Positions 1 through 37,518 of a DNA stretch of 37,518 nt are shown piece by piece. Source of the stretch: Candidatus Kuenenia stuttgartensis. GTDB taxonomy: Bacteria > Pseudomonadota > Alphaproteobacteria > SMXS01. The notes under the pieces are model-generated. The model was not told the origin of the DNA, ran no database searches, and was given only the letters and a program-made list of their open reading frames with translations. The translations under genes and the position numbers were made by a program. The stretch is taken from positions 1 through 37,518 of the forward strand of contig CALQFM020000038.1 of NCBI GenBank assembly GCA_943329845.2, in the 5' to 3' direction. The stretch's first letter is position 1; each line of letters opens with the position of its first letter.

Positions 1-2223
1 AGCGGACCGGACTATGTCGAGGCCAAGCTGGCGGAGCGCGACGAGCGCCACAAGCGCATGGGCGACAGCCGCTATCTGGTCGAGCCGAACCTGAAGGACG
101 GCAAGGGCGGCCTGCGCGACCTGCACACGCTGTACTGGCTGCTGAAATATCTCTACCGCACCGACGACGTTGGCGTGCTGGTCGAAAAGGGCGTGCTGTC
201 GGCCGACGAGAAGCAGCGCTTCGACAAGGCCGAGAAGTTCCTGTGGACCGTGCGCTGTCACCTGCACGACCTGGTCGGCCGCGCCGAGGAGCGCCTGACC
301 TTCGACGTCCAGCGGCCGCTTGCCGAGCGGCTGAACTATACCGACCATCTGGGCGCATCCGGCGTCGAGCGGTTCATGAAGCACTACTTCCTGACCGCCA
401 AGGACATCGGCGACCTGACGCGCATCTTCTGCGCCCATCTGGAGGACCAGCACCAGAAGAAGCCGCTGCTGCGCCTGCCCAGAATCGGGCTGCGCCGGCG
501 CGAGCTGGAAGGCTTCTCGGTCGAGGGCGACCGAATCGGCTTCATCGACCCCAAGGACATCGAGCGCGATCCCGTATCGATCCTGCGGCTGTTCCAGGTG
601 GCGCAGAAGCGCGGGCTGGACATCCATCCCGAGGCGCTGCGGCTGATCACCCGCAATTTGCGCCGCATCGACAAGGACGTCCGCGACGATCCGGAAGCCA
701 ACGCCATCTTCATCGACATCATGACCGCGCCGCGCGATCCGGCGACCGCGCTGCGCAGACTCAACGAGGCCGGCGTGCTGGGGCGCTTCATCCCGGACTT
801 CGGCCGGGTCGTGGCGCAGATGCAGCACGACATGTACCACCACTACACGGTGGACGAGCACACCATCCGCGCCATCGAGATCCTGTCCAAGGTCGAGGCG
901 GGCAATCTGGGCGACGAGCATCCGACCCTGCACCAGATCATCCACAAGGTGCTGTCGCGCCGGGTGATGTACATGTCGGTGCTGCTGCACGACATCGCCA
1001 AGGGCCGCGGCGGCGACCATTCGGTGCTGGGCGCCAAGGTGGCCGAGCGGCTGTGCCCGCGCATGGGCTTCACCGCGGGCGAAACCGAGGCGACGGCCTG
1101 GCTGGTGCGCTGGCACCTGATCATGTCGAACGTGGCGTTCAAGCGCGACATCAGCGACCCGAAGACGATCAAGGATTTCTGCGACATCGTGCAGAGCCCC
1201 GAGCGACTGCGCCTGCTGCTGTGCCTGACCGTGGTCGATATCAAGGCGGTCGGCCCGGGCGTGTGGAACGGCTGGAAGGGCCAGCTGCTGCGCGAGCTGT
1301 ACTACAGCGCCGAGGACTACCTGACGGGCGGCCAGCTCGCCGAGGCGTCGGGGCGGCGCGCAAAATTTGCCCGCGACGCCCTGCGCAAGGCGCTTGCGGA
1401 CTGGTCGGACGAGGCCTTCGACGCCTATGCGAAGCGGCACTACGACCATTACTGGACCGGCACGCCGCTGGAGGTTCAGATCGACGACGCCAGGCTCATC
1501 TCCGGCACCGACGGCGCCGACGAGAAATACGCCATGACCACCAGCTCGGACACGTTCCGCGCGGCAACCAACCTGACGGTCTACACCCAGGATCATCCCG
1601 GGCTGTTCGCGCGCATCGCCGGCGCCATCGCGCTGCTGGATGCGTCCATCGTCGATGCCAAGATCTTCACCACCAAGGACGGCATGGCGCTCGACCACTT
1701 CACCATCCAGGACCGCGGCGACACGGCGTTCACCGACGCCACGCGGCTCAAGCGGCTGGAGAAGATGATCAAGCAGACCATGGCCGGCGAGGTGATCCCG
1801 AGGCGCGAGCTGGCCAAGCCCGCCGCCATGCCCAGCCGCACGCGCAAGGCGTTCACCGTCGCGCCCGTCGTGCTGATCGACAACAACGCCAGCCATACCC
1901 ACACGGTGATCGAGGTGAACGGCCGCGACCGGCCGGGCTTCCTCTATAACGTCACCCAGGCGCTGTTCGACCTGAAGCTGACCATCTCCAGCGCCCACGT
2001 CGCCACGTTCGGCGAGCGTGCGGTCGACACCTTCTATGTGCGCGACCTGTTCGGCCACAAGATCACTCACGAGGGCCGGCTGAAGGCCATCGAGGAACGG
2101 CTGCTGGATTCCGTGCGCGAGCCCGGTGGCGAGCGGCGGTCGCCGAAGAAGGGCGAAACCAGGGACGAGGCGCCCGCCAAGACGCCGACGAAAGCCGCCA
2201 AGAATGCCGCAGCCGCCGAATAG
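1..2223 (+). CDS. glnD: GlnD, bifunctional PII uridylyltransferase / uridylyl-removing enzyme (5' truncated)
   Basis: GlnD senses glutamine and adds UMP to, or removes it from, PII proteins, so controlling glutamine synthetase and nitrogen genes. The reading frame is open from base 1, so the start and most of the nucleotidyltransferase domain lie outside the window; about 200 residues appear to be missing compared with alphaproteobacterial homologues of about 930. The visible part begins just before the family block GDSRYLVEPNLKDGKGGLRD, continues into an HD hydrolase domain (LLHDIAKGRGGDHS, around 1000 in the window), and ends with two ACT domains (VYTQDHPGLFARIAGAI near 1580 and VNGRDRPGFLYNVTQ near 1920) that bind glutamine. 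The last ~35 residues are a Lys/Ala-rich tail without a domain. murJ follows after 33 bases. The identification is secure. Confidence 0.97.
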   Translation, partial: SGPDYVEAKLAERDERHKRMGDSRYLVEPNLKDGKGGLRDLHTLYWLLKYLYRTDDVGVLVEKGVLSADEKQRFDKAEKFLWTVRCHLHDLVGRAEERLTFDVQRPLAERLNYTDHLGASGVERFMKHYFLTAKDIGDLTRIFCAHLEDQHQKKPLLRLPRIGLRRRELEGFSVEGDRIGFIDPKDIERDPVSILRLFQVAQKRGLDIHPEALRLITRNLRRIDKDVRDDPEANAIFIDIMTAPRDPATALRRLNEAGVLGRFIPDFGRVVAQMQHDMYHHYTVDEHTIRAIEILSKVEAGNLGDEHPTLHQIIHKVLSRRVMYMSVLLHDIAKGRGGDHSVLGAKVAERLCPRMGFTAGETEATAWLVRWHLIMSNVAFKRDISDPKTIKDFCDIVQSPERLRLLLCLTVVDIKAVGPGVWNGWKGQLLRELYYSAEDYLTGGQLAEASGRRAKFARDALRKALADWSDEAFDAYAKRHYDHYWTGTPLEVQIDDARLISGTDGADEKYAMTTSSDTFRAATNLTVYTQDHPGLFARIAGAIALLDASIVDAKIFTTKDGMALDHFTIQDRGDTAFTDATRLKRLEKMIKQTMAGEVIPRRELAKPAAMPSRTRKAFTVAPVVLIDNNASHTHTVIEVNGRDRPGFLYNVTQALFDLKLTISSAHVATFGERAVDTFYVRDLFGHKITHEGRLKAIEERLLDSVREPGGERRSPKKGETRDEAPAKTPTKAAKNAAAAE

Positions 2224-2256
2224 GGCCGGCGGCGCCCTCGCCGATTGATCCGCTGA

Positions 2257-3816
2257 ATGTCACTCTGGCGCGCAACCGCGACCATCGGCGGCTTCACGGC
2301 GATCAGCCGTGTCGCGGGCTTCGCCCGCGACATCCTGATGACCGGCGTGCTCGGCGCCGGCCTGGTCGCCGACTGCTTCGTCGTGGCGTTCAAGCTGCCC
2401 AACTTCTTCCGCCGCATGTTCGCCGAGGGCGCGTTCAACGCCGCCTTTGTGCCGCTATTCACCCGCAGGCTGACCGAGGACGAGACCGGCCAGACCGCAA
2501 GGCGCTTCGCCGAGGAAACCCAGGCGGTGCTGCTCACCGTGCTGCTCGCCTTTACGGCGGTGGTGCAGGTGTGCATGCCATGGATCATGTATGTGCTGGC
2601 GCCCGGCTTCGGCGATGAGCCGGAAAAGTTCGATCTGGCGGTTGAACTCACCCGCATCACCTTCCCCTATCTGATGTTCATCAGCCTGGTGTCGCTGCAG
2701 GGCGGCATCCTCAATGCCTGCGGCAGGTTCGCGGCGACCGCCGGCACGCCGATCATCCTCAACCTGACCATGATCGCGGCCATGCTGTGGTTCATTCCGA
2801 AGTTCGAGGTGGGCCACGCATTGTCCTGGGCGGTGACGGCAGGTGGCGTGCTGCAGTTCGTCTGGCTGTGGGGCTCGCTGCGCTCGATCGGCATGAACCT
2901 GCGGCTGCGCGTGCCGCGCTTCACGCCCGACGTGAGGAAGATGCTGAAGATCATGGCGCCCGCCGCGATCGGCGCCGGGGCCATGCAGGTCAATCTGATG
3001 ATCGACCTGGTCATTGCCTCGTTCCTGCCGGCGGGCTCGATCTCCTACCTGTTCTACGCCGACCGGGTGAACCAGTTGCCCGTCGGCGTGATCGGCGTCG
3101 CGGTCGGCACAGCGTTGCTGCCCATGCTGTCGCGGCAGGTGGCGTCCGGCCAGGAGCAGGACGCGGTAACGACCATGAACCGCGGCATGGAGATGAGCCT
3201 GTTCCTCACCATCCCGTGCGCGGTCGCCTCGATGGTGGTGGCCGAGCCGCTGATCGCCACCATGTTCGAGCGCGGCGCCTTCACCGCCGAGAACACCTGG
3301 AACACCGCGCTGACGCTGGCCGTGTTCTCGGCCGGCCTGCCCGCCTACATCCTTGTGAAGATCCTCACGCCCGGCTTCTTCGCGCGGCACGATACGGCGA
3401 CGCCGGTGCGCTATTCGATCATCACCCTGGTGATAAACACCCTGATCAGCCTGGCGCTGATGAAGCCCTTCGCCCAGCTCGGCCTGGCGGCGGCGACCGC
3501 CATCGCCTCATGGATCAATGTGGGGCTGCTGACCTGGGGGCTGATGAAACGCGGCCACTTCACCATCGACGCCCGGCTGCGCAAGCGCTTCCCGCGCATG
3601 CTGATCGCCGCCGTCGCCCTGGGGCTGGCGCTGTGGGGCATGGACACGGCTTTCGGGCCTTGGTCCGGCGCCGATGTGAAAGAGTTGCCGCGGGTGCTGA
3701 AACTGGCAGTCGTCGTTTTCGGCGGCATCGCCGTCTATGGTGTTGTCTCCCAGCTTACCGGCGCGCTGCGGCTGGGCGAACTGCGCGGGCTGATGCGCGG
3801 CAAGGCCGACAGTTGA
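2257..3816 (+). CDS. murJ: MurJ (MviN), lipid II flippase
   Basis: MurJ is the inner-membrane flippase that moves the peptidoglycan precursor lipid II to the periplasmic face. The 519-residue product has the normal length and about 14 hydrophobic segments. The N-terminus shows the family signature (SRVAGFARDILMTGVLGAG, then FKLPNFFRRMFAEGAFNAAFVPLF), which places the first helices and the central-cavity arginines. The ATG at 2257 puts this signature at the expected distance from the N-terminus; its ribosome site is weak, and it is only 33 bases after glnD, so translation may depend on the upstream gene. glnD-murJ-trpS is a common alphaproteobacterial order. Confidence 0.96.
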   Translation: MSLWRATATIGGFTAISRVAGFARDILMTGVLGAGLVADCFVVAFKLPNFFRRMFAEGAFNAAFVPLFTRRLTEDETGQTARRFAEETQAVLLTVLLAFTAVVQVCMPWIMYVLAPGFGDEPEKFDLAVELTRITFPYLMFISLVSLQGGILNACGRFAATAGTPIILNLTMIAAMLWFIPKFEVGHALSWAVTAGGVLQFVWLWGSLRSIGMNLRLRVPRFTPDVRKMLKIMAPAAIGAGAMQVNLMIDLVIASFLPAGSISYLFYADRVNQLPVGVIGVAVGTALLPMLSRQVASGQEQDAVTTMNRGMEMSLFLTIPCAVASMVVAEPLIATMFERGAFTAENTWNTALTLAVFSAGLPAYILVKILTPGFFARHDTATPVRYSIITLVINTLISLALMKPFAQLGLAAATAIASWINVGLLTWGLMKRGHFTIDARLRKRFPRMLIAAVALGLALWGMDTAFGPWSGADVKELPRVLKLAVVVFGGIAVYGVVSQLTGALRLGELRGLMRGKADS

Positions 3817-3852
3817 AAAACGGGTCCGAAAGGCCCATAACCCTGCGGCCAT

Positions 3853-4878
3853 TTGAGCATTGACGGGATCAACGACGTGACGGCGACGGTATTTTCGGGC
3901 GTGCAGCCCACCGGTAACCTGCATCTGGGCAATTACCTCGGCGCCATCCGTAACTGGGTGAAGATGCAGGACGAGTACGACTGCATCTATGCCATCGTCG
4001 ACCTGCATGCGATCACCCTGTTCCAGGCGCCCGACGAGTTGCGCCGGAACACCCTCGAGGTCGCCGCGGCGGTCATCGCCTGCGGCGTCGATCCGCTGCG
4101 CACGGTGCTGTTCAACCAGAGCCAGGTGCCCGCCCACGCCGAGCTGGCCTGGATCCTCAACTGCGTCGCCCGCATGGGCTGGCTGTCGCGCATGACCCAG
4201 TTCAAGGACAAGGCTGGCAAGCACCGCGAGCGGGCGAGCGTCGGCCTGTTCGTCTATCCTAACCTGATGGCCGCCGATATTCTCGCCTACAAGGCCACCC
4301 ATGTGCCGGTGGGCGAAGACCAGAAGCAGCACCTGGAACTGGCCCGCGACATCGCCCAGAAGTTCAACGTCGACTACGAGACCGAGTTCTTCCCGCTGCC
4401 CGAGCCGCTGATCCTCGGCGAGGCGACCCGAGTCATGTCGCTGAAGGACGGCACCAAGAAGATGTCGAAGTCAGACCCGGCCGAGGTCTCGCGCATCAAC
4501 CTGGCCGACGGCCCGGACGAGATCGCCCGCAAGATCCGCAAGGCGCGCACCGACGCCGAGCCGCTGCCGGGCTCGCCCAAGGAGCTGAAGGACCGTCCCG
4601 AGGCGCGCAACCTCGTCGGCATCTACGCCGCGCTGGCCGACATGACGGCCGAGCAGGTCTGCGCCCAGTTCGACGGCGCCCAGTTCTCCGCGTTCAAGCA
4701 GGACCTGACCGATCTGGCCGTCGCCAAGCTGGGGCCGATCTCGGCAGAGTTCGGGCGGCTGCGCGACGATCCGGCCTATGTCACGTCGATCCTCCATGCC
4801 GGGGCGGAGAAGGCGCGCGAGCGGTCGGCGCCGATCCTGCGCCAGGTGAAGGACATCGTGGGCTTCTTGCAGGCCTGA
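3853..4878 (+). CDS. trpS: Tryptophanyl-tRNA synthetase (class I)
   Basis: This enzyme charges tRNA-Trp with tryptophan in the cytoplasm. The Rossmann-fold ATP-binding motifs are clear: [12 protein letters not shown] (the HIGH-type motif) near residue 16 and KMSKS at residues 203-207. The length of 341 residues is usual for bacterial TrpS. The start is uncertain. The TTG at 3853 gives an eight-residue leader before the GTG at 3877, which would start directly at [12 protein letters not shown], where most homologues begin. Neither has a strong Shine-Dalgarno. It is 36 bases downstream of murJ and probably co-transcribed. Confidence 0.96.
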
Positions 4879-4899
4879 CACCGGCGGCTTATCTATTGG

Positions 4900-4915
4900 T
4901 GTGGAGCATTCCACA
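4900..4915. other. Short perfect inverted repeat between trpS and the lipoprotein gene
   Basis: TGTGGA and TCCACA are separated by GCAT, which gives a six-pair hairpin or a 16-bp operator-like dyad in the 70-base gap. No U-tract follows, so it is not a standard terminator. Confidence 0.35.
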
Positions 4916-4948
4916 GTGAGCTGCCTTTGGGGGGCACGGACAACGCCT

Positions 4949-5584
4949 ATGGCCACATCATCGAGACTTCTCATCGTGCTCGTCGCGGCGCTCGCGCTCG
5001 CTGGGTGCGCCAGCAAGTTCCGCAGCGACGTGTCGAGCTGGCACCGCCTGCCCCCGCCTTCCGGCGAGACCTTCGTCATCGACGCCAAGGATCCGCGCAA
5101 GCAGGGCAGCCTGGAGTTCCAGCAATATTCCAGCCTGGTCGCGGCCGAGTTGCAGCGCGTCGGCTACCGTCCGGCGGCGCGCGGCGCCCAGCCCACGCTG
5201 ATCGTCCGCTTCGACTATGGCCTCGACGGCGCCCGCGAGAAGGTGCGCTCCACCGACACCGGCTTCTACGGCGGCGGCTATTTCGGCTACCACCGGCCGT
5301 CCTGGGGACCCTGGGGCGGCTACGGGTTCGGTTATGACGACTATCCGGACGTGCGCTCGTACACCGTCTACCAGCGCCGCCTGGAACTGGAGATCGCCGC
5401 GGCCGACAATCCCGGCCAGAATCTCTACGAGAGCCGCGTCGTCAGCGACGGCCGGTCCAACCGGCTGGAAGAGGTGATGCCGCTGATGGTTCGCACGCTG
5501 TTCACCGATTTCCCGGGACCCAGCGGCGTGACCCGCGAGATCAGCATCGACCTGGACAAGGCGCCGCCGGCCAGCCGCTACTGA
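4949..5584 (+). CDS. DUF4136-type outer-membrane or periplasmic lipoprotein
   Basis: The product is a predicted lipoprotein of unknown function, 211 residues from the ATG at 4949. I chose that start because it begins directly with a lipoprotein signal peptide: SSRLLIVLVAALALAGC, with LAGC as the lipobox and Cys as the lipidated residue. An upstream GTG at 4901 would put 16 unneeded residues in front. The mature part fits the DUF4136 pattern: an N-terminal strand region, a Gly/Tyr-rich loop (GGGYFGYHRPSWGPWGGYG), then YTVYQRRLELEI and a C-terminal segment ending in PGPSGVT. There is no acidic residue right after the Cys, so outer-membrane sorting is plausible. It stands alone between trpS and the nfu gene. 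Confidence 0.82.
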   Translation: MATSSRLLIVLVAALALAGCASKFRSDVSSWHRLPPPSGETFVIDAKDPRKQGSLEFQQYSSLVAAELQRVGYRPAARGAQPTLIVRFDYGLDGAREKVRSTDTGFYGGGYFGYHRPSWGPWGGYGFGYDDYPDVRSYTVYQRRLELEIAAADNPGQNLYESRVVSDGRSNRLEEVMPLMVRTLFTDFPGPSGVTREISIDLDKAPPASRY

Positions 5585-5639
5585 GCGTTCCCATCGCGCA
5601 AGCCCATTTCCCGGTCCTTGCCATCGACAGGGCCAGTCC

Positions 5640-5668
5640 TTGAAAAGCCATGGGAAGTGGCGCATATG
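5640..5668 (+). promoter_or_regulatory. Candidate promoter for the Nfu gene
   Basis: TTGAAA (5640-5645), a 17-bp spacer and CATATG (5663-5668) lie 30 bases before the ATG at 5698. The -35 box is good; the -10 box is only fair. Confidence 0.35.
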
Positions 5669-5697
5669 ACGGACAAATCCTTCCGAGGAGCGGAACC

Positions 5698-6243
5698 ATG
5701 TTCATCGAGACCGAGCGCACGCCCAATCCGGCGACCCTGAAGTTCCTGCCTGGCCGGGACATCATGGGCGACGACACGGCGCACTTCCCGAACGTGGAGG
5801 CCGCCGCGAGGTCGCCGCTGGCGCAGCGCCTGTTCGGTATCGACGGCGTGGCCGCCGTATTTCTCGGCAGCGACTTCATCACCATCACCACAGACGGCAC
5901 CGACTGGCAGGACCTGAAGCCCGCCGTTCTCGGCGCCATCATGGAGCACCTCACCGCCGGCCTGCCGGTGGTGGACGCCGGTTCGGCCCCCGCCGAGGAT
6001 ACCGGCGAGGATGACGACGACGTGGTCCGGCAGATCAAGGATCTGCTCGACACCCGTGTCCGTCCGGCCGTCGCCCAGGATGGCGGCGACATCGTCTATC
6101 GGGGCTTCGAGGACGGCATCGTGTACCTGCACATGCAGGGCTCATGCTCGGGCTGTCCCAGCTCGACCGCCACGCTGAAGCACGGCATCGAGAACCTGCT
6201 GAAGCATTTCGTCCCGGAAGTGGCCGAAGTCCGTCAGGTCTGA
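5698..6243 (+). CDS. Nfu-type Fe-S cluster scaffold/carrier protein
   Basis: Nfu proteins bind a 4Fe-4S cluster between two monomers and deliver it to apo-enzymes. The ATG at 5698 follows a good GAGGAG ribosome site and gives the conserved start FIETERTPNPATLKFLPG of the Nfu N-terminal domain (about residues 1-90). The NifU C-terminal domain (about 105-180) holds the cluster-binding C-S-G-C at residues 150-153. The length of 181 residues matches the alphaproteobacterial and mitochondrial NFU1 type. In-frame sequence 48 bases upstream lacks this conservation, so the longer start was rejected. It stands between single genes with a candidate promoter of its own. Confidence 0.94.
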   Translation: MFIETERTPNPATLKFLPGRDIMGDDTAHFPNVEAAARSPLAQRLFGIDGVAAVFLGSDFITITTDGTDWQDLKPAVLGAIMEHLTAGLPVVDAGSAPAEDTGEDDDDVVRQIKDLLDTRVRPAVAQDGGDIVYRGFEDGIVYLHMQGSCSGCPSSTATLKHGIENLLKHFVPEVAEVRQV

Positions 6244-6289
6244 TCCACCGCGATCCAACCAAGCTCATGTCCCTTGCGTAACGACGGGG

Positions 6290-6318
6290 CTGGCATTCGC
6301 GCGAATCCATCATAGATT
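6290..6318 (+). promoter_or_regulatory. Candidate promoter with overlapping 12-bp palindrome upstream of the nitroreductase
   Basis: ATTCGCGCGAAT (6295-6306) is a perfect palindrome between a weak -35 (CTGGCA, 6290-6295) and -10 (TAGATT, 6313-6318). The position would suit a repressor site. The promoter match itself is modest. Confidence 0.3.
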
Positions 6319-6356
6319 GGACGCGCCGCCGTGACGTTGAATCGAGGAACCCATTC

Positions 6357-6950
6357 ATGAGCGCTACCGTGAACGATGCTGCCCTGGACGTGCTTTTCCG
6401 CGACGCCCGGACCCAGAACAAGTGGCTCGACAAGCCAGTCACCGCCGAACAGCTCAAGGCTGTCTATGATCTCGCCAAGTGGGGTCCGACGAGCGCCAAC
6501 TGTTTCCCCATGCGGCTGGTGTTCGCCCATTCCCAGGCCGAGCGCGACCGCCTGGCCACCATGGTGTCCGGCGGCAACAACGAGAAGGTCAGGACTGCCG
6601 GCGCCGTGGCGATCATCGGCTACGACCTTAAGTTCTACGACCATATCCCGAAGCTGTTTCCCCATGCGCCGGAAGCGCGCGAATGGTTCGCCCATGACGA
6701 GCAGGTCGCCTTCAGCACGGCGTTCCGCAACGGCTCCCTGCAGGGTGCCTACCTGATGCTCGCGGCGCGGTCGCTGGGGCTCGACTGCGGCCCCATGTCC
6801 GGCTTCAACAACGCCGCCGTCGATGAGGCCTATTTCGCCGGCACCAGCATCAAGTCGAACTTCCTGTGCGCGCTGGGCTATGGCGATCCGGCCGGCCTGT
6901 TCCCGCGCAGCCCGCGGCCGGACTTCGACGAATACTCAACCATCAGGTAG
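6357..6950 (+). CDS. RutE/HadB-like nitroreductase family protein (probable malonic semialdehyde reductase)
   Basis: This is an FMN-dependent NAD(P)H oxidoreductase of the nitroreductase superfamily. The closest family I recognise is RutE, which reduces malonic semialdehyde to 3-hydroxypropionate. The landmarks are LFRDARTQNKWLDKPV at the start, the FMN-contact block KWGPTSANCFPMR near residue 40, FRNGSLQGAYLMLAARSLGLDCGPMSGF around 125-150 and SNFLCALGYGD near 170. At 197 residues it is RutE-sized. No other rut (uracil catabolism) gene is nearby, so the in vivo substrate is open; general quinone, enal or semialdehyde reduction is possible. It has its own spacing of 113 bases and a GAGGA ribosome site. 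Confidence 0.88.
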   Translation: MSATVNDAALDVLFRDARTQNKWLDKPVTAEQLKAVYDLAKWGPTSANCFPMRLVFAHSQAERDRLATMVSGGNNEKVRTAGAVAIIGYDLKFYDHIPKLFPHAPEAREWFAHDEQVAFSTAFRNGSLQGAYLMLAARSLGLDCGPMSGFNNAAVDEAYFAGTSIKSNFLCALGYGDPAGLFPRSPRPDFDEYSTIR

Positions 6951-6957
6951 CCGCCCG

Positions 6958-7626
6958 ATGCGCGTGCTGGCATTCGATACGTCGCTGGGAGGCGGGTCCG
7001 TGGCCCTGGTGGCCGGCGGCGTCTGCCTTGCCCGCGCCGACGAGGACCGGCCGCGCGCGCTGGTCGAACGGCTGCTGCCGATGATCGAGCAGGTGCTGGC
7101 CGAGGCCGGAGTCCGCTACGTCGACCTCGACCTGATCGCGACCACGGTCGGTCCCGGTACCTTCGCCGGCCTGCGCATCGGCGTGGCCGTCGCGCGAGGG
7201 CTGGGCGTGGCGACCGGCGTCAGGGTCGCCGGCGTCACCAGCCTGGAGGCGCTGGCCCATGGCGTGATCGGCCAGACGCCGGAGGGCGGCGCGATCGTCG
7301 CCGCGATCGACGGGCGACGCGGCCAGCTCTACCTGCAATGCTTCCGTTCCGGCGGCGTGCTCACGGCGATGTCCGAGCCGGCCGCCGTCGATCTTGTCGA
7401 TCTGACAAGTCATCTGGCTTGCGGCCCCGGCGTCGTCGTTGGCTCGGGCGCGTCGATCGCGGCGGCGGCGGTGCCGGTCCTCCACGTTCTGCCGGGACAC
7501 GACGTCATCGACGCCGTGCATGTGGCGGCCATCGCCGCCTCGCGGCCGCCAACGTCGGCGCCGCCGCGGCCGCTCTATCTCCGGGCGCCGGACGCCAAGC
7601 TGCCGGGCGGGCTGGTGCCGGCGTGA
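6958..7626 (+). CDS. tsaB: TsaB, tRNA threonylcarbamoyladenosine biosynthesis protein
   Basis: TsaB is the non-catalytic partner of TsaD in making t6A37 on tRNAs that read ANN codons. The ATG at 6958 gives RVLAFDTSLGGGSVALV, the first strand pair of the ASKHA fold, followed by GPGTFAGLRIGVAVARGLG near residue 65, the most conserved block of the family. The length of 222 residues is normal. It starts 7 bases after the nitroreductase stop and overlaps rimI by four bases (GTGA), the usual tsaB-rimI coupling. Confidence 0.95.
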   Translation: MRVLAFDTSLGGGSVALVAGGVCLARADEDRPRALVERLLPMIEQVLAEAGVRYVDLDLIATTVGPGTFAGLRIGVAVARGLGVATGVRVAGVTSLEALAHGVIGQTPEGGAIVAAIDGRRGQLYLQCFRSGGVLTAMSEPAAVDLVDLTSHLACGPGVVVGSGASIAAAAVPVLHVLPGHDVIDAVHVAAIAASRPPTSAPPRPLYLRAPDAKLPGGLVPA

Positions 7627-8111
7627 GAGCGCCGATCGCCATCGCCCCTGTCGATGCCGCCGCCGTGGAGCTGCTGGCGTCGCTGCACGCCGCCAGCTTC
7701 TGCCGGCCGGGCGACGAGCGTTGGTCGGCGCAGGCGTTCGCCGACGTCCTTGGCATGCCCGGCGCGTTCTGCCTGCTGGCCACCGCGCCCGGCCGCGAGG
7801 GACCTGAACCGGAACCCATCGGCTTCTGCGCCTGCCGCGTCGCCGGCCCGGAAAGCGAGTTGCTGTCGCTGGGCGTGCTGCCGACGCAGCGGCGCGCGGG
7901 AACCGCCCGCCAGCTGATCCTGCGCAGCATGGGCCGGTGCGTCGAAGGCGGCGCGCGGGAGATGTATCTCGAGGTGGCGGAGGACAATCCCACCGCGCAG
8001 ATGCTCTATCGCTCGCTCGGCTTTTTCCAGGTGGGACGGCGCAAGGGCTATTACCTGCGGCTCGACAGCGTCAAGGTCGACGCGCTGACCATGCGGCGCG
8101 ACCTCAGATAG
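7623..8111 (+). CDS. rimI: RimI-type ribosomal protein S18 N-alpha-acetyltransferase (GNAT)
   Basis: RimI acetylates the N-terminus of ribosomal protein S18. The GTG at 7623 overlaps the tsaB stop and gives 162 residues, normal for the family; the frame is open far upstream inside tsaB, but that part is not RimI-like. GNAT motifs are visible: ELLSLGVLPTQRRAGTARQLI (acetyl-CoA pyrophosphate loop, here RRAGTA instead of the common RxxGxG/A) and MYLEVAEDNPTAQMLYRSLGF (motif B). It faces the TusA-like gene, and the two 3' ends overlap by 8 bases. Confidence 0.92.
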   Translation: MRAPIAIAPVDAAAVELLASLHAASFCRPGDERWSAQAFADVLGMPGAFCLLATAPGREGPEPEPIGFCACRVAGPESELLSLGVLPTQRRAGTARQLILRSMGRCVEGGAREMYLEVAEDNPTAQMLYRSLGFFQVGRRKGYYLRLDSVKVDALTMRRDLR

Positions 8112-8352
8112 GCCCGGCGGACCGCACCGTCATGCGGAAAACTCCCTTCCGGTCGGTCTCCTCGACGCCGAGCACCGTATGCCCCAGGTTTCGCACCGCT
8201 TCGGGCACATTCTTCAGCGGTTCTCCCTCCCGCAGGATGATCTCGGCAACCTCCCCAGGTTGCATTCGGTCCAGCAGCAATCGAGTTCTCACGAAGGTCA
8301 TCGGACACAATAGCGCTGTAATATCGAGCCGCTGGTCCACCTGTTCTGTCAT
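8104..8352 (-). CDS. TusA-like sulfurtransferase family protein with variant CPMT motif
   Basis: This is a small protein of the TusA/SirA fold. Classical TusA relays persulfide sulfur to the 2-thiouridine pathway through the Cys of a CPxP motif. Here the motif reads ALLCPMTFVRTR: the Cys and first Pro are kept and the second Pro is Thr. The rest (PGEVAEIILREGEPLKNVP, then HTVLGVEE) follows the family. I start at 8352 (TEQVDQRLDITALLCP), giving 82 residues; an upstream ATG at 8385 would add 11 residues of no family character. It is the only minus-strand gene in the left 32 kb and overlaps the rimI tail. Its sulfur acceptor cannot be read from the sequence. Confidence 0.85.
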   Translation of the reverse strand: MTEQVDQRLDITALLCPMTFVRTRLLLDRMQPGEVAEIILREGEPLKNVPEAVRNLGHTVLGVEETDRKGVFRMTVRSAGPI

Positions 8353-8386
8353 CTTCTTTTCTCGCCCCCACGAATGACTATCCAAC

Positions 8387-8415
8387 TTGCCTATGCATTC
8401 TGGTCGGCCTATAAG
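8387..8415 (+). promoter_or_regulatory. Promoter of mucR
   Basis: TTGCCT (8387-8392), exactly 17 bp, then TATAAG (8410-8415) give a predicted transcript start near 8422 and a leader of about 35 bases to the ATG at 8457. This is one of the best sigma-70-like matches in the window. Confidence 0.65.
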
Positions 8416-8456
8416 ACGGAAGATTTCTCCTAGTCAAACAGAAACAAGGTTCCCTC

Positions 8457-8885
8457 ATGGCAAATGAAACCAAGGAAAACGTCGAGCGCGGCGACCTGCT
8501 GGCCCTGACCTCCGATATCGTTTCGGCGCATCTCGCCAATAATAGCGTCGCGATGGCCGATGTTCCGCACCTGATCGAGCAGGTGTATTATACCTTGACC
8601 AAGCTTGGCGCCGACGCGCCGGAAGAGCCGGTGGAGAAGGCGAAGCCGGCCGTCCCGGTTCGCCGTTCGGTGATGCCGGACTACATCATTTGCCTGGAAG
8701 ATGGTAAGAAGCTGAAGATGCTCAAGCGGCATCTGCGGACCGCCTATAACATGTCGCCCGAAGAGTACCGCGAAAAGTGGGGCTTGCCGGCCGACTATCC
8801 GATGGTGGCCCCGAATTACGCGGCGCAGCGCCGGACCCTCGCCAAGAAGATCGGCCTGGGCACGAAGCGCGGCCGCCGGAAGTAA
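8457..8885 (+). CDS. mucR: MucR/Ros family transcriptional regulator with incomplete zinc site
   Basis: MucR proteins are H-NS-like global regulators of exopolysaccharide, motility and cell-cycle genes in alphaproteobacteria. The 142-residue product has the N-terminal oligomerisation part (LLALTSDIVSAHLANNSV) and the Ros-type zinc-finger region (IICLEDGKKLKMLKRHLRTAYN). Numbering happens to match Ros: Cys79 and His92 are present, but position 82 is Asp and 97 is Tyr, so two of four zinc ligands are missing. Zinc-free members are known in rhizobia, so the fold may hold without metal. The tail is basic (GTKRGRRK). The start has an AAGG ribosome site and a strong promoter. Confidence 0.94.
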   Translation: MANETKENVERGDLLALTSDIVSAHLANNSVAMADVPHLIEQVYYTLTKLGADAPEEPVEKAKPAVPVRRSVMPDYIICLEDGKKLKMLKRHLRTAYNMSPEEYREKWGLPADYPMVAPNYAAQRRTLAKKIGLGTKRGRRK

Positions 8886-8933
8886 CGGGTATCCGGCGCG
8901 GGCGCGTCTGGAACCTTCGATACAAGGTGAGGT

Positions 8934-9350
8934 ATGCCGGACCGACTCGAAAGACTTTGCGTGGCCAAGGGTATGCGAATGACCGATCAGCGGCGGGTGA
9001 TCGCCCGCGTGCTGTCGGAGGCTCATGATCATCCCGACGTCGAAGAGCTGTACGCCCGCGCCGCCCGGATCGACAGTCATATCAGCATCGCGACGGTCTA
9101 CCGGACCGTCAGGCTGTTCGAGGAGGCCGGCATCCTGGAGCGCCACGACTTCAGGGACGGCCGTTCCCGATATGAGGAGGTGCCCGAGCGGCACCATGAC
9201 CATCTGATCGACGTCCAGAGCGGCAAGGTGGTCGAATTCCGCAACGAGGATATCGAGAAGCTGCAGGAATTTATCGCCAGGGAGCTGGGCTACAAGCTCG
9301 TCGACCATCGCCTCGAACTCTATGGCGTGCCGCTGAAAAGGGATTCCTGA
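8934..9350 (+). CDS. fur: Fur family metalloregulator (alphaproteobacterial Fur/Mur type)
   Basis: This is a DNA-binding iron or manganese sensor of 138 residues. The winged-helix recognition part is SIATVYRTVRLFEEAGIL (about residues 50-68) and the metal/dimerisation domain starts at RHHDHLIDVQSGKVVEF. Where enteric Fur has the first CxxC zinc pair, this protein has Asp and Ser, as in the rhizobial Fur/Mur type, so it should lack structural Zn-Cys4. Whether it responds to iron or manganese cannot be decided from sequence. The ATG at 8934 has a good AGGTGAGG ribosome site. It lies 48 bases after mucR, and the acyltransferase starts 5 bases after its stop. Confidence 0.93.
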   Translation: MPDRLERLCVAKGMRMTDQRRVIARVLSEAHDHPDVEELYARAARIDSHISIATVYRTVRLFEEAGILERHDFRDGRSRYEEVPERHHDHLIDVQSGKVVEFRNEDIEKLQEFIARELGYKLVDHRLELYGVPLKRDS

Positions 9351-9355
9351 CGCCC

Positions 9356-10192
9356 GTGGCCGATGGTTCGCCGACGCGCGCCCGGACCCTGCCGCTCAGT
9401 TTCCCGCGGGCGATGCTGTGCCTGCTGGGCGTGGCGGTGTGCCTGGTTCCGGTCATGCTTTTCCAGCCGATCATGCTGCGCCTCCCAGGCCGGGCAAAGG
9501 AGAAGATTCCATACTGGTACTTCAAGGTGTCGTGCCTGATCCTGGGCATCGGCATGCAGGTGTACGGCCGCCCGTCGCGTGACGAGCCGGTCCTCTACGT
9601 CGCCAACCACATCTCCTGGCTCGACATCTTTGCCCTGGGCAGCCTGATGACGCCGTCCTTCGTCGCCCGCGGCGACCTGGAGGGCTGGACCCTGTTTGGC
9701 TGGCTCTCGACCCTGCGCCGGACCATCTTCATAGACCGCGAGAACCGCACCCGCTCCGGCGCCCATCTGGAGCAGATGATCGAGCGCCTGGAGGCGGGCG
9801 ACAGCCTGATCCTGTTCCCCGAAGGCACCAGCTCCGACGGCACCAGGGTGCTGCCGTTCAAGAGCAGCCTGTTCGCCGTCGCCGAACGCTGGAGCGGCGA
9901 CAGACCGCTGACCGTCCAGCCGGTGACTGTCGCCTACACACGGATCAACGCCATGCCTCTCTGCCGCCATTTCCGGCCGTTCGTCGGCTGGTACGGCGAC
10001 ATGGATCTCGCCCCGCATGTGTGGGAGCTGCTGACCATCGGCCGGGTAACCGCGGTTGTTACGTTCCACCAGCCTGTGACGCTGGAAACCACCGGCGGGC
10101 GCAAGGCCATGTCGGCCCACTGCCACGCGGAGATTTCGCGGCGGCTGGAATATCTCAACGGCGGCTACGATCTGGTCGAACATGCGGCCTGA
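9356..10192 (+). CDS. PlsC-like 1-acyl-sn-glycerol-3-phosphate acyltransferase
   Basis: This is a membrane-associated lysophospholipid acyltransferase of 278 residues. An N-terminal hydrophobic stretch (about 15-45) is followed by motif I NHISWLD (the NHxxxxD catalytic pair) near residue 83 and motif III FPEGTSSDG near 157, with PVTVAYTR further on. It could make phosphatidic acid (PlsC) or act in ornithine-lipid synthesis (OlsA); position next to fur/miaB is that of the conserved alphaproteobacterial plsC-like gene, but function is inferred from family only. The GTG at 9356, five bases after fur, is the only start upstream of the conserved region with close coupling. Confidence 0.9.
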   Translation: MADGSPTRARTLPLSFPRAMLCLLGVAVCLVPVMLFQPIMLRLPGRAKEKIPYWYFKVSCLILGIGMQVYGRPSRDEPVLYVANHISWLDIFALGSLMTPSFVARGDLEGWTLFGWLSTLRRTIFIDRENRTRSGAHLEQMIERLEAGDSLILFPEGTSSDGTRVLPFKSSLFAVAERWSGDRPLTVQPVTVAYTRINAMPLCRHFRPFVGWYGDMDLAPHVWELLTIGRVTAVVTFHQPVTLETTGGRKAMSAHCHAEISRRLEYLNGGYDLVEHAA

Positions 10193-10203
10193 TCCGGCTT
10201 TTC

Positions 10204-10231
10204 TTGACTCTCGGACCGTCGCTGCTAGGTT
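10204..10231 (+). promoter_or_regulatory. Promoter of miaB (TTGACT-16-TAGGTT)
   Basis: TTGACT (10204-10209), 16 bp, TAGGTT (10226-10231). The same TAGGTTCCG sequence recurs at the rimP promoter. The leader to the GTG at 10261 would be about 22 bases. Confidence 0.6.
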
Positions 10232-10260
10232 CCGCGCGCGTTGCGCTCTAGGATAGACCG

Positions 10261-11646
10261 GTGGCAAAGAAGCGGCTGCATATTAAGACCTATGGCTGCC
10301 AGATGAACGTCTATGACTCGGCGCGCATGGCCGACGTCCTGGCGCCGCTGGGCTATGAGGTCACCGATGCGCCCGAGGACGCCGACCTGGTCATCCTCAA
10401 CACCTGCCACATCCGCGAGAAGGCGGCCGAGAAAGTCTATTCCGAAGTGGGCCGCCTGCGCCTGCTGAAGGACGAGAAGGCCCGAGCCGGCGGACACATG
10501 CTGGTCGCCGTCGGCGGTTGTGTCGCCCAGGCCCAGGGCGAGGAGATGATGCGCCGCGCGCCGTCCATCGATTTGGTGTTCGGGCCCCAGGCCTACCAGG
10601 ATCTGCCTGACCTGCTGGGCCGCGCCACCCGCGAACTGATGGAAACCGGCCGCTCGCGGGTCGTCGCCATCGACCTGGCCGTCGACGAGAAGTTCGACCG
10701 CCTGCCGGAAGAGGCCGCGCCACAGGGATACAGCGCGTTCCTTACCATCCAGGAAGGCTGCGACAAGTTCTGCTCGTTCTGCGTCGTACCCTATACCCGC
10801 GGCGCCGAGTTTTCCCGCCCCATGGCCGATGTGCTGGCCGAAGCCCGCCGCATGGTGTGCCAGGGCACCGTCGAGATCAGCCTGCTGGGCCAGAACGTCA
10901 ACGCCTGGCACGGCGACGACGGCAAGGGCGGCACCGCCGGCCTGGGCGAGCTGATGCGCCGGCTGGCCGACATCGACGGGCTGGAGCGCATCCGCTACAC
11001 CACCTCCCATCCGCGCGACGTGGACGACGACCTGATCGCCGCCCACCGCGACGTGCCGCAGATCATGCCGTTCCTGCACCTGCCGGTGCAGAGCGGGTCG
11101 GACCGCATCCTGAAGGCGATGAACCGGCGGCACACGGCGGCGCGCTATCACGAGATCATCGGCCGCCTGCGCGATGCGCGGCCCGACATCGCCCTGTCCA
11201 GCGACTTCATCGTCGGCTATCCGGGCGAGACCGACGCGGACTTCCAGGCGACCATGGACCTGGTGCGACAGGTCGGCTTCGTCATGGCCTATTCCTTCAA
11301 GTACAGCCCGCGCCCCGGCACGCCTGCGGCCGGCCTGGACGATCAGGTGCCCGAGCAGGTCAACTCCGAGCGCCTCGCGATCCTTCAGAACGAGCTGCTG
11401 CGCCAGCAGGAGGCGTTCAACGCCGCCAGCGTCGGCCGGATCCTGCCGGTGCTGCTGGAGCGCGACGGCCGCCATCCGGGCCAGCTCGTCGGACGCAGCC
11501 CCTATATGCAGGCGGTCAGCGTCGATGCGGGTTCCACGACGGGTGATTTAAAGGGTACCATCAGGAACGTGGAAATCGCCGCCGTGCTGTCGAACAGCCT
11601 GCGCGGCCGGCTGATGGAGCCTGTAAGCATGGTGGCGGCGCAATGA
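10261..11646 (+). CDS. miaB: MiaB, tRNA-2-methylthio-N6-isopentenyladenosine37 synthase
   Basis: This radical-SAM methylthiotransferase adds the 2-methylthio group to i6A37 of tRNAs. The 461-residue protein has the UPF0004 domain with three cluster ligands (Cys13 in TYGCQMN, Cys49 in NTCHIRE, Cys87 in GGCVAQ), the radical-SAM motif CxxxCxxC at Cys167, Cys171 and Cys174 ([16 protein letters not shown]), and a C-terminal TRAM domain. The GTG at 10261 gives the usual start [15 protein letters not shown] promoter is visible upstream, and phoH, ybeY, corC and lnt follow closely, so this probably opens that operon. Confidence 0.97.
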
Positions 11647-11658
11647 CGGCGAGGAACA

Positions 11659-12711
11659 GTGGCAGATAAAGCGACGGGCATGCCAGGGGCCGCCTCGTCG
11701 ACGGCCGAGAAGGTCGTCACCGATTTCAGCGACAACTCACTCCTGCCGGAACTGTTCGGCAAGCACGACAGCAACTTGGCGCTGATCGAGAAGCGCCTGG
11801 GCGTGACGGTTTCGTCGCGCGGCAACAAGGTGTCGATCGCCGGCCCGTCGGTGTCGGCCGGCGCCGCCAAGTCGGTGCTGCAGTCGCTCTACAGCAGGCT
11901 GGAGCGCGGGCAGACCGTCGAATCCGGCGATGTCGAGGGCGCCATCCGGCTGGCCGAGTCCGCCCAGCCAGGCGGCTCGGGCGACGACGCGGCCCAGCAG
12001 GCGGTGATCCGCACCCGCAAGCGGCTGATCACCCCGCGCTCGGCCAAGCAGTCCGAATATGTCCAGCGCATCCGCGAATCCGAGATCGTCTTCGGGGTCG
12101 GTCCGGCCGGCACGGGCAAGACCTACCTTTCGGTGGCCGTCGCCGTCGAGATGCTGCTGCAGGGGCGGGTCGACCGGCTGATCCTGTCGCGCCCGGCGGT
12201 CGAGGCGGGCGAACGCATCGGCTTCCTGCCCGGCGACCTGCGCGACAAGATCGATCCCTATCTGCGCCCGCTCTACGACGCGCTGCACGACATGCTGCCC
12301 GGCGACCAGGTGGCCAAGGCGCTGGAGAGCGGCGACATCGAGGTGGCGCCGCTCGCCTTCATGCGCGGCCGGACGCTGGCCAACTCGTTCATCATCCTCG
12401 ACGAGGCGCAGAACACCACGCCCATGCAGATGAAGATGTTCCTCACCCGCATCGGCGAGAACTCGCGTATGGTGATCGCCGGCGATCCCAGTCAGATCGA
12501 CCTTCCGCTCGGCAGTAAATCGGGCCTGCGGGACGCGCTCGACATCCTGACCGACGTGCCCGAGGTCGGCGTCGTCCATTTTGGCGAGGCCGACGTGGTG
12601 CGTCATCATCTCGTCACCCGTATCGTGCAAGCTTATAACGAGAATGACCGGCAGCGGCAGGTGGCGCAGATGGCGCGCAAGACCGCCCAGAACGGAGAGG
12701 ATGGCGGCTGA
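11659..12711 (+). CDS. phoH: PhoH family P-loop ATPase
   Basis: PhoH-like proteins are cytoplasmic ATPases, linked to RNA metabolism through their regular neighbour ybeY. The Walker A motif GPAGTGKT is at residues 148-155, and [21 protein letters not shown] carries Walker [14 protein letters not shown] and GDPSQIDLP are further family blocks. The 350-residue length is usual. The start is a GTG 12 bases after miaB with GAGGAA in front of it. The order miaB-phoH-ybeY-corC-lnt is widely conserved in proteobacteria. Confidence 0.95.
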
Positions 12712-12722
12712 GCCGCCGGCCC

Positions 12723-13235
12723 ATGCTTTCAGTGGACACATCCATGGAGTGCGACAGTTGGCTCGGGCCGCTGCCCGATGCCGAGGCGTTCGCCCGTGAC
12801 ATTCTCGTCCGCGCCGACCGTGCCGGCGCCGACGCCGAGGTCAGCGTGCTGTTTGCCGACGACGCCTTCGTCCGGAACCTGAACGCCCGCTGGCGCGGCC
12901 AGGACAAGCCCACCAACGTGCTGTCCTTCCCCGCCGTCGCGCCCGCGATGCCCAATCCTGCGATGCCCAACCCCGCGATGCCTGGTCCGCGCGTACTGGG
13001 CGACATCGTCCTTGCCTACGAGACCGTGGCCCGCGAGGCGCGCGAAGCGGGCAAACCGTTCGATCATCACACCGCTCACCTGCTGGTGCACGGCTTCCTG
13101 CACCTGCTGGGCTACGATCACGAGACCGATGCCGACGCCACCGTCATGGAGGCGCACGAGGTCGGCATACTCGAAACTCTCGACATTCCCGATCCCTATG
13201 CGGAAAATACCGCCAGCACGCAGAACAAGGCATGA
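12723..13235 (+). CDS. ybeY: YbeY, endoribonuclease / rRNA maturation factor
   Basis: YbeY is a zinc metalloprotein that takes part in 16S rRNA 3'-end processing and ribosome quality control. The 170-residue product carries the H-x3-H-x5-H site as His123, His127 and His133 (HGFLHLLGYDH). TNVLSFP and LGDIVLA are the other conserved strands. Between them sits an odd insertion of three A-M-P-x-P units encoded by a 15-bp tandem repeat at 12945-12989; the fold would place it in a surface loop. Its stop overlaps the corC start (ATGA). Confidence 0.95.
   Translation: MLSVDTSMECDSWLGPLPDAEAFARDILVRADRAGADAEVSVLFADDAFVRNLNARWRGQDKPTNVLSFPAVAPAMPNPAMPNPAMPGPRVLGDIVLAYETVAREAREAGKPFDHHTAHLLVHGFLHLLGYDHETDADATVMEAHEVGILETLDIPDPYAENTASTQNKA
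12945..12989 (+). repeat. Three tandem 15-bp units inside ybeY
   Basis: Three in-frame copies of GCGATGCCYAAYCCY-like units (the last ends GGTCCG) encode Ala-Met-Pro-Asn-Pro twice and Ala-Met-Pro-Gly-Pro once. The first two differ at two bases only, which suggests recent slippage. Confidence 0.85.
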
Positions 13236-14128
13236 GCGACACGTCCACCGAGGCTGACAATTCGAGCTTGAAGGGCTGGGTGAGCGGCGTGCTCACCAGG
13301 CTGCGCGGTCGCGAGCCGTCCTTGCGCGAAAGCCTCGAGGACGTCATCGAGGAACACCGTGACGATCCGTCTGACCTGACCGCCGAAGAGCGGATCATGT
13401 TGATGAACATCGTCTCGCTGCGCGGGCTGCAGATATCCGACGTCATGGTGCCCCGCGCCGACATCGTCGCCATCGAGATGTCGATGCCGCTGGAGGAACT
13501 CGTCAAGGCTTTCAAGGACGCGGCCCATTCGCGTCTGCCGGTCTACCGCGACACGCTCGACGACGTCGCCGGCATGGTGCATGTGAAGGACGTGCTGATT
13601 GCCGTGACCGAGGGGCAGGCCAACGGCCGGACGGTGACCATTAACGACATCAAGCGGCGGGTACTGTTCGTGCCGCCATCCATGCCGGTGATCGACCTGC
13701 TGCTCAAGATGCGTCTCAGCCGCAACCACATGGCGCTGGTGATCGACGAGTATGGCGGCACCGACGGCCTCGTCACCATCGAGGACCTGATCGAAACCAT
13801 CATCGGCGACATCGACGACGAACATGACGAGCAGCTCACGCCGCTGATCATGCCGCGCCCGTCCGGCACGCTCGACGTGGATGCCCGCTGTCCCATTGAG
13901 GACCTGGAAGCCCATCTCGGCATCGATCTGCTGCCCGACGACCAGGAGGACTATATCGACACGGTCGGCGGCCTGCTGTTCTCGCTGGCCGGCCGGGTGC
14001 CGGAGCGCGGCGAGGTGATCGGGCATCCGTCGGGCATCGAGTTCGAGGTGACCGAGGCGGATGCCCGCCAGCTCAGGCGGGTGCGGGTCCGCAAGCCCAA
14101 ATCCGACATGGGCGACATGCTGCCGTGA
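13232..14128 (+). CDS. CorC-type protein: paired CBS domains plus transporter-associated C-terminal domain
   Basis: The 298-residue soluble protein has two CBS domains (about residues 70-190; MVPRADIVAIEM and VIDEYGGTDGLVTIEDLIE are family marks) and a CorC_HlyC domain (about 205-295). It lacks the DUF21 membrane domain, so it is the short form found beside lnt and ybeY. CBS pairs bind adenosine nucleotides; a role in Mg2+/Co2+ resistance or efflux is the family annotation (often given as hemolysin C) but is weakly founded. It overlaps ybeY by 4 bases, and lnt starts 13 bases downstream. Confidence 0.92.
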   Translation: MSDTSTEADNSSLKGWVSGVLTRLRGREPSLRESLEDVIEEHRDDPSDLTAEERIMLMNIVSLRGLQISDVMVPRADIVAIEMSMPLEELVKAFKDAAHSRLPVYRDTLDDVAGMVHVKDVLIAVTEGQANGRTVTINDIKRRVLFVPPSMPVIDLLLKMRLSRNHMALVIDEYGGTDGLVTIEDLIETIIGDIDDEHDEQLTPLIMPRPSGTLDVDARCPIEDLEAHLGIDLLPDDQEDYIDTVGGLLFSLAGRVPERGEVIGHPSGIEFEVTEADARQLRRVRVRKPKSDMGDMLP

Positions 14129-14141
14129 TGCGGCGTTTTCC

Positions 14142-15716
14142 ATGATCGACGCGCTGCCCGGCTGGCTGGCCACGCGCCGGCCCTGGCAGCGGTTCGCGCT
14201 CGCGTTCATGCTGGGTGCCCTCGCCACCGCTTCGTTCGCGCCGCTCCATGCGATTCCCGTCCTCCTGGTGGCGTTTCCTGGCCTGATCCTGCTGCTCGAG
14301 GCCACGCCCTCGAAGAAGGGCGCGTTCGGCGTCGGCTGGTTCTTCGGCTTCGGCCACTTCCTCACTGGCTTCTACTGGGTGGCGAACGCGCTGGCCATCG
14401 CCGGCGCGCCGCCCGCCGCCGCCATCGCCCTGCCGCTGGGCATGGCGCTCTATAGCGGCCTCGCCGGTCTGCTCTACCGCGTTATCGGCCGCAGGGTGCC
14501 GTCGCGGGTGCTGCTGTTCGCGCTGTGCTGGGCGCTGGCCGAATGGCTGCGCGGCCACGTCATCACCGGGTTTCCCTGGAATCTGGCGGCCTATGCCTGG
14601 TCGTTCTCCGACGCGATGAGCCAGTTCGCCTCGGTGGCAGGCGCCTACGGCATGACCCTGGTCACCGTCGCCATCGCGGCCTCCCCCGTGGTCCTCGCCG
14701 GCCGCTCGCTGAAGTCGCTCGGGGATTTCCGTGGCCCCATCGGCGCGGCGGCCTGGGTGCTCGCGATGTTCGTTTTCGGCGCCGTCCGGCTTGCCGGCGC
14801 GGACCCGGAGCCGGCAGGGCGGCCCATGGTGCGCGCGGTCCAGCCCGACATCGCCCAGGACGAGAAGTGGCTGCCGGAGAATTTCCACCGCAACTTCACC
14901 GATCATCTCGCCCTGTCGGAAGGGCCGGGCAACGAAGCCATCGACCTGTTCGCCTGGTCCGAGGCGGCGGTGCCTTACCAGCTCGACGCCGATACGCCGG
15001 GCCGCGAGCGGATTGCCCGGGTGGGCCGTCCCGGCGCCATCGTGGTCACCGGCTTTCCCCGCGTCGAGATCGAGCCGGACGGGCATCTGCGCTATTTCAA
15101 CAGCATGATCTTCGTCGGCGAGGGCGGGAAGACGCTCGCCACCTTCGACAAGGCGCATCTGGTGCCGTTCGGCGAATATGTGCCGCTCAAGGGCATGTTC
15201 CGCGCGCTCGATGCCGTGTTCGAGGCGCTGGGTCTGGGCATCCGGTTCCAGAAAGTGGTGGAGGGCGGCGGCGATTTCATCCCGGGGGATGGGCCGCGGG
15301 TGATCCATCTGCCGGGTCTGCCGCCGGTCAGCCCGCTGATCTGCTACGAGGTGATCTTCCCGGGCGCGGTCACGCCGCCGGGCGAGCGGCCGGACTGGCT
15401 GCTCAACATCACCAACGACGCCTGGTATGGCGAATGGGCCGGCCCGCTGCAGCACCTCGCCATCGCCCGATACCGCAGCATCGAGGAAGGCCTGCCCATG
15501 CTGCGCGCCGCCGGCACCGGAATCTCGGCGATCATCGACGCCCACGGACGGGTGATCTCCGAACTGGGCATCGGCGAACGCGGCATCGTCGACGGCAGGC
15601 TCCCGGCGCCGATCGCGCCGACGCTGTATGCCCGGTTCGGCGACGGGGTGTTCTGGGCGATGATGGCGGCCCTCGCGCTACTCGTTTTGGGCATGCGCTG
15701 GCGCAACCGCCAGTAG
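14142..15716 (+). CDS. lnt: Lnt, apolipoprotein N-acyltransferase
   Basis: Lnt adds the third acyl chain to the N-terminal Cys of lipoproteins in the inner membrane. The first ~215 residues contain the membrane helices (LGALATASFAPLHAIPVLLV and others); the rest is a nitrilase-like domain with the catalytic triad Glu274 (WSEAAVP), Lys337 (DKAHLVPFGEYVP) and Cys401 (ICYEVIFP). I chose the ATG at 14142 (IDALPGWLATRRPW), giving 524 residues; an open frame continues upstream inside corC but is not Lnt-like. A last hydrophobic segment near the C-terminus is typical. The DUF4136 lipoprotein in this window would be a substrate. Confidence 0.96.
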   Translation: MIDALPGWLATRRPWQRFALAFMLGALATASFAPLHAIPVLLVAFPGLILLLEATPSKKGAFGVGWFFGFGHFLTGFYWVANALAIAGAPPAAAIALPLGMALYSGLAGLLYRVIGRRVPSRVLLFALCWALAEWLRGHVITGFPWNLAAYAWSFSDAMSQFASVAGAYGMTLVTVAIAASPVVLAGRSLKSLGDFRGPIGAAAWVLAMFVFGAVRLAGADPEPAGRPMVRAVQPDIAQDEKWLPENFHRNFTDHLALSEGPGNEAIDLFAWSEAAVPYQLDADTPGRERIARVGRPGAIVVTGFPRVEIEPDGHLRYFNSMIFVGEGGKTLATFDKAHLVPFGEYVPLKGMFRALDAVFEALGLGIRFQKVVEGGGDFIPGDGPRVIHLPGLPPVSPLICYEVIFPGAVTPPGERPDWLLNITNDAWYGEWAGPLQHLAIARYRSIEEGLPMLRAAGTGISAIIDAHGRVISELGIGERGIVDGRLPAPIAPTLYARFGDGVFWAMMAALALLVLGMRWRNRQ

Positions 15717-15723
15717 AAGGCGC

Positions 15724-15752
15724 TTGACCCGCCATACATCCCTGCATATTGC
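15724..15752 (+). promoter_or_regulatory. Promoter of the XRE regulator upstream of metK
   Basis: TTGACC (15724-15729), 17 bp, TATTGC (15747-15752), starting 8 bases after the lnt stop. The predicted start near 15759 leaves an unusually long leader of about 125 bases. Confidence 0.5.
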
Positions 15753-15759
15753 TAATTTT

Positions 15760-15883
15760 AACAGGTTCGAGGGTCGGCGACATCTGTTGGGTTGGTGCGT
15801 CCGCACCATTGGGGCTATGGAAGCTGATCCTCCAGTCCGGTTCACGCGCGTTCCCGGACTGGGGAACTTGAGGAGGCCAGCGC
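15760..15883 (+). ncRNA. Structured 5' leader of the XRE gene (unassigned RNA element)
   Basis: Three stems are visible. AACAG (15760-15764) pairs with CTGTT (15784-15788). TGGTGC (15793-15798) pairs with GCACCA (15803-15808) across a GTCC loop. The nine-base CCAGTCCGG (15832-15840) pairs perfectly with CCGGACTGG (15854-15862). CCTCC at 15829-15833, at the foot of the third stem, could also pair with GGAGG of the ribosome site at 15872-15876. I recognise no known riboswitch in it. Confidence 0.45.
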
Positions 15884-16276
15884 GTGCTATCGGATCCGAA
15901 TCCTGTCGACATCCATGTCGGCAAACGTCTGCGTCAACGGCGTACCTTTGTCGGCATGACCCAGGAGCAACTGGGCGCCGCTCTCGGAATCACGTTCCAG
16001 CAGATCCAGAAATACGAACGCGGCGCCAACCGCATCGGCGCCAGCCGTCTGTTCGACATTTGCCGGATCCTGGATGTGCCGCCCCAGTTCTTCTTCGAAG
16101 CCATGCCGGCGAGCGGCGAGGCCGCGGCGGTCGAAGCCAGGCCGCTGCCGCCGCGCAGCGACGATCCTATCGACCGCGAAACCATTGATCTGGTCCGTGC
16201 CTACCGGCAGATCGACAGCTCGTCGGTGCGGCACCGTCTGCTTGAGCTGGCCAGGGCGCTCGCCAAGGCCGACTGA
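15884..16276 (+). CDS. XRE-family helix-turn-helix regulator upstream of metK
   Basis: This 130-residue DNA-binding protein has a Cro/C1-type HTH near the N-terminus (VGKRLRQRRTFVGMTQEQLG, then ITFQQIQKYERGANRIGASR, about residues 12-55) and a C-terminal helical part (ETIDLVRAYRQIDSSSVRHR) as in the conserved alphaproteobacterial regulator found between lnt and metK. Its targets are not known to me; the position hints at methionine/SAM or envelope control. The start is a GTG at 15884, supported by a perfect AGGAGG at 15871-15876 with 7-base spacing. A hairpin with arms GCCAAG and CTTGGC (16262-16285) spans the stop codon. Confidence 0.9.
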   Translation: MLSDPNPVDIHVGKRLRQRRTFVGMTQEQLGAALGITFQQIQKYERGANRIGASRLFDICRILDVPPQFFFEAMPASGEAAAVEARPLPPRSDDPIDRETIDLVRAYRQIDSSSVRHRLLELARALAKAD

Positions 16277-16390
16277 CGGCTTGGCATCTCCATCGATTTC
16301 GGGCGAAACTCTCGTTTCACGGCCGGTGACGCGCGCCTTCCGCGGTTGGCATGGTTTGCTACGCCCGGCAGGCAGGGCGAACATAAGGAT

Positions 16391-16406
16391 ATAAAGACAT
16401 CTTTAT
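16391..16406. promoter_or_regulatory. Candidate SahR-type operator of metK
   Basis: ATAAAGACATCTTTAT is a perfect inverted repeat (7-base arms, 2-base centre) ending three bases before the -35 box of metK. The AT-rich palindrome resembles the operators I recall for SahR, the SAH-responsive ArsR-family regulator of methionine genes in proteobacteria. The regulator itself is not in the window. Confidence 0.65.
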
Positions 16407-16408
16407 GC

Positions 16409-16438
16409 TTGTTCGCCGCGTGCCGCCGCTGCTATACA
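16409..16438 (+). promoter_or_regulatory. Promoter of metK
   Basis: TTGTTC (16409-16414), 18 bp, TATACA (16433-16438). The predicted start near 16445 gives a leader of about 65 bases with the hairpin GGAGAC-AGG-GTCTCC at 16459-16473, extendable by a G-U and a G-C pair. Confidence 0.6.
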
Positions 16439-16509
16439 GCGGACGTGCCGGCAATCGTGGAGACAGGGTCTCCGCACGCCTTTCCTGAACTCCATTTTCG
16501 AGGGGTCTC

Positions 16510-17679
16510 GTGGCCAAGAACTCTTACCTGTTCGCCAGCGAATCCGTTTCCGAAGGCCATCCCGACAAAGTCTGCGACATGATCTCCGACGCCGTCCTGG
16601 ACACGTTCCTGGCGGCCGACCCCTATGCGCGCGTGGCGTGCGAGACGCTGGTGACCACCCAGCAGATCGTGCTGGCCGGCGAGGTGCGCGGCCCGGCGTC
16701 GATTACCAAGGACGTGCTGGAACAGGTGGCCCGCGATACGGTGCGCAAGATCGGCTACGAGCAGAACGGCTTCCACTGGAAGACCTGCGACGTGATGGTG
16801 CTGCTGCACAGCCAGTCGGCCGACATCGCCATGGGCGTCGATTCCGGCGAGAACAAGGACGAAGGCGCCGGCGACCAGGGCATCATGTTCGGCTATGCCT
16901 GCCGCGAGACCGACGCGCTGATGCCGGCGCCGATCTACTATGCCCACAAGATCCTGCGCGACATGGCGCAAGCCCGCCATTCCGGCACCGTGAAGGGCCT
17001 CGGGCCCGACGCCAAGAGCCAGATCAGCCTGCTCTACGAAAACGGCAAGCCGGTGCGCGCTACCTCGATCGTGGTGTCGACCCAGCATGACGAGGACCTG
17101 TCGTCGTCCGATGTGGAAGGCATCGTCCGCCCGTTCATCTCGAAGGCGCTGCCCAAGGGCTGGCTGACCAACGAGACCGACTTCTATATCAACCCGACCG
17201 GCCGCTTCGTCATCGGCGGCCCGGACGGCGATGCTGGCCTCACCGGCCGCAAGATCATCGTCGACACCTATGGCGGCGCGGCGCCGCACGGCGGCGGCGC
17301 GTTCTCGGGCAAGGACCCGACCAAGGTCGACCGCTCGGCCGCCTATGCCGCGCGCTATCTGGCGAAGAACGTGGTGGCCGCCGGCCTGGGCGACCGCTGC
17401 ACCATCCAGCTATCCTATGCCATCGGCGTGTCGAAGCCGCTGTCGATCTATGTGGATCTGCACGGTACTGGCAACGTGGACACGGGCAAGCTGGGCGAGG
17501 TCCTCGGCGAAGTGATGGATCTCAGCCCGCGGGGCATCCGCACCCATCTGGGCCTGAACAAGCCGATCTATGCGCGCACCGCCGCCTACGGCCATTTCGG
17601 CCGCGAGCCCGAGGCCGATGGCGGATTCAGCTGGGAACGCACCGACCTGGCCGACGCCCTGCGCTCGGCGGTTGCCTGA
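16510..17679 (+). CDS. metK: MetK, S-adenosylmethionine synthetase
   Basis: MetK makes S-adenosylmethionine from methionine and ATP. The 389-residue product shows all three family signatures: [18 protein letters not shown] at the start, [16 protein letters not shown] near 115-130 and [19 protein letters not shown] (P-loop-like) near 260. The GTG start at 16510 has GAGGGG (16500-16505) in front. A palindromic operator and a good promoter lie in the 233-base gap upstream, so metK is likely expressed separately from the XRE gene. trmB follows after 19 bases. Confidence 0.98.
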
Positions 17680-17698
17680 TCCTGGCCCAGAACCGGGA

Positions 17699-18409
17699 AT
17701 GACGTTAGAAACGCCCGTCGTTCGCCGGGTCTATGGCCGGCGGCGCGGCAAGGCGCTCAACCAGACCCGGCAGGATCTGATGGACCGGCTGCTGCCGGCC
17801 GTCTCGGTGCCGCTCGAGGAGGGCGACGCCAATCTGGACCCGCGCATCTGGTTCGGGCCGTTGGTGCGCGAGGTCTGGTTCGAGATCGGCTTCGGCAAGG
17901 GCGAGCACCTGGCCTGGCAGGCGCGGCACAATCCTGACATCGGCTTCATCGGCTGCGAGCCCTACGAGAACGGCGTCGCCGGCCTGCTCACCGAGATCGC
18001 CGAGCACAGGCTGGAGAACGTCCGCGTCTGGATGGACGACGCCGCCCTGCTGCTCGCCGCGCTCCGCCCGGCCAGCCTCGGCCGCGCCTTCCTGCTGTTT
18101 CCCGACCCCTGGCCCAAGGTGCGCCACCACCGCCGCCGCTTCGTCAATCCGGACAGGCTCGATATCCTGTCGCGCGCGCTGGCTGACGGCGCCGAGTTCC
18201 GTGCCGCGACCGACCATTCAGACTATGGCGACTGGATCGTCCGTCACATGAGCGCGCGAGAGGATTTCGAGTGGACGGCCGAGCGCGCCGCCGACTGGCA
18301 AAGCCGGACGGACGACTGGCCGCAGACCCGCTACGAAGCCAAGGCGCTGGCGAAGGGCGACAAGCCGCTCTATCTGCGCTACCGGCGCAAGGCGCGGCGG
18401 GACGTCTGA
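17699..18409 (+). CDS. trmB: TrmB, tRNA (guanine-N7-)-methyltransferase
   Basis: TrmB makes m7G46 in tRNA using SAM, the product of the gene just upstream. The ATG at 17699 gives TLETPVVRRVYGRRRGKALN, the usual basic N-terminus. The SAM site is VWFEIGFGKGEHLAWQA (about residues 60-76), and LLFPDPWPKVRHHRRRFV (about 130-147) is the family hallmark. At 236 residues the size is normal. The open frame extends upstream into metK without homology. metK-trmB is a common alphaproteobacterial pair. Confidence 0.96.
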   Translation: MTLETPVVRRVYGRRRGKALNQTRQDLMDRLLPAVSVPLEEGDANLDPRIWFGPLVREVWFEIGFGKGEHLAWQARHNPDIGFIGCEPYENGVAGLLTEIAEHRLENVRVWMDDAALLLAALRPASLGRAFLLFPDPWPKVRHHRRRFVNPDRLDILSRALADGAEFRAATDHSDYGDWIVRHMSAREDFEWTAERAADWQSRTDDWPQTRYEAKALAKGDKPLYLRYRRKARRDV

Positions 18410-18467
18410 GCCATTGCCGACGGCGCCGCCGTATGGGACGTTACCCTATTCCTGGGGAGAGACGTTG

Positions 18468-19736
18468 ATGAGCACCATCGCAAACAAGCCGACCATCGAT
18501 CCGGCCGTCTTCGGTAGCGCCGAATACGCGGCCAATCCATATCCGACGCTGAAGATCCTGCGCGACCACTATCCGGCCTACAAGCTGCCGAACGGCGCGT
18601 GGATGGTGACGCGCTACGACGACGTCGTGAACATCTTCCGCGACACCGTGAACTTTTCCGCCTCACCCAATGGCGAGCACATCGGCGCGGTGTTCGGCCC
18701 GACGCTGATGGAATATGACGGCCAGGACCACATCAAGCTGCGCAACATCGTCGCGCCGCAGTTCGTCGGCATGCGGCTGACGGCGCTGCTGCCGACAATC
18801 CAGCGCAACGCCATGGCGCTGATCCACAAGTTCACCGAGAAGCACGCCCGCCGCATCGCCAGCGAGGCCGCGGCGAAGGGCGAGATCGACATCGTCGACG
18901 ATTTCGCCACCAGGCTGCCGCTCAATGTCATCCTCGACGTGCTCGACCTGCCGCAGGAAGCGCACGAGATGTTCCATGACTGGTATCCGGCGATGATGAA
19001 CGGCATCAACGGCGGTCCGGCACTGCGCATCGAAGGCCAGAAGGCGAACGCCGAGTACCACGCCTATCTGGACCCGCTGATCGACGAGCGGACGAAGAAT
19101 CCCGGCGACGATCTGCTGTCGCGGCTTGCCGTCGCCGAGGTCGACGGTGCGCGCATGACCAAGCAGGAGATCAAGTCGTTCGCCAGCCTGCTCCTGGTCG
19201 CAGGCGCCGAGACCACCGACAAGGCGATCGCCAACCTCTGGTACCAGCTGCTCGCCAATCCCGAGCAGTGGGCCGCCGCTCAGCGCGACCCGGAGCTGCT
19301 GGAGCGCGCCTTCGCCGAGATGATGCGGGTGCACGGCCCGGCCGGCGCCCAGACCCGCCGCGCGATCAACGACGTGGAGCTGCACGGCGAGACCATCAAG
19401 GCCGGCGACTATGTCCACGTGTCGCTCTACGGCGCCAACCGGGACGACCGGGTGTTCTCCAACCCGGACAAGTTCGACATCTTCCGCGACGACTTCTATT
19501 TCGGGAAGGAGCTGCGCTCCGGCTACCATCAGGCGGGCGTCGCTGGCCATCTCGGCTTCGGGCTCGGCGCGCATTTCTGCGTCGGCTACCAGCTCGCCCG
19601 GGCCGAATCGGTGATCGGCACCAAGATGCTGATGGAGGTGATCCGCAATCCGCGCTTCAAGCCGGGCTCCAATCCGGTGCCTATCGCCATCCGGATCGAG
19701 CCCTGGCACCTGCCGCTGGAGTTCGACGCGGCATGA
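18468..19736 (+). CDS. Cytochrome P450 with extended pre-heme loop
   Basis: This is a soluble, bacterial class I-type P450 monooxygenase of 422 residues. The I-helix oxygen-binding motif is AGAETTDK (near residue 245), the K-helix ExxR is E-M-M-R, and the heme-binding loop is HLGFGLGAHFCVG with the iron ligand Cys371. Between the PERF-like NPDKFDIFR and the heme loop are about 20 residues (DDFYFGKELRSGYHQAGVAG), roughly 15 more than in typical bacterial P450s. No ferredoxin or ferredoxin reductase gene is adjacent, so electron partners must be elsewhere. I start at the ATG at 18468 behind GGGGAGAG. It lies 58 bases after trmB, between housekeeping genes that usually adjoin more closely. The substrate cannot be read from the sequence. 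Confidence 0.93.
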   Translation: MSTIANKPTIDPAVFGSAEYAANPYPTLKILRDHYPAYKLPNGAWMVTRYDDVVNIFRDTVNFSASPNGEHIGAVFGPTLMEYDGQDHIKLRNIVAPQFVGMRLTALLPTIQRNAMALIHKFTEKHARRIASEAAAKGEIDIVDDFATRLPLNVILDVLDLPQEAHEMFHDWYPAMMNGINGGPALRIEGQKANAEYHAYLDPLIDERTKNPGDDLLSRLAVAEVDGARMTKQEIKSFASLLLVAGAETTDKAIANLWYQLLANPEQWAAAQRDPELLERAFAEMMRVHGPAGAQTRRAINDVELHGETIKAGDYVHVSLYGANRDDRVFSNPDKFDIFRDDFYFGKELRSGYHQAGVAGHLGFGLGAHFCVGYQLARAESVIGTKMLMEVIRNPRFKPGSNPVPIAIRIEPWHLPLEFDAA

Positions 19737-19775
19737 GACGGACGCATCGCAGCTAGGCAAATACGTGGCCTTATG

Positions 19776-19819
19776 CATCTATGATGATGCTTGAAGCATC
19801 ACTATAGATGTTTTATACA
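19776..19819 (+). promoter_or_regulatory. Promoter and nested palindromic operator of the small XRE/SulP pair
   Basis: The promoter is TTGAAG (19791-19796), 17 bp, TATACA (19814-19819). It is covered by a perfect 15-bp palindrome, GATGCTT-G-AAGCATC (19786-19800), nested in a second perfect repeat, CATCTAT (19776-19782) and ATAGATG (19804-19810). Placement over the -35 and spacer is that of a repressor site, probably for the XRE product itself. A hairpin role at the 3' end of the P450 transcript is possible but less likely. Confidence 0.6.
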
Positions 19820-19850
19820 ATAGAGGTGATTTCCTGAACGGATACGCCTC

Positions 19851-20111
19851 TTGATCACCGCCTCCCAGATACGGGCCGCCCGCGCGCTCCTCGGTATCGA
19901 CCAGAAGACGCTTGCCGGCATGGCAGGGGTCTCGCTGCCGACCATCCAGCGCATGGAAGCGAGCCAGGGCAACGTCAAGGGGGTCGTCGACAGCCTGACC
20001 AAGGTGGTCGACGCCCTCAACCTCGCCGGCATCGAACTGATCGGCGAGGGTGCCCAGAGCACCGGTGGCGGACGGGGTGTCCGGCTCAGGGAACCGCCGC
20101 AGAAACCCTGA
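19851..20111 (+). CDS. Small XRE-family HTH protein
   Basis: This is an 86-residue protein that is nearly all helix-turn-helix: ITASQIRAARALLGIDQKTL, then GVSLPTIQRMEASQG and VVDALNLAGIELI. It belongs to the short Cro/C1-like regulators common in alphaproteobacteria, which I recall near SulP transporters. The start is uncertain: the TTG at 19851 is the only usual start before the conserved ITAS-Q-x-R-A-A-R-A-L-L block, and the clear GAGGTGAT at 19823-19830 is 20 bases away, too far for direct use. The tail is Gly/Pro-rich. SulP starts 78 bases downstream on the same strand, and a palindromic operator lies upstream. Confidence 0.85.
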   Translation: MITASQIRAARALLGIDQKTLAGMAGVSLPTIQRMEASQGNVKGVVDSLTKVVDALNLAGIELIGEGAQSTGGGRGVRLREPPQKP

Positions 20112-20189
20112 CCGCTACGCTTGTCGCGACGGCGACCGCCGACCACCCAGCCGACGATCCCGCCGCCTTACCCAAGGCCGACGGACACC

Positions 20190-21896
20190 ATGACCTCGCA
20201 GACCGCGCCCACCAGCGCCGAGCCCACCTTCGCGGAGCTGTTCACGCCCAAGCTGGCCACGGTCCTGCGTGGCGGATACACGCTGCGCAACCTGCGCGCC
20301 GACGCCCTCGCCGGCCTGACGGTCGCCATCGTCGCGCTTCCCCTGTCCATGGCCATCGCGATCGCCTCCGGCGCGTCGCCGGCGCAGGGGTTGTACACGG
20401 CGATCGTCGGCGGTTTCCTAGTCTCGGCGCTGGGCGGCAGCCGGTTCCAGATCGGCGGTCCGGCGGGCGCGTTCATCGTGCTGGTCGCCGCGACGGTCCA
20501 TGCGCATGGCATGGACGGGCTCATCCTCGCCACGATCCTGTCGGGCATCATGCTGGCGGCGGTCGGCTTCCTGCGGCTCGGCACCTACATCAAGTTCATT
20601 CCCTATCCGGTCACAGTGGGCTTCACCGCCGGAATCGCGGTGATCATCTTCGCGAGCCAGATCAAGGATCTGCTCGGCCTGACCCTGACCGGGATCGAAC
20701 CGGGGCCGCTGCTGGACAAGCTGCCGGTGCTGTGGTCGAGCATGGGCACCGCCGACACGCCGACAATCCTCATCGCGGGCGCGACCATCGCGACCATCGT
20801 CGGGCTCAAGTTCTACCGGCCGCATTGGCCCGGCATGCTGGTCGCGGTCGCGGGTGCGGCCGTCGCGGCGGCCATGCTCGAATTGCCGGTCGCAACCATC
20901 GGCACCCGGTTCGGCGGCATTCCAGCCGGCCTGCCGATGCCGGCACTGCCCGAGATCAGCATTGCCAAGATCCTGGCGGTGCTGCCCAGCGCGGCCGCGT
21001 TCACCCTGCTGGGATCGATCGAATCGCTGCTCTCGGCGGTCGTCGCCGACGGCATGACCGGCCGCCGCCACCGTTCGAACTGCGAGCTGGTCGCGCAGGG
21101 TGCCGCCAACGTCGCCTCGGGCCTGTTCGGCGGCATCTGCGTCACCGGCACCATTGCCCGAACGGCGACCAACGTCCGCGCGGGCGCCCACGGACCGATC
21201 GCGGGCATGCTGCACGCCCTGTTCCTGCTCGCCTTCATCCTGGTGGCCGCACCGCTCGCCGGCTTCATTCCGCTGGCCAGTCTCGCCGGGGTCCTTGCGG
21301 TGGTGGCGTGGAACATGATGGAGAAGCCGGCTTTCGCGGCCCTGCTCCGGGCGTCCCGCGGCGATGCCGCCGTGCTGATGGCGACCTTCCTGCTCACCAT
21401 CTTCCGCGACCTCACGGAGGCCATCGTGGTCGGATTCGCGCTCGGCTCGGTGCTGTTCATCCACCGCATGTCGAAGGCGACCGCCATCGAGCGGCAGACG
21501 CCGTTCGTGCCCGAGGACAAGGCGGATGAGAAAAACGGCGGCCGAACAGCCTATGACGAGGCAACGGCCAATGATCCGGACATCGTGGTCTACCGGATTT
21601 CCGGCGCCTTCTTCTTCGGCGCGGCGGCCTCCATCGCCTCGGTGCTCGACCGAATCGCCGATACCCACCGCGCCCTGGTAATCGACTTTGCCGCCGTCCC
21701 GTTCCTCGATTCGACCGCCGCCAACACCATCGAGGGGCTCGCCCACAAGACCGCCCGCCGAGGCGTGGAGATCTATCTGACGGGAACGACGCATGACATC
21801 CGCAAGGATCTGTTCGCGCAGGGCCTCAAGCCGCCGCTGGTGCGCTACGCGCGCCGGATCGAGGACGCGGTCCGCAAGGCCCGCGCGGCCGGATGA
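20190..21896 (+). CDS. SulP family inorganic anion transporter with STAS domain
   Basis: This is an inner-membrane anion carrier (sulfate, bicarbonate or another anion) of 568 residues. The transport core has 12-14 hydrophobic segments; DALAGLTVAIVALPLSMAIA near residue 35 and GGPAGAFIVLVAATVHAHG near 90 are SulP blocks. The cytoplasmic STAS domain covers about residues 460-560 (IVVYRISGAFFFGAAASI, VIDFAAVPFLDSTAANTIE). I choose the ATG at 20190; sequence upstream is Pro/Arg-rich and not conserved. The anion cannot be told from sequence: no carbonic anhydrase or sulfur-assimilation gene is adjacent. It is probably co-transcribed with and controlled by the small XRE protein. Confidence 0.94.
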   Translation: MTSQTAPTSAEPTFAELFTPKLATVLRGGYTLRNLRADALAGLTVAIVALPLSMAIAIASGASPAQGLYTAIVGGFLVSALGGSRFQIGGPAGAFIVLVAATVHAHGMDGLILATILSGIMLAAVGFLRLGTYIKFIPYPVTVGFTAGIAVIIFASQIKDLLGLTLTGIEPGPLLDKLPVLWSSMGTADTPTILIAGATIATIVGLKFYRPHWPGMLVAVAGAAVAAAMLELPVATIGTRFGGIPAGLPMPALPEISIAKILAVLPSAAAFTLLGSIESLLSAVVADGMTGRRHRSNCELVAQGAANVASGLFGGICVTGTIARTATNVRAGAHGPIAGMLHALFLLAFILVAAPLAGFIPLASLAGVLAVVAWNMMEKPAFAALLRASRGDAAVLMATFLLTIFRDLTEAIVVGFALGSVLFIHRMSKATAIERQTPFVPEDKADEKNGGRTAYDEATANDPDIVVYRISGAFFFGAAASIASVLDRIADTHRALVIDFAAVPFLDSTAANTIEGLAHKTARRGVEIYLTGTTHDIRKDLFAQGLKPPLVRYARRIEDAVRKARAAG

Positions 21897-21927
21897 CGCC
21901 GGCCGCCGTCGCGGCTGGACATCGACC

Positions 21928-21956
21928 TTGAAAAATCCCGCGCGTTGGACTAGGTT
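21928..21956 (+). promoter_or_regulatory. Promoter of the rimP-nusA-infB operon (TTGAAA-17-TAGGTT)
   Basis: TTGAAA (21928-21933), 17 bp, TAGGTT (21951-21956). A perfect -35 TTGACA at 21967-21972 lacks a matching -10 and may be chance or a second start. The leader to rimP would be about 90 bases and contains the hairpin at 22013-22030. Confidence 0.5.
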
Positions 21957-22012
21957 CCGGCTGCTCTTGACATAGACCGGTTGCTTGAAATGGTGGCCGG
22001 GACGTTCCAAAG

Positions 22013-22042
22013 AGTGGGCGAGAGCCCACTTTTTTTGTTTTT
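22013..22042 (+). terminator. Intrinsic terminator/attenuator in the rimP leader
   Basis: AGTGGGC and GCCCACT form a perfect 7-bp stem with a GAGA tetraloop, followed by TTTTTTGTTTTT. The form is that of a textbook Rho-independent terminator, located between promoter and start codon of rimP. It probably attenuates the operon, perhaps through NusA, which the operon encodes. Confidence 0.8.
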
Positions 22043-22052
22043 GGGAATTGGG

Positions 22053-22589
22053 TTGGTCGCAGAAACCGGCATAGCCGCCAAGGTGCGCGAGATGATCGAG
22101 CCTTCGGTCGAGGCCATGGGCTTCGACCTGGTGCGTGTGCGATTCATCACCACCAGCCGCCGCACGCTGCAGATCATGGCCGAGCGCACCGACGGGACGA
22201 TGACCGTCGAGGACTGCGCCGAGGTCAGCCGCGCCGCGTCGGCGATCCTCGATGTCGAGGATCCGATCAAGGGCGAATACAATCTGGAAGTCAGCTCGCC
22301 AGGCATCGATCGGCCGCTGGTGCGCGAGCAGGACTATCTCAAATATGCCGGGTTCGAGGCGAAGATCGAGACGGCGACGCCGATCTCGGGCCAGCGCCGG
22401 TTCCGCGGCACGATCGTGGGTTTCGATGATGGCCATGCGGTGCTGGATGCGCCGCAGGGCCGTGTGCACTTGCCGTTCGATAATATCGAGCAGGCCAAGC
22501 TGGTGCTGACGGATGCGCTGATCAATGCGCATCAGGATGCCCGCAAGGCGGCCGGGATCGAACCGGTTGATCAACAGGGAGCTGACTGA
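22053..22589 (+). CDS. rimP: RimP, 30S ribosomal subunit maturation factor
   Basis: RimP binds the free 30S subunit and helps late assembly. The 178-residue product has the N-terminal alpha/beta domain (IEPSVEAMGFDLVRVRF) and the C-terminal SH3-like domain (YNLEVSSPGIDRPL, then FRGTIVGFDDGHAVL). The start is the TTG at 22053. Upstream in-frame starts would have to be translated through the leader hairpin and U-tract, and their residues are not RimP-like. The length is somewhat above that of E. coli RimP (about 150). The stop overlaps nusA by one base (TGATG). Confidence 0.93.
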   Translation: MVAETGIAAKVREMIEPSVEAMGFDLVRVRFITTSRRTLQIMAERTDGTMTVEDCAEVSRAASAILDVEDPIKGEYNLEVSSPGIDRPLVREQDYLKYAGFEAKIETATPISGQRRFRGTIVGFDDGHAVLDAPQGRVHLPFDNIEQAKLVLTDALINAHQDARKAAGIEPVDQQGAD

Positions 22590-24145
22590 TGTCCACCGCC
22601 ATTAGCGCCAACCGCCTGGAACTGCTGCAGGTCGCCGACGCCGTCGCCCGCGACAAGGTCATCGACCGAGAATTGGTGCTCGAGGCCATGGAAGAAGCCT
22701 TCCAGAAGGCTGCCCGCTCGCGCTACGGCGCCGAGCACGATCTGCGCGCCCACATCGACCGCAACACCGGCGAGATCAAGCTGCGCCGGGTGATCACGGT
22801 GGTCGAGGAGGTCGAGAACGAGGCCGCCCAGCTGACCCTGAAGGATGCCGAGCGGCGCTATCCGGGCCACGAGCTGGAAACGGGCTCGGAGATCTCCGAA
22901 GAACTGCCGCCGATGGATTTCGGCCGCATCGCCGCCCAGACCGCCAAGCAGGTCATCACCCAGAAGGTCCGCGAGGCCGAGCGGGCTCGCCAGTACAACG
23001 AGTACAAGGATCGCCAGGGCGACATCATCAACGGCATCGTCAAGCGGGTGGAATACGGCAACGTGGTCGTCGACCTGGGCCGCGCCGAGGCGGTGATCCG
23101 CCGCGACGAGGCGCTGCCGCGCGAGAACCTGCGCAACGGCGACCGGGTGCGCGCCTACATCTATGACGTCCGCCAGGAGCCGCGCGGCCCGCAGATCTTC
23201 CTGTCGCGCGCCCGGCCCGAGTTCATGGCCGAGCTGTTCGCCCAGGAAGTGCCGGAAATCTACGACGGCATCATCGAGATCAAGTCGGTGGCCCGCGACC
23301 CCGGCAGCCGCGCCAAGATCGCCGTCATGTCGAACGACCCGGGCATCGACCCGGTCGGCGCCTGCGTCGGCATGCGCGGCAGCCGCGTCCAGGCGGTGGT
23401 CAACGAACTTCAGGGCGAGAAGATCGACATCATCCAGTGGTCGCCGGACGTGGCGACCTTCGTGGTCAACGGACTGGCACCCGCCGAGGTGCAGAAGGTC
23501 GTGCTCGACGACGACAACGAGCGCATCGAGGTCGTCGTCCCCGACGACCAGCTCAGCCTTGCCATCGGCCGCCGCGGCCAGAACGTGCGTCTCGCATCCC
23601 AGCTCACTGGCTGGACCATCGACATCCTGACCGAGGCCGAGGAATCCGAGCGCCGGCAGCAGGAGTTCCAGTCTCGCTCGGCGCTGTTCATGGAAGCGCT
23701 CGACGTGGAAGAGACCATCGCCCAGCTTCTTGTCGCCGAAGGATTCGCCGATCTGGAGGAAGTGGCCTATGTGGAGCTGGACGAGTTGGCCTCCATCGAG
23801 GGCTTCGACGAGGAAGTCGCCCAGGAACTTCAGAACCGCGCCCGCGCCGCCCTGCAGCGCCGGGACGAGGAGGCCGACGAAAAGCGCAAGAAGCTCGGCG
23901 TGAAAGACGACGTGGCGGCCATCGAGGGGCTGACGGTGCAGATGCTCGTCGTCCTCGGCGAGAAGGGTATCAAGACGCTGGACGATCTGGCCGAGTTCGC
24001 CGGATTCGAGCTGATCGAATCGGGCGGGCCGCTACAGGGCTTCGACCTCAGCGAGGATGACGCCAACGAGATCGTGATGGCCGCGCGTGCCCATTGGTAC
24101 GAGGACGAGGAACCCGCTTCGGGCGGCGACTCGGAGGCCGAGTAA
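22589..24145 (+). CDS. nusA: NusA, transcription termination/antitermination factor
   Basis: NusA binds RNA polymerase and nascent RNA to tune pausing, termination and antitermination. The 518-residue protein has the N-terminal polymerase-binding domain ([20 protein letters not shown]), an S1 domain (about 135-200; [19 protein letters not shown]), two KH domains (about 205-345; [15 protein letters not shown] and [16 protein letters not shown]) and two acidic helix-hairpin-helix repeats at the C-terminus (about 365-500), as in most proteobacteria. It is translationally coupled to rimP. Confidence 0.97.
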
Positions 24146-24163
24146 GGTCATAACGGAGAACGG

Positions 24164-24787
24164 ATGACGGAAAGCAAAGGGCATGTGGCGGAACGACGAT
24201 GCATCGTAAGCGGCGAGAGCGCGCCGCAGGCGGGCCTCGTGCGTTTTGTCGTCGGGCCCGGCGACGTCATCGTTCCCGATCTCAAGGGTAAGCTCCCCGG
24301 CCGCGGGCTGTGGGTGTCGGCGCGCCGCGACGTGGTGGAAACCGCGTGCGCGAAGAACGCCTTCTCGCGCGCCGCGCGGCAGAAGGTCAGCGTGCCCGAG
24401 GGATTGCCGGCGCTGATCGAGGCCCAGCTCGTCAATGGCTGCCTCAACCTGTTGGGCCTTGCCCGCAAGGCGGGCGACATCGTCGCCGGGTTCGAGAAGG
24501 TGAAGGGCTGGCTCCAGAGCGGCACGGCGACGGTGCTGGTCACCGCGTCCGACGCGGCCGAGGACGGCCGCCGCAAGCTGCGCGGCCTGTCCGCCGGGTT
24601 GCAGGATGTGGACCTGTTTACGTCCGATCAATTGAGTTTGGCGTTGGGGCGCGGGAATGTGATACATGCAGCCCTGCGCGACGGCGGCCTGGCCCGGCGG
24701 TTTGTGGCCGAAGTAAATCTGCTTGCCGGTTACCGGCACGGCGAAGGTCCGATGGGCCGGCCGAGCGCGAATGAGGAATGTGAATGA
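24164..24787 (+). CDS. YlxR/L7Ae fusion RNA-binding protein
   Basis: This 207-residue protein fuses a YlxR (DUF448) domain (about 1-80: [20 protein letters not shown], then [11 protein letters not shown]) to an L7Ae/YlxQ-like domain (about 90-180: [19 protein letters not shown]). In Firmicutes the two are separate genes in the same place between nusA and infB; the fused form is usual in alphaproteobacteria. Both are RNA-binding folds; the precise role in ribosome or RNase P biology is unsettled. The stop overlaps infB by 4 bases (ATGA). Confidence 0.92.
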
Positions 24788-27408
24788 GCGAAACCAAGGA
24801 AAGCGGCGACACGAAGCTCACCTTGTCGTCCGGCAAGACGCTTCAGCTGAAGAAGAGCGTCGACGCTGGCGGCGGCCAGGTGCGGCAAAGCCTGTCTCAT
24901 GGGCGCGGCAAGGCCGTGGTCGTGGAACGGAAGCGTCGCCGCACGTTCACTCGCGACGGTGAACCGGGCCATGGCGAATTCGGCGGCGATGTCTCCGACG
25001 GCCACCTGAGCCAGGGCGAGAAGGCCGTCCGTCTGCGGGCGCTCGAAGAGGCGCGCAAGCAGGAGGCGCTGGAGAAGCAGCGCCAGGAAGAGGAAGCCAA
25101 GCGCCTCGCCGAGGAAGAAGCCCGCCGCAAGGCAGAGGAAGAAGAACGCCGCCGCCTGGCTGCCGAAGAGGCTGCCCGGAAGGCGAAGGAAGAGGCGCTC
25201 AAGCCGAAGGACGAGTCGAAGCCCGCCGAACAGCCGGCGCCGGCCAGCTTGCTGGCCAATCCGGCGGTCACCGTCGCCAAGCCGAAGCCGCGGGTCGAGC
25301 CCGTCGCGCCGCCGCCGCCGGTCGCGAAGACCCGGACTCCCGACGTCGTCGTGCCGCCGCCGGTCGAGGAAGCCCGCCGTCCGAAGCCCGAGGACCGGAT
25401 CAAGACCGCGACGCTGATCGACGAGGAAGAGGAAGACGAGCGCAAGAAGCGCGCCCGCGCCGGCGCCGGCGCGGCCAAGGTCCAGCACACCAAGCCGGCG
25501 CCGAAGGTCGATTCGCGCCGTGCCAACTCCAAGCTGACCGTCCAGCGCGCGCTGGACGACGGTGCCGAGGAACGGCAGCGCTCGCTGGCCGCCATGCGCC
25601 GTGCCCGTGAAAAGCAGAAGGCGATGCGCCGTACGGTCGGCACGCCGGAGAAGCTGTTCCGCGAAGTCATAGTGCCCGAAAACATCACCGTGGCCGAGCT
25701 GGCCAACCGCATGACCGAGCGCGCCAACGACGTGGTGCGCGAATTGATGAAGATCGGCGTGCTGGTGAGTGTCAACGACACCATCGACGCGGACACCGCG
25801 GAAATCATCGTCGCCGAGATGGGCCACAAGATGAAGCGCGTGTCTGAATCCGACGTCGAGGCCGGCCTGACCGGCGCGGCCGACAGCCCGGATGATCTGC
25901 GGCCCCGTCCGCCGGTCGTGACCGTGATGGGCCACGTCGACCACGGCAAGACGTCGCTGCTCGACGCGCTGCGCGCCACCGACGTGGTGTCGGGCGAGGC
26001 GGGCGGCATCACCCAGCATATCGGTGCCTATCAGGTCACCATGCCGGGCGGCGACAAGATCACCTTCCTCGACACGCCCGGCCATTCGGCGTTCACCGCC
26101 ATGCGCGCTCGCGGCGCCCAGGTGACCGACATCGTGGTGCTGGTCGTGGCGGCCGACGACGGCATCATGCCGCAGACGGTCGAGGCGATTCAGCACGCCC
26201 GCGCGGCCAACGTGCCGATCATCGTCGCGATCAACAAGATCGACAAATACGACGCCAACCCGGAGAAGATCCGCCAGGCGCTGCTGCAATACGAGATCGT
26301 CGTCGAAAGCCTCGGCGGCGATACGCTCGACATCGAGGTGTCGGCCAAGGAACGCACCAATCTCGACAAGCTGGAGGAAGCCATCATCCTCCAGGCCGAG
26401 GTGCTGGAACTTGCCGCCAATCCCGAACGTCCGGCGGAAGGCGTGGTCATCGAATCCATGCTCGACAAGGGCCGCGGCGCCGTCGCCACGGTGCTGGTCA
26501 CGCGCGGCACCTTGCGCATCGGCGACATCTTCGTGATGGGCGCCGAGTCGGGCCGCGTCCGGGCGCTGATCGACGACAAGGGCAACACCATCAAGGAAGC
26601 CGGTCCGTCACAGCCGGTCGCCGTGCTCGGCGCCACCAGCGCGCCCATGGCGGGCGACGACTTCCTGGTGGTCGAGACCGAGGCCCGCGCCCGCGAGATC
26701 TCGGCCTACCGCCAGCGTCAGCTGAAGGAGAAGCTTGCCGGCCCGATGGAGCGCGCGTCGCTCGAATCGATGCTGGAGAAGCTGAAGACCAAGGAAGTGC
26801 AGGAACTGCCCGTGGTCATCAAGGCCGACGTGCATGGCTCGGCGGAAGCCGTCACCAGTTCGCTGCAGGCTATGAACACCGACGAAGTGGCGGTGAAGGT
26901 GCTGCTCAGCGGCGTCGGCGGCGTGTCCGAATCCGACGTGGCGCTGGCCGAGGCGTCGAAGGCGCCGATCCTGGCCTTCAACGTCCGCGCCCAGGGCAAG
27001 GCCCGCGCCATGGCCGATCAGAACGGCGTCGAGATTCGCTACTACTCGGTGATCTACGACCTCGTCGACGACATCAAGGCCGCGCTGTCGGGCATGCTGT
27101 CGCCGGAAATCCGCGAGACCATCGTCGGCATCGCCGAGGTCAAGGAAGTGTTCAACGCCGGCAAGGGCAAGGCCGCGGGTTGTATCGTGGTCGAGGGTGC
27201 GGCGCGTACCGACGTCCGCGCCCGCGTGCTGCGCGACGACGTGGTGGTGCATGACGGCAAGGTCAGCTCGCTCCGCCGTTTCCGCGACGAGGTCAAGGAA
27301 GTGGCCGCCGGCACCGAGTGCGGCATCACCATCGACAACTTCAACGACGTGAAGGCCGGCGACCGGATCGAGATGTACTCGGTCGAGGAACGCGCCCGCA
27401 CCCTGTAA
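24784..27408 (+). CDS. infB: Translation initiation factor IF-2
   Basis: IF-2 is the GTPase that brings initiator fMet-tRNA to the 30S subunit and drives subunit joining. The 874-residue protein starts with a short IF2-associated region ([20 protein letters not shown]), then a long Glu/Lys/Ala-rich, coiled-coil-like linker (about 80-240) and an IF2_N segment (about 290-340). The GTPase domain has G1 GHVDHGKT at residues 383-390, G3 DTPGH, G4 NKID and G5 SAK, followed by domains II-IV. It is coupled to the YlxR gene by overlap. Confidence 0.98.
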
Positions 27409-27430
27409 CGCGGGCGAAGGCAGGCAGGTC

Positions 27431-27832
27431 ATGAGCAAATCCCGTGGCGGTCCGCGGACCCAGCGCCAATCCCGCGTGGGCGAGGTGCTGCGCCATGCCT
27501 TGGCCGAGGTGCTGATGCGTGGTGACGTGCGCGATCCGGCGGTTCAGGGCATCTCGATCACCGTTACCGAGGTGGATGTGGGTCCGGACCTGAAGAACGC
27601 GACGGGCTATGTCATGACCTTGGGCGGCCAGGACGTGGAGAAGGCCGTCGCCGGCCTCAACCGGTCCGCCAAATTCCTGCGCGGGCAAGTGGGACACATG
27701 GTCGATATGCGCTATGTGCCGCAACTGCGCTTCGAGGTCGATCGTACGTTCGAGCAGGCGGCCAAGATCGACGCCCTGCTGCGCCAGCCCAAGGTCGCCC
27801 GCGACCTCGGCCATTCCTCCGACGAAGAATAG
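27431..27832 (+). CDS. rbfA: RbfA, 30S ribosome-binding factor
   Basis: RbfA is a KH-fold factor needed for 16S rRNA 5'-end maturation and cold adaptation. The 133-residue sequence shows RQSRVGEVLRHALAEVL at the start and FLRGQVGHMVDMRYVPQLRFEVD in the middle, both characteristic. It lies 22 bases after infB and 6 bases before truB. Confidence 0.96.
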   Translation: MSKSRGGPRTQRQSRVGEVLRHALAEVLMRGDVRDPAVQGISITVTEVDVGPDLKNATGYVMTLGGQDVEKAVAGLNRSAKFLRGQVGHMVDMRYVPQLRFEVDRTFEQAAKIDALLRQPKVARDLGHSSDEE

Positions 27833-27838
27833 AATTTC

Positions 27839-28732
27839 ATGGGTCGCAAAAGGAAAGGCCGGCCGATCAGCGGCTGGGTCGTGCTCGACAAGCCGTCGGG
27901 CATCACCTCGGCCCACGCGGTCGCCCGGGTGAAGCGGTTTCTCGACGCCGCCAAGGTCGGCCACGCCGGCACCCTCGATCCGCTGGCGACGGGCGTGCTG
28001 CCGCTGGCGCTGGGCGAGGCGACCAAGCTGGTCTCCTACGCCATGGACGGCTCCAAGTCCTACCGTTTCACTGTCCAGTGGGGTGAGGGCCGAGACACCG
28101 ACGACACCGAGGGCGCGGTGACCGGCCTGAGCGACGTGCGCCCGTCGGCCGAACAGATTGAGGCCGCGCTGCCCGCCTTCACCGGCGTCATCATGCAGAA
28201 GCCGCCGTCGTTCTCGGCGATCAAGGTCGACGGCGAACGCGCCTACGACCTGGCCCGCGAGGGCGCGCCGCCGGATCTGCCGCCGCGGGAGGTGGAAGTC
28301 AAACGCTTCGTCCTGCTCGCCGCCCATGCGGACAGCGCCGAATTCGAAATGGACTGCGGCAAGGGCACCTATGTGCGTTCGATTGCCCGCGATCTGGCGC
28401 AGGCGCTGGGCACCTTCGGCCATGTCACGGCGCTGCGCCGGACCCGGGTCGGCCCCTTCGGCGAAGACCAAGCATTTTCACTGGATAAGCTTGGGGAATT
28501 GGACCATAGTGCGCCGCCTTGTGGACTTTTGCTGCCCATTGAGACACCGCTGGACGACATCCCGGCGGTCGCCGTAATGGAAAGCGAGGCCGACCGCTTA
28601 CGTCATGGCCAGCCGGTATTCGTACCGCGCCAGCTCGATGGCGAGGTGGTTATCAAGGTGTCCGGGAAGGCTGTCGGAATCGGCGTGCTCACGGACGGAA
28701 ACCTGAAGCCCAAGCGGCTTTTCAACCTCTGA
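27839..28732 (+). CDS. truB: TruB, tRNA pseudouridine55 synthase
   Basis: TruB makes pseudouridine 55 in the T-loop of tRNAs and acts as a tRNA chaperone. The 297-residue protein has the motif VGHAGTLDPLATGVLPLALG with catalytic Asp47, KSYRF near residue 78 and GTYVRSIARDLAQALG near 180. Its start follows rbfA by 6 bases. The operon continues to rpsO after 12 bases. Confidence 0.97.
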   Translation: MGRKRKGRPISGWVVLDKPSGITSAHAVARVKRFLDAAKVGHAGTLDPLATGVLPLALGEATKLVSYAMDGSKSYRFTVQWGEGRDTDDTEGAVTGLSDVRPSAEQIEAALPAFTGVIMQKPPSFSAIKVDGERAYDLAREGAPPDLPPREVEVKRFVLLAAHADSAEFEMDCGKGTYVRSIARDLAQALGTFGHVTALRRTRVGPFGEDQAFSLDKLGELDHSAPPCGLLLPIETPLDDIPAVAVMESEADRLRHGQPVFVPRQLDGEVVIKVSGKAVGIGVLTDGNLKPKRLFNL

Positions 28733-28744
28733 AGGAGATATCCG

Positions 28745-29014
28745 ATGTCGATTGCCGCTTCCCGCAAGGAAGAACTCATTGGTGAATTCGCGGTCGTCAA
28801 GGGCGACACCGGTTCCCCCGAAGTCCAGGTCGCGATCCTGACCGAACGGATCAACAACCTGACCGAGCACTTCAAGACCCACAAGAAGGACAACCACTCG
28901 CGCCGCGGCCTCATCAAGATGGTGAACCAGCGCCGCAGCCTGCTGGCCTATGTCAAGAAGGTGGACGAGGCGCGCTACAGTTCGCTGATCCAGCGTCTTG
29001 GACTGCGCAAGTAA
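28745..29014 (+). CDS. rpsO: Ribosomal protein S15
   Basis: S15 is a primary 16S rRNA-binding protein of the 30S platform. The 89-residue length and the sequences [29 protein letters not shown] and [12 protein letters not shown] are diagnostic. The ribosome site is very strong (GAAGGAGATAT). A terminator-like hairpin lies 8 bases after the stop. Confidence 0.98.
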
Positions 29015-29021
29015 CAGGAAG

Positions 29022-29051
29022 GCGCCGGCATCGTCCGGCGCTTTCGCTTTT
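29022..29051 (+). terminator. Terminator-like hairpin after rpsO
   Basis: GCGCCGG (29022-29028) and CCGGCGC (29035-29041) form a perfect seven-pair GC stem with a CATCGT loop, followed by TTTCGCTTTT. The U-tract is interrupted, so partial read-through into pnp is likely. Confidence 0.75.
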
Positions 29052-29088
29052 AAGGCCCGCCCCACAGCGAAAGCGCCGAATGGGGCGG
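29037..29088 (+). promoter_or_regulatory. Competing stem-loops in the pnp leader
   Basis: GGCGCTTTCGCT (29037-29048), which contains most of the terminator 3' arm, is perfectly complementary to AGCGAAAGCGCC (29066-29077). A third stem pairs CCGCCCCA (29057-29064) with TGGGGCGG (29081-29088). The middle pairing excludes the other two, so the RNA can take at least two forms. Confidence 0.6.
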
Positions 29089-29166
29089 CAACACCGACCT
29101 TCGAATTGAAAGAGTCGAGGAAGGAGCGGCTGGCAATGGGGCTGGCCGCGCAAGAAGGAATTCAAA

Positions 29167-31308
29167 ATGTTCAATATCACCCGTAAGGAACTCAACTGGG
29201 GCGGCCGCAAGCTGGTCCTGGAAACCGGCCGTGTCGCCCGTCAGGCCCACGGCGCCGTCATGGCCAGCTACGGCGACACCGTCGTGCTGTGCACCGTGGT
29301 CGCGGAAAAGGCGCCCAAGCCGGGCCTGGACTTCTTCCCGCTGACCGTCAACTACACCGAGAAATACTACGCCGCCGGCAAGATCCCGGGCGGCTTCTTC
29401 AAGCGCGAGGGCCGTCCGACCGAGAAGGAGACGCTGACCTCGCGCCTCATCGACCGCCCGATCCGTCCGCTGTTCCCGTCGGCGTTCCGCAACGAGACCC
29501 AGGTGCTGTGCACCGTGCTCAGCCACGACATGGAGAACGATCCGGACGTCGTCGCGCTGATCGGCGCCTCGGCGGCGCTGACCCTGTCGGGCATTCCGTT
29601 CCTGGGCCCGATCGCCGGCGCCCGCGTCGGCTACATCGACGGCCAGTACGTGCTGAACCCGTCGATCGACGATCTGCCGACCTCGCAGCTCGACCTGGTC
29701 GTCGCCGGCACCAGCACCGCGGTGCTGATGGTGGAATCGCAGGCCGCCGAGCTGAGCGAAGAGATCATGCTGGGCGCGGTCGTGTTCGGCCATGACCAGA
29801 TGCAGGCGGTGATCAACCTGATCATCGACCTGGCCGAGGACGCGGCGAAGGATCCGTGGAACCTGCCGGAAGCCCCGGACCACAGCGCGCTCGAGGCCCG
29901 TGTGACCGAACTGGGCGAGGCCAGCCTGCGCGCCGCCTACGCCAACACCGACAAGCAGGTCCGCACCAAGGCGATCAGCGAGGCCAAGAGCCAGGTCGTC
30001 TCGGCACTGACCGACATGGATCCGCCGGCCGATCCCAGCGTGGTGAAGACCCTGCTGAAGGATCTGGAAAAGGACATCGTCCGCGGCAACATCATCAAGA
30101 CCGGCAAGCGCATCGACGGCCGTGACCTGGTCACCGTCCGCCCGATCCTGGCCGAGGTGACGGTTCTGCCGCGCACCCACGGTTCGTGCCTGTTCACCCG
30201 CGGCGAGACCCAGTCGCTGGGCGTCGTGACGCTGGGCACCGGCGACGACGAGCAGATCATCGACTCGCTCGAGGGCAACTGGCGCTCGCGCTTCATGCTG
30301 CACTACAACTTCCCGCCCTTCTCGGTCGGCGAAGTGGGCCGTTCCGGCTTTACCGGCCGCCGCGAGGTGGGTCACGGCAAGCTGGCGTGGCGCGCCCTTC
30401 AGGCGGTGCTGCCGTCGGCCGAAGAGTTCCCCTACACCATCCGCGTGGTGTCGGAGATCACCGAGTCCAACGGCTCCAGCTCCATGGCCACCGTGTGCTC
30501 CTCGTCCCTCGCCATGATGGACGCTGGCGTGCCGATCACCCGGCCGGTGTCGGGCATCGCCATGGGCCTGATCCTGGAGAAGGACGGCAGCTACGCCGTG
30601 CTGTCGGACATCCTGGGCGACGAGGACCACCTCGGCGACATGGATTTCAAGGTGGCGGGCACCTCGGTCGGCATCACCTCGCTGCAGATGGACATCAAGG
30701 TCACCGGCATCACCAAGGAGATCATGCAGACCGCTCTCGCGCAGGCGCAGGGCGGCCGCATCCACATCCTGGCGGAGATGGCCAAGTCGCTCGATCACGC
30801 CCGCGACGAGCTCAGCTCGAACGCGCCGCGCATCGAGACCATGTCCGTGCCGAAGGACAAGATCCGCGAAGTCATCGGTACCGGCGGCAAGGTGATCCGC
30901 GAGATCGTCGAGCAGACCGGCGCCAAGATCGACATCGAGGACGACGGCACGATCAAGATCGCCTCCAGCGATCCGGAAGCCATCAAGAAGGCCCGCGCGT
31001 GGATCACCGGCATCGTCGCCGAGCCGGAAATCGGCATGGTCTATGACGGCAAGGTGGTCAAGGTCGTCGATTTCGGCGCCTTCGTGAACTTCATCGGCAA
31101 CAAGGACGGCCTCGTCCACATCTCCGAGCTGCGCGAGGATCGTGTCGCCCAGGTCGGCGACGTGGTCAAGGAAGGCCAGCCGGTGAAGGTCAAGGTGCTG
31201 GGTGTCGACGACCGCGGCAAGGTGCGCCTGTCCATGCGGCTGGTGAACCAGGAAACCGGCGAGGAAATCGCCGATACCCGCGAAACCAAGAAGCAGCGTC
31301 GCGACTGA
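29167..31308 (+). CDS. pnp: Polynucleotide phosphorylase
   Basis: PNPase is the phosphorolytic 3'-5' exoribonuclease of the RNA degradosome. The 713-residue protein has two RNase PH domains (about 10-230 and 310-540; the second holds the active site around [20 protein letters not shown] and [17 protein letters not shown]), a KH domain (about 555-615; [15 protein letters not shown]) and a C-terminal S1 domain (about 620-690; [20 protein letters not shown]). The ATG has AAGGAATT in front. In E. coli, pnp controls itself through RNase III cleavage of a leader hairpin; the complex leader here may serve a similar purpose. Confidence 0.98.
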
Positions 31309-31334
31309 TCGAGCTTGGATTCCGGACGGTTTTG

Positions 31335-31362
31335 GCCTATGTGCCTGCATAGGCACAAAGGC
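31335..31362. repeat. 12-bp inverted repeat between pnp and the flavin oxidoreductase gene
   Basis: GCCTATGTGCCT (31335-31346) and AGGCACAAAGGC (31351-31362) pair with a single A-A mismatch across a GCAT loop. There is no U-tract on either strand. It may be an mRNA 3'-end structure for pnp or an operator for the next gene. Confidence 0.5.
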
Positions 31363-31385
31363 TGAACCGTACGGATCCGCGCAAG

Positions 31386-32783
31386 ATGAAGGCGCTCAAC
31401 GCCATCAGGATCGCTGGCAAGGAAGTCCTGCCGCTCATCGAGGGCGGCAAGGGCATCTCCATCTCCAATGGCGCGAGCGCGGGCGCGTGGGCCGGTGCCG
31501 GCGGCATCGGCACCGTCTCCTGCGTCAACGCCGACAGCTATGGTCCCGACGGCAGGCTGATACCGCAGCTCTACAAGGGCCGCACCCGTGTCGACCGGCA
31601 CGAGGAGCTGATCGACTTCGGCATCAAGGGCGGTCTCGCCCAGATCCGCGAGGCCTATGAGCGGGCCGCCGGCAACGGCTTCATCAACATCAACGTGCTG
31701 TGGGAAATGGGCGGCGCCCAGCGGGTGCTGCACGGCGTACTGGAGCGGGCGAAAGACCTGGTTCACGGCGTCACCTGCGGCGCCGGCATGCCCTACAAGC
31801 TGGGCGAGATCGCCGCCCGCTACGGGATTCGCTACTACCCGATCATTTCTTCCGGACGCGCCTTCCGCGCCCTGTGGAAGCGCGCCTATTTCAAGTTCGC
31901 CGAGATGCTGGGCGGCGTGGTCTACGAAGACCCGTGGCTGGCCGGCGGCCATAACGGCCTTTCGAATTCCGAAGACCCGCTGCGGCCCGAGGCGCCCTAT
32001 CCGCGCATCGTCGAGCTGCGCAAGACCATGAACGAGTTCGGCCTGCAGGATACGCCGATCATCATGGCCGGCGGCGTCTGGTACCTGCGCGACTTCGAGG
32101 ACTGGATCGACAACCCCGAAGTGGGACCGATCGTCTTCCAGTTCGGCACCCGCCCGCTGCTGACCCGGGAAAGCCCGATTCCCGAGCTGTGGAAGCAGCG
32201 GCTGATGACGCTGGAGGAAGGCGACGTGCAGCTGCACCGCCATTCGCCCACCGGTTTCTATTCATCCGCCGTTCGCAACGAGTTCCTGGTCGAGCTCGAT
32301 GCCCGCAGCGAGCGCCAGATCGCCTATACCGCCGAGCCGGTCGGCGAGCACCAGGTGCCGTTCTCGCTGGGCGCCCGCAAGAACACCGTGTTCCTGACAC
32401 CGGGCGACGCCGATCATGTTGCGGCCTGGCAGGCCCAAGGCTACGACCAGCCCATGCGCACGCCGGACCAGACGCTGATCTTCGTCGCCGCCGGCAAGCA
32501 GCGCGAGATCCAGAAGGACCAGGCCGACTGCATGGGCTGCCTCAGCGCCTGCAAGTTCTCCAACTGGGCCGATCACGGCGACTTCTCCAACGGCAAGAAG
32601 GCCGATCCGCGCAGCTTCTGCATCCAGAAGACGCTGATGGACATCGCCCATGGCGGCGACCTGGACAACAATTTGATGTTCGCCGGCCACAGCGCCTACC
32701 GCTTCAAGCAGGACCCGTTCTACTCGAACGGCTTCGTCCCCACGGTCAAGCAGCTCGTCGAGCGGATCTGCACCGGCGACTGA
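31386..32783 (+). CDS. NMO-family NAD(P)H-dependent flavin oxidoreductase with C-terminal cysteine cluster
   Basis: This 465-residue enzyme belongs to the nitronate monooxygenase/2-nitropropane dioxygenase superfamily, an FMN-binding TIM barrel. GVTCGAGMPYKLGEIAARYG (about 130-150) and MAGGVWYLRDFEDW (about 225-240) fit the FMN and phosphate loops, and the substrate could be a nitronate, an enoyl thioester or a quinone. Beyond the barrel lies an extra domain with Cys382, Cys385, Cys389 and Cys412 (C-x2-C-x3-C-x22-C, in DCMGCLSACKFSNW and RSFCIQK), which looks like a 4Fe-4S site and is not part of classic NMO. The gene stands alone, 77 bases after pnp, and is convergent with the GST gene. Family sure, reaction unknown. 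Confidence 0.86.
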   Translation: MKALNAIRIAGKEVLPLIEGGKGISISNGASAGAWAGAGGIGTVSCVNADSYGPDGRLIPQLYKGRTRVDRHEELIDFGIKGGLAQIREAYERAAGNGFININVLWEMGGAQRVLHGVLERAKDLVHGVTCGAGMPYKLGEIAARYGIRYYPIISSGRAFRALWKRAYFKFAEMLGGVVYEDPWLAGGHNGLSNSEDPLRPEAPYPRIVELRKTMNEFGLQDTPIIMAGGVWYLRDFEDWIDNPEVGPIVFQFGTRPLLTRESPIPELWKQRLMTLEEGDVQLHRHSPTGFYSSAVRNEFLVELDARSERQIAYTAEPVGEHQVPFSLGARKNTVFLTPGDADHVAAWQAQGYDQPMRTPDQTLIFVAAGKQREIQKDQADCMGCLSACKFSNWADHGDFSNGKKADPRSFCIQKTLMDIAHGGDLDNNLMFAGHSAYRFKQDPFYSNGFVPTVKQLVERICTGD

Positions 32784-32801
32784 CCGGATTCTCTCCGGTG
32801 C

Positions 32802-33440
32802 TCAATCCAGCTTCGGCGGCAGATCCGGGTCGCCCTTCTTCGCCGCGCGCCGGTACGCCGGCCGCTCGCCGATGCGCTTCAGATAGGCCAGCAGGTTGGG
32901 CATGCCGGAGATGTCACGCGGCACGAACAGCCGCATGGTGGTCAGCGGGAACAGCATGATGATGTCGGCGGCGGTGAACTCGCTGCCGGCGAAATAGCGC
33001 GCCTTGCCCAGCCGGTCCTCGACCATGGCGAAAGCCTTGTCGCCGCGACCGCGTAGCGCCTTGGTCATGTCGGTTTCCGGCGCGCCGAGCATCTGCAGGA
33101 TGATGCCGACCATGCCGCTCGGCATCATCGAGGCGTTGGCGAAGTGGAACCAGAACAGGAAGTCCGGATAGTTCGGATGATCGGGCGCGAGCTTCAGCCG
33201 GCCGTTGCCGTATTTGGCGATGATGTACTCGATGATCGCGCCCGACTCGCCCAGCACCAGGTCGCCGTCGGTGATCACCGGCGCGGTGCCGAACGGATGG
33301 ATCGCCTTGTATTCTGCGGGCGCGAGCCTCGTCACCGGGTCGCGGTCGTATTTCTTCATCTCATAGGGAATTTGCAGCTCCTCACAAAGCCAGACGATCC
33401 GGTCCGATTGCGAGATGCCCAGATGATGCACGGTCAGCAT
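32802..33440 (-). CDS. Glutathione S-transferase family protein
   Basis: This cytosolic GST of 212 residues has an N-terminal thioredoxin-like domain (LTVHHLGISQSDRIVWLCEELQ, then GTAPVITDGDLVLGESGAII, with the cis-Pro before VIT and the ES glutathione-binding pair) and a helical C-terminal domain (about 90-205). I start at the ATG at 33440, which has AGGGGAG in front; a longer frame upstream adds 28 unrelated residues. It faces the flavin oxidoreductase gene; a short dyad, ACCGGA-N5-TCCGGT (32783-32799), lies between the two stops. The substrate is unknown. Confidence 0.92.
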   Translation of the reverse strand: MLTVHHLGISQSDRIVWLCEELQIPYEMKKYDRDPVTRLAPAEYKAIHPFGTAPVITDGDLVLGESGAIIEYIIAKYGNGRLKLAPDHPNYPDFLFWFHFANASMMPSGMVGIILQMLGAPETDMTKALRGRGDKAFAMVEDRLGKARYFAGSEFTAADIIMLFPLTTMRLFVPRDISGMPNLLAYLKRIGERPAYRRAAKKGDPDLPPKLD

Positions 33441-33554
33441 GTCGTTAGCTCCCCTGAAATGGCTGCGAGAGTCGTAGCCCGACCGGAGCGCGCGCGCCAT
33501 GATTACCGTCGCGCGGCACCGCACGGCGACAGTGCCTGGTTACACGCGATGGCG

Positions 33555-34040
33555 TTACTGCGGCGATGCCGGATCGGCCGGGGCCAATACCTGCTGCATG
33601 TCGGTGACCATCAGCACCATGGGCGAGATGTGCCCGGGGCCCGAGCCGTGAACCAGCGTGCCGGATACGACGAAGCTGGTGCCGGTGAGCTCGGCGCGGA
33701 ACTGCGGGCCGCCCTGCCCGAACATCAGCTGCACCGAGTTGACGTTCTGCTCGGCCGTGTTGTCCGGATTGGCCGGATCGGCGTCGACGCAGATCGCCGG
33801 GCTGAGCTGCAGGATCGGTACCTGGATGATGGCGTCGGTCTTGGGCGTGGCGCCGTAGCCGGGGGGGCCGGACGCCTGCAGCGAGGTGACCATTCCCGTC
33901 AGCGCGACGGGCGCGGGGCCGTATTTCTGGCAGGTCTGCTGGGCGGACGCCGCGCCGGACAGGGACAGAGGGGCGAGCGTCACCGCGACGGCGATGACGA
34001 CAAGACGGCGCGGCACGGCCGGGATGAATTTACGGGGCAT
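33555..34040 (-). CDS. Secreted DUF4431-like protein
   Basis: This periplasmic protein of unknown function has 161 residues from the ATG at 34040 (ribosome site GGGAGG). A signal peptide (LVVIAVAVTLAPLSLSGAASA, cleaved about before QQTCQ) precedes a mature domain that matches the DUF4431 layout: CQKYGPAPVALTGMV, then AICVDADPANPDNTAEQNVNSVQLMF and FVVSGTLVHGSGPGHISPMVLMV. Two cysteines in the mature part could form a disulfide. It is divergent from irr with 145 bases between the starts. No function is known to me. Confidence 0.75.
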   Translation of the reverse strand: MPRKFIPAVPRRLVVIAVAVTLAPLSLSGAASAQQTCQKYGPAPVALTGMVTSLQASGPPGYGATPKTDAIIQVPILQLSPAICVDADPANPDNTAEQNVNSVQLMFGQGGPQFRAELTGTSFVVSGTLVHGSGPGHISPMVLMVTDMQQVLAPADPASPQ

Positions 34041-34119
34041 CGGGTGTTCCTCCCACGTTGAACGCAGACGAGGCAAACGACGAAAGCCCGCGATTGTGCC
34101 GCTCTGCGCGGCCCTCGCC

Positions 34120-34149
34120 TTGACTTTTGCAGTCTGGAGTCAATCTAAT
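34120..34149 (+). promoter_or_regulatory. Candidate promoter of irr
   Basis: TTGACT (34120-34125), 18 bp, TCTAAT (34144-34149). The -35 box also forms a perfect dyad with AGTCAA at 34138-34143, spanning most of the promoter, which could be a regulator site. The leader would be about 30 bases. Confidence 0.5.
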
Positions 34150-34185
34150 GACGGTGATGCGCATCCCGCCAACCGCGCATGTTCC

Positions 34186-34617
34186 ATGATGGACAACGCC
34201 ATGAACGAACGACCCTATGCCCAAGCGATCAACCGTCTGCGCGAGGCGGATCTTCGCCCGACGCGGCAGCGGCTGGCCCTGGCCAAGCTGCTGTTCGAGC
34301 AGGGCTGTGATCGCCATGTGACGGCGGAGACGCTGCACGAGGAGGCGCAGAAGTGCGGCGCCCGCGTATCGCTCGCCACGGTCTACAATACGCTGCACCA
34401 GTTCACCGACGCCGGCCTGCTGCGCGAGATCATGGTGGATTCGGGCAAGGCCTATTTCGACACCAACATCGCCGACCACCATCATTTCCTGTGCGAGCGG
34501 TCCGGTCAGCTGACGGACATTCCGGCGCACCTGGTGACCGTGGCCGACCTGCCATCGGCCCCTGACGGGCGCAGGATAAGCCGGGTCGACATCGTCATCC
34601 GCATCTGTGATCAGTGA
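34186..34617 (+). CDS. irr: Irr, iron response regulator (Fur superfamily)
   Basis: Irr is the alphaproteobacterial heme/iron-responsive regulator of iron storage, heme synthesis and peroxide genes. The 143-residue product matches the family closely: LRPTRQRLALAKLLF and RHVTAETLHEEA at the start, the recognition helix region SLATVYNTLHQFTDAGLLREI (about 62-82), and YFDTNIADHHHF with the heme-related His98-100. The N-terminal Cys-Pro heme regulatory motif of Bradyrhizobium Irr is absent, as in many other Irr proteins. ATG codons at 34186, 34189 and 34201 are all possible starts. The rubrerythrin operon follows on the same strand. Confidence 0.93.
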   Translation: MMDNAMNERPYAQAINRLREADLRPTRQRLALAKLLFEQGCDRHVTAETLHEEAQKCGARVSLATVYNTLHQFTDAGLLREIMVDSGKAYFDTNIADHHHFLCERSGQLTDIPAHLVTVADLPSAPDGRRISRVDIVIRICDQ

Positions 34618-34633
34618 CGGACGTCCCGCTATT

Positions 34634-34648
34634 TTATAATAATTCTAA
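34634..34648. promoter_or_regulatory. Irr/PerR-like box upstream of rubrerythrin
   Basis: TTATAATAATTCTAA matches the PerR box TTATAATnATTATAA at all but one defined position, and its right half TTCTAA matches the Irr (ICE) half-site. It ends 7 bases before the -35 box of the rubrerythrin promoter. Confidence 0.65.
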
Positions 34649-34655
34649 TTTAGGC

Positions 34656-34683
34656 TTGACCCTATTGTTATCCTGAGTATAGT
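34656..34683 (+). promoter_or_regulatory. Promoter of the rubrerythrin operon
   Basis: TTGACC (34656-34661), 16 bp, TATAGT (34678-34683). The predicted leader of about 80 bases contains a perfect 8-bp hairpin, GGCCTCGC-CGG-GCGAGGCC (34719-34737). Confidence 0.6.
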
Positions 34684-34770
34684 TTTGTCGGCTTGCATGT
34701 TTTTGCGCCAGCCGAAGGGGCCTCGCCGGGCGAGGCCGGGGAAGTATAACCACAAAGCACAGGAGATGTT

Positions 34771-35190
34771 ATGTCGCTTGCCGGTTCCAAGACAGTTGAC
34801 AATCTGAAGGCCGCTTTTGCTGGCGAAAGCCAGGCCAACCGCCGCTACCTGTATTTCGCGCAGAAGGCCGACGTGGAAGGCTATAACGACGTGGCCGCGG
34901 TATTCCGCTCCACCGCCGAAGGCGAGACCGGCCACGCTCATGGCCACCTGGAGTTCCTCGAGGCGGTCGGCGATCCGGCCACCGGCGAGCCGATCGGCGA
35001 GACCTCGCTGAACCTGAAGGCCGCCATCGCGGGCGAAACCCACGAATACACCGACATGTATCCTGGCATGGCCCGCACGGCCCGCGAGGAAGGCTTCGAC
35101 GAGATCGCCGACTGGTTCGAGACGCTGGCCAAGGCCGAGCGTTCGCACGCCGGCCGTTTCCAGAAGGCCCTGGACACCCTGGGCGCCTGA
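34771..35190 (+). CDS. Rubrerythrin (erythrin domain only)
   Basis: Rubrerythrins are diiron proteins that reduce hydrogen peroxide. This 139-residue form has only the four-helix diiron domain; the C-terminal rubredoxin domain of classical rubrerythrin is missing, so electrons must come from another protein. All ligands are present at family spacing: Glu19, Glu52 and His55 (ExxH in GETGHA), Glu89, Glu92, Glu123 and His126 (ERSH). It has its own promoter with an Irr/PerR-like box and is followed by the Fe-S protein and DUF3501 genes, which may supply electrons or repair. Confidence 0.95.
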
Positions 35191-35208
35191 TACCGCCGCC
35201 CGTCCAAA

Positions 35209-35263
35209 CGGAACTGGGCCGGAGTCATCGTTGACCGGGTCATCGCTGCCTCCGGCCGTTCCG
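35209..35263 (+). other. Long intercistronic hairpin between rubrerythrin and the Fe-S protein gene
   Basis: CGGAAC (35209-35214) and GGCCGGAG (35217-35224) pair with CTCCGGCC (35250-35257) and GTTCCG (35258-35263): 14 pairs, interrupted only by a two-base bulge, with a 25-base loop. No U-tract follows. It could protect the 3' end of the rubrerythrin mRNA and lower downstream expression. Confidence 0.65.
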
Positions 35264-35294
35264 GCACCGCACATCGACCGAAAGAGGAAGCGCC

Positions 35295-36635
35295 ATGGCT
35301 GAAGGCAGTCTCGACGCGCCGATCCGCCATCCGCTGGATTGGAACAATCCGGATTTCTACGACGCTGAAAAGCTCGATGAGGAAGTCCGCCGGATTTTCG
35401 ACATCTGCCATGGCTGCCGCCGCTGCTTCAACCTGTGCGATTCGTTCCCGCGCCTGTTCGACCTGGTCGACGAGTCTCCGACCATGGAATTGGACGGCGT
35501 GGAGAGCAAGGATTTCAAGCCGGTCGTCGACGCCTGCACGCTGTGCGACCTCTGCTTCATGACCAAGTGTCCCTATGTGCCGCCGCACGAGTTCAACCTG
35601 GACTTCCCGCACCTGATGCTGCGCTACCGCGCCGCCGAGCGGCAGGCCGGCCACAAGAATTTCGTCCACGAGCAACTCGTCGAGACCGACCGCAACGGCA
35701 AGATCTTCGGCGCCATCGCGCCGGTCGCCAACTGGGCGACGAACCTCGACAACAAGCTGACCCGGCCGATCATGGAGAAGGTGGCGGATATCGACCGCAA
35801 CGCCTACGTCCCCAAGTTCCAGGGCGACACCTTCATGCGCCGGGCGAAGAAGAACCCGCCGTCGGTCAACACGGCCGCGCCGGGTCATGGGCGCAAGGCG
35901 GTGATCTACGCCACCTGCTTCGCCAACTACAACAACCCGGACATCGGCGTCGCCACCCAGGCGGTGCTGGCCAGGAACGGTGTCGAGACGCAGGTTGTCT
36001 ATCCGAAATGCTGCGGCATGCCGCTGCTCGAGCAGGGCGACATCGCCGGCGTCGCGGAGAATGCCCGCAAGGTGACGTCCGAGCTGCTGCCCTGGGTGGA
36101 GAAGGGCTACGACATCGTGGCGCTGGTACCGTCCTGCGCGCTGATGCTGAAGTTCGAATGGCCGCTGATCCTGCCCGGCGACGAGACGGTCAGGAAGATC
36201 GCCGGTGCGACGTTCGATTCGGCGGAGTACGTGGTCGACATTGCCCGCAAGCATGGCCTCGCCGAAGGGCTGCGTCCGCTGGAAGGCGGCGTCACCGTCC
36301 ATCTCGCCTGCCACGCCCGCGCCCAGAACATGGGCCCGAAGGCCGCCGAGATGCTGCGGCTGATCCCGGAGCCCGACGTGGCGGTGATCGAACGCTGCTC
36401 GGGCCATGGCGGGTCGTGGGGCATGCTGAAGGACAATTTCGAGGTGGCGCTGAAGGTCGGCAAGCCGGTCGCCCAGAACGCGGTGAAACAGGCCAAGGCC
36501 TATGTGTCGAGCGAGTGTCCGCTGGCCGCCGACCACATCGTCCAGGGCATGGAGCGGATCGACAAGGACAAGGCGCCGGCGCGTTCGTGGCACCCGATGG
36601 AGCTGATGGCGCTGGCCTACGGCATCCGGCCCTGA
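35295..36635 (+). CDS. GlpC-like Fe-S oxidoreductase (two 4Fe-4S sites plus two CCG domains)
   Basis: This 446-residue soluble protein is related to GlpC and heterodisulfide reductase HdrB/D. Two ferredoxin-type sites lie at the N-terminus: Cys38, 41, 44 and 48 ([11 protein letters not shown]) and Cys81, 84, 87 and 92 ([12 protein letters not shown]). Two cysteine-rich CCG domains follow: ATCFANYNN with [15 protein letters not shown], then [12 protein letters not shown] with [12 protein letters not shown] (CSG instead of CCG). Such proteins pass electrons between clusters, flavins or quinones. No glpA/glpB flavoprotein subunits are adjacent; the neighbours are rubrerythrin and DUF3501, so electron delivery to rubrerythrin is a reasonable guess, not shown. 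The ribosome site is AGAGGAAG. Confidence 0.88.
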
Positions 36636-36645
36636 GGAGGTTTCC

Positions 36646-37233
36646 GTGACCAGACAGATCACCCGTGCCGACATTCTCCCCATGGCCGACTACGCCAAGG
36701 TCCGCAAGGACAGGCGCGCCGAGCTGGTGGCGAAGAAGAAGCACCGCCGGGTCGAGGTCGGTCCCTATGTGACGTTCTACTTCGAGAGCTACGACACCAT
36801 GTGGGCCCAGATCCACGAAATGCTCTACATCGAGAAGGGCGGCGAGGAGCAGATCGCCGACGAACTGGCGGCCTACAATCCGCTGATCCCTCAGGGCAGC
36901 GAACTGATCGCCACCATGATGTTCGAGATCGACGAGGAGAATCGCCGCAAACGCGTGCTCGGCAGGCTGGGCGGTGTCGAGCAGACGGTGACGATCACCA
37001 TCGGCAGCCACGTGGTGCGCGGCAAGGCCGAGGAGGACGTGGACCGGACGACAGCGGCGGGCAAGACCTCGTCGGTGCACTTCCTGCACTTCCCGTTCAC
37101 CGGCGCCGACATCACGGCGTTTCGCGACCTGTCCCAGCCCGCGATCCTCGGCATCGGCCACGAGGGCTACCAGCACATGGCCATGCTGTCAGCGGATTCG
37201 CGCAAGGCGCTGGGCGGGGATTTCGACAGTTAA
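36646..37233 (+). CDS. DUF3501 family protein
   Basis: This is a 195-residue protein of unknown function. Recognisable family parts are [20 protein letters not shown] at the start, [19 protein letters not shown] in the middle and VHFLHFPFT near residue 145. It has no signal peptide, membrane helix or cysteine. GTG is the start at 36646 with a perfect GAGGAGG just after the upstream stop. From memory, DUF3501 genes often follow a rubrerythrin and a GlpC-like Fe-S gene, as here, which suggests that the three products work together. Confidence 0.85.
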
Positions 37234-37240
37234 GAAATAC

Positions 37241-37344
37241 TGTCATCCCGGCGAAGGCCGGGACCCAGTCTCGATGCAGCGAAAACCTTCCCATGCGAGG
37301 CCGGAGACCGACCCCGCTGGGTCCCGGCCTTCGCCGGGATGACA
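37241..37344. repeat. REP-like inverted pair (104 bp)
   Basis: Two perfect 28-base inverted arms (37241-37268 and 37317-37344; the inner core reads GTCATCCCGGCGAAGGCCGG) flank 48 bases. Sequences of the type GTCATCCCGGCGAAnGCCGGGACCC are scattered through many alphaproteobacterial genomes. It directly follows the DUF3501 gene and may also stabilise or terminate that transcript. Confidence 0.85.
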
Positions 37345-37375
37345 AGAAACGCTGTTTCCTGATAGGTATTTAGAC

Positions 37376-37464
37376 TCGATTCCTGAATGATTGAATCGAA
37401 AGGGGATTCCCAAGTCGGTTGAATTCTGATTCAACCTGTTGGCTGGGGATGGAGGCCAGCCGGG
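37376..37464. mobile_element. Probable left end of an IS630-family element
   Basis: This stretch precedes the transposase start and contains two perfect dyads: TCGATTC (37376-37382) with GAATCGA (37393-37399), and GGTTGAAT (37417-37424) with ATTCAACC (37429-37436). The exact terminus and target duplication cannot be set because the other end is outside the window. Confidence 0.45.
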
Positions 37465-37518
37465 ATGGCGAGACCCTATTCGAATGATCTTCGGGAACGA
37501 GCAGCGGCTGCGGTAGCG
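37465..37518 (+). CDS. IS630-family transposase (N-terminal 18 codons; runs off the window)
   Basis: The ATG at 37465, with GGAGG at 37451-37455 in front, opens a frame reading ARPYSNDLRERAAAAVA. This is the usual N-terminus of IS630 transposases (xRPYSxDLRERV), which begins an HTH domain. Everything else, including the DDE catalytic residues, lies beyond the window. The short visible length limits certainty. Confidence 0.7.
   Translation, partial: MARPYSNDLRERAAAAVA

Follow-up and report, generated by a model that had tools for sequence, protein, structure and literature searches.

A 15-nt dyad separates irr, which encodes a Fur-family regulator, from the near-consensus promoter of the rubrerythrin gene rbr, and it raises the questions of which protein would bind there and with what effect on the operon downstream. 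The sequence analysed was contig CALQFM020000038.1 on its forward strand, 37,518 nt in all, hereafter called the window. From sequence comparisons, the dyad is very probably an Irr operator (Irr box, or ICE), and this operator probably acts mainly as a repressor.

A candidate Irr box upstream of rbr

The features of the locus are collected in Table 1. A first-pass annotation had placed the dyad between the irr stop codon (TGA, 34615-34617), 16 bp away, and a TTGACC-16-TATAGT promoter that begins 7 bp further on, and all of these coordinates were confirmed. From this promoter, rbr transcription would start near 34690. The GC-rich hairpin in the rbr leader had a counterpart in several leaders from the same genus, where it was followed by GGGGA and the stem sequence was different.

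Table 1. Features of the irr-rbr region (window coordinates)
Feature	Position	Strand	Evidence
irr (irrA), Fur-family regulator	34201..34617	+	NF045678 E 6.7e-63; NF045677 E 6.7e-57; PF01475
Predicted Irr box (ICE) TTATAATAATTCTAA	34634..34648	.	7-1-7 dyad, 1 mismatch from TTAGAATnATTCTAA
-35 hexamer TTGACC, rbr promoter	34656..34661	+	TTG[A/G]C likewise placed in orthologous spacers
-10 hexamer TATAGT	34678..34683	+	16-bp spacer; orthologues with TATATT-like -10 at 16-18 bp spacing
5' leader hairpin GGCCTCGC-CGG-GCGAGGCC before the ribosome site	34719..34737	+	single-sequence folds
Shine-Dalgarno AGGAG of rbr	34761..34765	+	sequence
rbr, rubrerythrin, 139 aa, aerobic type without rubredoxin tail	34771..35190	+	PF02915 E 5.7e-31; NF045767 (positions 3-144 of the 194-position model)
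RFO, rubrerythrin-associated GlpC-like Fe-S oxidoreductase	35295..36635	+	named RFO in PMC5114695
DUF3501 protein, third gene of the rbr cluster	36646..37233	+	PF12007 E 7.6e-61

The PerR consensus is TTATAATnATTATAA, and the window box differed from it by a single mismatch, C for A at position 12. Its right arm, TTCTAA, was a perfect Irr half-site. The annotation had pointed out both the single difference from PerR and the TTCTAA half, and both observations held. Compared to TTAGAATnATTCTAA, which is the family consensus derived from 61 orthologous sites, the sole mismatch was at position 4, the window copy carrying T4 and C12. Among the orthologous sites, position 4 was G in 49 of 61 and position 12 was C in 44 of 61, and this consensus identifies an Irr box and not a PerR box. 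Judged by these letters, the window dyad is an Irr box with one mismatch that has drifted towards PerR at position 4. A PerR/Irr-type operator had been proposed in the annotation; the Irr part stood with the orthologue consensus, and the PerR part was ruled out by G4 and C12 in the orthologues and by the lack of a PerR among the proteins found in the genome. The annotation had also considered the dyad unlikely to arise by chance, which agrees with a search of the window at up to three mismatches, where the box site was the only match and 0.02 matches were expected.

The box is conserved at irr-rbr loci

Two sets of loci were compared. Whole genomes of relatives supplied 24 irr loci, and a further 80 named loci came from bacterial genomes that included Magnetospirillum, Parvibaculum, Thalassospira, Azospirillum and numerous uncultured alphaproteobacteria. 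At 74 alphaproteobacterial loci, a rubrerythrin-family gene was found within 300 bp after irr. The sequence TTAGAATnATTCTAA was present at up to three mismatches in 55 of these 74 spacers, with 0.78 expected from dinucleotide shuffles, and the other 19 had no box at this threshold. Outside the window's genus, 49 of 68 spacers had the box (0.63 expected), and at irr loci without an adjacent rbr it was found in 3 of 27 (0.36 expected). Some orthologues matched TTAGAATnATTCTAA perfectly (for example L017, L031 and L124), and covariation of both arms was seen in few cases and serves as support only. In 57 of 61 sites the box was followed after 3-8 bp by a -35 element of the form TTG[A/G]C, the commonest gap being 4 bp (29 cases), and a TATATT-like -10 usually lay 17 bp beyond the -35. 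In L014, a congener that has lost rbr, the box was decayed and TTGGCC replaced TTGACC.

Being AT-rich and directly upstream of the -35, the stretch could be only an UP element for the alpha subunit of RNA polymerase, its symmetry due to chance. However, the half-sites of the dyad were conserved even in GC-bearing versions such as TTGGAACTGTTCCAA (L020 and L184), positions 5, 11 and 14 were near-invariant, and the same dyad was found over the start region of dps. An UP element and nothing else is thus highly improbable; the box may additionally act as one. Its location just past the irr stop codon would instead suit a segment of the terminator of irr, or an accidental symmetry, and this we consider the least credible reading of all, given the low number of chance matches expected in the window and the conservation across many families. 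Moreover, where rbr was apart from irr in genomes that encode Irr, the box was still at rbr in all five cases (L249, L254-L257). The box is therefore a feature of rbr, not of the 3' end of irr, and its conservation away from irr refutes the reading as a terminator or a chance dyad. Dyad conservation and the boxes at rbr genes away from irr disfavour an UP element only, a terminator and chance alike.

Boxes upstream of irr itself were found at up to three mismatches in 12 of 102 irr upstream regions, and the window's irr was not among them. Because such boxes were few and this irr had none, we do not claim autoregulation of irr.

Irr carries PerR-type residues

The gene name irr, assigned by the first-pass annotation, was confirmed by NCBIfam, with 210.7 bits against a cut-off of 150 for IrrA (NF045678) and 191.1 against 170 for Irr (NF045677). 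The same protein was far below the cut-offs of the PerR models. An alignment of 17 orthologues put the conserved start at ATG 34201, with further in-frame ATGs at 34186 and 34189. The window's genome encodes four Fur-family proteins; a separate PerR was not found among them, and none reached the PerR model cut-off. The five metal ligands of PerR (H37, D85, H91, H93 and D104) together with N61 were invariant in 17 of 17 aligned Irr sequences. This six-residue set was complete in Irr and in none of its three Fur-family paralogues in the genome, and Irr alone among the four combined Asn61, the PerR-type DNA-reading residue, with Asp104. A paper on Leptospira had already pointed out how Irr resembles PerR (PMC8638967). 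The HxH motif of Irr, predicted to bind haem, was present as H99-H-H101, with H99 and H101 invariant. The Cys-Pro pair of the Bradyrhizobium-type N-terminal haem regulatory motif was absent from the window Irr protein sequence. With HxH present and no Cys-Pro motif, a haem-driven degradation in the style of Bradyrhizobium is unlikely.

A second Fur-family gene, of the Fur/Mur type, is located at 8934-9350 in the window, about 25 kb from irr, and its product has Arg at the DNA-reading position. Several relatives also have this Fur/Mur gene and irr on one contig. A third Fur-family protein of the genome (G000:C30:2903-3244, L198) combines the Fur-type Arg and Glu with the PerR-type Asp104.

The boxes of the Fur family are alike, and in Magnetospirillum gryphiswaldense Fur directly regulates katG and sodB (PMC5459824), so the Fur/Mur protein or another Fur-family member might be the main binder in place of Irr. 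We consider this very unlikely. The other paralogues carry Arg at the DNA-reading position, whereas PerR and Irr carry Asn, and TTAGAATnATTCTAA fits the known Irr box and not the GATAAT-type Fur box. The box also tracks with Irr, since it was absent at the aerobic-type rbr of two genomes without an Irr match (L248 and L250), the only two informative for this prediction among the close rbr homologues. The Arg and the tracking together disfavour Fur/Mur as the binder.

Other sites suggest a small peroxide regulon

A search of the genome with the 15-mer had been proposed as a test in the annotation, and the next-best sites it returned precede genes for peroxiredoxin and dps. The refuting outcome named there, a lack of further sites upstream of iron or peroxide genes, thus did not occur. 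The exact 15-mer TTATAATAATTCTAA occurred once in the 3.68-Mb genome, and its only 1-mismatch relative was 42 bp before the peroxiredoxin gene. Peroxiredoxin orthologues with the box were found in G001, G004, G005, G010 and G018. The region immediately upstream of dps contained a 2-mismatch site that directly follows a TATCTT -10 and overlaps the -10/start region; G002, G005 and G007 have a box before the same dps gene, and dps boxes were also found in G012 and G018. A match to the window 15-mer with at most one mismatch was found at 13 places in the genus and family, compared to none for the reversed-pattern control, and 12 of the 13 precede rbr, prx, katG or DUF2061 genes. In relatives, boxes were found before katG (G005, G006, G007, G013 and G018), before a gene for a CCP/MauG-type di-haem peroxidase (G051) and before a DUF2061 gene that neighbours one for a truncated haemoglobin. 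The genome-wide searches were based on patterns and mismatch counts and not on a weight matrix; at three mismatches the genome-wide count was equal to the control count, and thus sites this weak are unreliable and we do not count them as targets. Irr would then control peroxiredoxin and dps in addition to the rbr operon, forming a small PerR-like peroxide regulon.

Some further sites were observed. Four congeners (L061, L075, L077 and L078) have a perfect Irr box between genes for a cytochrome P450 and a DUF2061 membrane protein, and three of the four also have a truncated-haemoglobin gene downstream; no site of this kind was seen at up to two mismatches in the window's own genome. The katG of that genome (G000:C35:34937-36366; L206, L212, L266) is split between two frames near codon 404, which could reflect a frameshift or an error of assembly, and there was no Irr box upstream of it, unlike the katG of several relatives. 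The sequence TTAGAGACGTTCTAA was found at G000:C16:35735-35749 (L071), 8 bp before a gene that by eye resembles IscA/ErpA for Fe-S insertion, and is a possible weak Irr target. A 2-mismatch site resembling the Irr box, 25 bp upstream of a gene for an rpoH-type sigma-32 (G000:C68:2998-3012, L010), could be due to chance.

Position of the box and the direction of control

In the proposed mechanism, the dyad is the operator of the rbr-RFO-DUF3501 operon and would be bound by a dimer of Irr, whose gene lies directly upstream. With its centre near -49, just 5' of the -35, the bound Irr would exclude RNA polymerase from the promoter, and peroxide and/or haem-iron would release Irr and allow the operon to be expressed. 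Irr is known both to repress and to activate (PMC7762939). Given that the dyad is an Irr operator, repression is the likely mode of control, because the box directly adjoins the -35 of a promoter that is close to consensus, the distance between the two differs from lineage to lineage and the dps box is over the start region. Steric blocking would tolerate such a variable gap, and the position of the dps box is that of a repressor. In vitro binding of Irr to boxes upstream of both mbfA and ccpA is known from Rhodobacter sphaeroides, where the direct target mbfA was about 8-fold higher in an irr mutant under iron limitation (PMC3413700).

A placement upstream of the -35 could also permit Irr at the same box to activate rbr, in low iron or under microaerobic conditions, and Irr is commonly an activator depending on the position of the ICE (PMC7762939). 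In Candidatus Pelagibacter ubique, rbr was slightly up, 1.57-fold, under iron limitation (PMC2864753), which, if a box is present there, would speak against a simple repression by apo-Irr. In contrast, a promoter that is already near consensus is rare among activator-dependent promoters, and a variation of 3-8 bp in the gap, nearly half a helical turn, is seldom tolerated in contact activation. The dps box overlaps the start region, and inducing an iron enzyme at low iron would make little sense. Activation of rbr is thus unlikely, and repression by Irr remains our preferred reading.

Two candidate signals for the release of Irr remain, namely haem, as in R. leguminosarum (PMC7762939), or a PerR-like oxidation of the metal. 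Manganese aided the binding of R. sphaeroides Irr to its boxes (PMC3413700), which would fit a metal-dependent form of Irr here by analogy. Direct metal-catalysed peroxide sensing by Irr, as against haem, is possible but somewhat less likely than not. A broader and doubtful proposal is that Irr in a broad alphaproteobacterial set is a true PerR equivalent, that is, a metal-dependent peroxide sensor with the PerR ligand set, a near-PerR box and a peroxide regulon of rbr-RFO-DUF3501, prx, dps and katG. If so, Bradyrhizobium would have a derived specialisation in its haem-sensing, HRM-driven iron regulator.

Comparison with known systems

Irr boxes, the PerR-like residues of Irr and the control of peroxide and iron genes by Irr were already published, as was the rbr-RFO-DUF3501 cluster (PMC5114695). 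Compared to the aerobic-type cluster in that paper, whose main text has no occurrence of Irr, the gene content of the three genes here was identical. The irr-box-rbr module was not found described in the literature covered, which excludes Rodionov 2006, Rudolph 2006 and the 2015 IrrB paper. As far as checked, the novelty lies in how widespread the irr-rbr module is and how constant its geometry, together with the PerR-like regulon. The aerobic-type rbr operon, with DUF3501 and Fe-S partners that have no known role, thereby gains a clear candidate regulator and a testable signal. The dozens of lineages with an irr-box-promoter-rbr module provide a dataset on the origin of Irr as a peroxide or a haem sensor, and the same dataset serves to derive a rule that ties the position of the Irr box to repression or activation.

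In M. gryphiswaldense, IrrA and IrrB also tie an alphaproteobacterial Irr to iron, oxygen and oxidative stress (PMC5459824). Its rubrerythrin was 2.1-fold lower without oxygen (PMC9549626), and a description of Irr acting at the rbr promoter of this species was not found. The system resembles PerR of the Bacillus subtilis type in a box that is one mismatch off, in targets for peroxide defence, and in an Irr with the five metal ligands and Asn61, but the family consensus has G4/C12 and not T4/A12, and the regulator scores as Irr. The bfr and mbfA genes of Bradyrhizobium and mbfA and ccpA of R. sphaeroides (PMC3413700, PMC7762939) share with this locus the same dyad, the same regulator family and targets in the handling of peroxide and iron, and the start of R. 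sphaeroides ccpA, about 40 nt downstream of its box, has much the same geometry as rbr here. In contrast to both, an aerobic-type rbr-RFO-DUF3501 operon lies here beside irr, with peroxiredoxin, dps and, in relatives, katG as further targets, and the window copy of the box has one altered arm, TTATAA.
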